Source of the DNA: Dehalogenimonas sp. 4OHTPN
GTDB taxonomy: Bacteria; Chloroflexota; Dehalococcoidia; Dehalococcoidales; Dehalococcoidaceae
Assembly (NCBI RefSeq): GCF_040448695.1
Contig: NZ_CP159307.1
Coordinates: forward strand, 1 to 64,000
DNA length: 64,000 nt
Direction of reading: 5' to 3'
The notes beneath the pieces are model-generated. The model was given only the letters and a program-made list of their open reading frames with translations, ran no database searches and was not told where the DNA came from. Positions within the stretch are counted from its first letter, which is position 1, and each line of letters begins with the position of its first letter. The translations under genes and the position numbers were made by a program. This document shows positions 1 to 64,000 of the stretch, in pieces.

Positions 1-1365
1 TTGCAATTTGATACACCGGCGCCCCTTCACCAGAAGGATGACGCCGCCAAGTTGTGGGAAACGGCGCTGGGGGCTCTGGAATGCTCCCTCAGCCGCCCTA
101 ATTTCCGCACCTGGTATTCCCGCACTGTCGGGTTGACCTGGGACGGCCGCCGTTTTACCGTCGGCGTGCCTAATTCTTTCGTCGCGGAATACCTGGAGCA
201 AAATCAACGTTCGCTCATTGAAAAGACCCTTCTCAGGCTGCTGAACTGCGGAGGGGTACAGGTCATTTTCCAGGTGGCCGCCGGCGGCAAACCCACCGGC
301 CATGTCCCCCGCGCCGAGCCCTCAGGTATCAAGACCTCCGGCGGTCATTTCAATCCGCGTTATGACTTCGAGACTTTTATTGTCGGCAGCACCAACCGGT
401 TAGCCCACGCCGCCGCGCTTTCCGCCGCTCAGAAACCGGGTGAAGGCTATAACCCCCTGTTCATCCACGGCGGTTCGGGGCTGGGTAAAACCCACCTGCT
501 TCAAGCCATCGGTCAGCTTGCGGAGCGATCTGGGAAATCCGTCCGTTACGTCTCCGGCGAACAATTCACTTCAGAATTTATCTCATCGCTTAAAGAGCGG
601 CGCGCTGAGGAGTTCCGCGAAAGGTACCGCGCGGTTGACCTGCTCCTTGTTGACGATGTGCAATTCCTAGCCGGTAAAACGCAGACCGAAGAGTGTTTTT
701 TCCACACTTTCAATGAGTTGCACAATTCCTGCAAGCAAATCGTCCTCTCGGCGGATTCACCGCCCCGGGCAATTTCCCAGATGGAAGACCGGTTACGCTC
801 CCGCTTTGAATGGGGCTTGACCGCCGAGATCACGCCCCCGGATGAGAAGATGCGCCTGGCAATCCTTAAGTCCCGGGCAGATGAACTTGGCGCTGAGATG
901 CCGCCTGACGTCCTTGAATACCTGGCCTCAGAAGTCACCCGCAACATCCGGGAACTGGAAGGCAACCTGAACCGTGTTCTGGCTTACGCCCGACTGCTTC
1001 GGTCAACGATCACGCCGGATATGGCCCGCCGCGCCCTTAAAAATATCGCCCCGGCTGCGGCCGTTCCGGAAAAATCATCTGAACCGCAGTTGCTTCTCGC
1101 CGCCGTGGCTGAATGCTTCGGCCTGGCGCCGGAGGATTTACTCGGCCGCAAGCGGGACAAAGAGACCGCCACAGCGCGTCAGGTTGCCATGTTCATTATG
1201 AAAAACCAGAATATCTGGTCGATGGCGGAGATCGGCAAGCTGGTGGGAGACCGCGCCGCTGCGACCGTCAGTCATGCCTGTGAGAAAATTTCTCAGGAAA
1301 CGGAATGCAATCCGCTGCTCAAACGCAAGATAATCGACATTGAATCCCGTCTGGGCAAAGAGTAG
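1..1365 (+). CDS. dnaA: Chromosomal replication initiator DnaA
   Basis: DnaA is the AAA+ ATPase that binds DnaA boxes and melts the origin. The protein has 454 residues, normal for the family. Walker A is GGSGLGKTH near residue 157 and Walker B is LLLVDDVQFL near 215. The C-terminal domain IV carries the DnaA-box recognition signature around DRAAATVSHACEKI (residues about 420-435). The start is TTG at base 1, directly at the window edge, so no upstream sequence can be checked for a ribosome site or origin. The gene is convergent with the cobalt/nickel transporter operon, with only 22 bp between stop codons and no clear terminator hairpin. The assembly was probably rotated to begin at this gene. 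Confidence 0.97.
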   Translation: MQFDTPAPLHQKDDAAKLWETALGALECSLSRPNFRTWYSRTVGLTWDGRRFTVGVPNSFVAEYLEQNQRSLIEKTLLRLLNCGGVQVIFQVAAGGKPTGHVPRAEPSGIKTSGGHFNPRYDFETFIVGSTNRLAHAAALSAAQKPGEGYNPLFIHGGSGLGKTHLLQAIGQLAERSGKSVRYVSGEQFTSEFISSLKERRAEEFRERYRAVDLLLVDDVQFLAGKTQTEECFFHTFNELHNSCKQIVLSADSPPRAISQMEDRLRSRFEWGLTAEITPPDEKMRLAILKSRADELGAEMPPDVLEYLASEVTRNIRELEGNLNRVLAYARLLRSTITPDMARRALKNIAPAAAVPEKSSEPQLLLAAVAECFGLAPEDLLGRKRDKETATARQVAMFIMKNQNIWSMAEIGKLVGDRAAATVSHACEKISQETECNPLLKRKIIDIESRLGKE

Positions 1366-1387
1366 CCTTCACAATTCCACCGACGAA

Positions 1388-2107
1388 TCAACGGCGGTGC
1401 GCCAAGCCCCCCGCCACCAGCAGCTCCACCCGCGACATAATCTCTGGTGTCGGTCCATCGGCCATGATTTTGCCCTGTTTCATGATGACCAGGCGCGGGC
1501 AGAGAGCTTCGATGAGTTCCAGGTCGTGAGAAACCACTACCTTAGTCACGTCGAGTGATTTCAGGAGCTGTATCAGCCCCCACTTGGCCGCGGGATCGAG
1601 GTTGGAAGAAGGCTCGTCCAGGGCAAGAACCTCCGGCCGCATCGCCAGCACCGAGGCCAGGGCGATGCGCTTCTTCTCCCCCAGGCTCAGGTGGTGGGAA
1701 CTCCGCCGCTCGTAGCCCGGGAGGCCGACGGCTGCCAATGAATCGGCGACCCGGCTGCGGACCTCGACCTCCGCCAAACTCATATTGATCGGGCCGAAGG
1801 CCACGTCGTCGAAGACCTCGGGGCAGAAAAGCTGGTCGTCCGGGTTCTGGAAGACGACGCCGACTTTGGCGCGTATGGTTTTCAGGTTGGCGGCGGTCAC
1901 CGGCAGGCCGCAGACCTTGACCGCACCGTTCTGGCCGTGGATGATGCCGTTCAAATGCAGTAAAAGCGTCGACTTGCCGGCGCCGTTGGCCCCGGCCACG
2001 GCCACGCTCTCGCCGCGCTTGATCGAGAGGTTGACCCCGTCGAGGGCTTTCCGACCGTCGGGATAGGCGTAGTTCAGGTTATCGAGGCGAATGATAGGAT
2101 CGTTCAT
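1388..2107 (-). CDS. cbiO: Cobalt/nickel ECF transporter ATPase (CbiO)
   Basis: This is the cytoplasmic ATPase of an energy-coupling-factor importer for Co2+ or Ni2+. It has 239 residues with Walker A GANGAGKST (about 39-47), the Q-loop in VFQNPDDQLF, signature HLSLGEKKR, Walker B VLALDEPSS and the switch His in VVSHDL. It is the last gene of the minus-strand operon fur/cbiM/PDGLE/cbiQ/cbiO, and its start overlaps the cbiQ stop by 4 bp, indicating translational coupling. Cobalt is the likelier substrate because corrinoid is the cofactor of the RdhA encoded in this window, but the sequence alone does not separate cobalt from nickel. Confidence 0.93.
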   Translation of the reverse strand: MNDPIIRLDNLNYAYPDGRKALDGVNLSIKRGESVAVAGANGAGKSTLLLHLNGIIHGQNGAVKVCGLPVTAANLKTIRAKVGVVFQNPDDQLFCPEVFDDVAFGPINMSLAEVEVRSRVADSLAAVGLPGYERRSSHHLSLGEKKRIALASVLAMRPEVLALDEPSSNLDPAAKWGLIQLLKSLDVTKVVVSHDLELIEALCPRLVIMKQGKIMADGPTPEIMSRVELLVAGGLAHRR

Positions 2108-2883
2108 GGCAGCAGGCTCAGGGTCACCGGCAACATGAGCAGCAGCGCCATGACGATGCCGCTGACCAGATCGGTCCTATCGAAGACCAGTTCGCCGAAG
2201 GTCCGCGAATGCCCGTCGAAGCCTCGGGCGGCCATGGCGGCGTAGACCCGTTCGCCGCGCTCGTAAGACCGGATGAACAGGCTGCCGATCATGGCGCCGA
2301 CGGTTTTGGCCTGGAACGAGGCCGGCGGAGAACCCACCGACCGCGAGTCCCGGGCGTTTTTCATCCGCAGCACCTCGTCGATCAAGAGGAACAGGTAGCG
2401 GTACATGAAGGACAGGATCATTACCAGCACCTTGGGCATGCCCAGGCGCTCGATGCCCTTGAGCAGCGCCGGCAGCGGCGTCGTCGAGGTGAGGAGGATT
2501 AAAGCCAGCACCGACAGCCAGCTTCGGGCCAGCAGCGTGCCGATGAACACCAACCCGCCGTCCGTCGCCCCCAGGTGCCAGCTTCCGATGTCAAAGCCTA
2601 GCAACTCGACTCCCGGGCGGGTGAACACATTGATGATACCCAGCAGGAAGACGAACGGCAGGATGATCAGAGACCTCTTCAGTACGTAGCCCAGCGGCAG
2701 TTTCGAGATGCCGAAGATCGAGCCCAAAATAACTAAGTAGGCGGCGAAGGTCGCCCAGCTGCCGGCAGGGGTCAGCACCACCGCCACGATGAAAAGAAAC
2801 GACAGCAGGAACTTCAGCCTGGGGTCACGTCGGTGAGCTGGGCTGACGAGGTGGCTGTACTGGTCTAAGAAACTGTGTCTCAT
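2104..2883 (-). CDS. cbiQ: Cobalt/nickel ECF transporter T component (CbiQ)
   Basis: This is the 259-residue transmembrane coupling protein of the ECF importer. It joins the substrate-binding CbiM to the CbiO ATPase. Several hydrophobic helices are visible (LKFLLSFLFIVAVVL; SLIILPFVFLLGIINVF; LSVLALILLTS). The cytoplasmic coupling segment contains YAAMAARGFDG, close to the family's A-R-G motif in the second coupling helix, and RDSRSVGSPP precedes it. It lies 10 bp downstream of the PDGLE gene and overlaps cbiO by 4 bp. The order M-(PDGLE)-Q-O matches the usual Cbi/Nik arrangement. Confidence 0.92.
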   Translation of the reverse strand: MRHSFLDQYSHLVSPAHRRDPRLKFLLSFLFIVAVVLTPAGSWATFAAYLVILGSIFGISKLPLGYVLKRSLIILPFVFLLGIINVFTRPGVELLGFDIGSWHLGATDGGLVFIGTLLARSWLSVLALILLTSTTPLPALLKGIERLGMPKVLVMILSFMYRYLFLLIDEVLRMKNARDSRSVGSPPASFQAKTVGAMIGSLFIRSYERGERVYAAMAARGFDGHSRTFGELVFDRTDLVSGIVMALLLMLPVTLSLLP

Positions 2884-2893
2884 CTTCTTCCAG

Positions 2894-3187
2894 TTACGGA
2901 GTTGAACGGCGAGACCGGGTGATTATCCATCCGATTGCGTAAACTGCGCCGAACATGACCAATACACCGAACCATCCCGCCAGAATGGTTGCTAGGGTTT
3001 CATTCTCGACGCCAGGGAAGACGTAGTCGGCGATTATCTGGAATGGGGCGTCGCTCGCCTTTTCGATGAATCCATTATCCTCGGCGACTCTCTCGAGGCC
3101 GTCGGGGGAACCGGATGCCAGCGGCGACAGCGTCGCCAGCAGCAGGGCGGCGCCGAGGCCGATGAGCCACCACTTTCTGGGGGTCAT
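2894..3187 (-). CDS. PDGLE-domain small membrane protein (CbiN/NikN-like)
   Basis: This 97-residue protein has two membrane segments, an N-terminal one ([18 protein letters not shown]) and a C-terminal one ([22 protein letters not shown]). The extracytoplasmic segment between them begins with SPDGLER, the PDGLE signature. PDGLE proteins replace CbiN/NikN as the small accessory subunit that helps load metal onto CbiM. The start codon overlaps the cbiM stop (ATGA), so it is translated with cbiM. Its place between cbiM and cbiQ is the standard position for this component. Confidence 0.88.
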
Positions 3188-3822
3188 ATCCGCTCCAATT
3201 GCAGCACGTCAGCGCGGGAGGCCATAACAGCCGAAACCACCAGGACGGTAATCAACCCCTCTCCGATGCCTATGAGAGCGTGAACGGCCAGCATTGCCGG
3301 GCCGACGACCTCGAAGGCAGACATACCCGATGCCGCCAGCTCGACAGCGGCTGCCAGCGAGGCAACCATCACCGAGACCCAGCCGGCAATGGCGGCGCCG
3401 GTGAGTTTTGCCCAGCGCCCGTCGCCGAGCATCGCCGCCGCCGCCCGGAAGATGAAATAAGCCCCGAACACGGCCAGGATTCCCATATTGAGGATGTTGG
3501 CGCCCAGGGCCGCCAGCCCGCCGTCCTGGAAGATCAGCGCCTGGGCGATGAGAACAGCGGACATGATGATGACCCCAGCCCACGGCCCGATGAGAATGGC
3601 GCACAGCGCCGCTCCGATGAGGTGGCCCGATGTGCCGCCGGCAACCGGGAAGTTAAGCATCTGGGCGGCGAAGATGAAGGCCGCCAGCATACCCATCAGC
3701 GGCACCTGCTTCTCGCCGATTTTTTTGGCGGCGATCTTCACCGCCGCGCCGAGACCTCCGGCGGAGATCACGCCGGCGGCGGCCACAGTGGTCATATTCA
3801 AAAAACCATCGGGAATGTGCAT
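3184..3822 (-). CDS. cbiM: Cobalt/nickel ECF transporter substrate-binding membrane protein (CbiM)
   Basis: This is the S component that binds and carries the metal. I place the start at 3822, giving 212 residues that begin MHIPDGFL. In CbiM/NikM the free N-terminal Met-His forms part of the metal site, so this exact N-terminus is required. The same frame stays open about 105 codons further upstream, but that part overlaps the upstream Fur-type gene in another frame and shows no CbiM similarity. Later helices include [18 protein letters not shown] (a conserved His-containing family segment) and [13 protein letters not shown]. The gene starts 13 bp after the Fur-type regulator ends, so regulator and importer are probably one transcript. 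Confidence 0.93.
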
Positions 3823-3835
3823 TTGGATTCCTTCA

Positions 3836-4240
3836 TTACCGGCAATCGGCGCACAGGCCGGTGATGACGTGGTGGTGGAGGTCCGCCTCGAAACCGTGTT
3901 TCTTTCGCAGCGCCTGGGCCAAAGGCGCCAGGGCTTCCTCTGACAATTCAACCACCTTGCCGCACTTCCGACACTTGAGGTGATGATGGTGGCCTTCCTC
4001 GGCGTGGTGGTAGACGTGACTGCCGCCGATGTCGGCCTTGACCGCCAGACCCAAGCCTTCGAGGAGTTCCAGGGTCCTGTACACCGTGGAGCGGTTGACG
4101 CCATCAACTTTATCCTTGACCTGCTCGTAAATAGCATCGGCGGTCAGATGCGCCCCTTCGGCGTGGAGGATGTCCAGGATAATCCGCCGCTGCGGCGTCA
4201 GCCGGTAACCCTTAGCCTTAAGTATAGTAGTGCAACTCAT
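3836..4240 (-). CDS. Fur-family metal-responsive repressor ahead of cbiMQO
   Basis: A 134-residue Fur superfamily protein. The N-terminal winged helix includes LTPQRRIILDIL and the recognition segment VNRSTVYRTLELL. The C-terminal dimerisation domain has the His-rich metal segment HHAEEGHHHHLKC and two Cys pairs, CRKC and CADC, for structural zinc. I chose ATG at 4240 (MSCTT). The frame extends to a TTG at 4261, but that TTG sits inside a palindromic operator. Autoregulation and control of the downstream metal importer are inferred from the operon order. The sensed metal (Co, Ni, Zn or Fe) cannot be told from the sequence; a Nur-like role is possible. Confidence 0.88.
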   Translation of the reverse strand: MSCTTILKAKGYRLTPQRRIILDILHAEGAHLTADAIYEQVKDKVDGVNRSTVYRTLELLEGLGLAVKADIGGSHVYHHAEEGHHHHLKCRKCGKVVELSEEALAPLAQALRKKHGFEADLHHHVITGLCADCR

Positions 4241-4242
4241 AG

Positions 4243-4264
4243 TTATTGCGACTCTTTGCAATAA
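4243..4264 (-). promoter_or_regulatory. Palindromic operator before the Fur-type regulator
   Basis: TTATTGC and GCAATAA are perfect inverted arms separated by 8 bases, ending 2 bp before the ATG at 4240. The position and shape fit a Fur-superfamily operator, which would make the fur/cbiMQO operon autoregulated. Binding itself is inferred. Confidence 0.6.
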
Positions 4265-4338
4265 GTGATTATGACAGACGGCTCACATCTGTGTCAATGG
4301 TTTCCTCCCGACGCGGAATGGCTTAAAATAAAAATACG

Positions 4339-5292
4339 ATGGAACCTGTCATGGACAAATGCCTTTTCCCTTTGAGTCGCACCGTTTCTTCAGACGGGCT
4401 TAACCACAAGGTGCTTTTTCAATGTGGCGACGGCAAAACCGTTGAAGCTGCCTTGATGCTTTTTCTTAATCCCGGCAGGCGCCCCAGGCGCACCGTTTGC
4501 ATTTCCTGTCAGGTCGGCTGCCCTATCGGCTGCCCCTTCTGCGCCACCGGGCGCCAGCCTTTGGAACGCAGCCTGACGGCTGATGAGTTAGTCTCCCAGG
4601 TTCTGTACTTTGAAAATTCGTTCAGGCCATCGGCCGCGACAGCCACCCCCCGAGAAAGGCGATGGCTGACCAACGTCGTATTTATGGGCATGGGGGAACC
4701 CCTGTCCAACTTTGAAAACCTGCGCCAGGCAATCGGCTTCCTCGGATCCCCCAAAGGGCTGGGGATGGGGCGTCGTCAACTCATGGTCTCAACCGCCGGC
4801 CTGGCCCCTCAAATCGTCCGATTCGGAAAAGAAAACATCCAGGCTGAACTGGCTGTGTCCTTACACGCCGCGGATGACCATCTCCGGGATGCCCTGGTGC
4901 CGGTTAACACCCGCTACCCGCTTCAATCCGTGATTGCAGCCTGCCGGGAATTCATCCGCTTGACCGGCCGTCATATTTATTTTGAATACGCCCTGTTCGC
5001 CGGAATCAATGACTCAATTGCCGATGCGGACAAACTCATCCAGCTCATCGGCGGCATGGATTGCCCGGTGAACCTTATCTTCGGCAACCAGGTGGGCTCG
5101 GGAGGGTATCAGCCCTCAACTCGGACGGTCGCATTTGACTTCCAGAAACGTCTCATCGCTGGCGGTATACGGACCATGTTGCGTGCTTCCCGCGGAGCTG
5201 ATATTGAGGCCGGCTGCGGTCAGCTGCGGAGCCGCTGGCTGTCAAAGTCGGGCGACCCGGCTCATCACTTCTCATCACTTATAGAATCTTGA
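4339..5292 (+). CDS. RlmN-like radical SAM rRNA/tRNA methyltransferase with a short N-terminus
   Basis: Members of this family methylate C2 of A2503 in 23S rRNA (and A37 of some tRNAs). The radical-SAM cluster motif is CPIGCPFC (CxxxCxxC, about residues 60-67). FMGMGEPLSN is the GEPL segment. RASRGADIEAGCGQL holds the C-terminal Cys that carries the methyl group in RlmN/Cfr. At 317 residues the protein is short: E. coli RlmN is about 380, and here only about 50 residues precede the CxxxCxxC. An in-frame TAA at 4324 rules out an upstream extension. It could be a divergent RlmN paralogue or a Cfr-like enzyme. A second possible start is the ATG at 4351. Confidence 0.82.
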   Translation: MEPVMDKCLFPLSRTVSSDGLNHKVLFQCGDGKTVEAALMLFLNPGRRPRRTVCISCQVGCPIGCPFCATGRQPLERSLTADELVSQVLYFENSFRPSAATATPRERRWLTNVVFMGMGEPLSNFENLRQAIGFLGSPKGLGMGRRQLMVSTAGLAPQIVRFGKENIQAELAVSLHAADDHLRDALVPVNTRYPLQSVIAACREFIRLTGRHIYFEYALFAGINDSIADADKLIQLIGGMDCPVNLIFGNQVGSGGYQPSTRTVAFDFQKRLIAGGIRTMLRASRGADIEAGCGQLRSRWLSKSGDPAHHFSSLIES

Positions 5293-5362
5293 CCATGTTT
5301 CCCCCCGTGCCCGGTACTGCCGCTTCCTAACAGCCGCCGAATCAACATGAAAAATCAGTACA

Positions 5363-5372
5363 AATACGTATT
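5363..5372 (+). promoter_or_regulatory. AATACGTATT palindrome overlapping a -35 element
   Basis: The perfect 10-bp palindrome AATACGTATT runs into TTGACC (5371-5376), a good -35 box, with an AT-rich -10 region (TAAATA) about 17 bp further on, ahead of the lipoprotein gene at 5434. The same half-sites and overlap occur before the multicopper oxidase at 8789-8812, so this may be an operator shared by the two genes. Confidence 0.4.
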
Positions 5373-5433
5373 GACCTGGATTTGTTCTTCCGTAAATAAT
5401 CAAATGAACAAATAGTCCCCAACCTTGGAGTAA

Positions 5434-6222
5434 ATGATGATTGAGCGCAATCAACGGTCCCGAAACAAGCTGGCGATCTGCGCCTTGGGTCTGCTCTGCC
5501 TCTTGCTGGCCCTTCCAGCGTGCGATTCCACTTCTGGCGTTATCTCAGGGGAACTCGGCAAATCCTCCAGTGTCTCCATCGGCCAGACCCTGTCTTTCAC
5601 CGGAGCAGACCTATCCATCAGGTTCGCCGAGGTCATCTCCGACAGCCGCTGCCCGGCGGGTGTCGAATGTGTCTGGCCCGGCGAGGTATCGGTCAAAGTC
5701 CAGATTACCTATTTTAAGTCGCTGCATCAAAAGACTCTGGTTCAATCAGGCGCGGCTCCAGGCTTGACCATAGTCTTTTTCAACGAATACAAGATCGCGT
5801 TCAAAGTAACGCCCTACCCTCAAGCCGGCTCACCGATAAAAAAAGGGGATTACCGGCTGGAACTGGTCGTCACTAAAGAAGCGGCTTTGTCAGGTGGCGT
5901 TCTGGTCACTTTCGACGTCGTCGGAGAAAAATATTCTGTCTTCTTCCGGGAGCCTGACGCCATCCATGATGTGTTGGCGGTTCACAACGGCGCCAGTCAG
6001 GCTAGAATCCCCAGCGGTCGGGTGGTCAGGGGAGGAACGTTCTATAATCAGCCGTGGAACTGGCACATAGATCCGGACGACATCCAGATGGTGGAACTAA
6101 CTATCGAATTATGTGACGGCAGGCCTTCAGATGTTGAAGCCGACATTGACTATTGGGTCAATACCGTCGGCCGGTACTGTCCCTGGGGAGCGGTAATCAT
6201 TGCCGTGGAGGATTTCAGGTGA
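5434..6222 (+). CDS. Exported lipoprotein of unknown function
   Basis: 262 residues. The N-terminus is positively charged, followed by a hydrophobic core and a lipobox (LALPAC, Cys near residue 30), so it should be lipidated and anchored outside the membrane. The mature part starts with a segment containing SRCPAGVECVWPGEV. Two cysteines in that spacing recur in small secreted beta-rich proteins, but I do not recognise a named function. There are two adjacent ATG codons; the second (5437) sits better behind GGAG at 5427-5430. The next gene, a lipoprotein cytochrome, begins 35 bp downstream in the same direction, so they may be co-transcribed. Confidence 0.8.
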   Translation: MMIERNQRSRNKLAICALGLLCLLLALPACDSTSGVISGELGKSSSVSIGQTLSFTGADLSIRFAEVISDSRCPAGVECVWPGEVSVKVQITYFKSLHQKTLVQSGAAPGLTIVFFNEYKIAFKVTPYPQAGSPIKKGDYRLELVVTKEAALSGGVLVTFDVVGEKYSVFFREPDAIHDVLAVHNGASQARIPSGRVVRGGTFYNQPWNWHIDPDDIQMVELTIELCDGRPSDVEADIDYWVNTVGRYCPWGAVIIAVEDFR

Positions 6223-6257
6223 CCCCTGCTCAGAAGGCTGACTAGCCTCAGGAGGAG

Positions 6258-6707
6258 ATGATGAACCAATCAGCCAACCTTAAGTTCAACCGCGCCCTGA
6301 TCGCTGCGGCCGTACTTCTGCTTTTCATACCAGGGTGTAACTCCCAGACTCCGGCTACAACGACGCCGACCGGCACCACCACCCAACCCCCGTCCCAGGT
6401 GACCTTCGGGCAACTCGCTTCGGCGGGTCAGGCGGTCTACGCCTCCCGCTGCGCCAGCTGTCACGGCAATGCCGGTCAGGGCGCCGGCGCGCCGCCGCTT
6501 TGGGGCGCCAACAGCCACCTGAGCGATTTAGGCAACGCTCAACTGCTACTCAGTTTCACCTCCGGCTCGATGCCGCCGGGAGCTGCCGGGACCATCTCCC
6601 GCCAGAACCATATTGAAATCGTCGCCTATTTGCTGCTCCAGAACGGCTGGGTTACGCAAACAGAACTATTCAACGAATCCCAGTTAAGCTCTATTTTATT
6701 GAGGTAA
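6258..6707 (+). CDS. Lipoprotein c-type cytochrome (single haem)
   Basis: 149 residues. The signal peptide ends in a lipobox (LLFIPGC, Cys near 27), followed by a Thr/Pro-rich linker (TPATTTPTGTTTQPP). One haem-binding motif is visible, CASCHG (CxxCH), and a later Met in SGSMPPGAAG is a likely axial ligand, as in class I cytochrome c. It is probably an electron carrier tethered to the outer face of the membrane. A strong ribosome site (GGAGG at 6251) precedes paired ATG codons at 6258 and 6261. A cytochrome c and a nearby multicopper oxidase are notable in a lineage known for anaerobic, largely cytochrome-poor respiration. Confidence 0.88.
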   Translation: MMNQSANLKFNRALIAAAVLLLFIPGCNSQTPATTTPTGTTTQPPSQVTFGQLASAGQAVYASRCASCHGNAGQGAGAPPLWGANSHLSDLGNAQLLLSFTSGSMPPGAAGTISRQNHIEIVAYLLLQNGWVTQTELFNESQLSSILLR

Positions 6708-6715
6708 ACGGACGT

Positions 6716-7537
6716 TTATTTCCGGTGCGTCACCAGGAGCGAAGTCGCCCCCTTGTTGAGCAGCTTCCTGGCCAGGCTGCTTTCCGCCCACTCGGTTAAA
6801 GGTGAATTAGTGACCATGGCGATCATGTCGGATTTGGTATTCAGGGCGGCCTCATCTATTGCCACGGCAAAATCCGCCGCCTCGGCTACCGCCACCGATA
6901 CGTTGATTCCTTTAAGCAGCCTGGAGACGCTCAAAAGGTACTCCCGAGCGTTCTTTTTATCGGCTTCGACCGCCGCGGGGTGAAGGCCTGCGGATTTAAC
7001 CGCTGAAAAGAGGATTACTTCGGCTCCCAGTCCTTCGGCCACCGGCCTGGCGATATTCAGTATCTGCTGGCTGTAGGCAGTGCCGTCAAGGGGAACGAGT
7101 ATCCTTTGTACCAGATCCCCCTCTCCTTCAGCCTGCTTCGGCCGGACCAGCAATGTCGGGCAGGCAGCCAGCCTTGCGATGTCGTCCACCACGCTGTCGA
7201 GGATCGGGCTGGTGAACCCGTGAGCCACCATGATGATCAGGTCAACCTGCTTTTCATCTATGTAGCTGCAAACCGCCGGGACAAATTCGCCCGATACCTG
7301 TTCCCCGGTGACCCGTGAATCGCCCGGAGCGCTATCTTTTTCGAGCCGCTGCCTGATTATTTCCGCGGCCTTTTCAATGTAGAGGCGATGCATGTTCCGC
7401 GCCGACCGGTGAGCGGCGCCGCAGCTGTGAAACAGCACCAGGCTCGAGCCGAGTTTGCGGAACAATTCTTCGCCGTACGGGATGACCGCCTCAGCCATTT
7501 CCGAACCGTCTAAGGGGAGCAGGATTTTTTTAAACAT
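6716..7537 (-). CDS. Universal stress protein, tandem UspA domains
   Basis: 273 residues from ATG 7537 (MFKKILLPLDGS), chosen because the GAGGTG ribosome site lies just upstream and the sequence before it has no Usp character. Two Usp domains follow each other: the first begins KKILLPLDGSE, the second begins QRILVPLDGTAYS near residue 145. Usp proteins are cytoplasmic nucleotide-binding or dimerising stress proteins. The ATP-binding G-2x-G-9x-G(S/T) signature is not obvious in either half, so it may be a non-ATP-binding type. It is convergent with the cytochrome gene, only 8 bp apart. Confidence 0.9.
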   Translation of the reverse strand: MFKKILLPLDGSEMAEAVIPYGEELFRKLGSSLVLFHSCGAAHRSARNMHRLYIEKAAEIIRQRLEKDSAPGDSRVTGEQVSGEFVPAVCSYIDEKQVDLIIMVAHGFTSPILDSVVDDIARLAACPTLLVRPKQAEGEGDLVQRILVPLDGTAYSQQILNIARPVAEGLGAEVILFSAVKSAGLHPAAVEADKKNAREYLLSVSRLLKGINVSVAVAEAADFAVAIDEAALNTKSDMIAMVTNSPLTEWAESSLARKLLNKGATSLLVTHRK

Positions 7538-7604
7538 TTGGCACCTCGGCGCTAATTTCAATGACACTATAGCCTTCGCTGGCAACGGCGGTCAATCGCT
7601 GTGA

Positions 7605-8678
7605 TCAACCGCACAGGCCGGAAACCGCCTTCCCGTCCAGCCTTACGATTAACTCTCCGACCAGCCTGAGGGCGTGATCGAAATCGCTCCGCCGGATGAT
7701 GGAGTTATGACTGTGGGCGTGGCGGGTGGGTATGGCGATGACGACAGTCGGCACCCCCCGGTCGTGAAGGTGGACAGCGCCGCCGTCGTACCCGCCGAAT
7801 TCCAGGGTATCGAGCTGAAGAGGGATATTAAGTTCGCCGGCGGTTCTGATAACCAGATCGCGGAGCTTCAGGTTTGGGATCATCCTTGTATCATAGACCA
7901 GCAGCGTCGGTCCGCCGCCGAGTTTCGTTGCCGACTCGTCAGGTTTGATGCCCGGCACATCGCCGATCGGCCCGATATCCAGGATAATGGCCACGTCGGG
8001 TTTAACCATTTCGACGCTGGTCGTGGCGCCGCGTAACCCGACTTCCTCCTGCACCGTGCCGACGCCGAAGACCGTATTTTTATGTTCAACTCCCGCCAGC
8101 TCTTCCATAACCGCGATCAGTAGAGCGCAGCCCACCCGGTCGTCAAAAGCCTTGGCCGCGTAGGTTGGCTCTTTCATCGAAAGCACCTTGAAAAGGCTGT
8201 CGGGAACCACCGGGTCGCCGACGCGGACACCCGCTCCGATGGCCTCTTCCCGCGAAGTCGCGCCGATATCAATGAACAACTCCTTTTTATCGAAGGATTT
8301 GCCGCGGTCCGCCTCCGGCAGCAGGTGCGGCGGCGGACCGCAGATAACGCCGGTGACCGGCCCGCCGGATGTTTCAATGCGCACCCGCTGCGCCGGGAGG
8401 TGCTGGTTCGGCCAGCCGCCGAGGGGCACGAATTTTATAAAGCCGTCCTTGTTGATCAGTTTCACCATGAATCCGATCTCGTCCATGTGTGCCGCGAGGA
8501 GTATCCTGGGGCCTTCGGCGCCGCCGCGTTTGGCGCAAATGACACTGCCCAGCCTGTCCCTTGACACCTCGCCAATGGGCTTAAGCCGGCTTTCCATGAT
8601 CTTTTGGATATCCCCCTCATACCCCGGCACCCCGCTGGCTTCCGTCAGGTCCTTAAGCAGTTGTTCGATGGCATCCAT
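7605..8678 (-). CDS. M42-family metallopeptidase (glutamyl/deblocking aminopeptidase type)
   Basis: 357 residues, the usual M42 length. These are cytoplasmic dodecameric aminopeptidases with two metal ions. The ligands are all visible: His and Asp in LAAHMDEIGF, the bridging Asp in KAFDDRVG, the Glu pair in VQEEVGLRG (catalytic base and ligand), Asp in ILDIGP and the final His in TRHAHSHNS. The start is ATG 8678 (MDAIEQLLKDL). The gene is divergent from the multicopper oxidase and downstream neighbours show no functional link. Confidence 0.93.
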   Translation of the reverse strand: MDAIEQLLKDLTEASGVPGYEGDIQKIMESRLKPIGEVSRDRLGSVICAKRGGAEGPRILLAAHMDEIGFMVKLINKDGFIKFVPLGGWPNQHLPAQRVRIETSGGPVTGVICGPPPHLLPEADRGKSFDKKELFIDIGATSREEAIGAGVRVGDPVVPDSLFKVLSMKEPTYAAKAFDDRVGCALLIAVMEELAGVEHKNTVFGVGTVQEEVGLRGATTSVEMVKPDVAIILDIGPIGDVPGIKPDESATKLGGGPTLLVYDTRMIPNLKLRDLVIRTAGELNIPLQLDTLEFGGYDGGAVHLHDRGVPTVVIAIPTRHAHSHNSIIRRSDFDHALRLVGELIVRLDGKAVSGLCG

Positions 8679-8788
8679 TGATCTTATACCTCCAACCTCA
8701 TATCTTAACGGCTCTGCCGCCGCTTGTTAACTGATTTCAGATTCTACGTGTGTTGATTATGTTTATCAATCCGCAACTTTTCCATAAA

Positions 8789-8808
8789 AATACGTAATTA
8801 TACGTATT
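8789..8808 (+). promoter_or_regulatory. Inverted repeat at the multicopper oxidase promoter
   Basis: AATACGTA (8789-8796) and TACGTATT (8801-8808) are perfect inverted arms with 4 bases between them. The right arm runs into TTGCCT (8807-8812), and TACAGT lies 17 bp further on, a reasonable -35/-10 pair. The arrangement copies the one at 5363 before the lipoprotein gene. Confidence 0.42.
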
Positions 8809-8902
8809 GCCTTTACCCGCCTATATTGATACAGTTGTGGAGCCTATTATGGTTGGGCGGGGACGCAGTTCTCAACAGAATAATATTGCGGAGGAGACGA
8901 GC

Positions 8903-11900
8903 ATGCCAGCACCCAGAAGGCGGATGTCAACCAATATTTTCAGGCGCAGGATGAGGGAGGCTGGCAGCGGCGCTACCCCTACGTCTCTTTCTTCGGTCAT
9001 CGCTCAGCCCGCCAAACCCCGGGAGGTAACCCGGCGCCAGTACCTGCAGATGGCCGCCGGCACCGCCGGGCTTTTGGGCTATTCAATAGCCGCCCGGAAA
9101 GTAGTCCAGGGCGCCGAACAGGTGACCAATCCGGTTTACCGTAACAAGATCACCCATGAAGAGCGTATGGCCGCCGCCGCCCGCGCCAATGAAACGCTAG
9201 CTGAGGCCGGTCAGCTCACCCCCAAGAACGGCGGCAGCCTCATTGCCCAGGCCATCCCGCTGGCGGCCAATCCCGGACCGGGCGATGTGCCGGATTATTT
9301 CAGTATCACCGTGCCCAACTGGGCTTACAGCCCGCCCATCCGGAAGTTTGTCGACCGCCTCCCCGGCCTCGGCCCCGGCGCCGCCAACGGCCTCGGCCAA
9401 TATATCCCCATCGCCAACCCCGATAAACTGACTTATCCCGGTTCTGATTATTATGAGATCTCCCTCCGCGAGTATAACGAGAAACTGCACTCGGACCTGC
9501 CTCCCACCCGCCTGCGCGGTTATGTCCAGACCAACAACGGCACCGATGCCGGCGGCACCCTCAACAATGTTGCGCCGGCGCCGATCCATTATCTTGGCCC
9601 TCTTATAATCGCTCAGAAAGACCGCGCCGTCCGCATCAGGTTCACCAATCAACTGCCCACCGGCGCCGGCGGCAACCTGTTCATCCCCGTCGACGAAGCC
9701 ATGATGGGCGCCGGTCTGGGCCCCATGGGCGGTACCGAGATTTATACCCAGAATCGCGCCGTCATCCACCTCCACGGCGCCGATGCCCCGTGGATCTCCG
9801 ACGGCACGCCTCACCAGTGGATCACCCCGGCCGGCGAGACGACATCCTATCCCGACGGCGCCAGCGTCCTGTATTCCGGCGTGCCGGATATGCCGGCCCC
9901 CGGCCCCGGCCAGTACAATTACTACTACCCCAACCAGATGAGCGCCCGTCTGATGTTCTACCACGACCATGCGCTTGGCATCACCCGCCTTAACGTCTAT
10001 GTCGGCATGGCCGCCGGATACATTATTCAAGACCCGGTGGAAGCCGAACTGGTGAATAGCGGCATCATTCCCGCCGACCAGATCCCGCTGATCGTCCAGG
10101 ATAAGACCTTTGTTGATGCCCCGATGATTCCATCCACCGATCCCACCTGGAACTGGGGCGTTACCCCGGGGACGGCCCACGACGGCGACCTGTGGATGGG
10201 CCACGTCTATAACCCGGCCCAAAACCCCTGGGCTCCGGACAATTCCGGCATCAATCCCATGGGCCGCTGGCACTATGCCCCGTGGTTCTGGCCGCCGGCC
10301 ACCAACCTGCTGGTCGGGCCGCAGCCCAACCCGTATTATGATTCGGTCAATCCCGCCAATACCCCGTGGGAAGCCCCCTTCATCCCGGGCGCCCCCCACC
10401 CTGCCATGCAGATGGAATCCTTCCAGGACACTATGCTGGTCAACGGCACCGCCTTCCCTTATGTCGAAGTTGATCCCAAGTCCTATCGGCTCCGCGTCCT
10501 GAACGCCTGCAATGACCGCTTTGTTAACCTCCAGATGTACGAGGCTGATCCGGCCGGATATGCCATAGACGCCACCGGAGCCTCCGTTCCTCCCGGAACC
10601 GGATTCGGTACCGAGGTAAAAACCGTCATCGCCGCGCCCTATCCCAACGATCCAACCTGGCCCCAGAACTTCGAGTTCGGCAACGCCACCTGGCCGGTGG
10701 ACGGCCGCGATGGCGGTGTCCCGGATTGGAACACCGCCGGTCCTCCCTGGATAGTCATCGGCACCGAAGGCGGCTTTCTGCCTATGCCGGCCGTCGTCCC
10801 CCAACGGCCGGTTGACTGGAACGTTGACGTTACCATGTTCAACGCCGGTATAGTCAACTCCTTCTCCCTGGCGCTCGGCCCGGCCGAACGGGCGGACGTC
10901 ATCGTTGATTTTTCCGCCTTCGCCGGCAAGACACTTATCGTCTATAACGACGCCCCCGCCCCCTTCCCAGCCCCCGACCCGCGCCTGGACTACTACACGG
11001 GCTCGCCTGATATGGCAGCTGCCGGCGGCTATACCTATCCCGCCAACGCCAACACTACCCTGCCCGGTCACGGGCCCAACACCCGCACCGTTATGCAGAT
11101 CCGGGTCAAGAATATTGCGCCGGCAGCGCCGTACAACGTCGCCGCTTTGAATGAAGCCTGGGCTTCCAACGCCGCCCACCCCGGCGTCTTCGAGCGGACG
11201 CAGCCCAAGCTGATCGTACCCAATGCTGTTCACAACGACGCCTACCGGGTGGATAACGGCAACGGTACCTTCTCGCCCAGGGCTGGCGCTACCTCGTTCC
11301 CGGCTGACACTTATGTCCGCATCTTCCAGAACTCCCATACCTTTAAGACCATCAGCGGGCAGCAGATGACGCTGCCGCTGCAGCCTAAAGCCATCCAGGA
11401 CGAAATGGGTGAAGCCTATGACCCGGTTTACGGCCGCATGAGCGGCATGCTCGGGCTGGAGCTGCCCAATACCGTCGCCGGCGCCGCCAACTTCATGCTC
11501 TACCCTTACGCCTCGCCGCCGGTCGAAGTCCTTAAGGACTCCATGGTCCCGCTGTCAGAGCCCATGCCGGGTGACGGCACCCAGCTCTGGAAGATCACCC
11601 ACAACGGCGTTGATACCCACCCGATCCACTTCCACCTGTTTAACGTTCAGGTAATCAACCGCGTCGCCTGGGACGGCTTTCTGTCGCTGCCCCATCCAAC
11701 CGAACGAGGCTGGAAGGAAACCCTCCGCGTCAGCCCCTTGGAGGATACCATCGTCGCCCTCAGACCGGTCGCGCCGCAACTGCCGTTCAAGGTGCCCAAC
11801 TCGATCCGTCCGATCGATGCCACCATGCCGTTGGGCGAAACCCTCATCGGCCCGCCCGGCGGCTTCTTCGATCCCACCGGCAACCCGATCACCATCACCA

Positions 11901-13525
11901 ACCAGATGGTCAACTTCGGCTGGGAGTATGTCATCCACTGCCACATCCTCGGCCACGAGGAAATGGACATGATGCACGGCGTCTGCTTCGCCGTCGCCCC
12001 GGACGCGCCGACCAACGTAACCGCTACCGTCCTGGACAACCCCAAGAGGGTCAGCCTGTCATGGACCAACCCTGCGGTCAATGCCACCGGATTCAAGATT
12101 GAACGCGCCACTGACGCCGGCTTCACCGCTAACCTGGTAACCCGCACCGTAGGCATGGTCACCACGTTCGAGGACACTGAGATTGAAAACGCCATCACCT
12201 ACTTCTACCGGGTTACCGCGTTGAACACCGTAGGCAGCACCATACCTGGTTTCCCGACCGCAACGGCTGAATCTGCCCCGACCGTTGCCGGAGCCCAAAG
12301 CACCGGTGTCGCCCAGACCAGGATGGTCACCGTCTGCCCGACCTCGGTCAGCCCCGCCAAGACGATCACTGTCACCGCTTCGTTGAAGCAGCTGCCTGGC
12401 CTGACTGATGTTGTCCGGGCAGGAATGCCGGTACTCTTCAACTACATCTTCCACAAGCTTGAATCCGGCACCACCGAATCAGGTACCGCCACCATAAATA
12501 CCGATGCTGCCGGCAAGGCTGTTCTGGCCGTGGCCGCCCCCAATGAAAAGGCCACCGTCGTGGTTGACGCCATCTTCAATGGCGACGCCAACCTGCAGCC
12601 CTCATCCAATATGAGCACCATCGCTGTGGTACCTTTCATCCAGACGGTGCTGACGGCCTCCAACGCGGCTGGTGTCGTGACCTTCCACCTGGCCGACTCT
12701 TATGGTAATGCTATCGCCGGGCAGGACCTGTCCTTCCTGACCACTGCCGGCACCCTATCCGCCGGTGCTGCCGCCACCGATACCAGCGGTAATGCCCAGG
12801 TCGTCCTCAGCGGCGTCAACTCCGCGGTCATCTCCGCCAGTTTCGGCGGTTTTGTGAACGCCAGCGGCTGGTCCTACCAGCCTTCCCAGGCGCGCATCAC
12901 CGCCGAAATCGCGGCTTCAGGCCCGGCGATCACAAGGATCGTAACCACCTCGGCGGACTCCGTCAGCCCGGGGCAAAACATCAATATGACTGCCCAGCTT
13001 CAGACGTTGCCCGCCCAGGCTCCGGTCAACATCGCCGGTTTATCCATCACCTTCAATTACGTGTTCTACAAACTGGAATCTGGCACCACCCAGAACGGCT
13101 CTGTCGTAGCCACCACTAACGCTTCCGGAGTCGCTACGCTCAGCGTACCGGCGCCGAATGAAAAATCGACGGTGGTTATTGACGCCGTTTTCTTCGGTGA
13201 CGCCAATCGCCTGGCTTCGTCCCATATGGGTATCATAGCCGTGGTACCTTTCATCCAGACGGTGATTACCGGTTCAACTTCAGCGGGCGTAATCACCTTC
13301 CACCTGGCTGATCAGTACGGCAACCCGCTGGTTGGGCGTACTTTGTCCTTCCTAACCACTGCTGGCACTTTGTCTTCGGCCACTGGCCTGACCTCCGCCG
13401 GCGGCGATGTCGCCGTGGCGCTGAGCGGTGCCCCCGGGGTGGTTTCGGCCAGCTTCGGTGGCTACCAGAGTCCGGCCGGCTGGTCATATCAGCCCACCCA
13501 GTGCCGCATCACCGTCACTCCGTAA
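8903..13525 (+). CDS. Large Tat-exported multicopper oxidase with FN3 and two Ig-like repeats
   Basis: 1,540 residues from ATG 8903, which has GGAGGAGA just upstream; the frame is open a further 32 codons. A long n-region precedes a Tat-type signal (TRRQYLQ, Arg 44-45, then a hydrophobic stretch). All four copper-binding motifs are intact: HLH at 289-291, HDH at 354-356, HPIHFH at 906-911 and HCHILGH at 1012-1018, with T1 Cys 1013, His 1018 and axial Met 1023. The roughly 550 residues between motifs 2 and 3 are longer than in laccases. An FN3-like domain (about 1035-1130) and two near-identical Ig-like units follow. There is no membrane anchor at the C-terminus. The substrate is unknown; metal or phenol oxidation and copper detoxification are all possible. 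Confidence 0.92.
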   Translation: MPAPRRRMSTNIFRRRMREAGSGATPTSLSSVIAQPAKPREVTRRQYLQMAAGTAGLLGYSIAARKVVQGAEQVTNPVYRNKITHEERMAAAARANETLAEAGQLTPKNGGSLIAQAIPLAANPGPGDVPDYFSITVPNWAYSPPIRKFVDRLPGLGPGAANGLGQYIPIANPDKLTYPGSDYYEISLREYNEKLHSDLPPTRLRGYVQTNNGTDAGGTLNNVAPAPIHYLGPLIIAQKDRAVRIRFTNQLPTGAGGNLFIPVDEAMMGAGLGPMGGTEIYTQNRAVIHLHGADAPWISDGTPHQWITPAGETTSYPDGASVLYSGVPDMPAPGPGQYNYYYPNQMSARLMFYHDHALGITRLNVYVGMAAGYIIQDPVEAELVNSGIIPADQIPLIVQDKTFVDAPMIPSTDPTWNWGVTPGTAHDGDLWMGHVYNPAQNPWAPDNSGINPMGRWHYAPWFWPPATNLLVGPQPNPYYDSVNPANTPWEAPFIPGAPHPAMQMESFQDTMLVNGTAFPYVEVDPKSYRLRVLNACNDRFVNLQMYEADPAGYAIDATGASVPPGTGFGTEVKTVIAAPYPNDPTWPQNFEFGNATWPVDGRDGGVPDWNTAGPPWIVIGTEGGFLPMPAVVPQRPVDWNVDVTMFNAGIVNSFSLALGPAERADVIVDFSAFAGKTLIVYNDAPAPFPAPDPRLDYYTGSPDMAAAGGYTYPANANTTLPGHGPNTRTVMQIRVKNIAPAAPYNVAALNEAWASNAAHPGVFERTQPKLIVPNAVHNDAYRVDNGNGTFSPRAGATSFPADTYVRIFQNSHTFKTISGQQMTLPLQPKAIQDEMGEAYDPVYGRMSGMLGLELPNTVAGAANFMLYPYASPPVEVLKDSMVPLSEPMPGDGTQLWKITHNGVDTHPIHFHLFNVQVINRVAWDGFLSLPHPTERGWKETLRVSPLEDTIVALRPVAPQLPFKVPNSIRPIDATMPLGETLIGPPGGFFDPTGNPITITNQMVNFGWEYVIHCHILGHEEMDMMHGVCFAVAPDAPTNVTATVLDNPKRVSLSWTNPAVNATGFKIERATDAGFTANLVTRTVGMVTTFEDTEIENAITYFYRVTALNTVGSTIPGFPTATAESAPTVAGAQSTGVAQTRMVTVCPTSVSPAKTITVTASLKQLPGLTDVVRAGMPVLFNYIFHKLESGTTESGTATINTDAAGKAVLAVAAPNEKATVVVDAIFNGDANLQPSSNMSTIAVVPFIQTVLTASNAAGVVTFHLADSYGNAIAGQDLSFLTTAGTLSAGAAATDTSGNAQVVLSGVNSAVISASFGGFVNASGWSYQPSQARITAEIAASGPAITRIVTTSADSVSPGQNINMTAQLQTLPAQAPVNIAGLSITFNYVFYKLESGTTQNGSVVATTNASGVATLSVPAPNEKSTVVIDAVFFGDANRLASSHMGIIAVVPFIQTVITGSTSAGVITFHLADQYGNPLVGRTLSFLTTAGTLSSATGLTSAGGDVAVALSGAPGVVSASFGGYQSPAGWSYQPTQCRITVTP
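12317..13522 (+). repeat. Tandem Ig-like repeat inside the multicopper oxidase gene
   Basis: Two consecutive units of about 200 codons (12317 to about 12910, and about 12931 to 13522) encode closely similar sequences. Shared segments include KLESGTT, VVPFIQTV, FHLAD-YGN, DLSFLTTAGTLS/TLSFLTTAGTLS, SASFGG and GWSYQP. The pattern indicates an internal duplication of one Ig-like domain. Confidence 0.85.
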
Positions 13526-13536
13526 CAAAATGAACA

Positions 13537-13569
13537 CCGGCGGGTTCCGCGCTTTGCGGAACCCGCCGG
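13537..13569 (+). terminator. Perfect 14-bp hairpin after the multicopper oxidase
   Basis: CCGGCGGGTTCCGC (13537-13550) and its exact complement (13556-13569) flank a GCTTT loop, 12 bp after the stop. No T-run follows, so it may act as a transcript-stabilising or weak terminator structure. Confidence 0.65.
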
Positions 13570-13584
13570 AGAAACTAGGAATTA

Positions 13585-14397
13585 ATGATTCAGACATACG
13601 CCGGTCACTCGACGGGAGGGCATTCATTCGAGCGTTGGCATCTGGAGGTTTTCGGATGTCCTGGCTGTAAATCCAGCCTGGTGCCCATGGATAGTGTTTT
13701 AACATGCGAGTCCTGCGGTACCGCCTACTCCGTACTCAACGGCATCCCGGCGCTCATCAGCCCGGACACCGCCCTCGAAATGACCGCCGGGCATCTCCCG
13801 GTCAAAGAGTTTTACCTTTTTGAACGTTACGATTGGACCAAAGACCCCAAAGGGCTTGAATATATTTATCACCACACCAGGAGAGCCGAAACCTGGCACT
13901 ACATCGAAAAACTGCTGCCCAGTGACGGGATCGTCCTCGATATCGGCTGCGGTACCGGCTTGATCACCCACCGACTGGCCACCATCAGACAGAAAGCCGT
14001 AGCTCTGGACATGAACCTTTGGGCTTTGAACCAGATGAACGGCAAGCCGTATATTGTCAAAGCCCAGGCGGATGCCGAAATGCTTCCCGTCCAGGACTCG
14101 TCAGTAGATATGGTCATCGCCACTGAGGTGGTAGAGCATCTGGAGAATCCTGAGGCTACACTCCAGGAAATGTTACGGGTCTGCCGTCCCGGCGGCTGGC
14201 TTGTCGGGTCTGTCCCCAGCACCAACAGCATCTGGAAGATGCGCCAGCACCTAAGTATGACCTGTGCTGGCAATGAACCGTTTCACCGTAACTTCACCCG
14301 CAATGAAATCACTGACCTGTGGCATCGCGTCGGCTACGACGGCCAGATCCACGGTATTTGCTTTGGGCTTAACTGGCTTTGGACAGTACAGAAGTGA
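13585..14397 (+). CDS. Class I SAM-dependent methyltransferase with N-terminal zinc ribbon
   Basis: 270 residues. The N-terminal part has two Cys pairs (CPGC and CESC, residues about 31-54) in the Trm112/YcaR-like pattern seen before some methyltransferases. A Rossmann methyltransferase domain follows: motif I is VLDIGCGTGLI (near 119), the acidic loop is ALDMN, and DSSVDMVIATEVVEHLENP is the motif of the methyltransferase type 11 family. The substrate cannot be read from the sequence; lipid, sugar or small-molecule methylation are all possible. The gene stands alone between a hairpin and the DUF4418 operon. Confidence 0.85.
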   Translation: MIQTYAGHSTGGHSFERWHLEVFGCPGCKSSLVPMDSVLTCESCGTAYSVLNGIPALISPDTALEMTAGHLPVKEFYLFERYDWTKDPKGLEYIYHHTRRAETWHYIEKLLPSDGIVLDIGCGTGLITHRLATIRQKAVALDMNLWALNQMNGKPYIVKAQADAEMLPVQDSSVDMVIATEVVEHLENPEATLQEMLRVCRPGGWLVGSVPSTNSIWKMRQHLSMTCAGNEPFHRNFTRNEITDLWHRVGYDGQIHGICFGLNWLWTVQK

Positions 14398-14436
14398 TAT
14401 TCTCGTTTATAGTATCAACATAAGGAGATGCGTTAG

Positions 14437-14856
14437 ATGTTCAAAGTCCTCGGTGTTGTCCTGGTGGTACTGGCGATATTCGCCGCCGTTTTCCCGATGT
14501 TCACTGATTGCCAGTCCCAGGGAAAAGCCATAACCCTGGCCAACGGTAAGACCATTCCGATGAAATGTCACTGGAGCGGTGTTGCCGAGATAGCCGCCGC
14601 CGCCCCGCTGGCCGTCGTCGGCGTCATGATGACTTTCAACCGCCGCAAGACTACCCTTATGCAGTTGGGCGGGCTCGGCGTGGTGCTGGGCGCGGTGATT
14701 ATCGCCTTGCCGACCTTTCTGATCGGCGTCTGCCAGACCCCTACTATGACCTGCGTCACCCTGGAGAGGCCCGGACTCATCACCGCCGGGGCGCTGGTGA
14801 TTGCTTCCGGCCTGGTTGGCATGGTTCTGGCCGCCAGGTCCAACCGGTTGGAATAG
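14437..14856 (+). CDS. DUF4418 family membrane protein
   Basis: 139 residues with four hydrophobic helices (VLGVVLVVLAIFAAVFPMF; AEIAAAAPLAVVGVMM; LGGLGVVLGAVIIALPTFLIGVC; GLITAGALVIASGLVGMVL). Conserved-looking polar positions between helices are MKCHW and CQTPTMTC; paired cysteines and a His outside the membrane suggest metal or redox chemistry, which is inference. This matches DUF4418. AAGGAG precedes the ATG. It heads a run of five plus-strand genes ending at 18235 that includes an FtsX-type permease and an ATPase, so it is probably an accessory of that transporter. Confidence 0.8.
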   Translation: MFKVLGVVLVVLAIFAAVFPMFTDCQSQGKAITLANGKTIPMKCHWSGVAEIAAAAPLAVVGVMMTFNRRKTTLMQLGGLGVVLGAVIIALPTFLIGVCQTPTMTCVTLERPGLITAGALVIASGLVGMVLAARSNRLE

Positions 14857-14889
14857 CTTTTAATTTTTGTTCGGTAGAATAGCGGCGAA

Positions 14890-15570
14890 GTGTCATGCAG
14901 CGCGATTATGGGCATGAAACAGAGTATTTTAAAGAAATTTCGGCCGACAGCTTGGCTAGTATTGGCCGCGGCGCTGGTTCTGCCTTTGGGCTGCTCGCCG
15001 GATCTGGGCGCTTCGACCTCACCCGATACCGTCCAGGCTGAACAACTCCGCAAGACCACCAGCATCTCGGTCCGGCTTTATGGCTTGATGGACTTTGAGA
15101 CGTTCGGCATTATCTTCAAGCACCCGACGTCCCTGGAAGCCTCCGCCGTGCCTATCGGCTGGATGGCCAACACCTTCAGGGGATTCAACGAGGCAGCAAC
15201 GCCAACCCAGAAAATAACCGATCAGGTTCACGGAACCATTACCCCAGACGGCAAATGGCTGTCATCGCTGGTACTGGCCCGAAGCATCACCCGGACATCA
15301 GCCGAGGATGGCGTTTTTTACCAGGTCACCTTTAAAAACGTCCCTATTTCCGTCCTGGAGTCCGGTTTGATTACCTCTCAAGCCCAGGGTTCGGATCTCC
15401 GCAAACACGTTGAATCCGTAGAATATATAGAACGTTCTTACAGCAACGGCCAACTCGTAACCAACACCACTTACAAGACTACGGATTGGTCTAAAGATGT
15501 CGCCGGGCAGGCGCCGTATATTCTGGTCTTATTCGAAGAAGGCGCCGGCGGCGGGTTGCCGCCCTGTTGA
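14890..15570 (+). CDS. Lipoprotein of the DUF4418/ABC operon, function unknown
   Basis: 226 residues from GTG 14890. In-frame ATG codons at 14908 and 14914 are alternatives, none with a strong ribosome site. A hydrophobic segment (AWLVLAAALVLPLGC) ends in a lipobox. The mature part contains SISVRLYGLMDFETFGIIFKHP and is predicted to be beta-rich, but I recognise no family. It sits between DUF4418 and an ABC permease, so it may be the external partner that hands substrate to, or receives it from, the transporter. Confidence 0.7.
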   Translation: MSCSAIMGMKQSILKKFRPTAWLVLAAALVLPLGCSPDLGASTSPDTVQAEQLRKTTSISVRLYGLMDFETFGIIFKHPTSLEASAVPIGWMANTFRGFNEAATPTQKITDQVHGTITPDGKWLSSLVLARSITRTSAEDGVFYQVTFKNVPISVLESGLITSQAQGSDLRKHVESVEYIERSYSNGQLVTNTTYKTTDWSKDVAGQAPYILVLFEEGAGGGLPPC

Positions 15571-15603
15571 AGCTTAAATCTCCATCCGAATTTTCTTGTG
15601 TTT

Positions 15604-16797
15604 ATGGGCACGATTAAACTAGCGCTGAAAAACATCCGCTGGAACGGCTTCCGGAGCCTGAGTATTTTCCTCGGGGTTGCCGGAGTAGCGGCATTCCTGC
15701 TCTCGACGACCCTGATCATCAGAGGCGCTGAAACCAGCCTTGATTCAGGTTTGCAGCGCATGGGCGCTGATATCCTGGTGGTTCCGGTCGGCGCCGAAAC
15801 AAAGCTGGAAACCGCCCTCTTGATGGGTAAACCGACTGAAATCTGGATGCCCAGAAGTAACCTGGAATCAGTCGCTTCGGTGCCCGGCGTGGAAGCTGTT
15901 TCGCCCCAGGTATACCTGGCCTCTTTATACGGAGCCGCCTGCTGCGCGGTTTGGGAGATGTTCATTGTGGTATACGACCCGGCGACCGATTTCACGGTGA
16001 CACCCTGGCTGAGAGACAATCTAGGACGGGACCTTGCCAGGGGCGAGGTGGTCGGTGGCCACTATATTTTTGTGCCGCCTGAATTTGACCAGATAATCCT
16101 CTACGGCTACGGCATGGATCTGGTCGGCAACCTGACAGCCACCGGTACCGGGCTGGACCAAACGTTATTCATGACCATGGAAACGGCTGTTGCCATGGCC
16201 GAATCATCCATTACCACTGCGGTTCAGCCGTTAGTGGTCAACCCAGAATTGATCTCCACCATCATGGTCCGGATTGAGCCCTCTGCTGACGTTCATCGGG
16301 TTGCCCTGGACATCTTGTCCAACACCAGAGGGATGGTACCAATCGAAAGCCCGAACCTCTTCGGCGCTTTCCGGAACCAGATGAACGGCTTGTTGTGGGG
16401 CTTTTTCATTATTTCGCTCATCATCTGGATTCTTTCGGTGCTGCTGATCGGTCTGATATTTTCTATGGCGGCCAATGAACGCAGGCGGGAAATGGCTGTC
16501 CTTAGAGCCATCGGCGCCACCCGGGGTTTCATCTTTAAAACCCTCCTTTCGGAAGCGGCTTTACTGGCTGTCACCGGCTCCCTGGTCGGCATTATCGTGG
16601 CGGCCGGAGGTTTGTTTGTCCTTAAGGACCTCATCGCCGGTTCTCTTCGCATGCCTTTTCTCTTCCCTCCGCTTGGCGTGTTTCTGGGTCTTGTAGGTGC
16701 CGGCGTCGGACTGGCGCTATTGACCGTGACGCTGGCCGCCTCCATTCCCGCCTTCCGGCTGAGCCGCCAGGAACTCGCCATAGCCATGAGACAATAA
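15604..16797 (+). CDS. MacB/FtsX-type ABC transporter permease
   Basis: About 397 residues from ATG 15604; a GTG two codons upstream (15598) is also possible. The architecture is that of MacB/LolC proteins: one N-terminal helix (SLSIFLGVAGVAAFLLSTTL), a large extracytoplasmic domain of about 230 residues, then three helices (about 265-395) with the FtsX core containing ERRREMAVLRAIGATRGFIF. The extracytoplasmic domain has a CC pair in LYGAACCAVWEM. These transporters use ATP to drive movement of the periplasmic domain rather than classic channel transport. The ATPase follows after 2 bp. Confidence 0.88.
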   Translation: MGTIKLALKNIRWNGFRSLSIFLGVAGVAAFLLSTTLIIRGAETSLDSGLQRMGADILVVPVGAETKLETALLMGKPTEIWMPRSNLESVASVPGVEAVSPQVYLASLYGAACCAVWEMFIVVYDPATDFTVTPWLRDNLGRDLARGEVVGGHYIFVPPEFDQIILYGYGMDLVGNLTATGTGLDQTLFMTMETAVAMAESSITTAVQPLVVNPELISTIMVRIEPSADVHRVALDILSNTRGMVPIESPNLFGAFRNQMNGLLWGFFIISLIIWILSVLLIGLIFSMAANERRREMAVLRAIGATRGFIFKTLLSEAALLAVTGSLVGIIVAAGGLFVLKDLIAGSLRMPFLFPPLGVFLGLVGAGVGLALLTVTLAASIPAFRLSRQELAIAMRQ

Positions 16798-16799
16798 AA

Positions 16800-17522
16800 A
16801 TGCTGAAACTTGAGAACGTCACCAAGACCTTTGCCCTGGATGCGTCTACATCCATCAGCCCCGTCCGCGATGTCACCCTCGATATCAAAGCGGGGGAGCT
16901 GATCATGATCATCGGCCGCTCCGGGACCGGGAAGTCCACCCTTCTAAACCTGGCCGCCGGATTGATCAAACCTACATCCGGCCGGGTGACAATGAACGGC
17001 GGCGATCTTGCCGGCCTGGATGACCAAGGGCTTTCAACACTCCGCCGTGAAACCATGGGCTTTATTTTTCAATTTCCCAGCCTGATTCCGTCCATAACGG
17101 TATTGGACAACGTTTATCTTCCATCGGGCTTCACCTCCAGGAAATCACCAAACCATTTCCTGGAACGTTCCAAAACACTGCTGGAAACAGTCGGTTTGAG
17201 CGCTAAAGCCCGGGTACACCCCCAGCAGCTTTCGGCCGGTGAACAGAAAAGGGTGGCTATCGCCAGGGCTTTGGTGAACCAGCCCAAACTGATACTGGCC
17301 GATGAACCGACCAGCGACCTTGACCAGCACACTGAAAACCAGATTATGGAGTTAATCTGCAGCATCAATAAGCAGGGGGTAACTTTTCTGGTGGTTACTC
17401 ACAGTCTGGAACTGCTGCCTTTCGCCAGCCGGGCTTTTGAAATGGAAGACGGCAGGCTGAAACCCATGCCATGCCGAAATACGCCGGTTGCTACCATCGG
17501 GGTAGCGAGGGAACTGCCGTGA
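16800..17522 (+). CDS. MacB/LolD-type ABC transporter ATPase
   Basis: 240 residues. Walker A is GRSGTGKST (about 39-47), signature is LSAGEQKRVAIARAL, Walker B is LILADEPTSDLD and the switch His is in VVTHS. The family match is to LolD/MacB-type ATPases that partner FtsX-fold permeases. It follows the permease by 2 bp, and its stop overlaps the ATG of the next lipoprotein gene (TGATG at 17520-17524), so the operon is translationally coupled. Confidence 0.92.
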   Translation: MLKLENVTKTFALDASTSISPVRDVTLDIKAGELIMIIGRSGTGKSTLLNLAAGLIKPTSGRVTMNGGDLAGLDDQGLSTLRRETMGFIFQFPSLIPSITVLDNVYLPSGFTSRKSPNHFLERSKTLLETVGLSAKARVHPQQLSAGEQKRVAIARALVNQPKLILADEPTSDLDQHTENQIMELICSINKQGVTFLVVTHSLELLPFASRAFEMEDGRLKPMPCRNTPVATIGVARELP

Positions 17523-18235
17523 TGAAACACCGGCAAGCCGTCTCAATGGCCGTAATGATCTTACTGCTCCTGATACTGCCGGCCTGCGGTCCGGACAACG
17601 GAACGCCGAGCGTCACTTCGCCTTCTCCAACGACTTCTTTACCGTCTACAACGCCGCCGGCAACGACCACCCCCGGCACTTCCACCCCGCCGACAACCTC
17701 CGCTCCTCCCGTAATCTCGGGCACCTTCATTTTTAATTTCGACGCCGGCAGCCCTGTGTTGAATGTTGGCCAGAGCACGCCTTTCAGCAGCACCGTTAGC
17801 GGCATCACTGCTGAATTCAGTTCGTCATCCGGAGCGGCCTATTCAATCCAGAACCAGGCGGCGACCAATTTTATCCTGTCCCAGTTTTCAGGCAAATATA
17901 TCTACGACAACGACGTCTCCAGGAGTTCGCTCCAGATTAAGTTCAGCCAGCCAATGAACTCGGTTTCTATTGTGTTTGCCACCACTGATTCACACGGCCC
18001 GGGTAACGTCGAGACCCCAACGGAACTCAGGGTGGTCGCCTATTCAGGTTCAACCTCAACCCCGCCGATTGGCGCCGCGGCCGCCCGCGGCGTTTTCGCC
18101 AACGATACCTTTCCGCAAGGCACTGTCACCTTCACTTCCGCCGTCGCTTTCAATATCATCGTCCTGGAAACCGTGCCGGTGCTGAACGGCGCTTCGGCTT
18201 TCCTTATTGACCAGCTTGCCGCCACCGCCAATTGA
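17522..18235 (+). CDS. Lipoprotein with Thr/Pro-rich linker, last gene of the ABC operon
   Basis: 237 residues from ATG 17522, which overlaps the ATPase stop; the frame is open further upstream but only inside the ATPase gene. The signal peptide ends at LILPAC, then comes a roughly 45-residue Ser/Thr/Pro linker and a globular domain (about 70-237) with QPMNSVSIVFATTDSHGPG. The domain resembles beta-sandwich surface domains, but I cannot name it. The linker suggests the domain is held away from the cell surface. Confidence 0.78.
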   Translation: MKHRQAVSMAVMILLLLILPACGPDNGTPSVTSPSPTTSLPSTTPPATTTPGTSTPPTTSAPPVISGTFIFNFDAGSPVLNVGQSTPFSSTVSGITAEFSSSSGAAYSIQNQAATNFILSQFSGKYIYDNDVSRSSLQIKFSQPMNSVSIVFATTDSHGPGNVETPTELRVVAYSGSTSTPPIGAAAARGVFANDTFPQGTVTFTSAVAFNIIVLETVPVLNGASAFLIDQLAATAN

Positions 18236-18268
18236 CATTATCCGCCGCAGGGTTTATCTTTCCAGCCG

Positions 18269-19666
18269 ATGCCGAAAATAGCAGGGCAACTTAAACCTCA
18301 GGACACCGCCTGTGCTACTCAGGCAGGTGAACATCTTAGCAACAAAAACCTTTTCAAAGGTCTTGTCCTCCTCGTCGCTCTGTTTTATGGCGGCAGCTAT
18401 TTTCTCACAGGTGATCTCCTCCTGGAGCTGCCCGCGAACTGGTTTACCGACTGGTTAAGCGGCGTCTTTAAACTGATGGACCAACATGGATTCCTTAATG
18501 TCTGGTCCGGTCAAAGCCCCGGTACTCACTATCTTTACTACCTGCTCTGGAAACCAGCTCAGGCGCTCGGCTCCGGCTCTTCGGTGGAGATTATCTTCTC
18601 CGTCCTCTGGTATTTTCTGAGCATGGGCGCGGTTTTCCTGGGCATATTCTATTTTTACAAAATCGTCGAGCGGATGATAGGTCCTAATCAGGCCCTCATC
18701 CTCGGGCTGGTCTACACCATACTAGTCATTACCTTCAAATGGTACACCGTGGTCGATTCCATACCGCTGACGGCTTTTCTCGGGGCGGTGTATTTCGTTT
18801 TGAAAGGCTCCCCAACAACCGGCGGTCTCATGTTGGGAATCGGGTCGGTCATCAAGCCCTTCGGCATGCTTCTAATACCCGTCGTTCTGAAAAGTGAATT
18901 TCTGTCGAAAAAAGCAAAAATACTTTTCATCGGATTATCAACTGCCACGTTCTCTCTATTATTTTTACCTTTTGTTATCGGAAATTTCCGAGTATTTTTA
19001 AGTTCGTTCAATTGGCAGGCAGGCCGGCCGCCCTGGGAAACCGTTTATGCCCTTATTCAAAAACTCCTAGACAAGCCGATACCTCAGGATGTGTTTTTCC
19101 AGGATTATTCTGGCGTGGCTCAAAGAGACTGGGGGTGGACCGGCATAACCCCTGACCATTCCGTCATGACCATGATCGTCCCTGATTACTCCCATTGGTA
19201 CAGCCTCGTTTTCGTCATCCTGATGGCGGTCATTATGGGCGGTTTCATCTATTCTAAAAACATCAGGACGGAAAACCAGTTCATCTGGGGTCTGTTATTT
19301 GCCCTTGGCGGTTACTTCACCGTTTTTTACGGCTGGTCTGCCAATTTTTTCTACTGGCTGATACCCTTCCTGCTGATCCTGCTGCCGATTTGGTTTTCAG
19401 TTTCATTTAAATTGTTGGTGCTTCTGGAATACCCATTCCTTTACGGTCTCTACCTGGTTCATATCGCCCCGGATCTGGTGTCGTCGGTATCCGGGCTGCC
19501 ATCTTCGGTAACCATGGCGCTGGCGCCTCTTGGGATTGGTTTCTGGATTATCATTGTCATAAAAACCGCAATTCTTGCCTGGTTGTCGATGCTAGCCTGG
19601 AAAACACTCCCAACTAAGCCACTCACCGCCTCAGATCTCAAATCAGCCCTGCGCTTAACCTCGTGA
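18269..19666 (+). CDS. Polytopic membrane protein, possibly a GT-C type glycosyltransferase
   Basis: 465 residues with about ten hydrophobic helices. The size and the pattern of a long luminal loop between the first helices (LPANWFTDWLSGVFKLMDQHGFLNVWSGQSPG) recall membrane mannosyl/glucosyltransferases of the GT-C fold that use lipid-linked sugars. No DD or DxD motif in the first loop is clear, so the assignment is weak. The gene is 33 bp after the lipoprotein operon and 54 bp before the flavoprotein gene. Confidence 0.6.
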   Translation: MPKIAGQLKPQDTACATQAGEHLSNKNLFKGLVLLVALFYGGSYFLTGDLLLELPANWFTDWLSGVFKLMDQHGFLNVWSGQSPGTHYLYYLLWKPAQALGSGSSVEIIFSVLWYFLSMGAVFLGIFYFYKIVERMIGPNQALILGLVYTILVITFKWYTVVDSIPLTAFLGAVYFVLKGSPTTGGLMLGIGSVIKPFGMLLIPVVLKSEFLSKKAKILFIGLSTATFSLLFLPFVIGNFRVFLSSFNWQAGRPPWETVYALIQKLLDKPIPQDVFFQDYSGVAQRDWGWTGITPDHSVMTMIVPDYSHWYSLVFVILMAVIMGGFIYSKNIRTENQFIWGLLFALGGYFTVFYGWSANFFYWLIPFLLILLPIWFSVSFKLLVLLEYPFLYGLYLVHIAPDLVSSVSGLPSSVTMALAPLGIGFWIIIVIKTAILAWLSMLAWKTLPTKPLTASDLKSALRLTS

Positions 19667-19720
19667 CCGGTCAATATCTCCAGGCAAAAAACCGACCTAA
19701 AATGGTATGATTCGGCTGCT

Positions 19721-20908
19721 ATGGAACGTTTCACTACCGCGGTCATCGGCGGCGGCGCCGCCGGCCTGCTGGCTGCCATCAGCGCCGGCCGCCGCGGCGC
19801 CCCGGTGGTAATCTGCGAAAAAACACCGCAGCTCGGCAAGAAACTACTGGCTACCGGCAACGGCCGCTGCAACCTGCTAAATGCCGATCTTTCTGAACTC
19901 CACTACAACGCCGCCGCCCGCCGCCTGGTAAGCTCCATTTTTGAAATCTTCGGCCGGGACCAGATTCTCAGCCTGTTTCGCGGCTTGGGACTTGAAGTAT
20001 ATTCGGACGAAGGCCGCATCTTCCCCCGCACCAACCAGGCCTCCTCCGTGCTCAAGGTTCTGGAACTTGAGTTAAAAAGGCTGCCGGTGGTGGTTAAATA
20101 CAATTTCGACTGCGCCTCGATCAGTCCTTCGAAAAACGGGTTCATCGTCGCCGCCCGTTCCGGTGAAAAAGTGGAATGCCGCCGCGCTGTCATCGCCGGC
20201 GGCGGCCGGACCTATCCCGCCTTCGGCGCCGATGGCGGCGCATATGAAATCGCCCGCAAACTGGGCCATAGCGTCGTAGAACCGGTGCCTGTCGCCGTGC
20301 CGCTGGTGGTTAAAGACAATTTATGCCACTTGCTGCAGGGCCAGAGGATTTTCGCCGTCGCCCGCAGCATGATCAACGGTCAACCCGGCATTGAATACTC
20401 CGGGGAACTACTCTTCACCAAGTACGGCCTGTCGGGCACCTGCATCCTGGATGCTTCAGAGGAAGTGTCCATCGCCTTGACCCGAAAACACCGGACACAG
20501 GTCTTCATCGCCGTTGACCTGGTACCCTTCATCAGCCGCGATAAGCTGGCAGGCGAACTTCAGCGGCGGCGCGATATCGGTATGCTTCCCGACGACCTGC
20601 TGGCCGGCATACTGCCCAACAAGTTCGGGCCGGCGCTCCAGGGTATTCTGGAAAACAGCGATACCGCCGCGGTCGTCGAATCACTGAAAAATCACCTGTT
20701 CCGGGTTGCCGACACCCGCGGCTGGAATGAAGCTGAATTCACCGCCGGCGGTGTCTCGGTCGAAGAAGTGGTGACAGGCACTCTGGAATCTAAATTGAAA
20801 AAAGGCGTCTATTTTGCCGGCGAAATGCTGGATGTCAATGGGGAACGCGGCGGCTACAACTTAGCCTGGGCCTGGGCTTCAGGCTGGGTAGCCGGAGCGG
20901 CGGATTGA
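19721..20908 (+). CDS. HI0933/YhiN-type flavoprotein oxidoreductase
   Basis: 395 residues. The N-terminal dinucleotide-binding motif is VIGGGAAGLLAAISAGRRG, followed by GKKLLATGNGRCN, a signature of the HI0933 family (aminoacetone oxidase-like FAD/NAD(P)-binding proteins). The C-terminal GVYFAGEMLDVNGERGGYNL-type segment completes the FAD site. The physiological substrate of the family is not settled. A TATGAT element at 19706-19711 lies 9 bp before the ATG, so the leader is very short. Confidence 0.9.
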   Translation: MERFTTAVIGGGAAGLLAAISAGRRGAPVVICEKTPQLGKKLLATGNGRCNLLNADLSELHYNAAARRLVSSIFEIFGRDQILSLFRGLGLEVYSDEGRIFPRTNQASSVLKVLELELKRLPVVVKYNFDCASISPSKNGFIVAARSGEKVECRRAVIAGGGRTYPAFGADGGAYEIARKLGHSVVEPVPVAVPLVVKDNLCHLLQGQRIFAVARSMINGQPGIEYSGELLFTKYGLSGTCILDASEEVSIALTRKHRTQVFIAVDLVPFISRDKLAGELQRRRDIGMLPDDLLAGILPNKFGPALQGILENSDTAAVVESLKNHLFRVADTRGWNEAEFTAGGVSVEEVVTGTLESKLKKGVYFAGEMLDVNGERGGYNLAWAWASGWVAGAAD

Positions 20909-20922
20909 TTCGCTGTTTCACA

Positions 20923-20962
20923 TTTTACACACATTTTACATCCGGCTAACACCGGGATAACA
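20923..20962 (+). promoter_or_regulatory. Four 11-bp-spaced direct repeats: OmpR/PhoB-type operator
   Basis: TTTTACA (20923), TTTTACA (20934), GCTAACA (20945) and GATAACA (20956) recur at exactly 11-bp spacing. Tandem sites at this helical period are characteristic of OmpR/PhoB-family response regulators; TT(A/T)ACA-like units are known for PhoP boxes. The array ends 9 bp before a -10-like TATCAT (20972-20977), a class in which the regulator substitutes for the -35 contact. It lies just before the repeat-protein gene and about 1 kb before an OmpR-type regulator gene. Confidence 0.65.
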
Positions 20963-20999
20963 TTGAGAGGGTATCATAGTCTCAAAGGAGGACGGAGAG

Positions 21000-21962
21000 A
21001 TGAACAAGACCGTTTTGAGACTAATATCAGGAACCATTACAGTGGCGGTGCTGGCCGGGGGTTCGGTGGCGCTTGCCGCCGCCGATAAGACCGACCGGCC
21101 GCAGCCAAAGACCGAACAGGTTGCGGAAGGAAAATCCCGGGGTGCCTCTGGCGACAGGCTCCAGAACATCGGCGACCTGGCCACCCGCGTCATGCAGTTG
21201 CAAAACCGCAATCTGGTGGCAGCACTGCTAGACCGGCTGGTGGCGGCGGGCAAGATCACCCAGGGCGATGCCAACAAGATTCTAAAAGACTGGGACGATC
21301 AACACCCCAACTGGCAGCCGCCTATCGACCAGCTTAAAGCCCGTATCATGGACATGGCCAACCGGAAAAATGTCGTCGCTTTACTCGACCGGCTGTTGGC
21401 CGGCGCCAAGATAACCCAGGGGGAATACAACCAGATTCTAAACGGCTGGGACAAAGCCCACCCCAGCTGGCAGCCTCCGGTCGATCCCCTCACCCGCATT
21501 ATGGAGATGCGCAACCGGGACAACGTTGTTACGCTGCTCGACAGGCTGGTGGCCGCCGGCAAGATCGATCGAGCTGAGGCTGATCGCTTCCTCGCCGCCT
21601 GGGACGCCGCCCACCCCAACTGGCAGCCAGTTGACCCCATCCAGCGAATTATGGAGATGAAAAACCGCAATCTGGTGGCAGCCCTGCTGGACCGGATGGT
21701 GACGGCTGGCAAAATCACCCAGGGGGACGCCAATAAGATACTGAAAGACTGGGATGACGCCCATCCTGGGTGGGTGCTGGATGTGGCCGCGCTGCACGAT
21801 CGGGTAATGAAGATGCAGAACCGAGACAACGTGTTGGCCTTCCTCGATCGCCTGGTTGAAGGCGGCCGTCTCAACCAGGGTGATGCCAATAACATCCTGA
21901 AGGACTGGGAAGACCTTCATGCTAACCAGCCACCCGTCACCGGTAGGACACCCAAAGTTTAA
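21000..21962 (+). CDS. Exported protein of five approximately 50-residue helical repeats
   Basis: 320 residues. A signal peptide (ISGTITVAVLAGGSVALAAA) is followed by a short charged linker and five repeats, each with the pattern (R)IMxMxNRxNVVALLDRLVAAGKITQGDANKIL-xxWD-xxHPxW. Each repeat looks like two or three helices and resembles the short helical units of SHOCT/DUF2680-like proteins. There are no membrane helices after the signal and no catalytic motif. AGGAGG lies at 20986-20991. Four 11-bp direct repeats upstream and an OmpR-type two-component system downstream suggest it is the system's target. The function is unknown. Confidence 0.82.
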   Translation: MNKTVLRLISGTITVAVLAGGSVALAAADKTDRPQPKTEQVAEGKSRGASGDRLQNIGDLATRVMQLQNRNLVAALLDRLVAAGKITQGDANKILKDWDDQHPNWQPPIDQLKARIMDMANRKNVVALLDRLLAGAKITQGEYNQILNGWDKAHPSWQPPVDPLTRIMEMRNRDNVVTLLDRLVAAGKIDRAEADRFLAAWDAAHPNWQPVDPIQRIMEMKNRNLVAALLDRMVTAGKITQGDANKILKDWDDAHPGWVLDVAALHDRVMKMQNRDNVLAFLDRLVEGGRLNQGDANNILKDWEDLHANQPPVTGRTPKV

Positions 21963-21984
21963 CGCCGACTCCACTAAAAAAGAA

Positions 21985-22009
21985 AGGCCGGAGGGTTTTC
22001 TTCCGGCCT
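21985..22009 (+). terminator. Terminator after the repeat-protein gene
   Basis: AGGCCGGA (21985-21992) pairs with TCCGGCCT (22002-22009) around a 9-base loop, followed by GTTTC, 23 bp after the stop codon. Confidence 0.75.
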
Positions 22010-22033
22010 GTTTCATCAGTTATTTCGATTGGC

Positions 22034-22039
22034 TATAAT
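22034..22039 (+). promoter_or_regulatory. TATAAT promoter of the two-component operon
   Basis: A consensus TATAAT lies 13 bp before the ATG at 22053 and immediately after the terminator. The expected transcript start would be about 6 bp before the ATG, leaving almost no leader, which supports the 22053 start over the in-frame upstream codons. Confidence 0.55.
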
Positions 22040-22052
22040 GTCGGGCAACGTT

Positions 22053-22729
<677 letters not shown>

Positions 22730-22733
<4 letters not shown>

Positions 22734-24115
22734 GCCTGCGTCTGAAACTGTTTCTCACTTACTCTCTGGTGGTCATTGTCACCCTGTTCACCGCCGCGCT
22801 CGGCAGCGCTGTACTGGTGCGCCAGTACGCCGACCGCCTGGCGATGGAACGGCTGGATGACGCCGCCCGCCCTATTTCGGTGCAGGTGGCCGCCCTCATC
22901 CGGGGCAATGTCACCCTGGCCGAACTCGTCGAGAACATGCAGGCCCAGGCCGACGCCTCCGGAATGCATATCCTGTGGTCGGACGCCGACGGCAACCTGC
23001 TCCGTCAGTTGGTGCCGCAGGCCGAACCGGCCTTGCAGTTCCCTGAAGGGGCGCTGCCTCACGGTGTGCCGCAGGGTACCACCGGCGAGATTATTGACGA
23101 CGCCGGCGCTGATTATTTTTATTCCGCCTACCCGCTGGCGCGGGCACCCGCCGGTATCGCCCGCGCCCAGACTCTCATCCTGGCGGTGCCCCGGCCTGAG
23201 GCTGCCGCCGCCCTGGCCGGGGTCTTCCGGCCTTTTGCCTGGGCCGGCGTCATCGCCCTGGCAGCCTCGATCGTGCTGGCTTACTGGCTATCCCGCTCGG
23301 TCTACAAGCCGCTGGGCGAAGTATCGGCCGCCGCCGATAAGATCGCCCGCGGCGATTACGGCTACCGGATCAATTCCAGAGACACCGGCGACATCGGCAA
23401 ACTGGCGCAAAACTTCGACCGCATGGCCGCCGAGGTCGAGGCATCGCAGCTCAAACTGCGGCATTTCGTTGCCGACGTTTCTCACGAACTCAAGAGCCCG
23501 CTGACCGCCGTCCAGGGTTTCTCTCAAGCCCTCCTCGACGGCACTGCCGCCGACCAGGAGACCCGGGACAAAGCCGCCCGCATCATCAACGACGAGGCTA
23601 AAAGACTGCGGCGCCAGGTGGATGAACTGCTTGACCTCTCCCGTCTCCAGTCCGGTCAGTTCAAAATGGATTCGATCCGGATTGATCTTTATGATGTTTT
23701 AAAGCACTCGGCCGACCTCTTCGGTCCGCCGGCCGCTGATAAGTCGGTCAGGATCGAACTGGACGTCAAACCGGGTCTTTGGGTCAAAGGCGACGCCGAC
23801 CGTCTGGAGCAGGTATTCAACAACCTGCTGGACAACGCCGTGAAGAACAGTCCGCCCTTCACCGGGATAAAGATCGCCGCGCGTGTCGAAGACGGGCATG
23901 TCATCGCCAGTGTCCTCGACCACGGCCCAGGCATCCACCCTGATGCCCTGCCCCGTGTCTTCGACCGGTTCTACCAGGTATCCGGGGTGAGGACGGGCGT
24001 AGGCCTCGGCCTGGCCATCACCCGCGAGATCGTCCTGGCTCACGGCGGCGGCATCGAGGCCCGAAGCGCCCCGGGGGCCGGCGCGGAGTTTGTGGTAAGT
24101 TTACCTTCGATGTAA
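22730..24115 (+). CDS. Sensor histidine kinase (HAMP-HisKA-HATPase)
   Basis: 461 residues. Two membrane helices (about 7-28 and 163-185) flank an extracytoplasmic domain of about 130 residues of unknown ligand. A HAMP region follows (VYKPLGEVSAAADKIARGDYGY). The phosphoacceptor is His 252 in VADVSHELKSPLTAVQG. The ATP-binding domain has NNLLDNAVKNS (N box), DHGPGI (G1) and GVGLGLAIT (G2). The order of regulator then kinase, overlapping by 4 bp, is standard. A bidirectional terminator follows, separating it from dnaK on the other strand. Confidence 0.93.
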
Positions 24116-24151
24116 GGGCGGTCGCCAGGCTCTTTGAACGTAATAAATGAC

Positions 24152-24175
24152 AGGGAGGGGCTTTCGCCCCTCCCT
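24152..24175. terminator. Bidirectional terminator between the histidine kinase and dnaK
   Basis: AGGGAGGGGC (24152-24161) and GCCCCTCCCT (24166-24175) pair perfectly around TTTC. It lies between two genes that converge on it. Confidence 0.85.
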
Positions 24176-24199
24176 CTTCAACGTGCTTCGATCCCCTTG

Positions 24200-26113
24200 T
24201 TAGACTTCGCGGAATTCACCCTCGACGGTGCCCTCGTCGGGTTTCTTGCCGTCCTCTTCGCCCTGAGGCGGCGGCTGGGCGCCCGGCGGAGGCTGCTGGG
24301 CCTTATAGACCGCCTCGCCAAGTTTCTGCATCGCTTCTGACAGGGTCTGCGTCGCTGACTTGATCGCCGCGGCATCGGAACCACCAAGCGCCTGCTTCAC
24401 CGCTTCAACCTTGGCGGTTATATCGGTATTCAGATCGGCCGGGACTTTGTCTTTGTTATCCCGCAGCATCTTTTCCGCCTGGTAAGCCAGGGTGTCGCCC
24501 TGGTTCTTAGCCTCGGCCAGCTCCTTGCGGGCGGTGTCCTCGGCGGCGTGGGCGGCGGCCTCTTTCTGCATTTTTTCAACCTCTTCCTTGGACAGGCCCG
24601 AGGAAGCGGTGATGGTGATCTTCTGTTCTTTGCCGGTGCCCTTGTCCTGAGCTTTAACCGACAGGATGCCGTTGGCGTCTATATCGAAGGTGACCTCAAT
24701 CTGAGGCAGTCCGCGCGGCGCCGGTAGGATGCCGTCCAGCATGAACCGGCCCAGCGTCCGGTTGTCGCCCGCCATCGGGCGCTCGCCCTGGAGCACGTGG
24801 ATTTCCACGCTCGGCTGGTTGTCGGCGGCGGTGGAGAAGACCTGGCTCTTGCTGGTCGGGATGGTGGTGTTGCGGGTAATGAGTGGCGTCGCTACGCCGC
24901 CCAGCGTCTCGATGCCAAGAGTCAGCGGGGTGACATCGAGCAGCAGCACGTCGGAAACTTCACCTTTAATGACGCCGGCCTGAATGGCGGCGCCGATAGC
25001 CACCACCTCGTCCGGGTTGACGCTCATGTTGGGTTCCCGGCCGAAAAACTCTTTGACCTTGGCCCGGACCAGAGGCATGCGCGTCTGGCCGCCAACCAGG
25101 ATCACTTCGTCGATCTGGGCAGTGGTCTTGCCGGCGTCGGTCAGTGCCTGGCGGCAGGGGGCGATGGTCTTCTCGACCAGGTCCATCACCAGCTGCTCAA
25201 GCTTGGAGCGGGTTAGTGTTATGTTAAGATGCTTCGGACCGGAGGCGTCGGCGGTGATGAACGGCAGGTTGACCTCCGTCTGAGCCACGGTGGACAATTC
25301 GATCTTGGCCTTCTCCGCCGCCTCCTTGAGCCGCTGCATGGCTGTCTTATCCTTGGACAGGTCAATGCCCTGATCTTTTTTATACTCAGCGACCAGCCAG
25401 TCAATGATCTTCTGATCAAAGTCGTCGCCGCCTAAATGGGTGTCGCCATTGGTGGACTTCACCTGGAAGGTGCCCTCGCCAAGTTCCAGAATGGAAACAT
25501 CAAACGTGCCGCCGCCCAGGTCATAGACCGCCACCGTTTCCTCATGCTTTTTATCCAGGCCGTAAGCCAGCGCCGCGGCCGTCGGCTCGTTGACGATACG
25601 CAGCACCTTGAGCCCGGCGATCTGGCCGGCGTCTTTGGTCGCCTGCCGTTGGGCGTCATTGAAATAGGCCGGGACGGTGATGACCGCCTCGGTCACCGGT
25701 TCGCCCAGGAAGGCCTCGGCGTCGGTCTTGAGTTTCTGGAGGATCATCGCCGAAACTTCCGGCGGTGAGTACTCTTTGCCCCCCAGGAGCACTTTAACCT
25801 CGTTGTTGGCGCCCTTGACGACCTTATAAGGCTTGCGGCGGGCATCCTCCTCCACCGGGAGTTCACGGCCGGCGGGTTCGCCCCATTTGCGGCCCATGAA
25901 GCGCTTGATGGAATAGATGGTGTTCTCGGGATTGAGTACTGACTGGTTCTTGGCCTGCCGCCCCACCAGCCGTTCGCCGTTTTTATTCACAGCGACTACC
26001 GAAGGCACCAGCGTGCCGCCCTCGGCTGAAGGAATGACCACCGGTTCGCCGCCCTGAATCACGGCGACCTCGGAATTGGTTGTGCCCAGATCGATGCCGA
26101 CTACTTTACCCAT
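24200..26113 (-). CDS. dnaK: Chaperone DnaK (Hsp70)
   Basis: 637 residues, full length. The ATPase domain begins [17 protein letters not shown] and contains [14 protein letters not shown] and [11 protein letters not shown]. The substrate domain includes [14 protein letters not shown], and the tail is Pro/Gln-rich ([13 protein letters not shown]). It is the last gene of hrcA-grpE-dnaK. No dnaJ follows: the next gene is on the opposite strand beyond a terminator. Expression is expected to be HrcA-controlled through the CIRCE element at 27802. Confidence 0.98.
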
Positions 26114-26178
26114 GTTTTGCGGTTTCCTCCTTAATTTACAATTAGATTATATTTTGCTTTTTCGCCAGTTCAAAGTGA

Positions 26179-26688
26179 CTATTCTTCGATATCCTCGCAG
26201 GACACCTTGACCTGCGCCGGCCGCAGCACCCTGTCCTTATAGGTGTAGCCCGCCTGCAATTCCTCGACGATGATGCCTTCCTCGCCGGCGCATCTGAGGA
26301 CGGCCTCGTGCAGGCCGGGATCAAACCGCTCGCCGACCGTTTTCATCGCCTCCACGCCCTCGCGGGACAGTATCTGGCGGAATTTACGTTCGATCTGCAC
26401 CATCCCTTGCAGCCAGGGTTCTCCTGCGGCGTGTTCCGGCACGGCATCCAGCGCCCGGGAGAAATCATCCAGTACCGGCAGAATAGAGAGGAAGGCCAGG
26501 CTTTTGCCCAGGCCCACCGCCTCGGCTTTCTCAGTTTCAGCCCGGCGCTTGTAGTTGATGAAGTCGGCCTGGGCGCGTTTCAAATTGTTCAAATTATCCT
26601 CGGCGCGGGATTTTTCCTGTTCCAGCGCGCCGCGCAGGGCGTCAAAATCACCCTCCATGATTTCTTCATTGTTGTTGTCAGGCGTCAT
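26179..26688 (-). CDS. grpE: Nucleotide exchange factor GrpE
   Basis: 169 residues. The N-terminal half is a long amphipathic helix (LEQEKSRAEDNLNNLKRAQADFINYKRR), and the C-terminal half carries the conserved segment FDPGLHEAVL and the closing LRPAQVKVS. GrpE releases ADP from DnaK. The gene lies between hrcA (59 bp upstream) and dnaK (65 bp downstream) on the same strand. Confidence 0.96.
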   Translation of the reverse strand: MTPDNNNEEIMEGDFDALRGALEQEKSRAEDNLNNLKRAQADFINYKRRAETEKAEAVGLGKSLAFLSILPVLDDFSRALDAVPEHAAGEPWLQGMVQIERKFRQILSREGVEAMKTVGERFDPGLHEAVLRCAGEEGIIVEELQAGYTYKDRVLRPAQVKVSCEDIEE

Positions 26689-26747
26689 GTCAAACCTCTA
26701 GAAAATCTTATCTTGGGTTGCCGGCGGCAGATATCTGGCGTTTTCCT

Positions 26748-27788
26748 CTAACCGCCGCTCCCCGGCTCGGGTTCCCGCCCGTAAAGCTCCGCCACCAGGG
26801 CGCTCATCACCAGCGACAGGTACCGCACCGCCGCGATGGTTTTTTCATAATTCATCCGGGTCGGGCCGATAACTCCCAGCGTTCCCCGGGCTTCGTTGGG
26901 TAATCCGTAGCTGCCCAACACCACCGAAAAGTCCCTGATACTCTGCTCCCGGTTTTCCTGGCCGATGTATACCTTGATCTCATGGGCCTCGAATTCCTCT
27001 TCGCCCAGCATCCGCCCGAGCTGGCGTTTCTCCACCAGTTCCATCAGGGAGTGGGCGCGCTGGCTCCGGGCAAACTCCGGCTGCTCCAGCAGGTAGTTCA
27101 AACCATCGAGATATGGCTCTTCGTTGCGCTGCTCGTCCTCGGCCTGCATCATCTTCAGCACTGCCGAATGGACTTTCTTCTCCGTATCCGAAAGCAATAC
27201 GTTGCTTTTTTCGACCTGCGTCCGCGTCAGGCCGTCGAAAGCCTGGTTCAGCCGCTGGGAGGTGGCGGTCAGTTCAAATTGCCCCACCGCGTTGCCGAAA
27301 CTCACCAGTTGCTGCCGCACCCGCGCCCCCCGCAGGATTAAAACCGCCAGCGCCAGATTTTCCTGCAGCGTCACCAGTTCCAGGTGATGGTATTTACTGG
27401 CCGTCTGCTTGGGCTGGGTCACCACCGCCACATTGTGCACCCGCTGGGAGACCAGGCCCGCCGCCAGCGACAGCCAGTTCTCCATCTCCTTCTCCACCTG
27501 GTGGAAAAGGTGGTTTATCAGCAGTTGGTCGGTCAGCGACATCTGGGCGTGCTTGATGCTCTCGACGTAATAGCGGTAGCCCTTATCGGAAGGAACGCTG
27601 CCCGCCGAATGGTGGGGCTTCAGGATATAGCCTTCCTCCTCCAGCCGCACCATCTCGTTGCGCACCGTAGCAGAGCAAACATCCAGGCCGCACTCGGAGA
27701 TGACCGCCGCCGAAGAAACCGGCACGGCTCTTTCGATGTACTGCCGGATGATGCTCGAAAGTATGGTTTCAGACCTTGAATTCAGCAT
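26748..27788 (-). CDS. hrcA: Heat-inducible repressor HrcA
   Basis: 346 residues. The N-terminal winged helix has SIIRQYIERAVPVSSAAVISECGLDVCSATVRNEM, typical of HrcA, and the C-terminal part ends in the signature GVIGPTRMNYEKTIAAVRYL. HrcA represses the heat-shock operon by binding CIRCE and depends on GroE to fold. A CIRCE-like repeat lies 14 bp upstream of the start, consistent with autoregulation of hrcA-grpE-dnaK. Confidence 0.96.
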   Translation of the reverse strand: MLNSRSETILSSIIRQYIERAVPVSSAAVISECGLDVCSATVRNEMVRLEEEGYILKPHHSAGSVPSDKGYRYYVESIKHAQMSLTDQLLINHLFHQVEKEMENWLSLAAGLVSQRVHNVAVVTQPKQTASKYHHLELVTLQENLALAVLILRGARVRQQLVSFGNAVGQFELTATSQRLNQAFDGLTRTQVEKSNVLLSDTEKKVHSAVLKMMQAEDEQRNEEPYLDGLNYLLEQPEFARSQRAHSLMELVEKRQLGRMLGEEEFEAHEIKVYIGQENREQSIRDFSVVLGSYGLPNEARGTLGVIGPTRMNYEKTIAAVRYLSLVMSALVAELYGREPEPGSGG

Positions 27789-27801
27789 TGTTCCGTACCT
27801 G

Positions 27802-27828
27802 TTAGCAGTCTAATGCCTTGATTGCTAA
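27802..27828 (-). promoter_or_regulatory. CIRCE element (HrcA operator)
   Basis: TTAGCAGTC and GATTGCTAA are separated by 9 bases, matching the CIRCE layout TTAGCACTC-N9-GAGTGCTAA with one change in each arm. A third half-site, TTAGCACTT, lies at 27839-27847. The position is just upstream of hrcA. Confidence 0.85.
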
Positions 27829-27973
27829 CAAACGTAATTTAGCACTTTTAAGATGTTTTTGTCAAGGTTATACCAGCCCAATCTTAACGAAGTTCGCCTC
27901 AATCAAGCGTAATTGAGCACACTGCCCTGATAAAATCTGTCATGATATGCAACATTTTTGATCACACCCCCGT

Positions 27974-27979
27974 TATACT
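27974..27979 (+). promoter_or_regulatory. TATACT promoter of the ECF sigma gene
   Basis: TATACT lies 8 bp before the ATG at 27988, implying a very short or absent leader. Confidence 0.4.
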
Positions 27980-27987
27980 ATGGAATC

Positions 27988-28518
27988 ATGAATATCGAAG
28001 AAGAAAAATCTCTCGTAGAGCTCGCCAAGACTGACGCCGCAGCCTTTGGAGCACTGTATGATGAGTATTATCGTAAAATATTCGGCTACGCCCTCAGACG
28101 CACTGCCAACCTACAGCATGCCCAGGACGTCACCTCGGAAGTCTTTTTCAAAGCACTCAAGAGCATCAATTCATTCCACTGGCGTAAAATCCCCTTTTCG
28201 GCATGGCTCTACCGAATTGCCTCCAACGAAGTGGCAAACTGCTTTCGCCGCAACTCGCACTACCAGAGTTCTTTAATCCCTGATGTCGCTATCGTCGATG
28301 ATCTCTCGGTTAAGGATGAATTCCAAAGATGTGATGATTTCCTTCTAGTCCACCAATATGTAATGAAATTACCCCAAAAATATCAAGAAGTAATTGCCCT
28401 GCGTTACTTTGAGGATAAAACCATCGAGGATATTGCGGCAATCCTCGGCAAGCCGGAGAACACAGTTAAATCATTGTTGCGCAGGGGGCTGGGAAAGTTG
28501 AGGGAGGTATTGACATGA
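27988..28518 (+). CDS. ECF RNA polymerase sigma factor
   Basis: 176 residues from ATG 27988 (MNIEEEKSLVELA); ten codons of open frame lie upstream without a ribosome site. Region 2 includes LYDEYYRKIFGYALRRTANLQHAQDVTSEVFFKAL and PFSAWLYRIASNEVAN; region 4 includes LPQKYQEVIALRYFEDKTIEDIAAILGKPENTVKSLLRRGL. The gene overlaps the next by 4 bp (ATGA), as sigma and anti-sigma pairs usually do. The two genes look more AT-rich than their neighbours. Confidence 0.93.
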   Translation: MNIEEEKSLVELAKTDAAAFGALYDEYYRKIFGYALRRTANLQHAQDVTSEVFFKALKSINSFHWRKIPFSAWLYRIASNEVANCFRRNSHYQSSLIPDVAIVDDLSVKDEFQRCDDFLLVHQYVMKLPQKYQEVIALRYFEDKTIEDIAAILGKPENTVKSLLRRGLGKLREVLT

Positions 28519-29408
28519 GCGATAAGAGGTTTATGAAAATGAACGAAGGCGACCTGATCAGTAAACTTGAACATCTTGAATTCCCAGAAATTGACCTCAA
28601 CGATCAGCGTATAGCATTACGGCAAGTTTTAATTGAATCTCACCAAGCTATCGGTGGGGGTGGCCAAATGAAAATCCTACCTCTAAGACTGATTGCAATT
28701 GGCTCTTTAATCGGAATAGCAGGTTTCATGACTGCCGGGCTGTTAGGTAAACCTCCTATAACAGACTCGCTCTTAAATGCTGACCACATCATGGCGGCGG
28801 TAATAGAAGATGCAACCGTCAAAGCTGCACTTATGGGGGAAGGAATCGCCCATGTTGTAATCACGGGATCATTTGAATATTCCGCCGAGGTAATAATAAC
28901 CACATCTAGCGGCCGAAATTTTTCTTTGTTAATTGATGAAAACGGCCATGTCGTCGGAATGAATCCAGGGACCCCCTATTTGGGATATGGATTCTTCCCG
29001 CTTATTACTTCTGAAAACTACAGCACTTACTATGAGGAGGAGAGTCCACTGGCTCTAACCCAAGATGAAAAGGGGAAAGTTGAAGAATTTGCCAAGACCG
29101 CAGACCCGCTCTTAGCTCTTTTAGAAAATGGGGCGAAAATATCAAGGATTTCAATCGCCTACGCAAAAACCACGACTTTGTTTGATGCCGAAAAGAAGAC
29201 ATGGACTATATTGGTTCATGAAAAACTTGCTCAGGTATTAGTCGAAATAAACGGCCAGGGGTTTATCTACTTCATTGACTTTTTACACGGTGAACTGTAT
29301 TTGTCCATCGATGATTTTTGTAGCCAGCGGGGAATTGTAAGCCCGTCACAACTGAGTAAAATTGGTAGCAGTGTACCTTCCATAATTGATTTGAGAGGTG
29401 ATTCATGA
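28515..29408 (+). CDS. Membrane protein coupled to the ECF sigma factor, probable anti-sigma factor
   Basis: 297 residues. A roughly 50-residue cytoplasmic N-terminal part is followed by one membrane helix (LRLIAIGSLIGIAGFMTAGLLG, about 56-77) and a large outer domain. This topology, and the 4-bp overlap with the ECF sigma gene, fit an anti-sigma factor. No zinc-binding HxxxCxxC motif is present, so it would be of a non-ZAS type. The outer domain is of a type I do not recognise; the repeated VVITGSFEYSAEVIITTSSG segment looks beta-rich. The role is inferred from context only. Confidence 0.65.
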   Translation: MSDKRFMKMNEGDLISKLEHLEFPEIDLNDQRIALRQVLIESHQAIGGGGQMKILPLRLIAIGSLIGIAGFMTAGLLGKPPITDSLLNADHIMAAVIEDATVKAALMGEGIAHVVITGSFEYSAEVIITTSSGRNFSLLIDENGHVVGMNPGTPYLGYGFFPLITSENYSTYYEEESPLALTQDEKGKVEEFAKTADPLLALLENGAKISRISIAYAKTTTLFDAEKKTWTILVHEKLAQVLVEINGQGFIYFIDFLHGELYLSIDDFCSQRGIVSPSQLSKIGSSVPSIIDLRGDS

Positions 29409-29499
29409 TCGCATTCGACGAGACTCACACGGATGACTTATAGTTTCTGATTATTAGTTTTCCGTCATTTTGTGTTCGCCCCCAGCCCGCCGCTTCTGC

Positions 29500-29505
29500 T
29501 ATAAT
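29500..29505 (+). promoter_or_regulatory. TATAAT giving a leaderless transcript
   Basis: A consensus TATAAT ends exactly 6 bp before the ATG at 29512, so transcription should begin at or within a base of the start codon. No ribosome site is present. Confidence 0.6.
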
Positions 29506-29511
29506 CGCGCC

Positions 29512-30147
29512 ATGGAAATTAAGTATTTCGGCCATTCCTGTTTCCGCCTTAAAGGCAAAAATACCGCCGTCATTACCGATCCTTTCGCCCCGGAACTCGG
29601 CGCCCTCGGCAAGCAAACAGCCAGCATCGTCACCGTCAGCCACCAGCACAACGGCCATAACTTTACCTCGGGCGTTTCAGGGGATTTTCGGGTAGTCTCC
29701 CGTCCGGGAGAATATGAAATCGGCGACGCCATCTTGATCGGCGTGCCGTCGTTCCATGATTCAGAAAAAGGCATCATCCGGGGCAAAAACACCATCTTCG
29801 TCATCTCTATGGACGACCTGGTGGTCTGCCACCTCGGCGATTTAGGTGAAATGCTCTCTGAAAGCCGGGTTGAAGAACTTGGCAAAGTTGATATTTTGCT
29901 GGTGCCGGTAGGCGATATGAGCGCGCTTAACGCCGCCAACGCCGCGCGGCTGGTGCGCCAGATAGAGCCGGCCATCGTGATACCCATGCATTACAGCATG
30001 CCGCAGATCAACCGTGAACTGGAACCGGTGGAGCGCTTCCTGGGGGAAATGGGTGTCGCCGGCGTCACGCCCCAGCCCAAATTGAACGTCAGCCGGGGCA
30101 ATCTGCCGCTGCCCACCCAGGTAGTGTTACTGGAAGCTGCGGTCTGA
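29512..30147 (+). CDS. MBL-fold (UlaG-like) metallo-hydrolase with altered HxHxDH motif
   Basis: 211 residues from ATG 29512. The fold is that of small UlaG-like beta-lactamase-fold proteins: KYFGHSCFRLKGK, then VSHQHNGHN, later VCHLGDLGE and VIPMHYSMP. The canonical H-x-H-x-D-H is here His 44, His 46, Gly 48, His 49, so the catalytic Asp is replaced by Gly. Either the activity differs or the Asp role is met elsewhere. Many close proteins of this kind in databases are called Zn-dependent hydrolases without a known substrate. Confidence 0.85.
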   Translation: MEIKYFGHSCFRLKGKNTAVITDPFAPELGALGKQTASIVTVSHQHNGHNFTSGVSGDFRVVSRPGEYEIGDAILIGVPSFHDSEKGIIRGKNTIFVISMDDLVVCHLGDLGEMLSESRVEELGKVDILLVPVGDMSALNAANAARLVRQIEPAIVIPMHYSMPQINRELEPVERFLGEMGVAGVTPQPKLNVSRGNLPLPTQVVLLEAAV

Positions 30148-30206
30148 TCCGTTCCCGATGACTCCGTCGTTGCTCGGGCTGAACCCCGGCGTCCGTTTCT
30201 TCCCGG

Positions 30207-33053
30207 CTAGAAAAACTTCGGCCGCGACCTAACTGTCGCGATAACCACGATCAGCAGCACCACCGTCAGCCCCCCAAAGCCGATAACCGCGTAGGTCACC
30301 CATTCCGGTACTGCCGTTTGCACGATCACCTGTGTCGTGACGATCGGCTCCTGGGTTGTCCCCGGGGGCGGTTGCGACGGGGTGGCCGCCGCGGCGGTGG
30401 TGAAAGCCGCCGTGCCGCTCCAGGCGGAGAAGGTATTCGGTCCCAATGCGCGTACCTTCCAGAAATAGGTCATTCCGGCGCCCAGCTCAGTAACCGGCTG
30501 CCAGGCGTTGCCGGCAATGGAATATTCAGCCGGACTGCTGGTAAAACCTGCGTCGGCGGCAATTACCAGCTGGTATCCCGTCGCCGCGGCGGTTTGGGTC
30601 CACTGGAACACCGGTCTTTGAGCCACGCCGCCGGCACCCGGACCGGGCGCCAGGAGGGTGACTCCGCCCAGCGCCGCGGTAAAACTGCGCACCGCCGACC
30701 ACGGCCCGGGCAGCGGCAAGGTTACTCTGACTCTCCAGTAATAGGCCGCGCCGGCATCGAGGTTGCTCAGCCGGATGCTTTCGGTCGGGCTGGTGCCTGA
30801 AAAACGTGGGCTGGACATGTCCGCCCTGTCACTGACCTGCCATTCGTAGAGCGCTGCGCCGCCGGGATTACGCCAGGTCAGGTCGATGCCGCCGACGGCG
30901 CCGGTCCCGAAAATCCCCAGCCCGGGAGCTTTATCGGGCGGCGACACCAGCTGGACGGGGGCCGCTAAAGTGTCGGTGAACGTCACAATGACGCTGTTGG
31001 CCGTGTCCAGGCTGAACATGACATCGCCGCTCATTTCCATTCCCCACAGGGTAACCCCGGCTGGCAGGCCGCTGCGGGCACTGTCCCAAGCGGCGTAGTC
31101 CGGCGATTTCCGGGCCAGCCCGCCGGCGGAACTGGTAACCTGGTTGGCGCTCGCGGCGTAAATGACCCCGGCAGGGGAAACCGACAGCCCGGAAACCATG
31201 AAGCCGGACGGCAGTCCGCTGTCGATGCGGCTCCAGCCGCTTTCCCCAAGCGTCAGCTGCCAGATCCCGGCGCCGGCGTCGCGAGAAGCCGAATAGATGC
31301 GCCGGCTGGTGGAAAAATCGGGAGCGAAAGCCAGATAAATGTCTCCGGAGATGGCCGGCCGGGGCAGGGCGCCGAAGGAGGCTCCGCCGTCGGTGGACAG
31401 AAAAATATTGCCGTCCGAAGCCCCGGCGACCAGTGTCCGGTCTTGGTCGAACGACGGTGAAATTTCGATGGCATTGATTGCCGCGGCTCCGGCGACGGCG
31501 CTTTCAAATCCGCCTGAGGCGGTCCGGCGCCAGACCCGGGCGAAGGAATCGAGGGAAGCGTAAAACAGGTTCGCCGCGTCGGCGGCGGCAAAACCGGCGG
31601 TTGAATCCACCGCTTGCGGCAGGGCGGCGGCGCTGAAGCTCAAGCCGGAGTTTTTAGATTCCAAAAGCACCGGCCCGGCGGCTGTCGGCCCGGCGATGAA
31701 AATGGTGCCGTCGCCGGCGACCGCCATGCGTTCGATGCCGCCCAGCCCGTAATCCCCTGTCCCCAGCAGGTGACGCCAGCTGGCGCCCAGGTCGGCGCTC
31801 CGCCACAGGTCGTGGGATGACCCGGAGCTATTGAAACTGAGCAGGTAGACCGCCCCGTCGGACGGCGATACCGCCAGATCAACCACCGCGGAAATGGCCC
31901 CGTCGATGAAAGCCGCCTGTCCCCAGTTCCGGCCGTTAGTGTCGGCGGCGCACAGAGCGCTGCCGCTGCCGGCGGTCGCCGCGTAATATTTACCGCCGGA
32001 TGCCATAATTGAATTAATCCGGTCGCCGCCGGCGGCTTCCTGCGCCCAGCCGCTGCCGCCGTTTGAACTGCAAAACAAGTGACCGGAAGCCGCCGCCCCA
32101 ACTACCACAGTATAGATTGGCGCGGCGCCGGAAGCAGCGATGCTGGCGAAATCCCCGCTCAAGCCGAGTTCGGCGGAAGGCGAAGAACCAGGCGCCCGCT
32201 GCAGGAAAGCCGCCCAGACCCCGCCGCCCCCGGCGCCGTTCGAGACGGCGGCGTACAATTGCCCGGCGCCGCTTGAGAGGTTATAGTCGGGGGTCGCCGC
32301 AATCCGGCCCTCGGCGGCAAAAACCGGGTTTGAGCCGTGCCGCAGTTCCGCCCCGGCGATGGCCGACCAGCCGCCGCCGCTGTATCCTATGACTGATGTC
32401 CCGGCGGCACCGACCGCCAAGGCCAGCAACGCGCCGTCCGCGGCATAACTTGGCGACCGCATGATATGCAGCACGTCGGACGCTCCGGGTGAGATATCCC
32501 GCCACCCGGAGAAGAAATCAGCCTCGTTGAAAACATAAACGCCGCCCCACTCCCCAGCGTCGCTGTCGGCGACCGATACCGCAACGGCATTGCCAGACCC
32601 TCCGGAGATAACCTCCATGCCAGTGATGCGCCGGTTCCCGGCGCCGGCTCCTCCGGGATTGGAGGGGAGGGTGATGAAATTTTGGCCGCCGTCTTCGGAG
32701 CGGTAAACGGCAACGGATGTCGCGTAATAGAATCGGCCGTCAGAAGCCGTACCCAGGGCAACAGCCTCAGCCGGCGATGAATACAGCTTACCGAAACCGC
32801 CGCCCGCCGCCTGGTGGAACAGCCCTCCGTCGGCGCCGGACAGCCAGACCAGCAGCCTGCCCTGACTGTCGGCGGCCAGCGCCCCGACATCGGAACCAGG
32901 GGTCAGCGTCCAGCCTCCGGCAACGCCCGACCGGGGCATCGGCAGCGCCGACCACGCCGCGTCGGCGGCTGACGCGGCGCCGCTGGCCAGAACCGCCAGC
33001 GCTAGGGCAAGCAGGAACGCCGGGGCGGCGCGTTGGAAGTTACGATTCTTCAC
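30207..33053 (-). CDS. Large exported propeller-like protein with C-terminal membrane anchor
   Basis: 948 residues. A signal peptide (residues 1-32, AFLLALALAVLASGAASA) is followed by about 650 residues of repeating BNR/sialidase-like units. Examples are RSEDGGQNFITLP, SSNGGSGWAQEA, RSADLGASWRHLL, ESKNSGLSFSAA, LSTDGGASFGALP, all fitting S-x-D/N-x-G-x-x-W/F. FN3-like domains follow (about 705-890), and a C-terminal helix (VTYAVIGFGGLTVVLLIVVIATV) ends with a short basic tail. The layout suggests a beta-propeller presented outside the cell. Enzymatic activity is not evident. Confidence 0.82.
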   Translation of the reverse strand: MKNRNFQRAAPAFLLALALAVLASGAASAADAAWSALPMPRSGVAGGWTLTPGSDVGALAADSQGRLLVWLSGADGGLFHQAAGGGFGKLYSSPAEAVALGTASDGRFYYATSVAVYRSEDGGQNFITLPSNPGGAGAGNRRITGMEVISGGSGNAVAVSVADSDAGEWGGVYVFNEADFFSGWRDISPGASDVLHIMRSPSYAADGALLALAVGAAGTSVIGYSGGGWSAIAGAELRHGSNPVFAAEGRIAATPDYNLSSGAGQLYAAVSNGAGGGGVWAAFLQRAPGSSPSAELGLSGDFASIAASGAAPIYTVVVGAAASGHLFCSSNGGSGWAQEAAGGDRINSIMASGGKYYAATAGSGSALCAADTNGRNWGQAAFIDGAISAVVDLAVSPSDGAVYLLSFNSSGSSHDLWRSADLGASWRHLLGTGDYGLGGIERMAVAGDGTIFIAGPTAAGPVLLESKNSGLSFSAAALPQAVDSTAGFAAADAANLFYASLDSFARVWRRTASGGFESAVAGAAAINAIEISPSFDQDRTLVAGASDGNIFLSTDGGASFGALPRPAISGDIYLAFAPDFSTSRRIYSASRDAGAGIWQLTLGESGWSRIDSGLPSGFMVSGLSVSPAGVIYAASANQVTSSAGGLARKSPDYAAWDSARSGLPAGVTLWGMEMSGDVMFSLDTANSVIVTFTDTLAAPVQLVSPPDKAPGLGIFGTGAVGGIDLTWRNPGGAALYEWQVSDRADMSSPRFSGTSPTESIRLSNLDAGAAYYWRVRVTLPLPGPWSAVRSFTAALGGVTLLAPGPGAGGVAQRPVFQWTQTAAATGYQLVIAADAGFTSSPAEYSIAGNAWQPVTELGAGMTYFWKVRALGPNTFSAWSGTAAFTTAAAATPSQPPPGTTQEPIVTTQVIVQTAVPEWVTYAVIGFGGLTVVLLIVVIATVRSRPKFF

Positions 33054-33126
33054 ATCGGCATTGTAATCGTGGCTGCCGCCGGCGTCAATACATTAATTTG
33101 AAAACAGAGAAATCCGGGTGGATGTT

Positions 33127-34533
33127 TTAGGCTGCGCCGGCGACGCGGTTGCGCGCCAGTGAAGCACCGACTCCGGCCAGGCTGAGGGCGGCAAACAGCG
33201 CGAAGGACGCTCTGAGGCTGTCGATGAATTCAGGCAGCACCGCCGCCGAGATAGGCACCCGCCCGATAATCAGGGCAAAGAGCAGCATAGCCAAACCCAG
33301 CGACAGCATCTGCCCTACCAGGCGCATGGTGCCGAGCGTCGAGGCGGCGACCCCGTAGCATTTTCTCTCCACCGCGCCCATGACCGCCGAGGTGTTGGGC
33401 GACGAGAAAAAGCCGAATCCGGAGCCGATGACCACCAGCGCCGTCATTAGATAAACCAGCGGCGTATCCCGCCCGATGAAAGCCAGCATCAGCAGGCCGG
33501 CAGCCGACAGCGCCATACCGCCCGAGGCAATCAGCCTGGGTTCCAGCCGGTCAGCCAGCCTACCGGCGAACGGCGAGATAAGCGCCATCAAAACAGGCTG
33601 GGCCACCAGGACCAGTCCCGCCCCCGCCGGGCTGAAACCCTTGGCAAACTGGAGGTAGAGCGAAAGCAGGAAGCCAACGGCGAAAGTCGCGGAGTAATTG
33701 ATTAGCGCCGCCGCGTTGGAATAAATAAAGACCGGGTTGCCCCGGAAAAGGCTCACCTGGAGCAGCGGGTGCTTTGTCCGGGTTTCAATCAGGACGAACA
33801 TTCCCAGCCCGACCCCGCCCAGGACAACCAGGATGACCCCGGCGGCATCCGGCATCTCGGAAAACCCGGCTATCACCGCTGACAGAGCCAGCCCGTAGAT
33901 AACGGCGCCTTTCATGTCGAAACCCTCGCCTGCCGCTTCCCGGAAATCGAACTTGAGACTGCGGGAAACCGCCAGGAAAGCCGCTGCCGCCAGGGCGGCG
34001 TTTAAAATGAAAATGAAGCGCCAGCCAAAAGCCTCGGTGATCAGGCCGCCCGCGGTTGGTCCCAGCGATAGTCCAATGTATACCGCCGCGGCGTTCCAGC
34101 CCAGGACCCGGCCCCGCTGGGCCGGCGGGAAAACTGAAGTCAGTATAGCCACGCCGGTGCCGAACAGCATGGCCCCGGAAACGCCCTGGAGCAGCCGCAA
34201 GACGATGAGTTGGCCGCCGTTCTGGACCAGCGCCGCCCCGAGGGATGCCGCCGCGTAGGCGCCCAGCCCGGAGGTGAAGATTTTCCGCCTGCCGGTGATG
34301 TCAGCCAGCCGCCCGAAGGGCAGCAGGAATACCGCCGCCGCCAGGATGTAAGCCGTGGCCACCCATCCCAGAGTCACCGCATCGAGGGAGAACTCGCGGC
34401 CGATCGGCGGCAGCGCGATGTTGACCGAAGAGCCCATGAACGGCGTCAGGAACGACGCCAGCAGCGCCGCGGCCAGTGCCGCCCGGCGCGCCGGGGCGTC
34501 GGTAACCGGCGGCGCGACGGGGCGAGACTGCAT
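33127..34533 (-). CDS. MFS transporter, DHA2 (14-helix) drug/proton antiporter type
   Basis: 468 residues with about 14 hydrophobic helices. The early loop motif GRLADITGRRKIF corresponds to MFS motif A, and the PxxGP-like stretch GLSLGPTAGGLI in helix 5 is motif C of antiporters. Substrates cannot be predicted. The start is MQSRPVAPP at 34533. The VOC gene ends 3 bp upstream of it in the same orientation, so the two are likely co-transcribed. Confidence 0.9.
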   Translation of the reverse strand: MQSRPVAPPVTDAPARRAALAAALLASFLTPFMGSSVNIALPPIGREFSLDAVTLGWVATAYILAAAVFLLPFGRLADITGRRKIFTSGLGAYAAASLGAALVQNGGQLIVLRLLQGVSGAMLFGTGVAILTSVFPPAQRGRVLGWNAAAVYIGLSLGPTAGGLITEAFGWRFIFILNAALAAAAFLAVSRSLKFDFREAAGEGFDMKGAVIYGLALSAVIAGFSEMPDAAGVILVVLGGVGLGMFVLIETRTKHPLLQVSLFRGNPVFIYSNAAALINYSATFAVGFLLSLYLQFAKGFSPAGAGLVLVAQPVLMALISPFAGRLADRLEPRLIASGGMALSAAGLLMLAFIGRDTPLVYLMTALVVIGSGFGFFSSPNTSAVMGAVERKCYGVAASTLGTMRLVGQMLSLGLAMLLFALIIGRVPISAAVLPEFIDSLRASFALFAALSLAGVGASLARNRVAGAA

Positions 34534-34536
34534 GTC

Positions 34537-34905
34537 TTATTTGGCGTTGGGGTCGTTCTGCATCAGGCCGAAGGGATTGCCTTCGGTGTCGGCGAAGTAA
34601 GCGAAGTACCCGATACCTGGCACCGCCTGGTCGGGGGAGATACGTTTACCGCCGGCGGCGATAATTTTCTTGGCCGCCGCCGCCAGGTTTTCAACGCCGA
34701 TGGTGTTGACCACCTGCTTGATCGCCCCGTCAACGCTCATAATCGCCCCGTCAATGCCCGGCTCCTTGGCGCCGCCGGTGGTGATGTTCCAGTAATCCAT
34801 CGGCCCGGCCCATTTCTCGATTTTCCAGCCGAAGGCTTTCTTATAAAATTCAACCGCCCGCTCCGGTTTGACCGCCGGAATTTCAAAATGGATGACCCTT
34901 GACAT
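34537..34905 (-). CDS. VOC-superfamily (glyoxalase/bleomycin-resistance fold) protein
   Basis: 122 residues. The pattern is a single-chain VOC domain: VIHFEIPAVKPERAVEFYKKAFGW at the N-terminus and ISPDQAVPGIGYFAYFADTEGNPFGLMQ at the C-terminus, with the Glu of TEGNPFGL as a probable metal ligand. The family includes glyoxalase I, antibiotic-resistance proteins and others; the substrate is unknown. GGAGGC lies just before the start. It precedes the MFS gene by 3 bp. Confidence 0.88.
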   Translation of the reverse strand: MSRVIHFEIPAVKPERAVEFYKKAFGWKIEKWAGPMDYWNITTGGAKEPGIDGAIMSVDGAIKQVVNTIGVENLAAAAKKIIAAGGKRISPDQAVPGIGYFAYFADTEGNPFGLMQNDPNAK

Positions 34906-35003
34906 GGCAGCCTCCTTCTATTGTGCTTGCGAGCGTCTGCCCTGGCAGGCTCGCGGCGTCTTTACGGTCCCAGACGAACCTCCCGGCTCTCCGGGCGCGG
35001 TGT

Positions 35004-35918
35004 TTACTTCCGCGCCGCCCCGATCAGGTCTCTCAGACCGGCTAAATTAAATTTTAGCATGTATTTTTCGATTCCCTTAATGATCCCCGTGAACACCGTC
35101 GGATTGACCAGCGCCGCCGTGCCGATTTCGACCGCCGATGCCCCGGCCATCAGGAATTCCAGCGCGTCTTCCGCCGTGGCGATGCCGCCGCCGCCGATGA
35201 CCGGGATTTTGACTGCCCCCGCCGCCCGCCACACCATCGCCAGAGCGATTGGTTTGATCGCCGGGCCGGACAGTCCGCCAGTTGTATTGCCCAGAATCGG
35301 CTTCCGTTTATTGATATCGATGGCCAAACCGCGGACGGTGTTGATGAGAGAAATCGCGTCGGCGCCGGCGCCCTCCACCGCCTGGGCCAGGGCGGCGATG
35401 TCTGCGGTGTTAGGGGTCAGCTTGACGATGACCGGTAAAGACGCCGCCGCTTTCACCGCGGCGGTCACCGCCGCCGCCCCCTCAGGGGTGGCGCCGAACT
35501 CCAGGCAGCCGGCGGCTACGTTGGGGCAGGAAATGTTGACTTCAAGCGCCGCGATGCCCGGTACTTTGTCCAGCTTCGCCGCGATCTCGGCATAGTCGCC
35601 GATGCATTCGCCGGCGATGTTGACTATCGCCGGCGTCGGCCACGCTGCCCACATCGGGGCATATTTTTGGATAACGGCATCCGCGCCCGGGTTCTGCAGC
35701 CCGATGGCGTTTAAAAGCCCGTCCTGTGTCTCCATGATGCGGGGCTGTGGATTGCCGGCCCGGGGCTTCAGCGTGGTGCCCTTGCAGGCGAATGCCCCGA
35801 GTTCGGCGATGTCATACAGCCTGGAAGGCTCGTCGCCGTAGCCCGCCGTGCCGGAGGCGGCGATGACCGGGTTCCGGAGCTTCAAGCCCGGCAGCAGTTC
35901 GATCGACATGTCAGGCAT
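35004..35918 (-). CDS. pyrD: Dihydroorotate dehydrogenase, class 1B type (PyrD)
   Basis: 304 residues from ATG 35918 (MPDMSIELLPGL). This start is chosen because a minus-strand TATAAT sits 7 bp upstream and the length matches the family; the open frame runs 34 codons further without similarity. FMN-site and catalytic segments are NPVIAASGTAGYGDE, ALEVNISCPNV (catalytic Cys expected here in class 1B), VIVKLTPN and VIGGGGIATAEDALEFLMAGASAVEIGTA. The enzyme oxidises dihydroorotate in pyrimidine synthesis. Class 1B enzymes need PyrK, which is not encoded in the window. Confidence 0.93.
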   Translation of the reverse strand: MPDMSIELLPGLKLRNPVIAASGTAGYGDEPSRLYDIAELGAFACKGTTLKPRAGNPQPRIMETQDGLLNAIGLQNPGADAVIQKYAPMWAAWPTPAIVNIAGECIGDYAEIAAKLDKVPGIAALEVNISCPNVAAGCLEFGATPEGAAAVTAAVKAAASLPVIVKLTPNTADIAALAQAVEGAGADAISLINTVRGLAIDINKRKPILGNTTGGLSGPAIKPIALAMVWRAAGAVKIPVIGGGGIATAEDALEFLMAGASAVEIGTAALVNPTVFTGIIKGIEKYMLKFNLAGLRDLIGAARK

Positions 35919-35925
35919 CGGCAAG

Positions 35926-35931
35926 ATTATA
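35926..35931 (-). promoter_or_regulatory. TATAAT of pyrD, leaderless
   Basis: TATAAT on the minus strand lies 7 bp before the ATG at 35918, so the mRNA would begin at or next to the start codon. Confidence 0.55.
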
Positions 35932-36023
35932 GGCGATTTTTTGTGTCTTGGCGAGGACTTGCCTCGTGCGGCAAGTGCCGGCAATCTCATCCGACTATCC
36001 TCAGGCCATGCGCCGGCCATCGT

Positions 36024-37265
36024 TTACAACTCGATCGCCGAATCCACATCAGGGAATCCGAAGGTCCGCTCGCACAGGTGGCAGCGGTAGCACTGGTTCC
36101 GGCAGTTCCGCAGCGCCAATTCCAGCTTCCGGGCCTCAGGCTTCATCCAGACGTCCTTGGCAAGCGCCTGTTTGATCTCGGTGACATCGGTTTTTACCTC
36201 GGACGAACATGACGGCGCGAACACCCAGAGATGCAGCGGTTCAAGGCCGTTTTCGACAATTTCGCCGTACGATGACATGAAAAATCCGCCGCCGGCTCTT
36301 TCCATTGACCGCCACCCGAAGCGGATCTCGCCGGCGCCCTGCGGCTTGAATTTGGAAAGCCGCCCGCTGTATTTGAAGATATCCACCAGACCGGCATATT
36401 CGGCGAAGGTCTCGACGCCGGTCCAGTAGCAATTGGCGCCGAACCGGGGCAGCATTGCCCCGCCCTGCTGATCGGTCCACCGGCGGCAGGTCAGCGCTCC
36501 CAGATCGCTGTCCCAGTAGTTTACCTGGCGCAGGTAAATCTGCAGGTCGTCATGCTCGCGCTTGAACGGGCAGGACGGCAGGCAGTCCTCCCACACCAGG
36601 AGGCTGGTCTTAACGTCCCTGCCGGGATGCTTCGACCTGTATCCCTCGACAGCATCCTTCACCCTCTTGAGTTCGTCTATATTGCGGTTGAGCGACCGGT
36701 CAAGCTGGATGACATCGTATCCCAGGTAGAGGTAGTCAAGCACCTGCTGGGCGCTGGAAACCTGCTGGTTGACCGTGTTTTTCCATTTCATCCCAGGGAA
36801 CCGCCGCTGCAACAGGCCTGTCCGCATCAGGTGATTGTTGGCCAGGGTGCAGTTCCGCAGCCCCCGGTGGTAGAAAGCGCCCAGCCAGTCCAGAAAGGCG
36901 CCGGCCACTCGGCTGTCAGAGCTGTAAAACATCTCCACCGGGATGTTGAGCTGGTTGATGGTGAGCGAGATTTCGATGCCGAATTCCCGCTGGATGCGGA
37001 AAAGATTGTCGATCTGGGTGTCGGAGGCTTCGACCCCCATCACGTTGCCGTAGGCTATGTCATGCTGGCGGGCATAGCTGTCATAGACCTCTTGCCCGCG
37101 GTATTTGTAGCGGAACACCTTGCCGAAGTAAATGTCGAAAATCTCATCGCGGAACCGCGGCGAGGCGTTTTTCACCGCTTCGTAATAGAGACCTGGTTCA
37201 GGCCAGTTGTCGTAGTGGGCTATTGAAATGCGCCGCTTAAGATCCAATCCACCCGCCCGAATCAT
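36024..37265 (-). CDS. Uncharacterised protein with cysteine cluster, possibly U32-peptidase-like
   Basis: 413 residues from ATG 37265; the upstream part of the open frame overlaps the rdhB terminator. I do not recognise a named family. The N-terminal two thirds alternate strand and helix in a TIM-barrel-like way (RISIAHYDNWPEPGLYYEAV; FGIEISLTINQLNIP; DVIQLDRSLNRNIDEL), which recalls U32-type proteins such as UbiU/TrhP. Cys occur in VWEDCLPSCPFKREHD, and the C-terminus holds CRNQCYRCHLC (CxxxCxxCxxC), a likely Fe-S or zinc site. Its own promoter is probable: TTGAAA and TAAATT separated by 17 bp. It lies directly downstream of rdhAB. Confidence 0.7.
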   Translation of the reverse strand: MIRAGGLDLKRRISIAHYDNWPEPGLYYEAVKNASPRFRDEIFDIYFGKVFRYKYRGQEVYDSYARQHDIAYGNVMGVEASDTQIDNLFRIQREFGIEISLTINQLNIPVEMFYSSDSRVAGAFLDWLGAFYHRGLRNCTLANNHLMRTGLLQRRFPGMKWKNTVNQQVSSAQQVLDYLYLGYDVIQLDRSLNRNIDELKRVKDAVEGYRSKHPGRDVKTSLLVWEDCLPSCPFKREHDDLQIYLRQVNYWDSDLGALTCRRWTDQQGGAMLPRFGANCYWTGVETFAEYAGLVDIFKYSGRLSKFKPQGAGEIRFGWRSMERAGGGFFMSSYGEIVENGLEPLHLWVFAPSCSSEVKTDVTEIKQALAKDVWMKPEARKLELALRNCRNQCYRCHLCERTFGFPDVDSAIEL

Positions 37266-37314
37266 GATTCCAAGCTGACTTAATTTATCCCGTTGAGCCG
37301 TATTTTTCAAACCA

Positions 37315-37344
37315 AAGCGGCGGCGCCTTCCGGCGCCGCCGCTT
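37315..37344 (-). terminator. Terminator after rdhB
   Basis: A 13-bp perfect stem (37315-37327 with 37332-37344) around a 4-base loop follows the rdhB stop codon by 24 bp in the minus direction. It separates the rdhAB transcript from the gene at 36024. Confidence 0.85.
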
Positions 37345-37368
37345 GCCATTGGTGCTTTCAGGAAGCGA

Positions 37369-37641
37369 TTAAGCTTTTTTCTGCCGGCGGGCGGTCAGCT
37401 GCCAGGCGATCACCATCAGGACGAGTCCAGGCAGACCGACGAACATCAGGAACTTGTTGGCCGCACCCGGGTTAAACTCGTTGCGGACTTCGACAAAGTT
37501 CTGGAGGGCAAAGAGCACCAGCAGCAGTCCGGCGATACCGATCAGCCACTCGTACCAGGCCATTTTCACGCCCTTGGAGCGCATCCAGGCGATCAGCGCC
37601 GCCAGGCCGAAACCGAGGATTAGTGCAATTACCAGCCACAT
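37369..37641 (-). CDS. rdhB: Reductive dehalogenase membrane anchor RdhB
   Basis: 90 residues with three hydrophobic helices (MWLVIALILGFGLAALIAWM; YEWLIGIAGLLLVLFALQNF; FLMFVGLPGLVLMVIAWQL), the size and topology of RdhB proteins. The conserved Glu in the segment between helices 2 and 3 (NFVEVRNE) is present. RdhB fixes the exported RdhA to the outer face of the membrane. It lies 21 bp downstream of rdhA and is followed by a terminator, so rdhAB forms a two-gene operon. Confidence 0.93.
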   Translation of the reverse strand: MWLVIALILGFGLAALIAWMRSKGVKMAWYEWLIGIAGLLLVLFALQNFVEVRNEFNPGAANKFLMFVGLPGLVLMVIAWQLTARRQKKA

Positions 37642-37662
37642 TTCAGTTATTCTCCTGTCTTC

Positions 37663-39231
37663 CTATTTGTATCCGCCGTGCATGGCGCCAAGAGCCGTCG
37701 AGTAGCCGTATGACGGCAGGGACATATCCCACCACTCTTCCTTGGCCTCGCCTTCCTTGAGGCCGAAGCCGAAGACGGTATCCATATCGGCGAAGAAGCC
37801 GTTCAGGATGCTGGTGTGGGCGATGGTGCCGCGGACAATGTCATGGACCAGGGCGCCGTACTGGGAGTTGAAGACGCAGACGCCGAAGCACAGCTGGCAG
37901 CCGTTGGACAGCGGGGCGCGGTACTGGGCGCAGGTGATGCCGTCGGTCCAGTAGGTCTTGCGGCCCAGCTTGTAGTACTCCGCCTCGCCTTCGCCCATGG
38001 GATCGAAGCCCAGGCCGGGCAGTGCCGGGTGCTTGGGGGTAATGCGTGAAGGATAAGCTTCGTAGGAGATCTCGCGGCCGCCCTTGGGCTCGATCGACTC
38101 GGACGGGCAGTGCGCCGCGCAGATGCCGCAGTCCTGGCAGAAGCGCCAGATGCCGGCGTCAATGGGCTTGGTGTGCTCCATCGGCAGGTCGGAATATAGT
38201 TCGAACAGGCCGACGGTGGAGCCGTGCTCCGGGCTGATGCTCATGATGGTATGCCGGCCGTTCTCCACCAGGCCGGTCAGTACAGCGCCGGCGATGCCGG
38301 GCATGGCGCCGTAGGGCTCATCGTTCATGTGCTGGTAGCCCAGGCCGCGGATGAACATCGAGGTGCAGGCGCGGATATTCTCGCGCAGGCGGTAGCGGGT
38401 GATGTTGGCCGCGCTGAAAATGGCGGAGTTGGGCGTGGTGCGGAACATTTCATGGGACTGCGGCACCGTGTATGACAGGGTGTAGACGCCGTGAGACGGA
38501 ATAGAGGTTATCTGGGTGGCAGCGTCGTAAGAGAACTTGGAGTCACTGGTGAAATTCATCGGCTGAACCCAGGTGGGCGGGGGCGGCCAGGTGGTCTTGC
38601 CCTCGAAGGGGAAGTAAGTCTGGGCAATGCTCTGGCGCCCGTGGAGGGCCAGCAGTTTCTGATGGTCGCCCTCAAGAGCCGCGGTACCGATGTTGGAGGC
38701 ACCGAAATGAGCCATCGCCGCTTCCATCATCTTGAGGTTTTCTTCCGGGGTGCCTTCCCACCGGGGAACGCCAAGCTGTTCAGGCGTGCTGATGGCGGCC
38801 AGGCGCTTGTCGGCGAATTTATCGGTGTCAACGGCGGTGAAGCCGAGGCCGCGGGAAGCATTGTTGAGCGCCTGGTCCCGCAGCGTCAGGCCTGGGGTCT
38901 TGTTCAGCATCTGGTCTTTGCGGGCCTGGGCTTGCTGGTTGAGCAGGGCGGTATATTCCGCCAGGCCCAGGTAGCGGGCGATGATGGCGCCGGACTGGGT
39001 GCTGTGGTAGCTGTGATGCCGCTTCATCAGGCCCCAGTCGATCTCGACTGTCGGCTCATCGACTTCCTTGACCCACCAGGCGCGCTTGCGTAAAGCGGTG
39101 GAAGATGAAATCAGTTCATCGACGTCATGATAGACCGGGCTGACCAGGCTGGCCGCGCCGAGGCCGGCGCCGGCAAAACCGAGATTCTTCATAAAATCGC
39201 GGCGGCTGACTGTGCTGTGAAAAATGGACAT
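37663..39231 (-). CDS. rdhA: Reductive dehalogenase catalytic subunit RdhA
   Basis: 522 residues. RdhA removes halogen from organohalides at a corrinoid, the terminal step of respiration. The Tat signal is SRRDFMKNLGFAG (Arg 10-11). The first 4Fe-4S motif is CQDCGICAAHC (Cys 365, 368, 371, 375), and the second is in TCAQYRAPLSNGCQLCFGVC. Both are complete. AGGAG lies 9 bp before the ATG. The N-terminus and length resemble vinyl chloride or dichloropropane dehalogenases of the Dehalococcoidia, but the substrate cannot be told from the sequence. A PAS/winged-helix regulator is transcribed divergently from the other side of a 411-bp intergenic region. Confidence 0.96.
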   Translation of the reverse strand: MSIFHSTVSRRDFMKNLGFAGAGLGAASLVSPVYHDVDELISSSTALRKRAWWVKEVDEPTVEIDWGLMKRHHSYHSTQSGAIIARYLGLAEYTALLNQQAQARKDQMLNKTPGLTLRDQALNNASRGLGFTAVDTDKFADKRLAAISTPEQLGVPRWEGTPEENLKMMEAAMAHFGASNIGTAALEGDHQKLLALHGRQSIAQTYFPFEGKTTWPPPPTWVQPMNFTSDSKFSYDAATQITSIPSHGVYTLSYTVPQSHEMFRTTPNSAIFSAANITRYRLRENIRACTSMFIRGLGYQHMNDEPYGAMPGIAGAVLTGLVENGRHTIMSISPEHGSTVGLFELYSDLPMEHTKPIDAGIWRFCQDCGICAAHCPSESIEPKGGREISYEAYPSRITPKHPALPGLGFDPMGEGEAEYYKLGRKTYWTDGITCAQYRAPLSNGCQLCFGVCVFNSQYGALVHDIVRGTIAHTSILNGFFADMDTVFGFGLKEGEAKEEWWDMSLPSYGYSTALGAMHGGYK

Positions 39232-39642
39232 GCGGTTCTCCTTTTCGTTCTTGCTTGTTGCGAAATCGTGCTGCTTTTCGGTCTCTCCCGACGTCAGGTG
39301 ATAAAATCAGCACCTCCTGCGGCGACTCTAGCTTGTGGAATCTTATTGGGATCCGGGTTATTAGTTGTTATTATTTAATTACTTATTGTTTGTATTCAAA
39401 ATACTAATACTGGAGGAAACTTATATCTGAAAAGCTGCCGTGTTTCATCGTACTAAAGGACTAGTACCATGCTGATTTATTTTATTTAATGTGAGGCCGC
39501 AACGTATCTATTAACAACCGTTAATTACGTATCTATGCTGATTTTTTTCCCTTAACTAATATGACGTGTGAGTTAGTGAAACGGGTTATTTTATGATGAT
39601 CCGCGTTAGTTTTATGGTATAATGCGTGTCTGAGGCGGCGAA
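39232..39642. promoter_or_regulatory. rdhA / regulator intergenic region with repeats
   Basis: This AT-rich 411-bp region carries paired short repeats. ACGTATCTAT occurs at 39502-39511 and 39527-39536, flanking the inverted repeat TTAAC/GTTAA (39511-39524). ATGCTGATTT occurs at 39469-39478 and 39535-39544. TATAAT at 39618-39623 is a good -10 for the rightward regulator gene. The repeats are candidate sites for the PAS regulator; no supported small gene is visible here. Confidence 0.45.
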
Positions 39643-40452
39643 GTGTTGAAGCAAGACCAACAACTATCTGAGGAACGGGCGCCTGGGCCCCTGGACTATC
39701 GCCTGCTGTTTGACATGGCTGATGATGCCATTTTCGTCTGGGAGAAGGAACCCGGCACGGAAAAAGTTCAACTGGTGGATGTCAACCAGGCCGCCTGCGC
39801 CCGCTACGGCTTCACCCACGAGGAATTCCTGGGGTTGGACGGAACTAAACTTAACACGCTGGACAGTTTCATCGCCTATAAAAAGAGAGCCAGCGAACTT
39901 CAGCGCACCGGCCACTGCATCATTGAACTGACGCATGTAGCCAAAAACGGCCAGCTTATCAATATCGAATCGAACGCTCATCAGTTCATCTCCGGCGGAC
40001 GGACTTTTGTTGTCTCAGTCTGCCGCGACCTTGCCGCCCGGAAACAAACCCAGCAGGAGGCTTTGGAGAGCCTGGTGAAAACTTTGGTTCACGACCGGCT
40101 TTCGGACACCCTGGATAAGCTTGAGACCGCCGCTTTATCTAGAAGAGCTGATTTTACGGACTTTGTATTCTCGGCGTCGCTTCGTAAAGTGTCGCACCGC
40201 GGCCGGACGGTTGATTTGACCTCTTCGGAGAGCGTCATTCTGCGCCTGTTGCTACGGGAAAGGGGTAAAGTCCTTGGCTTCCCAGCTTTTGCTAAAGCCC
40301 TCGGCAAAGCTCCAACCCCGGTCTTCGTCAAGCGCTTGAGAGTCCACATCCACAACCTGCGGCAGAAGCTGGAATCGGATCCGGCCACTCCCCGGATCGT
40401 CCTCTCCCGCCCCGGCAAGGGTTACCTTCTTTCGGAATCTACGGAAGCATAA
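39643..40452 (+). CDS. PAS-sensor / winged-helix one-component regulator
   Basis: 269 residues from GTG 39643, with GGCGGCGAA just upstream. The N-terminal half (about 20-140) is a PAS domain (YRLLFDMADDAIFVWEKEPG; NQAACARYGFTHEEFLGLDG). The C-terminal half (about 170-265) is an OmpR-type winged helix: VDLTSSESVILRLLLRERGKVL, the recognition helix VKRLRVHIHNLRQKL and the closing RPGKGYLLSE. There is no receiver or kinase domain. It is divergent from rdhA, so a role as the rdhAB regulator sensing redox state or a ligand is likely but unproven. Confidence 0.85.
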   Translation: MLKQDQQLSEERAPGPLDYRLLFDMADDAIFVWEKEPGTEKVQLVDVNQAACARYGFTHEEFLGLDGTKLNTLDSFIAYKKRASELQRTGHCIIELTHVAKNGQLINIESNAHQFISGGRTFVVSVCRDLAARKQTQQEALESLVKTLVHDRLSDTLDKLETAALSRRADFTDFVFSASLRKVSHRGRTVDLTSSESVILRLLLRERGKVLGFPAFAKALGKAPTPVFVKRLRVHIHNLRQKLESDPATPRIVLSRPGKGYLLSESTEA

Positions 40453-40565
40453 CCGCCGCGCTGCGCTTAATAGACAGCACCGCTTATCTGGTCTTGCGTG
40501 AAGCCTGGCGACAAATCTATGCTTGTTCGGCTTCGGAACCACACCCCGCCCCCAGCCTTCTGCTT

Positions 40566-40695
40566 GTCATTCCCGAGAAGGCGGGAATCCACGTTAAATA
40601 CTCGTTCGCCCTGAGCCTGTCGAAGGATAAAACACCGTCCTCGGATCTGTCATTGCTAGGAACGCAGCGACGTGGCAATCTCCTGTTCGGTTATA
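40566..40695 (+). repeat. Composite dispersed repeat, copy 1
   Basis: Three repeat modules occur in order. A is the palindromic GTCATTCCCG...GGGAATCC (40566-40592), C is CCTGAGCCTGTCGAAGGAT (40609-40627), and B is GTCATTGCTAGGAACGCAG followed by CGACGTGGCAATC (40649-40682). Copies occur at 42060-42320. The interval 40453-40867 otherwise shows only the promoter of the small gene at 40868. Confidence 0.8.
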
Positions 40696-40867
40696 TACAC
40701 CCCTCACCTAAATCGTCCGGGGGCTTGTTTGCCGGTAAGCCGCGGCCCTTTTACAACAAATAGCGCCTGATACGGAACAATCGCTGCCAAAATGAGTACT
40801 TTTACTGATTGACCCGGTATAGGCAAAGCCTTATTGTTTAGGTATAAACGAGAGGGGAAAACGTTAA

Positions 40868-41026
40868 ATGACCGAGGATATAAACGCAAAAAAGGCTGAA
40901 CAGTCCAAAAGGAAGACCGCTGAATCAGTTGCCAGGTCGGCTAGAGAAAAAACTGAGCGGGAAGTACCGAAGGCTTGTCCAAGCTGTCAGAAGCCCCGGT
41001 GGGATAAAACCGCCCGAAACACCTGA
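40868..41026 (+). CDS. 52-residue Lys/Glu-rich protein with CxxC
   Basis: A short protein beginning MTEDINAKKAEQ and ending CPSCQKPRWDKTARNT. It is highly charged, with one CPSC pair that could be half of a zinc ribbon, perhaps completed by dimerisation. A TATAAA element and GAGAGGGG lie upstream, with the ATG about 8 bp after the purine-rich site. No family recognised. Its coding status is supported by the promoter and ribosome site rather than similarity. Confidence 0.5.
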   Translation: MTEDINAKKAEQSKRKTAESVARSAREKTEREVPKACPSCQKPRWDKTARNT

Positions 41027-41071
41027 CCTTCATCGCCGCGCTCGGGCGAACCATCTGCCGGGCGGCCGGAT

Positions 41072-41980
41072 CTAGATGAAAATGGCCGCCAATCCGCCCA
41101 CCACGGCGGCGGTGCCCGCCGCCTTTATCGCCATTGACCTCGGGCTCAACTTCTCGACGATCATGAAACCCGGCGCGATGCGGCTGATGGCGGCTGAAGC
41201 GGCAAAGACCAGCAAAGGTTTGGAATTGAACACCGTGGACGCCAGCGACACCGGGCCCAACTGGATCGTCCAGAAGGCCATGATGGTAGCCGTCGTCGCT
41301 ATCCCCTGATTCAGCACCGTCAGATTGATCGCCTGCCGCCGATTCACCATCGCCCGGATGCTGCCGAGCACCTCGCGTCTCAGACAAAAAGCCAGAATCA
41401 AAATTGAGGCGACCAGGAAATCAATCCCTGCGTACGTCCAGAAGGACATGTATGCAAGTCCATATTTATTGATAACACTGGATACCGCCGCCAGAATGGC
41501 CACCCCCAGGAGCATAAAGAGGGCTTTACGGTTGATGCCCGCGCCGCCGGCCGCGTCCCACCTGAAAGAGATTACCGCCGCCCCGGCAACCACCGCTCCG
41601 ATGCCCAGCCACTGGCGCAGCCCCAGGTCCTCGCCCAGAAACACCGTCGCCAGCACCGCCACAAAAGCGGGTGATGTGGCCGTCAGCGGCGCCACTCTGG
41701 CGACATCGACGTTTTTCATCGCCTGGAGAATCAGTACCGATGCCCCGGACATCAGTATTGCCGATATGATCACCGCCCATATCGGCCCCGGCCCGATGCC
41801 CGCCGGCGGGGGGAATAAAATCAGCATGATAACGCTGGCTGGCAAAATGAAGATGCCGCAGATCAGGATGTATGCCCGGGTGCCCGGCATCCGCCGCGAC
41901 ATGAAGTGGCTGTCCAGGATGTTGACTAAAGCCGAAATTATCGTTGTTGATAAAGCAAGTATGAACCAGAGGGGTGACAT
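41072..41980 (-). CDS. EamA/DMT-family transporter
   Basis: 302 residues from ATG 41980 (MSPLWFILAL), chosen because the minus-strand TATAAT at 41994-41999 lies 13 bp upstream. Ten hydrophobic helices form two EamA repeats (about 5-140 and 150-300). APLTATSPAFVAVLATVFLGEDL and its counterpart AAISRIAPGFMIVEKLSPRSM mark the two halves. Members export metabolites or amino acids; the substrate is unknown. Confidence 0.87.
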   Translation of the reverse strand: MSPLWFILALSTTIISALVNILDSHFMSRRMPGTRAYILICGIFILPASVIMLILFPPPAGIGPGPIWAVIISAILMSGASVLILQAMKNVDVARVAPLTATSPAFVAVLATVFLGEDLGLRQWLGIGAVVAGAAVISFRWDAAGGAGINRKALFMLLGVAILAAVSSVINKYGLAYMSFWTYAGIDFLVASILILAFCLRREVLGSIRAMVNRRQAINLTVLNQGIATTATIMAFWTIQLGPVSLASTVFNSKPLLVFAASAAISRIAPGFMIVEKLSPRSMAIKAAGTAAVVGGLAAIFI

Positions 41981-42059
41981 TGGATGTTTCCGTATTATAG
42001 ACGCCCCGTTTTCGGAATACAATCGCTACAAATTACCGCCCTGTCGCCCCTGCTTTTTT

Positions 42060-42580
42060 GTCATTCCACGCGAAAGCGGGGAATCTGTATTCCTTTGCCG
42101 TCATTGCGAGGAACGCAGCGACTTGGCAATCTCTTGTTAGGCTGTATCCCCTTTTTTTCGTTCATCCTGAACCTGTCGAAGGAAGGACTCTTATCCCTCG
42201 TCGGCCGCGTCCCTCATTGTCATTCCCGCGAAAGCGGGAATCCACGCTAAACCTATTCATCCTGAGCCTGTCGGAGGATTAACGCCCGTCCTCTTATCTG
42301 TCATTGCGAGGAGCCAGTCGGCAGCCCGTGCCAACCTAATTGGCTTCGCCGCCTTTTCCATTCCATGCGCAGGCGAGGAATCCATCTTGCAGGGTCGGGT
42401 TTCTAACCCGACCGCAACGTTTTCACACCCCGCCGCCCGCCATATTCCCTCGCGTAGGGGCGACCGGCCGGTCGCCCGCCCAATCTCCCCCCAAAACCAC
42501 ATTCCATTTTGTAGGGTTATATGTTCACCACCTCTTTGTCATTCCACGTCCCCGCGAAGGCGGGGAAAGCGAGGAATCCG
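42060..42580 (+). repeat. Cluster of dispersed palindromic repeats
   Basis: Module A (GTCATTCC...GGAATCC) occurs at 42060-42086, 42219-42244 and 42538-42580. Module B (GTCATTGCGAGG) occurs at 42100 and 42300, and module C (CATCCTGAACCTGTCGAAGG) at 42160 and 42257. The palindromes GGGTCGGG/CCCGACC (near 42391-42413) and GTAGGGGCGACC...GGTCGCC (42454-42481) follow. This fills most of the 695 bp between the EamA gene and the gene at 42676. Confidence 0.8.
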
Positions 42581-42675
42581 GGTTCCAAGCCCCTAACTCA
42601 ATCTAAACCTAGGCTATAGCAGACATCTTGCCGGCATGGTAACATTCACGGCATCGGGAGATTTCTTAATCGGCA

Positions 42676-43932
42676 GTGGCAACTGATTCATTGAAAAGCG
42701 CTATTGACCCACCCGTCGAACAGCTGGTGGACGAATTCACTCGCGCCTGGATGGCGGCGGCGGAGACGGTCGATTTGGGTCCTGCTTTTAATGACGAGGG
42801 TCATGCAATTCGGGAATCACACATGGATCAATTCCTGGGCCAGGCTCTGGAAGAACTGCGAAATCCCCCCTCGACCCCAGACGGTTACGCCGCTCTTGAA
42901 ACCCGCATGCTCATCGAGCTCGCCCACCTTGGGCAGTCCTCAATGGATTTGACTCCCGCTCAACTGGAGATTCTGCTCGGCCGTGGCATTCCCCGGTCGT
43001 TGGTTCAATTCTCGCAAACCGCGCGGGGGCACCGCTCTCTGTCGGATGACGAGATCTTCCAGGCTTCCCGGAATGTCGCCGTGATGAACGTCCTGCAACT
43101 GCTGCTAGGGTCGCCGTGCCAGTTGACGCCCTCAGTTGTTGCCTACAGCTTATTGTATCCCTATTCCGATAACTACCTGGACAATCCTGCCGTCCTGCTG
43201 GCGACCAGGAGTGAGTTCAACGGTCGGTTTGGACGCCGCCTGGCAGGTGAAAATGTCGCGCCCTCTAACCGGAAAGAAAAAGCGATATTTGACTTGGTAG
43301 AGACTATCGAGTCTGAAAAAGATCGCGGGCGCCTGCCCCAGGTTTACGATAGCTTGCTTGCCATCCAGCGCGCTCAATCCAAAAGTATGGATTTGGAAGC
43401 TATGAAGCATCCCCGTCTGGATGATGTACTGGCGGTAACTATCGAAAAAGGCGGCACGTCGGTGCTCGCGGATGCCTTCCTCGTCGCTGAGAACGGACTA
43501 ACCCCGCGGCAGGTGAGGTTCATATTCAGCCTGGGCGTTTTTCTTCAACTGGTCGATGATCTTCAGGACCTGAAACAGGATCGCAAGCGCGGTAATGTCA
43601 CCTTGTTTGGTCTTGCGGCAAAGAATGCCGCGTCCCTGGAATCGCTCACCAATCGAGCGATTGCCTTCGGAACGCGTGTCATGGACTATCTCGACGGATT
43701 CACGGCACCAGGTATCGATCCTTTGAAAGAAGTAATTCACATGAGCGTCACTGACTTGATGATCGGTGCCGCCGCCCCCAACCAGGAATTGTTTTCAAGC
43801 GAGTATGTACGCCGGATCGAAGCCCATTTTCCCTTCCGCTTCAACTACATTAAGAAAGTCAGAGCGACTCTCAAGAAGCGCGAGGTTTCGTTCACAAGTT
43901 TGTTGAACTTATTAACCGCCCAAAAAGCCTGA
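42676..43932 (+). CDS. Class I isoprenoid-biosynthesis-fold protein, function unknown
   Basis: 418 residues from GTG 42676. All-helical. Two Asp-rich motifs sit where trans-isoprenyl diphosphate synthases and squalene synthase-like enzymes bind Mg-diphosphate: SDNYLDN (Asp 165 and 169) and LVDDLQDLKQD (Asp 294, 295 and 298), with Arg and Lys just after. This suggests a terpenoid or prenyl-transferring enzyme, but the first motif is D-N-x-x-D rather than DDxxD, and the substrate is unknown. It is flanked on both sides by dispersed repeats and has no obvious partner gene. Confidence 0.68.
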   Translation: MATDSLKSAIDPPVEQLVDEFTRAWMAAAETVDLGPAFNDEGHAIRESHMDQFLGQALEELRNPPSTPDGYAALETRMLIELAHLGQSSMDLTPAQLEILLGRGIPRSLVQFSQTARGHRSLSDDEIFQASRNVAVMNVLQLLLGSPCQLTPSVVAYSLLYPYSDNYLDNPAVLLATRSEFNGRFGRRLAGENVAPSNRKEKAIFDLVETIESEKDRGRLPQVYDSLLAIQRAQSKSMDLEAMKHPRLDDVLAVTIEKGGTSVLADAFLVAENGLTPRQVRFIFSLGVFLQLVDDLQDLKQDRKRGNVTLFGLAAKNAASLESLTNRAIAFGTRVMDYLDGFTAPGIDPLKEVIHMSVTDLMIGAAAPNQELFSSEYVRRIEAHFPFRFNYIKKVRATLKKREVSFTSLLNLLTAQKA

Positions 43933-43933
43933 G

Positions 43934-44078
43934 GTCATTCCACGCGAAAGCGTGGAATCCACTGACTCTCGCCGCCTGCCACATTTCCAAGCTGTAGCGG
44001 CACAGCACGCCGTGCCCGTCACTCCCCCCCCCCCCCCCCCCCGCCACCCCTTGTCATTCCCGCGAAGGCGGGAATCCA
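43934..44078 (+). repeat. Two module-A palindromes flanking a poly-C tract
   Basis: GTCATTCCACGCGAAAGCG...GGAATCC at 43934-43960 and GTCATTCCCGCGAAGGCG...GAATCC at 44053-44078, matching the copies at 40566 and 42060-42580. Confidence 0.8.
44024..44042 (+). repeat. 19-base C homopolymer
   Basis: An uninterrupted run of 19 C between repeat modules. Its length is probably uncertain in the assembly and may vary between cells. Confidence 0.9.
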
Positions 44079-44148
44079 TCACAAATAAGCGAGACCCCGC
44101 CAAAAAGGCATTGCTGACCTGGCGCAAGAGCCGGTGGGCAATAGCGCA

Positions 44149-44167
44149 AAGTGGGATGATCCCACTT
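44149..44167. repeat. Perfect 19-bp palindrome
   Basis: AAGTGGGAT and ATCCCACTT flank a single G. It lies about 220 bp beyond the 3' end of the copper operon. It could be a binding site or a hairpin; no T-run follows. The rest of 43933-44386 holds no supported gene. Confidence 0.5.
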
Positions 44168-44295
44168 CCCCACTGTTTCCTTCCGTCCCAGCGGCCTCGT
44201 TAATCGCGGACAGCCGCCCCTGCCCCAAAAATATATTTTCCACACGTCGCCAAAAACGACAACACTCGCTTGACAATCCACAGGAACCTTTGTGC

Positions 44296-44301
44296 TATAA
44301 T
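44296..44301 (+). promoter_or_regulatory. Orphan TATAAT pointing into the 3' end of the copper operon
   Basis: TATAAT lies 7 bp before a GTG at 44309, with TTGACA at 44270-44275 (spacing 20). It points right, against the copA operon, with no plus-strand gene of its own. Confidence 0.35.
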
Positions 44302-44386
44302 ACCCGGCGTGAATAGATATAGCACACTTGTACCAAATCACCCCGTCCTTGACCCGGCGCCGGCGCTTTGCTTTTTCGCCTTTGGC

Positions 44387-44572
44387 TTAGCCGCCGGAGC
44401 GCTTCTTGACCGCGCTGGTGACCGCGGGCATCAGGATGATCATCGAAAGCATAAACACCCACACCGCCCCGCCGATGCGCTCGACGGCGGTGTACTCGCC
44501 GAAGAGCGTGGCCAGCAGGAACAGCGCCGCAGCGATGAGCGACAGGCCGGTATAGATGACAGAAGCCTTCAT
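44387..44572 (-). CDS. Small two-helix membrane protein of the copper operon
   Basis: 61 residues with two hydrophobic helices (VIYTGLSLIAAALFLLATLF; IGGAVWVFMLSMIILMPAVTSAV) and a basic C-terminus. The start overlaps the copA stop by 4 bp, so it is translated with copA. No copper ligands (Cys, His or Met clusters) stand out. It may be an accessory or a small stabiliser of the ATPase; that is inference from position. Confidence 0.7.
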   Translation of the reverse strand: MKASVIYTGLSLIAAALFLLATLFGEYTAVERIGGAVWVFMLSMIILMPAVTSAVKKRSGG

Positions 44573-47100
44573 GCCGCTGCCTTCTCCCGGCGTACGGCCG
44601 GCACGAAACTCCGCATCCTTAGCGTATTCAAAGTCACCGAGAGCGAACTGGTGGCCATTAACAGCGCCGCCAGTTCGGGTGAAACCATCTGGTGGGTGAA
44701 GGGATACAGCACTCCCATGCCGATGGGTATAGCCAGCGTGTTGTACCCGAAGGCCCAGAACAGGTTCTGCTTGATGAGTCCAAGCGTTTTACGCCCCACC
44801 TGCACGGCGGCGACGGCGTCGAGCGGGTCGTTCCTCACCAGGATGACGTTGCCCGTTTCTTTAGCGACATCGGTGCCGCTGCCGATGGCGATGCCGACAT
44901 CGGCCTGGGCGAGGGCGGGCGCGTCGTTGATGCCGTCGCCGACCATTGCCGTCTTGAGCCCTTGCGATTGGAGCTTCTTTACCTCCGACGCTTTATCCTG
45001 GGGCAGCACCTCGGCCAGAACGTCTTCGATGCCGGCCTGCCTGCCGACGGCGGCGGCGGTGCGAGTGTTGTCGCCGGTTATCATGAATACCTTGAGTCCC
45101 ATCTTCTTCAGTTCGGCCACTGCCCGGGCGGCGGTGGCCTTGAGCGTGTCGGCCACGGCGACGATGCCCAAAAGCTTCCCGTCCGCTGCGGCGAACATAG
45201 CAGTTTTGCCCTCGGATTCGAGCCTTGCCGCCTCGGATTCGAGCGCCTCAATATTGACGCCGTTAGTCGCCATCAGTCTCCGGTTGCCCAGCAGGATAAA
45301 CTTGTCTTCGATGCTGGCGATGATGCCGTGGCCGGGCACCGCCTCGAACGATTCAGCGTCATCGGGTTCGCCGAACTTCTCCCGGTACGCCCTGACGATG
45401 GCTTCGCCCAGCGGGTGCTCCGAGTGTTTTTCGGCAATAGCCGCCAGCCGCAGTATATCGTTCCTTTCGTTTTCGAGACCGATGACATCCGTGACCGAGG
45501 GCTCGCCTTTAGTCAGCGTGCCCGTCTTGTCAAATACTACCGCGTCGAGCCTCGCCGTCGCCTCCATGGCGTCGGCGCCCTTGAAGAGCACGCCGTACTC
45601 GGCCCCCTTGCCGCTGCCGGCCATGACCGCCGAAGGCGTCGCCAGACCCAGGGCGCAGGGGCAGGAGATGATCAGCACCGTCACCGAAGTTAAAAGCGCA
45701 AACCCGAAGACCCCAAGGCCGGTGAGGACATACGGCGTGAGTATCAGCCGGGTATCAGGCGTAAACCACGCCTCGAAGCCGATGAAGAACCAGAACACGA
45801 AGACAATGAGCGCTATGGCATGCACCCCGGCGATGAACTGCCCGGCAACCCTGTCGGCCAGTTTCTGGATGGGAGCTTTGGTCGTCTGGGCTTCTTCGAC
45901 GAGCCTGATGATCTGCCCAAGCGCTGTCTCTCGTCCGACACGGGTCGCCCGGAAGCGGAAGGCGCCCGTCTTGTTCAGCGTGCCGCCCAAAATCTCGTCG
46001 CCGGACTTCTTCTCCACCGGGATGCTTTCGCCGGTGACCATCGCCTGGTCAACCGCCGAGTACCCCTCGGTGACCACGCCGTCGACGGCTATGACCTCTC
46101 CTGGTCTCACCGCCACGATATCGCCGACGAGGACGGCTTCGGCGGTTATCTCGGACTCGATGCCTTCACGGATGACGCGGGCCAGCTTCGGTTGCAGCTT
46201 CATCAGGTGGCGGATGGACTCCGAGGTCCGGCCCCGGGTGACCGCTTCAAGATACCTGCCGAGGATGATGAAGACGGTTAGAAGGGCAGCGGCCTCATAG
46301 AAGGTGGCGTCGTGACCGCCGAAGCCGGTGTCCGGGAAGAAGGTGTTGATGACGGCGATGAGATACGCCGCGCCGATGCCGGTGGCATACAGCAGGTTCA
46401 TGTCGGTCAGACCGCGCTTCAAGCCGTTCCAGGAATTGACGAAAAACTGCCGTCCCGGACCAAAGACGATGGGCGTTGTCAGGAAAAAGAGGAAAACCTT
46501 GTTGTTCATCCAGGCCGGCACGAAATCAGCGAGGATCCAGTAGGGCTGGAACATGCCCAGCATGACGATCAGACCCAGAGTTCCAGCGATGATGAGGCTT
46601 CTTTTCTGTTTTTTGATTTCCTCGGCTCGGGCGCCTTGCTCCCGGTCGAGGGCGGCTTGGCCTTCGATTTTCTCGGCGGCGCCGTAGCCTATGTCGCCGA
46701 TGGCGGTGATGATGTCTGGCAGGGGAGTGACCGTGGGGGCGTATTCGACGCGGGCGGTTCCGGCAGCCAGGTTGACGACAACGCTCGACACTCCGGGCAT
46801 GGTGGCTACAACCCGCTCGATGTTCTTGACGCAGGCGGCGCAGGACATGCCGGTGATGGACAACTCGTCGACGTCGAGTGAGGCACTGTAGCCCATGTCC
46901 TCGACAGCCTTCTTTAAATCAGCGAGAGTTGCCTGGGAAGGGTCGTATTCGACGGCCGCGCGGCTTGTGGCCAGATTAACGGTCACCATAGAAACGCCGG
47001 GGACGGTCTGAAGCGCCCCCTCGACGTGGCGCACGCAGGCGGCGCAGGTCATCCCGCCAATGAAAAGGGCCAGCGATGTTTTCTTCCTCGGTGTTGGCAT
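44569..47100 (-). CDS. copA: Copper-translocating P1B-type ATPase (CopA)
   Basis: 843 residues. Two N-terminal heavy-metal-associated domains carry GMTCAAC (near 16-22) and GMSCAAC (near 84-90). The membrane CPC motif is ISCPCALGLATPS. The phosphorylation motif is FDKTGTLT, the A-domain has TGES, the HP motif is SEHPLG, and GDGINDAPALAQADVGIAIG is present. These mark a Cu+ exporter. It follows a copZ-like gene by 46 bp and precedes a small membrane protein gene. Copper supply and export are relevant to the multicopper oxidase in this window. Confidence 0.96.
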   Translation of the reverse strand: MPTPRKKTSLALFIGGMTCAACVRHVEGALQTVPGVSMVTVNLATSRAAVEYDPSQATLADLKKAVEDMGYSASLDVDELSITGMSCAACVKNIERVVATMPGVSSVVVNLAAGTARVEYAPTVTPLPDIITAIGDIGYGAAEKIEGQAALDREQGARAEEIKKQKRSLIIAGTLGLIVMLGMFQPYWILADFVPAWMNNKVFLFFLTTPIVFGPGRQFFVNSWNGLKRGLTDMNLLYATGIGAAYLIAVINTFFPDTGFGGHDATFYEAAALLTVFIILGRYLEAVTRGRTSESIRHLMKLQPKLARVIREGIESEITAEAVLVGDIVAVRPGEVIAVDGVVTEGYSAVDQAMVTGESIPVEKKSGDEILGGTLNKTGAFRFRATRVGRETALGQIIRLVEEAQTTKAPIQKLADRVAGQFIAGVHAIALIVFVFWFFIGFEAWFTPDTRLILTPYVLTGLGVFGFALLTSVTVLIISCPCALGLATPSAVMAGSGKGAEYGVLFKGADAMEATARLDAVVFDKTGTLTKGEPSVTDVIGLENERNDILRLAAIAEKHSEHPLGEAIVRAYREKFGEPDDAESFEAVPGHGIIASIEDKFILLGNRRLMATNGVNIEALESEAARLESEGKTAMFAAADGKLLGIVAVADTLKATAARAVAELKKMGLKVFMITGDNTRTAAAVGRQAGIEDVLAEVLPQDKASEVKKLQSQGLKTAMVGDGINDAPALAQADVGIAIGSGTDVAKETGNVILVRNDPLDAVAAVQVGRKTLGLIKQNLFWAFGYNTLAIPIGMGVLYPFTHQMVSPELAALLMATSSLSVTLNTLRMRSFVPAVRREKAAA

Positions 47101-47120
47101 TTACGTTTCCGCTATAGTCC

Positions 47121-47135
47121 CCCCTTGAAAAGGGG
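47121..47135 (-). repeat. Short hairpin between copZ and copA
   Basis: CCCCTT and AAGGGG pair around GAA in the 46-bp gap between copZ and copA. It could be a stabilising structure or a dispersed repeat. Confidence 0.4.
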
Positions 47136-47146
47136 ATTAAGGGGAT

Positions 47147-47362
47147 CTAAGATGCCGGGTAACCGGCGGCAGTGACGGACTTGAGAAGAGCATCACGGGT
47201 AGTCTGCGCCGGGTCGAACTCGACGGTGACCTTGCCCGCCTGGAGATCAACGGCGACCGACAAGACGCCCGCGACCTTTCTAAGTGCTATCTCCACGTGG
47301 CGGACGCAGCCGCCGCAAGACATGCCTTTTACCGAAAGGGTTTCTTTATCAGTAGCAGCCAT
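47147..47362 (-). CDS. CopZ-like copper chaperone (heavy-metal-associated domain)
   Basis: 71 residues forming one HMA domain with GMSCGGC near residue 13 and FDPAQTTRDALLKSVTAAGY as the second half of the ferredoxin-like fold. It should deliver Cu+ to the HMA domains of CopA. It lies between csoR and copA on the same strand. Confidence 0.9.
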   Translation of the reverse strand: MAATDKETLSVKGMSCGGCVRHVEIALRKVAGVLSVAVDLQAGKVTVEFDPAQTTRDALLKSVTAAGYPAS

Positions 47363-47425
47363 TTTCGGCCTCCTTTAACGTTTTACCGACTTGCGGATGG
47401 CTTTCATAAGTTCCCTGATATACGC

Positions 47426-47723
47426 TTAGCCGCTCTCGGCATCGGAACGGATGGTCCCGGCGACGCAACCCTTGATGTGGCTCTCCAACAGCTTGAGCGA
47501 CAGCTCCTCGGCCGCCGTCCGAGAGAGCGGTGAGCTGCTGCACAATATCCATGCAGTAGCGGCCCCCGGCAATCATCTTCTCAATACCGTGGGCCTGGCC
47601 CTGGATCTTCTTCAGCCGGCCGAGCAACAGATCCTTTTCAGCTGCATAACCGTATCGCCGGCCGGTTTCGGCAGTGTGATCAATATAGGTTGTCAGATAA
47701 ATGATACTACCATGGAGTATCAT
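47426..47723 (-). pseudogene. csoR: CsoR copper-sensing repressor, frameshifted
   Basis: The upstream part reads LLGRLKKIQGQAHGIEKMIAGGRYCMDIVQQLTALS in one frame. The conserved second half, AAEELSLKLLESHIKGCVAG, continues only in another frame, ending at TAA 47426-47428. The break is near 47519-47521, where removing one G would rejoin the two halves. The three copper ligands (Cys in RYCMD, His and Cys in ESHIKGC) all survive across the two frames. The cause may be true inactivation or a sequencing error. The start is uncertain: ATG 47723 is the only clear in-frame ATG. It heads the copper operon. Confidence 0.8.
47701..47723 (-). promoter_or_regulatory. Near-perfect palindrome at csoR, candidate CsoR operator
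   Basis: ATGATACT and AGTATCAT flank a 7-base CATGG-containing core. One base pair of the palindrome is mismatched. It lies at the 5' end of csoR, overlapping the possible ATG. CsoR operators are GC/AT-mixed inverted repeats with ATAC/GTAT arms, compatible with this. Confidence 0.5.
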
Positions 47724-47810
47724 TCACGGCAAAATGCTCGCTAGAATTCTCCGGTGGCCTGGTGGAATCTGACAGATCATCGGTCGGGGATTTGGGGAAT
47801 AGCGGCAAGT

Positions 47811-49808
47811 TCAGCTAAGATCGGACGGCGGCGACGCGGTTGTCTGGGCTAGCGCAGCTTCAAGTTCCAACCGGAGCCGTTCTTCTTCGAGCGACAGCGT
47901 TTCCCATTCCTCGGTGAGACGAGTCAGTTCGCTTTTGAGCGCCCGGTGGCGGTCGATGCGGGAGACGACGGACCGGGAGTCCCCGTAGGACTCCGGGCTG
48001 GCGAATTCAGACTCGATGGCCGCCGCTTCGGATTCACCGCGAGCAATCTCGGTCTCGATGTCGGCCAGCCTTTTCCGGATGGGACCGACCTTGAGGTTGA
48101 ACTCGTTTCGCAGGCCACCGGCAGCGGCCCGCCGCGCCCGCTGGTCTGCCGGCGGCTTTTCGGGCGCCGCCCGGCTGGCAGGCAGCTTTTCTTCGACCGG
48201 CAAAGCGGCCCTGGACTGCTGGTGGTAGAGGTATTCGTCATAGCCGCCGGAGAAGACGGCGGCGCGACCGTCTCTGACCTCGATGATCTTGTTGGCCACC
48301 TGGCGTATCAGGGTGCGGTCGTGGGTGATGAAACACAGCGTGCCGCCGTAATCGTCCAGCGCGTCGGACAAAATCTCCCGGGAGGCGATATCCAGGTGGT
48401 TGGTCGGCTCGTCCAGGAGCAGCAGGTTGGCCGGCTGGGTCAGCATCTTGGCGATGGCCAGGCGGGCCTTTTCACCCCCGGAGAGGACCGAGACCTTTTT
48501 CTGGACATCGTCGCCGGAGAACAGAAAACCGCCGAGGATGGCTCGCAAACGATGCTCGGCCTCGCCGCCGGCCACTCGCCTCAATTCCTCCAAAACAGTG
48601 TTGTGACGGTCCAGCAGTTCCAACTGGTGCTGGGCGTAGTAGGCGGCCGTCACGTTGTGACCTAACCGGCGTTCGCCCCTGTCGAACGACAGCACCCCGG
48701 CCAGTATCTTTAAGAGGGTGCTTTTGCCGGCACCGTTGGGCCCGATCAAGGCTGCCCGGTCGCCGCGGCGCAGCACCAGGCCCAGGTCGGTGTAGACCAG
48801 CGTCTCGCCGTAGGCTTTCCGGATATGCCGCAGGCTGATGACCTCGTCGCCGGAGCGCGGCGGCTCGGGGAAGCTGAACTTGATCCGCCGGCCCAGGCGC
48901 GGCACCTCGATCCGCTCCATCCGCGCCAGCGCCTTGATGCGCGACTGCACCTGGCTGGCTTTGGTGTTCTTGGCGCGGAATCGCTCGATGAAACGGGCCT
49001 CTTTCTCGAGTTTGACCGCCTGGCGGCCAGCCGCAGCCTCGAGCGACTCGAGTTCAAGCCGGCGGGCCAGCACGTAGTCGTCGTGGTTGCCCTGATAGAC
49101 GGCAACCTTGCCGTCCTCCAGGACGATGACGCGGCGCACCACCCGGTTGAGGAAGGCCCGGTCGTGCGAGGTCAGCAGTACCGCGCCCTGGTACTTCGCC
49201 AGGTAATCTTCGAACCATATCTGGGTTTCCAGGTCGAGGTGGTTGGTCGGTTCGTCGAGAAGCAGCAGATCCGGATTTTGCAGGAGTATCCGGCCGAGTT
49301 CGGCGCGCATCATCCAGCCGCCGCTGAAGGCCGAAAGCGGCTTGGCGAAATCCTGGTCTCTGAAACCCAGGCCGGCCAGGATAGCGCGGGCTTCATGTTC
49401 CAGGTCGTAGCCGCCACCGGCCTCGAACTTGGCCTGGAGTTCGCCCAATTCGCCGAGGAGCGCGGCCCGGTCGGGTACGGTTTCGGCGGTGATTTCGGCC
49501 TGCAGCACCTTGATCCGGTGTTCCAAGGTGGCCATGCGGCCGGCGCCGGCGATGACTTGCTCCAGCAGCGGCCGGTCTGACCGGCTGTCCACGTCCTGGC
49601 GGAGGTAGCCGATGGTGATCCCCTTCGGCCGGGTGATGACGCCGCCGTCCGGATCTATGCTGCCGGAGATGATCTCAAACAGCGTCGTCTTGCCGGCGCC
49701 GTTGGGCCCGATCAGGGCCGTCCGGTCCCGCGCCCCGATATGAAAACCGACCTCGCTGAAGAGGCACCTGGCGCCGAAGGATTTAGATATGTTATTCAGG
49801 CTGAGCAT
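47811..49808 (-). CDS. ABC-F family ATPase (ribosome-associated)
   Basis: 665 residues with two ABC domains and no membrane segment. The Walker A motifs are GPNGAGKTT and GPNGAGKST, the signatures are [16 protein letters not shown] and [15 protein letters not shown], and both Walker B motifs read [12 protein letters not shown]. The linker between the halves is charged and helical ([32 protein letters not shown]). The C-terminal coiled-coil tail ([24 protein letters not shown]) resembles Uup/YdiF. ABC-F proteins act on stalled or antibiotic-bound ribosomes. Confidence 0.93.
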
Positions 49809-49917
49809 GGCAAAGCGGAGACATTATAACGGCGAGCGGCCGCTGTTCAAAACCCTTGGCACAAAAACTAACGGCACGGCGAAATTAAAGGCAATGAGAA
49901 TAGGTGGCAGAAAAATA

Positions 49918-49990
49918 TACCCCCAAGGGAATTCGAATCCCTGTTGACGGCGTGAAAGGCCGTTGTCCTAGGCCACTAGACGATGGGGGC
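49918..49990 (-). tRNA. tRNA-Glu (anticodon TTC)
   Basis: The minus strand reads GCCCCCATCGTCTAGTGG at the 5' end. The anticodon loop is CTTTCAC (anticodon TTC, glutamate) and the T-loop is GGATTCGAATTCC. The acceptor stem GCCCCCA pairs with TGGGGGT, with A as the discriminator. CCA is not encoded. The layout matches bacterial tRNA-Glu. Confidence 0.95.
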
Positions 49991-50097
49991 GCGTAGACTG
50001 AAGTATAACAAATTAGCATGGAAATTGGCAACCGGCAAGCTCCAGCAGCCTTGGAACAGCCTTACTCTTGACATGACCCGTCGGGGTCTGTTAATTT

Positions 50098-50120
50098 TAA
50101 TTGAAAATCATTTTCAATTA
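50098..50120 (+). promoter_or_regulatory. Perfect 23-bp Fur/Zur-type operator
   Basis: TAATTGAAAAT and ATTTTCAATTA are exact inverted arms around a single C. The core TTGAAAATCATTTTCAA is close to the classic Fur box TTGATAATCATTATCAA. It ends 7 bp before the ATG of a Fur-superfamily gene. Confidence 0.8.
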
Positions 50121-50127
50121 GCGCTGT

Positions 50128-50607
50128 ATGACTTACGAATATTGTGTTTTCCAAGCACTCAAAGCGGCGGGGTACAAACTGACACAACAGCGGCGGGCGA
50201 TCGTCGGGGCAGTGCTGGCCGCCGATAAATCTATGACACCGCAGGCGCTTTACGCCGCCGCGGCCAAGAAACATCCGGAGATCGGGCTGGTCACAGTATA
50301 TCGAACGCTTGCACTGCTGGACCAATTGGGGTTGCTCTGCCAGTTTCAGCCGGACGGCGCCGCCCGCAGCTTCAAGGCGGGATCGCGGGAGCACCACCAC
50401 CACCTGGTTTGCCGCGGCTGCGGTGAAGTGGTGGATTTCGGCCGCTGCCCTCTGGAGTTGAAAACGGTTTTGGAAAAGGAAACCGGATTCCATATTACCG
50501 ATCATCGGCTGGAGTTCACCGGTTTCTGCCGGGAATGCCAGGTTTCGGAGAATCGGGAGTCGAAAACAGCCAAGGGTTCTCAGCCTGCGGGAGCGAAAGA
50601 AGCCTAA
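50128..50607 (+). CDS. Fur/Zur-family repressor ahead of the znu-type importer
   Basis: 159 residues. The winged helix has KLTQQRRAIVGAVLAA and the recognition segment LVTVYRTLALLDQLGL. The C-terminal domain has HHHHLVC, CRGCGEV and CREC (structural zinc Cys). A perfect operator overlaps the promoter region, so it probably represses itself. The downstream genes encode a zinc/manganese-type ABC importer, which favours Zur, but Fur or Mur cannot be excluded. The stop is 1 bp before the start of the binding-protein gene at 50609. Confidence 0.9.
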   Translation: MTYEYCVFQALKAAGYKLTQQRRAIVGAVLAADKSMTPQALYAAAAKKHPEIGLVTVYRTLALLDQLGLLCQFQPDGAARSFKAGSREHHHHLVCRGCGEVVDFGRCPLELKTVLEKETGFHITDHRLEFTGFCRECQVSENRESKTAKGSQPAGAKEA

Positions 50608-50608
50608 G

Positions 50609-51517
50609 ATGATTGTTCGAACCTCCCTTGCTCTTTTATTAGCCGCCAGCCTCATTTTTAGCACTATCGGCTGCCGCCCCGACTCCGAAGATAAAGGGAT
50701 TGTCGTCACCTACTCCATTCTTGGTTCAATCGTCAAGGACCTGGTTGGAGGCGAGGCATTAGTGACCGTCCTCATTCCTGACGGCGCCGATCCCCACCAG
50801 TGGGAACCATCAGCACGAGACATCGAACGGGTCAATAATGCCACCCTCGTCATTCGAAACGGCCTAGGTCTGGAAGAAGGCCTAGAATCGACGCTGGAGG
50901 CCGCCGAAAACCGGGGTGTCAGGATATTCACCGCCGCCGACCATATTGAAGTGCGGCGTGTCGAAACTGGTGAAGGCATCCCTGGCGGCGACCCGGACCA
51001 GCAGACCGGCGCCCCCGACCCCCATATTTGGGTTGACCCTCTGGCCATGAAGCGCGTTGTCACCGCCCTGGCTGTGGAAATCGAAACGGTCATGGGTATC
51101 GAGACCTCTGGCCGCGCCCGCGACCTCGAATCGCGCCTTGATGCGCTTCATGCCGAGATCGCCGGTATAGCTATCACCTTGCCTTCAGCCAATCGCAAAC
51201 TGGTGACCGGACACGAGTCTATGGGTTATTTCGCCCAGCGTTACGGCTTCCAGTTGATCGGCGCCGTCATCCCCAACCTATCTTCTCAGGCAGGGGTCTC
51301 CGCCGCGGACTTGGCCACCCTAATTAAGTTGGTCCGCCAGAACCAGGTCAAAGCCATTTTCACCGAGACCGGCACCTCGGCGGTGGCCGCGCAACAGGTA
51401 GCCGCGGCTACCGGGGCGGCGGTCGTCGAACTCTCACCGGCAAAGCTGCAGGCCGACGGATCTTACTTTTCCTTTATGCGGAAACTGGCCGGGGATGTGG
51501 TGGAGGCCTTGCGATGA
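50609..51517 (+). CDS. Zn/Mn-type ABC transporter substrate-binding lipoprotein (ZnuA-like)
   Basis: 302 residues. The signal ends in a lipobox (IFSTIGC). The protein belongs to the cluster A-I metal-binding family: His in DGADPHQWEPS, His in DPHIWVDP and a His in TGHESMGYF are candidate metal ligands; the fourth, near residue 280, is less clear. The third His, rather than a Glu, favours zinc. No His-rich loop is present. The gene follows the regulator by 1 bp. Confidence 0.9.
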   Translation: MIVRTSLALLLAASLIFSTIGCRPDSEDKGIVVTYSILGSIVKDLVGGEALVTVLIPDGADPHQWEPSARDIERVNNATLVIRNGLGLEEGLESTLEAAENRGVRIFTAADHIEVRRVETGEGIPGGDPDQQTGAPDPHIWVDPLAMKRVVTALAVEIETVMGIETSGRARDLESRLDALHAEIAGIAITLPSANRKLVTGHESMGYFAQRYGFQLIGAVIPNLSSQAGVSAADLATLIKLVRQNQVKAIFTETGTSAVAAQQVAAATGAAVVELSPAKLQADGSYFSFMRKLAGDVVEALR

Positions 51518-51565
51518 GCACGCGGGTGGGCGTTAAGGTACTATGGCTAAAGGAACTAAAGAGAC

Positions 51566-52354
51566 ATGTCGTTTGAACTGGGGCCGTTCACCATCCACCT
51601 GTATGGGCTGATGTTGGCGCTGGGGGCACTGGCCGCTGTCGCCGTGGCTTATGTCGAGGCTAAGCGCTGCGGCGAAGACCCGGAGCAGTTGTTCAACATG
51701 GCCCTCATCGTCATCCCGCTTGGTGTTGTTGGTGCCCGGGCATACCACGTCATCGACCGCTGGGACTTCTACTCCGCCAATCCGAGCCAGATAATTGGCG
51801 GTGAGGGATTGGGAATCTTCGGCGCGGTTGCTGGAGGAGCCCTAGGCGTCATCATCTACACCGCCTGGAAGGGTTTATCGACACTGCGCTGGTGCGATAT
51901 ACTGGCGCCGGGTTTAATCTTAGCCCAGAGCATCGGGCGGTGGGGCAACTACTTTAACCAGGAACTCTACGGCTATCCCACCGACCTGCCCTGGGGCATT
52001 CCCATCGACCTTGAGAACCGGCTGCCGGGCTTCGAGGAGTTCACCCATTTCCACCCTATGTTTTTCTACGAATCTTCATTGAACTTCCTGGGCTTCATCG
52101 TGTTGATGACCGCCGGGCGCAGGTTCAAGGACCGCCTCAAAGACGGCGACATCATGTTAATCTATTTTATCTGGTACGGCGTGGTGCGCTTTATTTTGGA
52201 AGGGTTCAAGCCCGAGGTTTGGACCCTGGGCGGCGTGCCTACCGCACGCTGGATCGCCGGAGCCGCGGTTCTCATAGGTGTCGCCTTGCTGTGGTACCGG
52301 CACCGCGCCGGGGAAATCCGAATACCGAAATCCGAAACAAGTCTTGATAAGTGA
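51566..52354 (+). CDS. lgt: Prolipoprotein diacylglyceryl transferase (Lgt)
   Basis: 262 residues with seven hydrophobic helices. The Lgt signature is GRWGNYFNQELYG, and other conserved parts are the N-terminal IHLYGLMLALG and MFFYESSLNFLGF. Lgt adds diacylglycerol to the lipobox Cys of prolipoproteins; five lipoproteins are encoded in this window. It lies between znuA-like and znuB-like genes, perhaps because it shares the transcript with the binding lipoprotein. Confidence 0.95.
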   Translation: MSFELGPFTIHLYGLMLALGALAAVAVAYVEAKRCGEDPEQLFNMALIVIPLGVVGARAYHVIDRWDFYSANPSQIIGGEGLGIFGAVAGGALGVIIYTAWKGLSTLRWCDILAPGLILAQSIGRWGNYFNQELYGYPTDLPWGIPIDLENRLPGFEEFTHFHPMFFYESSLNFLGFIVLMTAGRRFKDRLKDGDIMLIYFIWYGVVRFILEGFKPEVWTLGGVPTARWIAGAAVLIGVALLWYRHRAGEIRIPKSETSLDK

Positions 52355-52445
52355 AATCAGCAATGATCGAGCTGCCGCTTAATATTTACGATGATTTTGA
52401 ATCTGTTTGGTATTTCGGATTTTGTGCTTCATATATAACCCTCAG

Positions 52446-53309
52446 ATGCTAGATATTTTCGTCGCCCCGTTCTCAGATAACCAATTCATGGCCCAGGCTT
52501 TGCTGGCTGGAGTCCTGGTATCAGTCGCCTGCGCTATCGCCGGGACGTTCATCGTGCTGCGCGGTTTAGCCTTCATCGGCGACGCTCTAGCTCACGGCGT
52601 TCTGCCTGGTATTGCCGTGGCCATGCTGCTGGGATTTCCCGGTCTGATGGGCGCCGCTTTGGGAGCGGCAGTGATGATCGGAGGGGTGACCTTGATCACC
52701 CAACGCTCCCGCCTGTCCTCAGACACAGCCATTGGATTGCTGTTCGTTGGCATGCTAGCCCTCGGCGTGGTCATCGTGTCGCGTTCCGGTTCCTTCTCCG
52801 GCGACCTTACGCGTATCCTTTTTGGCGAACTCCTAGGCATCTCCTGGGGAGACATCGCGGTCCAACTCATCGCTACCCTTGCCATTGCCGCTATCGCCGC
52901 CATCTGCGCCCGGCCATTCATGCTGATGGCTTTTGATCCGGAGCAAGCCCAGGTGGCTGGCTTCTCTTCGAAGAAGTACCATTACCTGATGATGCTGCTC
53001 ATTGCCGCCACCATTATCTTTTCCTTCCAGACAGTGGGGACGCTGCTGGTCTTCGGCCTGCTCATAGCTCCAGCCGGGGCTGGGGCACTTCTAGCCTCGC
53101 GGGTAGGCGCCATGATGGCCTGGGCGGCAGGCTTCGGGACATTGTCAATGTACGCCGGGCTACTCATAAGCTACCATTTCAATTTAGCCGCGGGAGCGGC
53201 GGTTATTTTGGTAGCCACTGCTATTTTCTTCACCGTTTTCACCATCCAGAATCTTCAGACCCGCAAGCAGCAACGGCAGGCACACTCCGAGGAGGCAGCC
53301 AGTGGCTAG
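52446..53309 (+). CDS. Metal ABC transporter permease (ZnuB-like)
   Basis: 287 residues from ATG 52446 (MLDIFVAPFSDN); an in-frame TTG 13 codons upstream is less likely. The helix pattern and GLAFIGDALAHGVLPGIAVA are those of the ZnuB/MntB family. It overlaps the ATPase start by 8 bp. Confidence 0.93.
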   Translation: MLDIFVAPFSDNQFMAQALLAGVLVSVACAIAGTFIVLRGLAFIGDALAHGVLPGIAVAMLLGFPGLMGAALGAAVMIGGVTLITQRSRLSSDTAIGLLFVGMLALGVVIVSRSGSFSGDLTRILFGELLGISWGDIAVQLIATLAIAAIAAICARPFMLMAFDPEQAQVAGFSSKKYHYLMMLLIAATIIFSFQTVGTLLVFGLLIAPAGAGALLASRVGAMMAWAAGFGTLSMYAGLLISYHFNLAAGAAVILVATAIFFTVFTIQNLQTRKQQRQAHSEEAASG

Positions 53310-54090
53310 CCTGACGTCCGATCCCGACATCGTCGCTCGCGGCCTAGCCATTGGCTACAATGGAGAAAAGGTCGTCGATAACATCAACTTCGAGCTAGCC
53401 CAAGGACAGGCTATCGCTCTGATCGGCACCAACGGCTCAGGCAAATCGACGCTACTGAAAACCATCGTAGGCTTGTTGCCACAACTGGGCGGCGAACTTC
53501 GGGTCTTCGGCGATACCCCCGGACGCCACCCCAGGCGCATCGCCTACCTGGGACAGTTCCATGCCTCAGGCTTTGTTCTGCCGCTTCGGGCTATCGATGT
53601 TGTCAGCATGAGCCGTTACCCCTCTCTGGGGCTTTTCGGCCGAATGGGTGCCGCGGACCGCGATATCGTCCGCAAGTCAATGGCGGTTATGGGCGTGGCG
53701 GATCTGGCTGAGGCTCCGCTACGGACGCTATCGGGCGGCCAGCAGCAAAGAGTCTACCTGGCTCAGGTGCTGGCCCACCAAGCCGATCTCCTGGTGATGG
53801 ATGAGCCGACGGCCGGATTGGACGTGGGAGGCCGAGAACGCTACCTGCAGGCCATCAAGGATGAACTCTGCCGCGGCGCATCCGTCGTGGTGACGACTCA
53901 TGACGTCCAAGACGAGGCTGCGCTATGTCACCAAGTAATGCTTCTGGCCCACCGCGTTGTCGCCCTTGGTCCGCCGGACGAAGTGTTGACACCCCAAGCG
54001 TTGCTGGAGACCTTCGGTATTGTCATCGGAGGCGACCAGAAACGCTTCACTGTCCTTGAGTGCGTCCACCCCCACCATGAGCATCGGTGA
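53302..54090 (+). CDS. Metal ABC transporter ATPase (ZnuC-like)
   Basis: 262 residues from GTG 53302 (GAGGAGG upstream). Walker A GTNGSGKST, signature LSGGQQQRVYLAQVL, Walker B LLVMDEPTAGLD and a switch His in VVTTHDVQ. The C-terminus is His-rich (VHPHHEHR), which is frequent in metal transporters. The permease and binding-protein genes upstream complete the importer. Confidence 0.93.
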   Translation: MASLTSDPDIVARGLAIGYNGEKVVDNINFELAQGQAIALIGTNGSGKSTLLKTIVGLLPQLGGELRVFGDTPGRHPRRIAYLGQFHASGFVLPLRAIDVVSMSRYPSLGLFGRMGAADRDIVRKSMAVMGVADLAEAPLRTLSGGQQQRVYLAQVLAHQADLLVMDEPTAGLDVGGRERYLQAIKDELCRGASVVVTTHDVQDEAALCHQVMLLAHRVVALGPPDEVLTPQALLETFGIVIGGDQKRFTVLECVHPHHEHR

Positions 54091-54113
54091 CGGCAACCAA
54101 CCAACGTGGCTGT

Positions 54114-54461
54114 TTAGTTCTTGCGGTAACTAATAATGATCTTTTTCTCTGAGGGAGAAGCTTTCTGGTACAGCTCTTCTAACATCAAAAATATGGTATT
54201 TCGGGCTCTTTGAGATAACCGTCGGTCCGCTTGGATCGAGGAGATCAGATCTTGTAGGATCGATTTTTGGCCGTTTACTAAAAAATCGATGCTGACTCCG
54301 AGTGCCTCAGCCAGCTTGTCCAGGATCTCTATCGAAGGCAGGCGATGATTCTTTTCTATCGCTGAAACGTGTTGAGGCGTGATATCCAACTGTTTTGCGA
54401 TATCTAGCTGAGTAAGTCTCAATCCGATTCTTTTTCTTCGAATCCTGTCACCGATCGACAT
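54114..54461 (-). CDS. XRE-family helix-turn-helix regulator
   Basis: 115 residues. The HTH is in the N-terminal 60 residues: IRRKRIGLRLTQLDIAKQLDITPQHVSAIEKNHRLPSIEIL. The C-terminal part (SSIQADRRLSQRARNTIFLMLEELYQ) is helical and may dimerise. The regulated genes are not known; the AT-rich 211-bp gap to the divergent orphan receiver gene is the nearest candidate. Confidence 0.88.
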   Translation of the reverse strand: MSIGDRIRRKRIGLRLTQLDIAKQLDITPQHVSAIEKNHRLPSIEILDKLAEALGVSIDFLVNGQKSILQDLISSIQADRRLSQRARNTIFLMLEELYQKASPSEKKIIISYRKN

Positions 54462-54673
54462 CGCGTCCCTGTATTACTGAAAGTATTTTTTTCAGCACAA
54501 ATATTAATGCTTTTGTAATTGAAAATCAAAAGACAACTGTATGTTGAATAATGGGTTTAATAGGTGTACAGTGGAACTAGTTCTTAATATTTTTAGAATA
54601 ATACGCAAATTAGCAAAACAATAATGTACATGTTTGAGTACAAAGAACCGCTGCGGTTGGGAGAGCTGTCGTT

Positions 54674-55087
54674 GTGAAGACCACAATAATTCTGGCCGAT
54701 GATCATGCTATCGTAAGACGAGGCATCAAAGCGTTACTAGAATATGAGCCGGACTTCCACGTTGTTGCCGAGGCGAGTGATGGGGCAGCGGCACTTTTAT
54801 TGATCGAAAACCATCGCCCGCATATTCTTGTCACAGACCTATCTATGCCCAACCTTTCAGGGATCCAACTCCTCAAAATTATTAAAGAGAAAAAACTGCC
54901 GGTCAGATCGGTGGTGCTCTCCACTTACGGGGATACTCCTTACGTCCTTGATTCCATGGAAGCCGGAGCATATGGTTATGTTCTAAAGGAAGCAGGGGTG
55001 GAACACTTGGTGACCGCAATCCGTGAGGCGCAATCCGGCCGGCGGTACCTCAGCCCGCCGTTATCTGAAACGATAGCGGTGAACTGA
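54674..55087 (+). CDS. Orphan receiver-domain protein (NarL-type, HTH missing)
   Basis: 137 residues from GTG 54674. The receiver has the acidic pair in LADDHAIVRR, the phosphorylated Asp in ILVTDLSMPN and the Lys in VLKEAG, as in NarL-family regulators. The protein ends right after the linker (RRYLSPPLSETIAVN), where a LuxR-type HTH would start; no HTH follows in any frame nearby. It may be a truncated gene or a single-domain regulator working by protein contact. No kinase lies beside it. Confidence 0.85.
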   Translation: MKTTIILADDHAIVRRGIKALLEYEPDFHVVAEASDGAAALLLIENHRPHILVTDLSMPNLSGIQLLKIIKEKKLPVRSVVLSTYGDTPYVLDSMEAGAYGYVLKEAGVEHLVTAIREAQSGRRYLSPPLSETIAVN

Positions 55088-55149
55088 CAATCCCTGAAAA
55101 CCACGACATCATATGGAGATCGAAGGATAATTCAGGAGGAAACTTACAT

Positions 55150-55407
55150 ATGTCAACTGAAAAATTCAGCATTTCCGGAGAGAAAGTTGTCGGTAAGGTA
55201 AAAGACTTGATCCGCCAGGGCAACATACGGCGGGTTAGGTTAATCCATGAAGGTAAAGCAATTATCGATATTCCACTTTCTGTCGGAGCGCCAGTAGCTG
55301 CGGTGGGTATCCTCGCGGCACCGCTTCTGGCCGCTGTTGGCGCCTTCGCGGCGCTGGTTACAGAATGCACCATCGAGGTCGAAAAGGTAGACGAGTCTCC
55401 GCCATAA
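55150..55407 (+). CDS. DUF4342 family small protein
   Basis: 85 residues. The N-terminal basic segment (KVKDLIRQGNIRRVRLIHEGKAIIDIP) followed by a hydrophobic helix (VAAVGILAAPLLAAVGAFAALV) is the DUF4342 pattern. AGGAGG lies 9 bp before the ATG. It is 62 bp after the orphan receiver gene on the same strand. Function unknown. Confidence 0.85.
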   Translation: MSTEKFSISGEKVVGKVKDLIRQGNIRRVRLIHEGKAIIDIPLSVGAPVAAVGILAAPLLAAVGAFAALVTECTIEVEKVDESPP

Positions 55408-55520
55408 CCGGGGCAATAGCCCGGATGAATCATCAGAAGTAGCGGGCTGCCTTCCAGGTGATATTACTTAACTCAGGTAAAACAATAACAGCCTCCGTAT
55501 CTTGTTTTTTCTAACCTCGA

Positions 55521-56111
55521 GTGATAGTATTCGGGGCTGGAGAGAAAGTATTGCGCCTGCGACAATACGACCCTGAAAAGTCGGTATCCTATCTCAAGTT
55601 GATAGAAACCGTGTTGCACCACTACGATGACTTCCGGCGTCCGGAAGACATCTTGGGGCTGGTGGGCGAAAGACGGCTGACCGACGTGACTCACACGCCT
55701 GAGATGGGCGACGCCGTATTCAGTCTGTATGACGGCGGCGACCAGCGGATTTACCAGTTCAAGGAGAGCCTCAACCGGGGCGGCACGATTGACGTGACCT
55801 TCAACCGCAACCGTTTGGAGAATTTCCACGGCCACCTGTTTTTCGAAGGAATATGGGGCAAAGCCGGAGCGATCGTTTACGGCAACCTCCGTTTTGCCCG
55901 GCTAATCGACGCCTTGGTCGGGCGGAATAATATCCGTTTCGAAAAAGACTCCCATCAGTACTTCTGCCACTACCACAACTTGGTCGTTTCATATAACAAT
56001 CAGATTGAAATGGGTATTCCGATACTATCCATTTCGATCGTAACCCGTCAGGTCTGCCCCGGCGGTATTTTTTCCAGTCCGGGCGAACTAACCCGGTTTG
56101 CGCTTGTCTGA
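55521..56111 (+). CDS. Hypothetical protein
   Basis: 196 residues from GTG 55521; a TTG at 55551 with GGAGAG before it is an alternative start. It is soluble and mixed alpha/beta (SVSYLKLIETVLHHYDDFRRPEDILGL; KDSHQYFCHYHNLVVSYNNQ), with no domain I recognise and no signal peptide. The coding status rests on the long frame and a plausible start. It precedes polA by 134 bp. Confidence 0.6.
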   Translation: MIVFGAGEKVLRLRQYDPEKSVSYLKLIETVLHHYDDFRRPEDILGLVGERRLTDVTHTPEMGDAVFSLYDGGDQRIYQFKESLNRGGTIDVTFNRNRLENFHGHLFFEGIWGKAGAIVYGNLRFARLIDALVGRNNIRFEKDSHQYFCHYHNLVVSYNNQIEMGIPILSISIVTRQVCPGGIFSSPGELTRFALV

Positions 56112-56233
56112 TTCGGGAACACCCCCAGATACCTCCCTGTGTGCCCATACTGCTAAAAACCGATCCGGTTCCCCGCCTGTAAGGGATGGAAAACAAGACA
56201 ACGCGTGTCCCCTGATTAAGACTCCATTTCTGT

Positions 56234-56239
56234 TATAAT
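56234..56239 (+). promoter_or_regulatory. TATAAT of polA, leaderless
   Basis: TATAAT ends exactly 6 bp before the polA ATG at 56246, with no ribosome site. Confidence 0.6.
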
Positions 56240-56245
56240 TCTGCC

Positions 56246-59053
56246 ATGAGCAAGCCTCGTTTAGTGCTTTTTGATGCCTCGGCGCTGGTGCACCGGGCGT
56301 TCCATGCCTTCGCCCACGGGCGGCAGCTGACGGTATCGAAAACGGGAGAGGTGACCTCGGCGGTCTTCGGCTTCGCCAACATCCTCCTGAAAGTGCTGTC
56401 CGATTTGAAGCCAGACTGCTACGCCATCGCCTTTGACCGCAAGGGACCGACCTTCCGGCACGAAATGGCCGAGGAGTACAAGGCTCACCGGCCGCCGACA
56501 CCTCCAGAGCTTACCGCCCAGATGAGCCGCGTCCGGCAGTTGGTGGACGCCTTTGACATGCCGGTCTTCGAGCAGCAGGGTTTCGAGGCCGACGATCTGT
56601 TGGGCACGTTGGCGCGGCGGGCCGAGGCGGCGGGGGCGGAGGTGGTTATCGTCACCGGCGACGCCGACGCCATGCAGTTGGTCGACGACGAAGTGAAGGT
56701 GCTTTACCCCAGGCCCGGCGGCACATTCTCCGACACGATTCTTTACGACGTAGCGGCGGTGGCCGGGAAGTTCGGCGTGCCGCCGAATCGAGTCGCCGAT
56801 TACAAGGCGCTGGTGGGGGATACATCGGACAACATTTCCGGCGTGCCGGGCATCGGGCCGAAGACGGCGGTCAAGCTCCTTGGCGAGTGGGACGGCATCG
56901 ACGAGATCTATAAGAATATCGAATTGGTCAGACCGGAAAAGACACGAGAGTTGTTGCGAAAAGAAGAAGCGGTGGCGCGGCGGAGCCTGAAATTGGCGAC
57001 CATTGTCACGGACTTGCCGATTGAGTTCGACATCGAGGCGTGCCGGATAGAGCGGTTCGAGAACACCAAGGTCATACCGTTGTTGCGGGAACTCGAATTC
57101 ACCAGCCTCATCGCCCGGTTGCCGAAGATCGGCGGCGAGGCGGCCACAACGGGGCGGGCGACGCTTGCGTCGCACGTACAACGGATGGCTGCACCCGCCA
57201 CCCCGGGCGGGCGACCCAGTGGGTCGCCCCTACCGATGGCACCGCTACCCCCCTCCGTCGAATGCCAATACGCCCTGGTTGACACGGCGGAGAAGCTCGC
57301 CGAAGTGGCAAGAAAGCTGGCCAAGGCGGCGAGGTTTGCCCTGGACACGGAAACGACCGGACTCGACACGCTGACCTCAGAGCTGGTGGGTCTTTCCGTC
57401 GCGCTGGCGCCGGGCGACGCCTACTACCTGCCGGTAGGGCATGTCGGCGTCGAGGGCGCTCAACTTGAACTGTCCGAGGTCAAGAAAGCCCTTGGGCCGG
57501 TGCTTACCGACCGGAAAATCGCTAAGATAGCCCACAACGCCAAGTTCGACCTCCAGATACTGCAGACGGCGGGCTTCACCTTCGCGGGGCTGGAATTCGA
57601 TACCATGCTGGCGGCCCACCTGTTGGGTGAAAAGGCGCCGGGGCTCAAGAACCTGGCTTCGACCCGCCTTGGCGTGGAGATGACGCCGATAACCGAATTC
57701 ATCGGCGATGGCAAGAGCCAGATCTGCATCTCCCGCTGCGGGCTGCGGCAGACGGCGGACTACGCCTGTGCCGACGCAGATATGACCTTCCGCCTGGCGG
57801 AGCAGTTGGAACCGCAGCTTAAAGAGCAGAACCAGTGGAAACTCTTTGCCGAGGTGGAGATGCCGCTGGTGCCGGTGATCATGGACATGGAGCGCGCCGG
57901 AATTGCTCTGGACACCGAGCGTTTGGGCAAGATGTCGGTTGACCTTGGCGGGCAGCTCAAGGCCATCGAGAACGATATCTATGCCATGGCGGGCCACGAG
58001 TTCAATATCGCCTCGCCGAAGCAGCTTGGCGACGTGCTGTTCGGCGAATTGAAGCTGCCGGTTGGGCGCAAGACCAAGACCGGCTACTGCACCGACGCCG
58101 CCGTCCTCGACGAACTCAAGGATGAGCACGCCATTGTCCGGAAAATCCTCGAATACAGGACACTCGCCAAGCTGAAATCCACCTATGTCGACGTGCTGCC
58201 GGGGATGGTCTCAACCTGCGACGGGCGGCTGCACACCAGCTTCAACCAGGCGCGCACTGCTACCGGCCGCCTGTCGTCGAGCGATCCCAATCTGCAAAAC
58301 ATACCAGTGCGCGGTGATCTCGGTCGCGAAATCCGCAAGGCTTTCGTTGCGCCGCCAGGCCACTTGCTGCTGGCGGCGGACTATTCCCAGATCGACCTGC
58401 GGGCGCTGGCCCACCTGTCCGGCGACGCCGACCTCATCACCGCCTTCAAGGCCGACGAGGACATCCACACCGCCACGGCGATGCGGCTGTATGATGTGCC
58501 CAGGGAAGCCGTCACCAAGGAGATGCGGCGGTTTGCCAAGACGGTCAACTTCGGGGTCATCTACGGCATGAGCGACTACGGCCTGGAGCAAGCGACAGAG
58601 ATGTCGCGGCAGGAATCACAGAAGTTCATCGCCACCTATTTCGAGCGCTACCCCGGAGTGGCGGCCTACCTCGCGGCGACCAAGGAGCAAGCCCGGAGCC
58701 GCGGCTATGTGGAGACCATCCTCGGCCGCCGCCGCTATATCCCAGACATCACCGCCAGCAACCGCCAGGTGCGCGAGGCGGCGGAGCGCATGGCCATCAA
58801 TATGCCGGTGCAGGGGACATCCGCGGACATCATCAAGGTGGCCATGCTGGACGTCTGCCGCGAGATGAAGGAGCGCAAGCTCCAGAGCCGTCTGCTGCTC
58901 CAGGTGCACGACGAACTCATCTTCGAGGTGCCGCAATACGAACTAATCCACATGTCGGAATTGGCGCCGCGGCTGATGGCGGCAGCCATAAAACTTTCCG
59001 TGCCGCTTAAGGTGGACCTAAAATACGGCGCCAACTGGGGCGAGATGGAATAA
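56246..59053 (+). CDS. polA: DNA polymerase I
   Basis: 935 residues. The 5'-nuclease domain (about 1-300) has LVDAFDMPVFEQQGFEADDL and GVPGIGPKTA. The 3'-5' exonuclease is intact, with DTETTGLD, AHNAKFDLQIL and YACADADMTF. The polymerase domain has SSSDPNLQNIP, LLAADYSQIDLR (motif A), the O-helix RRFAKTVNFGVIYG and LLQVHDELIFE (motif C). A palindromic repeat at 57205-57233 lies in-frame in the linker between the 5'-nuclease and exonuclease domains. Proofreading is therefore retained, unlike in some polymerases I. It is preceded by a leaderless-type promoter. Confidence 0.97.
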   Translation: MSKPRLVLFDASALVHRAFHAFAHGRQLTVSKTGEVTSAVFGFANILLKVLSDLKPDCYAIAFDRKGPTFRHEMAEEYKAHRPPTPPELTAQMSRVRQLVDAFDMPVFEQQGFEADDLLGTLARRAEAAGAEVVIVTGDADAMQLVDDEVKVLYPRPGGTFSDTILYDVAAVAGKFGVPPNRVADYKALVGDTSDNISGVPGIGPKTAVKLLGEWDGIDEIYKNIELVRPEKTRELLRKEEAVARRSLKLATIVTDLPIEFDIEACRIERFENTKVIPLLRELEFTSLIARLPKIGGEAATTGRATLASHVQRMAAPATPGGRPSGSPLPMAPLPPSVECQYALVDTAEKLAEVARKLAKAARFALDTETTGLDTLTSELVGLSVALAPGDAYYLPVGHVGVEGAQLELSEVKKALGPVLTDRKIAKIAHNAKFDLQILQTAGFTFAGLEFDTMLAAHLLGEKAPGLKNLASTRLGVEMTPITEFIGDGKSQICISRCGLRQTADYACADADMTFRLAEQLEPQLKEQNQWKLFAEVEMPLVPVIMDMERAGIALDTERLGKMSVDLGGQLKAIENDIYAMAGHEFNIASPKQLGDVLFGELKLPVGRKTKTGYCTDAAVLDELKDEHAIVRKILEYRTLAKLKSTYVDVLPGMVSTCDGRLHTSFNQARTATGRLSSSDPNLQNIPVRGDLGREIRKAFVAPPGHLLLAADYSQIDLRALAHLSGDADLITAFKADEDIHTATAMRLYDVPREAVTKEMRRFAKTVNFGVIYGMSDYGLEQATEMSRQESQKFIATYFERYPGVAAYLAATKEQARSRGYVETILGRRRYIPDITASNRQVREAAERMAINMPVQGTSADIIKVAMLDVCREMKERKLQSRLLLQVHDELIFEVPQYELIHMSELAPRLMAAAIKLSVPLKVDLKYGANWGEME
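57205..57233 (+). repeat. Dispersed palindromic repeat inserted in frame in polA
   Basis: The complement reads GTAGGGGCGACC-N5-GGTCGCCCGCCC, the same module as at 42454-42481 apart from the core. It encodes part of the linker (PGGRPSGSPLPMAPLPP) and keeps the polA frame open. Confidence 0.75.
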
Positions 59054-59055
59054 CC

Positions 59056-59658
59056 TTGCGCCCGTTTCCCTTCACCCTGTACTTTGGAGTTCTGCTGGCT
59101 TTATTCCTGCTGGCCGTATTCATCGGCAGCGATCCGGCGAAGGCCTTCGATACCGCGGTCTTCAACGCTGTCCAGGAGCTGAGATCGCCGTTTCTGGATG
59201 CGCCGATGCGGGCGGTGTCTTTTCTAGGCGAGACCGGCCCGTCGATCATCGTCGCCGTACCGTTCGCCGTGTGGTTGTGGGTCAAGGGCTTCAGACGGGA
59301 GGCGGTGTGGTTCGTCATCGCCCTAGCGGCGGTGGCGGGGGTTACAGGAGTTTTGAAAGAAATCATCGACCGCCCGCGGCCCGACGGCGGCGGCCTCAGC
59401 TTCGTATCCGGGCACACTTCGTACTTCACGGTTTTTGCCGGCTACCTATTTTTCACCCTCCAGAAAGTGGTGGGTAATCGAAGATGGTTGATCGGCTGGC
59501 GCATCGGACTGGTGGCTCTTGTTGTCCTGACCGGTTTTTCCCGGGTTTACCTTGGAGCGCACTGGCCGACGGATGTACTCGGCGGCTTTTTACTGGGGAT
59601 ACTGCTGCTGGCGCCGGTTTTACGGGCGGTTGATAATCAGAGGAGTGCTGAGACATAA
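59056..59658 (+). CDS. PAP2-family membrane phosphatase
   Basis: 200 residues from TTG 59056, 2 bp after the polA stop. Six hydrophobic helices. All three phosphatase motifs are present: KEIIDRPRPDGG, VSGHTS and SRVYLGAHWPTDVLGG. These enzymes dephosphorylate lipid phosphates such as undecaprenyl or phosphatidylglycerol phosphates on the outer side of the membrane; the substrate here is unknown. Confidence 0.9.
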   Translation: MRPFPFTLYFGVLLALFLLAVFIGSDPAKAFDTAVFNAVQELRSPFLDAPMRAVSFLGETGPSIIVAVPFAVWLWVKGFRREAVWFVIALAAVAGVTGVLKEIIDRPRPDGGGLSFVSGHTSYFTVFAGYLFFTLQKVVGNRRWLIGWRIGLVALVVLTGFSRVYLGAHWPTDVLGGFLLGILLLAPVLRAVDNQRSAET

Positions 59659-59717
59659 TCGAGATTATCATTCGGAAGTCCGCTCTTGGTTCGGCAAGCT
59701 CACCGCGAACGGACTCT

Positions 59718-59800
59718 ATGGATTCCCCGCTTTCGCGGAGTGATAAGAAAATAGGACGGAATCTTCGTCCTTCCGCCGAAGGACTCAGAATGACGAGAGG
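59718..59800 (+). repeat. Degenerate dispersed repeat modules before mutM
   Basis: A GGATTCCCCGCTTTCGCGGAG stretch and a CGTCCTTCCGCCGAAGGAC stretch, in the opposite orientation to the copies near 42 kb, lie between the PAP2 gene and mutM. Confidence 0.5.
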
Positions 59801-59805
59801 GATAA

Positions 59806-60663
59806 ATGCCTGAATTACCTGAAGTTGAAACTGTCACCAACGAGATTCGGCCTTACGTCCTGGGGCACCGCGTTGAGGACGTGAAGGTAACCTGGCCGGG
59901 GACGGTCAAGGGCAACAGCGCCGAAGAGTTCATCGGCGGTCTCAAAGGGCAGAAGATCGCTGACGTCCACCGCCGGGGGAAGTTCATCGTCTGGGAACTG
60001 TCGAACGGAAAAAGGCTGCTGACCCACCTCAAGATGACCGGCGCTTTGATCGCCCAAGAGGCTGACATCGAACCGCCGCCTTACAACCGCGTCGAAATTA
60101 CCTTTGAGAACGGGCTGAAGGTCTACTTCCGCGACCCGCGGAAGTTCGGCCGGATGCGGGTTGTCGATCACGACACGGCGTTCGATGAACTCGGCCCAGA
60201 GCCGCTGGAGCCGGAGTTCACCGCCGAAATCCTCGAATCGATCCTGAAGAAGCGAAAAAGTCCTATTAAACCCACCCTCCTCGACCAGACGCTCATCGCC
60301 GGCATCGGCAATATGTACGCCGACGAGGCGTTGTTCGAGGCTAAGATCCACCCGCTGCGGGCGGCGAACAGCCTTACCCCCGCTGAATACCGCAAACTGC
60401 ACAAAGCCATCCGGCACGTGCTGACCACGGCCATCGAAAGCAAGGGCGCATCAATCGCCAACTACGTCCGGCCGGGCGGGGAGCTGGGGCACGCCCACTT
60501 TGCTTTCAAGGTGGCCCACCGAAGGGGAGAAAAATGCCCGCGGTGCGGCGGGGCACTGGAGAGAATCGTCGTACGGGGGAGGGGGACGTACTTGTGCCCC
60601 CACTGCCAGCCCAGCCCGGGCGAGAATACTACCAATACTACAAATACTACCAATATTCAATAA
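59806..60663 (+). CDS. mutM: Formamidopyrimidine-DNA glycosylase (Fpg/MutM)
   Basis: 285 residues. The catalytic N-terminus PELPEVETV (Pro 2, Glu 3), the Lys near 57 in VHRRGKFIVWELSNGKRLLTHLKMTG, the H2TH segment IAGIGNMYADEALFEAKIHP and the C-terminal zinc finger CPRCGGALERIVVRGRGTYLCPHCQ are all present. It removes 8-oxoguanine. The last residues (NTTNTTNTTNIQ) are encoded by a triplet-like repeat from 60626. Confidence 0.96.
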   Translation: MPELPEVETVTNEIRPYVLGHRVEDVKVTWPGTVKGNSAEEFIGGLKGQKIADVHRRGKFIVWELSNGKRLLTHLKMTGALIAQEADIEPPPYNRVEITFENGLKVYFRDPRKFGRMRVVDHDTAFDELGPEPLEPEFTAEILESILKKRKSPIKPTLLDQTLIAGIGNMYADEALFEAKIHPLRAANSLTPAEYRKLHKAIRHVLTTAIESKGASIANYVRPGGELGHAHFAFKVAHRRGEKCPRCGGALERIVVRGRGTYLCPHCQPSPGENTTNTTNTTNIQ

Positions 60664-60674
60664 CAAGGACGGTT

Positions 60675-61370
60675 ATGAAGACAATCGGAATTCTTGGTGG
60701 GATGAGCTGGACCTCTACGGCGGAGTACTACAAGCAGATCAACCAGGGCGTTCAGAAGAAGCTGGGCGGCGTTCATTCGGCCAAGATAGTCCTTCATTCC
60801 GTCGACTTCGAGGAGATCAAGGAGACGCAGGCTGCAGGCCGGTGGGCTGAGGCTGCCGCTATCCTCGGCGCGGCAGGGAAGGGTCTGAAAAACGCCGGCG
60901 CCGATTTCCTGGTGCTGGCGACTAACACCATGCACAAGGTGGCGGACGAGATCGAGGCAGCAAGCGGCCTGCCGCTGTTGCACCTGGCCGACGCCTCCGG
61001 CGAGGCGATACGGAGCCAGGGGTGGCGGACGGTGGGGCTCTTGGGCACTCGCTTCACCATGAGCGAGGATTTCTACCGCGGCCGGCTGCTGCAGAAGTTC
61101 GGCATCAAGGTCGTGGTACCGGAAAAGGACGAGCAGCAGGTGGTCAATTCCATCATCTACGATGAGCTGTGTCGCGACTGTTTCCAGGATGCCTCGGCGT
61201 GGGCTTGCCAGTTGATCATCGAAAAGCTTATCGCCCAGGGCGCCGAAGCGGTTCTGCTGGCCTGTACCGAATTGCCGCTACTCATAAAGCAGTCTGAGAT
61301 CAAGGTGCCGCTGCTGGACACGGTGAAACTCCACGCCGAGGAGGCGGTGCGGCGGGCGCTCCAGGAATAA
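60675..61370 (+). CDS. Aspartate/glutamate racemase family protein (YgeA-like)
   Basis: 231 residues from ATG 60675 (MKTIGILGGMSW); further upstream the frame only overlaps mutM. Family parts are GILGGMSWTSTAEYY, ATNTMHKVADEI and ACTELPLL. The first catalytic Cys (normally in CNT) is Thr here, while the second Cys is kept. E. coli YgeA has a Thr/Cys pair in the same places, so it may be an amino-acid racemase of that type. It follows mutM by 11 bp. Confidence 0.87.
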   Translation: MKTIGILGGMSWTSTAEYYKQINQGVQKKLGGVHSAKIVLHSVDFEEIKETQAAGRWAEAAAILGAAGKGLKNAGADFLVLATNTMHKVADEIEAASGLPLLHLADASGEAIRSQGWRTVGLLGTRFTMSEDFYRGRLLQKFGIKVVVPEKDEQQVVNSIIYDELCRDCFQDASAWACQLIIEKLIAQGAEAVLLACTELPLLIKQSEIKVPLLDTVKLHAEEAVRRALQE

Positions 61371-61462
61371 AAATTTAGGAACGATTTTCCGGTTTTCCGC
61401 ATCTAATCTTACAGACAAGCGTTATAGAATATAGAGCGGAGTTAAACACCGGAGGCTAGCAC

Positions 61463-61921
61463 ATGGCCGCGGGCGATAAAAGCAAGGTTACTCAGGTGCT
61501 GGTTTTACTGGCGTTCGTGGCGGCACTGGCGGCGGCACTGTACTTATTCTTTGTTCCGGCATTCAAAGGGTACCAAGGAATCATTTTCCCTTGGTCTGTG
61601 CCACCGCCGCAGATAACAGGTTGGCAGAAATTCGCTTTCTGGCCACCGATTCCGGGGACGACAGCCGATCCATTTGTGACATTTCTATTTGTTGCCCCGG
61701 TTTTCATTGCCAGTCTTGGGTTAATCACTCTTTGGATGAAAGAACCATCTGCTCGGGCGTGGGTGCTGTGGGGATTATTCTTTATAACGGCAATTACGAT
61801 TGCGCCACGGGCATTCGATTTCGGTTTCTTTTTTGTCCCCGTTGGGGCGCTGCTTTTTGTGGCCGCGTTGCGAGAGACCTTTGACTCCGTCAAGCAGGAA
61901 GACCGCCGTCACGCTGTCTGA
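61463..61921 (+). CDS. Small membrane protein, function unknown
   Basis: 152 residues with about four hydrophobic helices (VLVLLAFVAALAAALYLFFV; VTFLFVAPVFIASLGLITLW; WVLWGLFFITAITIA; FFVPVGALLFVAAL). CCGGAGG lies before the ATG. I recognise no family. The next frame overlaps its 3' end. Confidence 0.7.
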   Translation: MAAGDKSKVTQVLVLLAFVAALAAALYLFFVPAFKGYQGIIFPWSVPPPQITGWQKFAFWPPIPGTTADPFVTFLFVAPVFIASLGLITLWMKEPSARAWVLWGLFFITAITIAPRAFDFGFFFVPVGALLFVAALRETFDSVKQEDRRHAV

Positions 61922-62168
61922 CTCGGAACAGACCACAGGCACCGCCAAAAAGTCAAAAGCCTTGCCTGTATACGCTGCCGTCCTGGCGATATTTTCGTGG
62001 CTTTCACTCTTCGCTGTTCCTTTGTTCGATAAAAGCGGAAGGAACGTCTCAGCCTGGCAAAAATACTTCTCGGCAGCCGTTTTACTAATTGCGGCCATTA
62101 CGGAATCTCGCAGACCCCAATCCGAAGCTATTCGTGGTTCGACAAACTCACCACGACTGACTGGCTAA
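61881..62168 (+). CDS. Possible small membrane protein overlapping the previous gene
   Basis: 95 residues if translated from TTG 61881. There are two hydrophobic helices (ALPVYAAVLAIFSWLSLFAV; YFSAAVLLIAAI), and the last residues run into a dispersed-repeat-like sequence (GGTTCGACAAACTCACC at 62130). Coding is uncertain: the start is weak and no family is recognised. The remaining stretch to 62303 holds only a degenerate repeat. Confidence 0.35.
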   Translation: MTPSSRKTAVTLSDSEQTTGTAKKSKALPVYAAVLAIFSWLSLFAVPLFDKSGRNVSAWQKYFSAAVLLIAAITESRRPQSEAIRGSTNSPRLTG

Positions 62169-62303
62169 AACGGGCAGGGAGCGATTGAAGCTGCCCTCAC
62201 CCGACCTCTCCAGCCGTCAGCGGGAGAGAGGATCAAGCCCATCGTTGCTTAACTCCGCCGTTTTAGATATGCTTTCCTATCGGTATTTGAGACGAGGTTA
62301 TGG

Positions 62304-64000
62304 ATGAAAGTTTCCCAGCTTTTCGGTAAAACGCAGCGCGAGATCCCCGGCGAGGCGGAGACGATATCTCACCAGCTACTGCTACGGGCGGGCATGATCA
62401 ACCAGGTAACAGCCGGTGTGTATTCCTACTTACCGCTGGCATGGCGCACGGCGCGGAAAATCATGGACATCATCCGGGAGGAGATGGACGCCGCCGGCTG
62501 CCAAGAGATCACCATGCCGGTGCTGCAGCCCGTGGAGCTGTGGGAGAAATCCGGCCGCGGCGCGGCCTTTGGTGCCAACCTGTTCAAGCTTCAGGACCGC
62601 AAGGAGAGGACCCTCGCCCTCGGCCCAACTCACGAAGAGGTGGTCACCTCGCTAGCTGCCCAGTACATCCAATCGTATCGAGATTTGCCGCAGCGGCTGT
62701 ACCAGATCCAGACCAAACTCCGCGACGAACCGCGGCCTCGCGGCGGGCTGATCCGCGTCCGCGAGTTCATCATGAAGGACATGTACTCGTTCGACGCCGA
62801 CGAGGCCGGCCTGGAAGTCTCCTACCAGAAGATGGTGCAGGCCTACAAGAATATCTACCGAAGATGCGGGCTGCGGGCTATGGCCATCGAGGCGGACTCC
62901 GGAGCTATCGGCGGCAAGGCGAGCCACGAGTTCATGGTGTTGGCCGAGTCAGGCGAAGACGAGGTCATCTTCTGCTCCGGCTGCGACTACGCCGCCAACG
63001 TCGAAAAAGCCCGGTTCGAGAAGGGCACTGTCACAGTGCAGGAACCGCTGCCGCTTGAAGAAGTCCCAACGCCGGGCAAAGAGTCCATCGAAGATGTGGC
63101 TGCTTTCCTGGGCCTGGCGCCGAGCCAGATGCTCAAGTGCGTCTTCTACGTGGCGGATAAGGAGTTCGTCATCGCCGTCATCCGCGGCGACTTGGAGATC
63201 AACGAGGTCAAGCTCAAGAACCTGCTCAAGGTTGCCGATCTGCGCCTGGCCACGGCCGAGGAAGTGGCGGAGCAGGGCATCATCGCCGGTTCGGCCTCAC
63301 CGGTCGGCTTAAAGGGTAAGGTCGTCGCCGACGACTCGCTGGTGTCCTCGGTCAACTATGTCGGCGGCGCCAACGTGGCCGGCCGCCACATGAGAAACAT
63401 CGTCCCCGGCCGCGATTTCACCACCTTCAAGACGGCCGATATCGCTTCGGCCAGGGTCGGCGCCACCTGCGCACGCTGCGGCGGGAAGCTGGGATCGACG
63501 CGCGGCATCGAGGTAGGACACGTTTTCAAGCTGGGCACCTTCCTGGCTGAGACCTTCGGCGCCACCTTCGCCGACGCCGAGGGCAACCAGAGGCCATGCA
63601 TCATGGGCTGCTATGGCATCGGCGTGGGCAGGCTGATGGCGGCGGCTGTCGAGCAGAACCATGACGACAAGGGCATCATCTGGCCGATGCCCATCGCCCC
63701 GTACCAGGTGCATTTCTGCGGCCTGTCGCTGGACAACGAGAGGGTGAAAGCGGCGGCCGAGAAATCGTATGAAGATCTGAGAGCGGCGGGCGTTGAAGTG
63801 TTGTACGATGATCGGATCGAGTCGCCCGGCGTGAAGTTCAACGATGCCGATTTACTAGGCATGCCACTAAGGATAACCGTCAGCCCGCGTTCCCTGGACA
63901 AGGGCGGGGTGGAACTCAAGAAACGCCCCGAGAAAGCGTTCGCCATCGTTTCAGTCGAGAATGTCGTGGCTGAGGTGAAGGCGGTCATTGAGAGGGAGAT
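62304..64000 (+). CDS. proS: Prolyl-tRNA synthetase (partial, runs off the window)
   Basis: At least 565 residues from ATG 62304 (MKVSQLFGKTQREIPGE). Class II motifs: MINQVTAGVYSYLPLAWR, GPTHEEV, DEPRPRGGLIRVREFIMKDMYSFD and the motif 3 region CYGIGVGRLMAAAVEQ. The editing insertion (about residues 255-370) is the bacterial YbaK-like type, PTPGKESIEDVAAFLGLAPSQMLKCVFY. The sequence is open to base 64000 with no stop, and the family length suggests the stop is only a few codons further on. Confidence 0.95.
   Translation, partial: MKVSQLFGKTQREIPGEAETISHQLLLRAGMINQVTAGVYSYLPLAWRTARKIMDIIREEMDAAGCQEITMPVLQPVELWEKSGRGAAFGANLFKLQDRKERTLALGPTHEEVVTSLAAQYIQSYRDLPQRLYQIQTKLRDEPRPRGGLIRVREFIMKDMYSFDADEAGLEVSYQKMVQAYKNIYRRCGLRAMAIEADSGAIGGKASHEFMVLAESGEDEVIFCSGCDYAANVEKARFEKGTVTVQEPLPLEEVPTPGKESIEDVAAFLGLAPSQMLKCVFYVADKEFVIAVIRGDLEINEVKLKNLLKVADLRLATAEEVAEQGIIAGSASPVGLKGKVVADDSLVSSVNYVGGANVAGRHMRNIVPGRDFTTFKTADIASARVGATCARCGGKLGSTRGIEVGHVFKLGTFLAETFGATFADAEGNQRPCIMGCYGIGVGRLMAAAVEQNHDDKGIIWPMPIAPYQVHFCGLSLDNERVKAAAEKSYEDLRAAGVEVLYDDRIESPGVKFNDADLLGMPLRITVSPRSLDKGGVELKKRPEKAFAIVSVENVVAEVKAVIERE

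Follow-up and report, generated by a model that had tools for sequence, protein, structure and literature searches.

The divergent rdhA-regulator locus

The window, that is, the whole analysed stretch of 64,000 nucleotides, belongs to a closed genome of 1.75 Mb (G000), of which it forms the first 64 kb. In this stretch, a reductive dehalogenase operon and the gene of a putative regulator are read away from each other, and the region between them extends over 39232-39642. The following features were distinguished:

37369-37641, minus strand: rdhB-like small membrane anchor, 90 aa, hydrophobic, directly after rdhA
37663-39231, minus strand: rdhA, reductive dehalogenase catalytic subunit, 522 aa, with Tat signal and two Fe-S motifs
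39370-39399, minus strand: promoter-like site for rdhA, TTGAAT-18-AATAAT, a consensus match only
39445-39492, plus strand: rdh box copy 1, with the inverted repeat GTACTA-N6-TAGTAC (39450-39467) and the core CATGCTGATTTATTTTATTTAAT (39468-39490)
39502-39536, plus strand: direct repeat of ACGTATCTAT, two copies starting at 39502 and 39527, 25 bp apart
39520-39556, plus strand: rdh box copy 2, with the core TATGCTGATTT at 39534-39544
39618-39623, plus strand: TATAAT, possible -10 element of the regulator gene, with no good -35 element at the right distance
39643-40452, plus strand: PAS/OmpR-type winged-helix one-component regulator, 269 aa, GTG start
39694-40062, plus strand: PAS domain (residues about 18-140), akin to the PAS domains of rdhA-facing histidine kinases
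40141-40434, plus strand: winged-helix domain (residues about 167-264), akin to the response regulators paired with those kinases

The catalytic subunit matches its family models clearly (PF13486, E 5e-73; TIGR02486, 227 bits against a cut-off of 160), and an 85% orthologue is encoded in strain G004 (1807692-1809260). The 90-aa reading frame has both the position and the size of rdhB; it was matched by no family model, and a similar 90-aa frame follows a relative of rdhA in G010. Directly 3' of it lies the gene of a 398-aa protein (36024-37220) with no Pfam match, a relative of which is encoded directly 3' of the orthologous rdhA in G004 (1806044-1807267). In the window genome, 32 genes score above the family cut-off for reductive dehalogenases; two of them (G000:1426064 and G000:1470081), 44 kb apart, encode identical proteins. 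The 52 dehalogenase-family matches counted in one congener correspond to the upper end of the range stated for Dehalogenimonas (PMC13390414).

In a 2026 comparative study of this genus, the regulatory genes described beside rdhA are those of two-component systems, MarR and CRP/FNR proteins, and only these, and the validated rdhA genes adjoin a two-component system (PMC13390414). The original prediction had started from rdhA lying usually near two-component or MarR-type genes, which agrees with this survey, where CRP/FNR genes are found too. The term 'PAS domain' is absent from its main text (PMC13390414), and nothing was found in the open-access literature about an rdhA regulator of the PAS one-component type or about the rdh box described below.

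Architecture and fold of the regulator

Residues 19-139 of the regulator match PAS models (PAS_9, E 9e-8; sensory_box, E 1e-10), and residues 187-263 match Trans_reg_C (E 1.4e-12; PF00486, 47.9 bits against a cut-off of 26.2), which places the protein in the OmpR winged-helix family. There was no PF00072 match, and an iterative profile search revealed no receiver either. The Pfam and NCBIfam scans returned no HisKA or HATPase domain, apart from matches over the PAS part, and no MarR or CRP domain. The protein is of one-component architecture, with a sensory and a DNA-binding domain in one chain and without phosphotransfer parts. The union of a PAS and an OmpR-type domain without receiver or kinase, divergent from rdhA, had been read from the sequence before, and these scans bear it out. 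The base composition by codon position of 39643-40452 is that of a coding gene.

The AlphaFold model (mean pLDDT 82) comprises a PAS fold (16-129), a helix of 38 residues (131-168) and a winged helix (174-264). By sequence, no PDB chain matched both domains. The fold neighbours over the PAS domain and the helix are LOV and PAS kinases; the LOV structures, with about 22% identity, are neighbours in fold only, and the cysteine motif of the NCRFLQ type is absent from the regulator PAS, which by eye has LGLDGTKLNT at that place. Haem, flavin and a halogenated ligand, all suggested originally, are candidates only, and haem is not supported as the sensed cofactor, as no haem ligand could be assigned by eye. 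The winged helix is the lowest scorer among the winged helices of its genome (50 bits) and has a long branch (1.38) in the winged-helix tree. Moreover, it has lost the Trp-Gly of its relatives, and their recognition helix RVYIRHLREK is changed to RVHIHNLRQK. Because of these four features, the DNA preference of the regulator may have shifted.

A rare protein type recurring beside rdhA

The frequency of this architecture was determined in nine genomes, eight from the genus and one, covered in part, from a neighbour within the family. In the surroundings of most OmpR-type domains found there with PF00486, each protein was scored for receiver, PAS, kinase, winged-helix and dehalogenase domains. 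All but three of the 124 winged-helix proteins in these nine genomes carry a receiver. The exceptions are the window regulator, a 281-aa protein of strain G004 (1594417-1595262) and one 106-aa fragment, so that only 2/124 are full-size proteins without a receiver. Both are PAS-winged-helix proteins and both are divergent from rdhA, the second at a distance of 199 bp. The fragment (G002:1519973-1520293) is an orphan winged helix that differs very little from the last part of the response regulator G002:1526315, and is probably a partial duplication.

Searches at the level of the class (393 genomes) and of the phylum (400 genomes), in which six candidates per genome were scored and remote cases may be missed, revealed no third PAS-winged-helix protein. 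A homology search in genome contigs and on plasmids returned partial domain matches only. A regulator gene lying mostly away from rdhA in other genomes would have spoken against the original prediction; the sole other protein of the same make-up in the whole-genome searches faces an rdhA.

Probable descent of both domains from two-component operons

Separate trees were calculated for the winged helices and the PAS domains, which are short; the trees are unrooted and the direction of change was read from nesting. The window winged helix groups (100/98) with the response regulators G000:140780, G007:539152, G004:84134 and G004:1457845, all of which sit in kinase-regulator operons facing rdhA. 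The window PAS groups (92/92, not starred) with the PAS domains of the kinases G000:139711, G007:539825 and G004:1456704, which belong to three of the same four operons. The two trees therefore agree, and both domains are nested in clades of one kinase-regulator operon family. In these parental operons the distance to rdhA is 210-402 bp; in the window it is about 411-412 bp.

The second PAS-winged-helix protein comes from another operon. Its PAS domain is sister to the second PAS domain of the kinase G004:1852774 (60% identity) and groups at 100/98 with the G007 counterpart, and its winged helix groups with the partner regulator of this kinase and relatives (95/90). Residues 4-176 align to residues 124-296 of the kinase (49%, E 2e-50), and residues 167-281 align to residues 118-227 of the partner regulator, just behind the receiver (46%, E 3e-34). 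This end-to-end alignment means that the protein consists of PAS, coil and winged helix and nothing else. A single origin of both PAS-winged-helix proteins was rejected when they were forced together in the trees of both domains (p-AU 0.020 and 0.011). Since the parental operons differ and a single origin is rejected, a two-component system has very probably collapsed into a one-component protein twice beside rdhA.

The simplest reading is that two separate deletions inside kinase-regulator operons joined the PAS and coil of a kinase to the winged helix of a regulator. As judged from sequence comparison, this is very probably correct; the unrooted trees, the short domains and the long branch of the window protein keep us from stating it more firmly. 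Linker residues 141-166 of the window regulator align confidently to neither parent. An H-box remnant considered in this linker (LVHDRLSDTL) was dropped, having no alignable support, and there are slight hints that residues 155-168 stem from the final helix of the receiver. At the DNA level, too little homology is left between the regulator and the parental operons for mapping of breakpoints. The original prediction is incomplete in this respect, as the derivation of the regulator from a kinase-regulator pair was missed.

The opposite direction, in which two-component pairs developed from an ancestral one-component form, accords with the established view that one-component systems are generally older, but it is highly improbable, given that the two proteins are nested at different places in the response-regulator and kinase clades and that so few OmpR-type proteins of the survey are built in this way.

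The rdh box in the intergenic region and across genomes

The TATAAT and the two 10-mers, each present twice, which had been reported between the genes, are there: the former at 39618-39623, ACGTATCTAT at 39502 and 39527, and ATGCTGATTT at 39469 and 39535. Two repeated 10-mers were reached by 101 of 2000 shuffles of the region, and the repeats alone are therefore weak evidence. No ACGTATCTAT pair was found before the other rdhA genes looked at, and its occurrence here may be due to chance. Between its copies lies a perfect inverted repeat, ATTAAC-AACC-GTTAAT (39510-39525), with a spacing like that of FNR/CprK-type half-sites; by chance alone, about one inverted repeat of such length would be expected in this region. 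Promoter-like sites numbered 3, with 1.0 expected, and the TATAAT, lacking a -35 element, was not listed by the promoter scan.

The upstream DNA of the orthologous rdhA in G004 is unrelated to that of the window except for a 49-bp stretch, 90% identical and present twice. This stretch is the counterpart of window 39445-39492, and one of the repeats of the original prediction lies in it. Neither a PAS-winged-helix gene nor a kinase-regulator pair lies beside this rdhA, and no orthologue of the regulator was found in G004. The element, here called the rdh box, is therefore not private to the regulator, and other proteins must use it. In G004 the box lies within a tandem duplication of about 163 bp (1809518-1809729), so that this strain has two nearly identical copies.

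The same box core is also found in front of rdhA both in the parental operons and at the locus of the second PAS-winged-helix protein. In 1.23 Mb of DNA, exact matches to TATGCYGATTT number 25, and some 20 of these precede rdhA genes; near rdhA, shuffled core words gave 0.13 sites. With a longer box pattern, 33 sites were found in eleven whole genomes, against 2 for the reversed pattern: 9 in the window genome, 11 in G004, 10 in G007 and 1 each in G005, G006 and G008. All sites with at most one mismatch (28/28) lie upstream of rdhA in one orientation. Among the five weaker ones, the two-mismatch sites of G006 and G008 have no rdhA nearby and are attributed to chance. The ATGCTGATTT repeat is meaningful for this reason, being part of a box whose genome-wide placement is far beyond chance. 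As the regulator's private operator, however, the repeats do not stand: ATGCTGATTT belongs to an element that is found before about 30 rdhA genes, most of them without an adjacent regulator.

Read towards rdhA, the box consists of 10-bp direct repeats, TTAATAAAAA-TAAATCAGCA-TAAATGCGTA-TTTAC, followed after 13-17 bp by TANNNT. This layout fits what would be expected of the site of an OmpR-type activator at -35. In a second form, mostly further from rdhA (94-444 bp), CATCG...AGTACTAGTAC replaces the last repeat, and copy 1 of the window is of this form. The distances from the two window boxes to the start of rdhA are 237 and 303 bp, where 70 bp is usual. The rdhA genes that carry a box are clustered in the tree of this family (9 changes, compared with 24.5 after shuffling), and a neighbouring regulator gene is absent from most of those inspected. 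The three many-box genomes are those that have the response-regulator clade; G005, with its one box, has no clade member.

Two further candidates were rejected. The inverted repeat GTACTA-N6-TAGTAC was considered as a general operator, but its genome-wide matches with one mismatch equal those of the reversed-pattern control, and it was kept only as a part of box copy 1. A box-like site at window position 5362 (minus strand; 5340-5395, PWM 23.5) fails the stricter pattern. It lies 72 bp upstream of a gene for a 262-aa lipoprotein-like protein with a BP74_N domain (5434-6222, plus strand), in a geometry like that before rdhA.

Proposed mechanism and alternatives

Computation established the domain make-up, the origin of both domains within a single operon family, the second occurrence in another strain, and the boxes. 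The explanation that we favour, and hold to be reasonably probable, is that the regulator is an operon-derived one-component factor which, as a PAS-paired dimer, binds the two boxes and controls rdhAB. An operon of the form (PAS-kinase)(receiver-winged helix) facing rdhA would have lost everything between the PAS and the DNA-binding domain. The product, most likely a dimer paired through its PAS domains, would perceive a cytoplasmic signal there and transmit it along the helix of 38 residues to a pair of OmpR-type winged helices, with no transfer of phosphate. Because both the sensing and the DNA-binding end of the parental pathway are retained in the regulator, the state of the PAS domain is likely passed by the helix to the winged-helix dimer on the boxes. 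The winged helices would occupy the two direct-repeat rdh boxes in the intergenic region, and in this way rdhAB and probably also the regulator's own gene would be controlled, presumably by activation rather than repression. Several observations speak against this explanation: the box is kept before the orthologous rdhA in G004, where the regulator is lacking; the winged helix is divergent and its recognition helix altered; the window linker aligns confidently to neither parent; and the window boxes are further from rdhA than is usual.

A different role for the same binding would be that of a decoy: the receiver-less protein would bind the boxes without any signal and compete with phosphorylated response regulators, such as that of the G000:139711-141571 pair, and would thereby repress or damp the box regulon. 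An intact parental-type pair and about nine box sites do coexist with it in one genome, in which most rdhA genes have no adjacent regulator, and constitutive binding is often seen in winged helices of the OmpR family freed of receiver control. However, the PAS domain, needless for a pure decoy, is well kept and modelled with high confidence, and the divergent position by one rdhA suggests a local job. We regard this role as unlikely.

It is also rather improbable that the boxes are read only by two-component regulators in trans, while the PAS-winged-helix protein acts elsewhere or on another intergenic site, e.g. the ACGTATCTAT repeat. The conservation of box copy 1 in G004, where the regulator is absent, points in this direction, as do the altered recognition helix and the restriction of the ACGTATCTAT direct repeat to the window locus. 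On the other hand, both independent PAS-winged-helix genes directly adjoin boxes, and autoregulation from the adjacent intergenic region is frequent in OmpR-type proteins.

The long branch, the low domain score and the lack of an orthologue in any congener could also be signs of decay, the gene being a truncated, drifting and non-functional fusion left by a broken two-component operon. We give this little credence, since the 269-aa frame is open, its base composition is that of coding DNA, the model retains both folds intact, and the second, independent case is likewise intact.

On a further reading, the collapse into phosphorylation-free regulators would have occurred at least twice and would here have yielded a product that shares its operator with an intact parental-type two-component system. 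A single regulon of some eight or nine dehalogenase genes might then be contested by two kinds of signalling, an idea that we put forward only tentatively.

Obligate organohalide respirers have many rdhA-linked sensors, and genetics is hard in these organisms. For asking what such sensors detect, a single soluble protein of 269 aa that retains the sensing part together with the DNA-binding part lends itself far better to work in vitro than a kinase with its regulator. Moreover, a ready list of target promoters, including those of many rdhA genes without an adjacent regulator, is provided by the rdh box, and with it a first predicted regulon in the genus. That two-component pairs should have been reduced to one chain twice, independently, is an evolutionary step of which no description was found in the open-access literature.

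Comparison with known systems

A PAS sensor joined directly to a DNA-binding domain, as in the window regulator, is known from RcoM and PpsR/CrtJ. These proteins differ from it in their DNA-binding domains, which are of the LytTR or Fis type, and RcoM has a known cofactor. Among regulators of dehalogenase genes, CprK of Desulfitobacterium is likewise a one-component protein, which senses a halogenated compound; as presented where PMC7755780 cites it, it differs from the window regulator in having a CRP/FNR fold, no PAS domain and an FNR-like palindrome as its site. The MarR-type Rdh2R of Dehalococcoides mccartyi CBDB1 resembles the window protein as a one-component winged-helix regulator located by rdh genes, whereas proteins of this type are, in the citing passages of the same paper, repressors of MarR fold without PAS that bind palindromic sites (PMC7755780). 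In Sulfurospirillum, PCE respiration has a proven response regulator of the OmpR family, PceP (RR2), whose binding sites are direct repeats located over the -35 region (PMC7755780). The OmpR-type winged helix and the direct repeats at the -35 of dehalogenase promoters are common to both cases, the binding in the window being predicted; PceP, however, is phosphorylated by its own kinase, and its repeat is CTATW-N17-CTATW (PMC7755780). The rdhPS-type two-component systems of Dehalogenimonas and Dehalococcoides, with cytoplasmic kinases and response regulators (PMC13390414), are the source type of both regulator domains and, like the window regulator, lie divergently before rdhA with the same box. 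Unlike these systems, the window regulator is one polypeptide, with no histidine kinase, ATPase or receiver.
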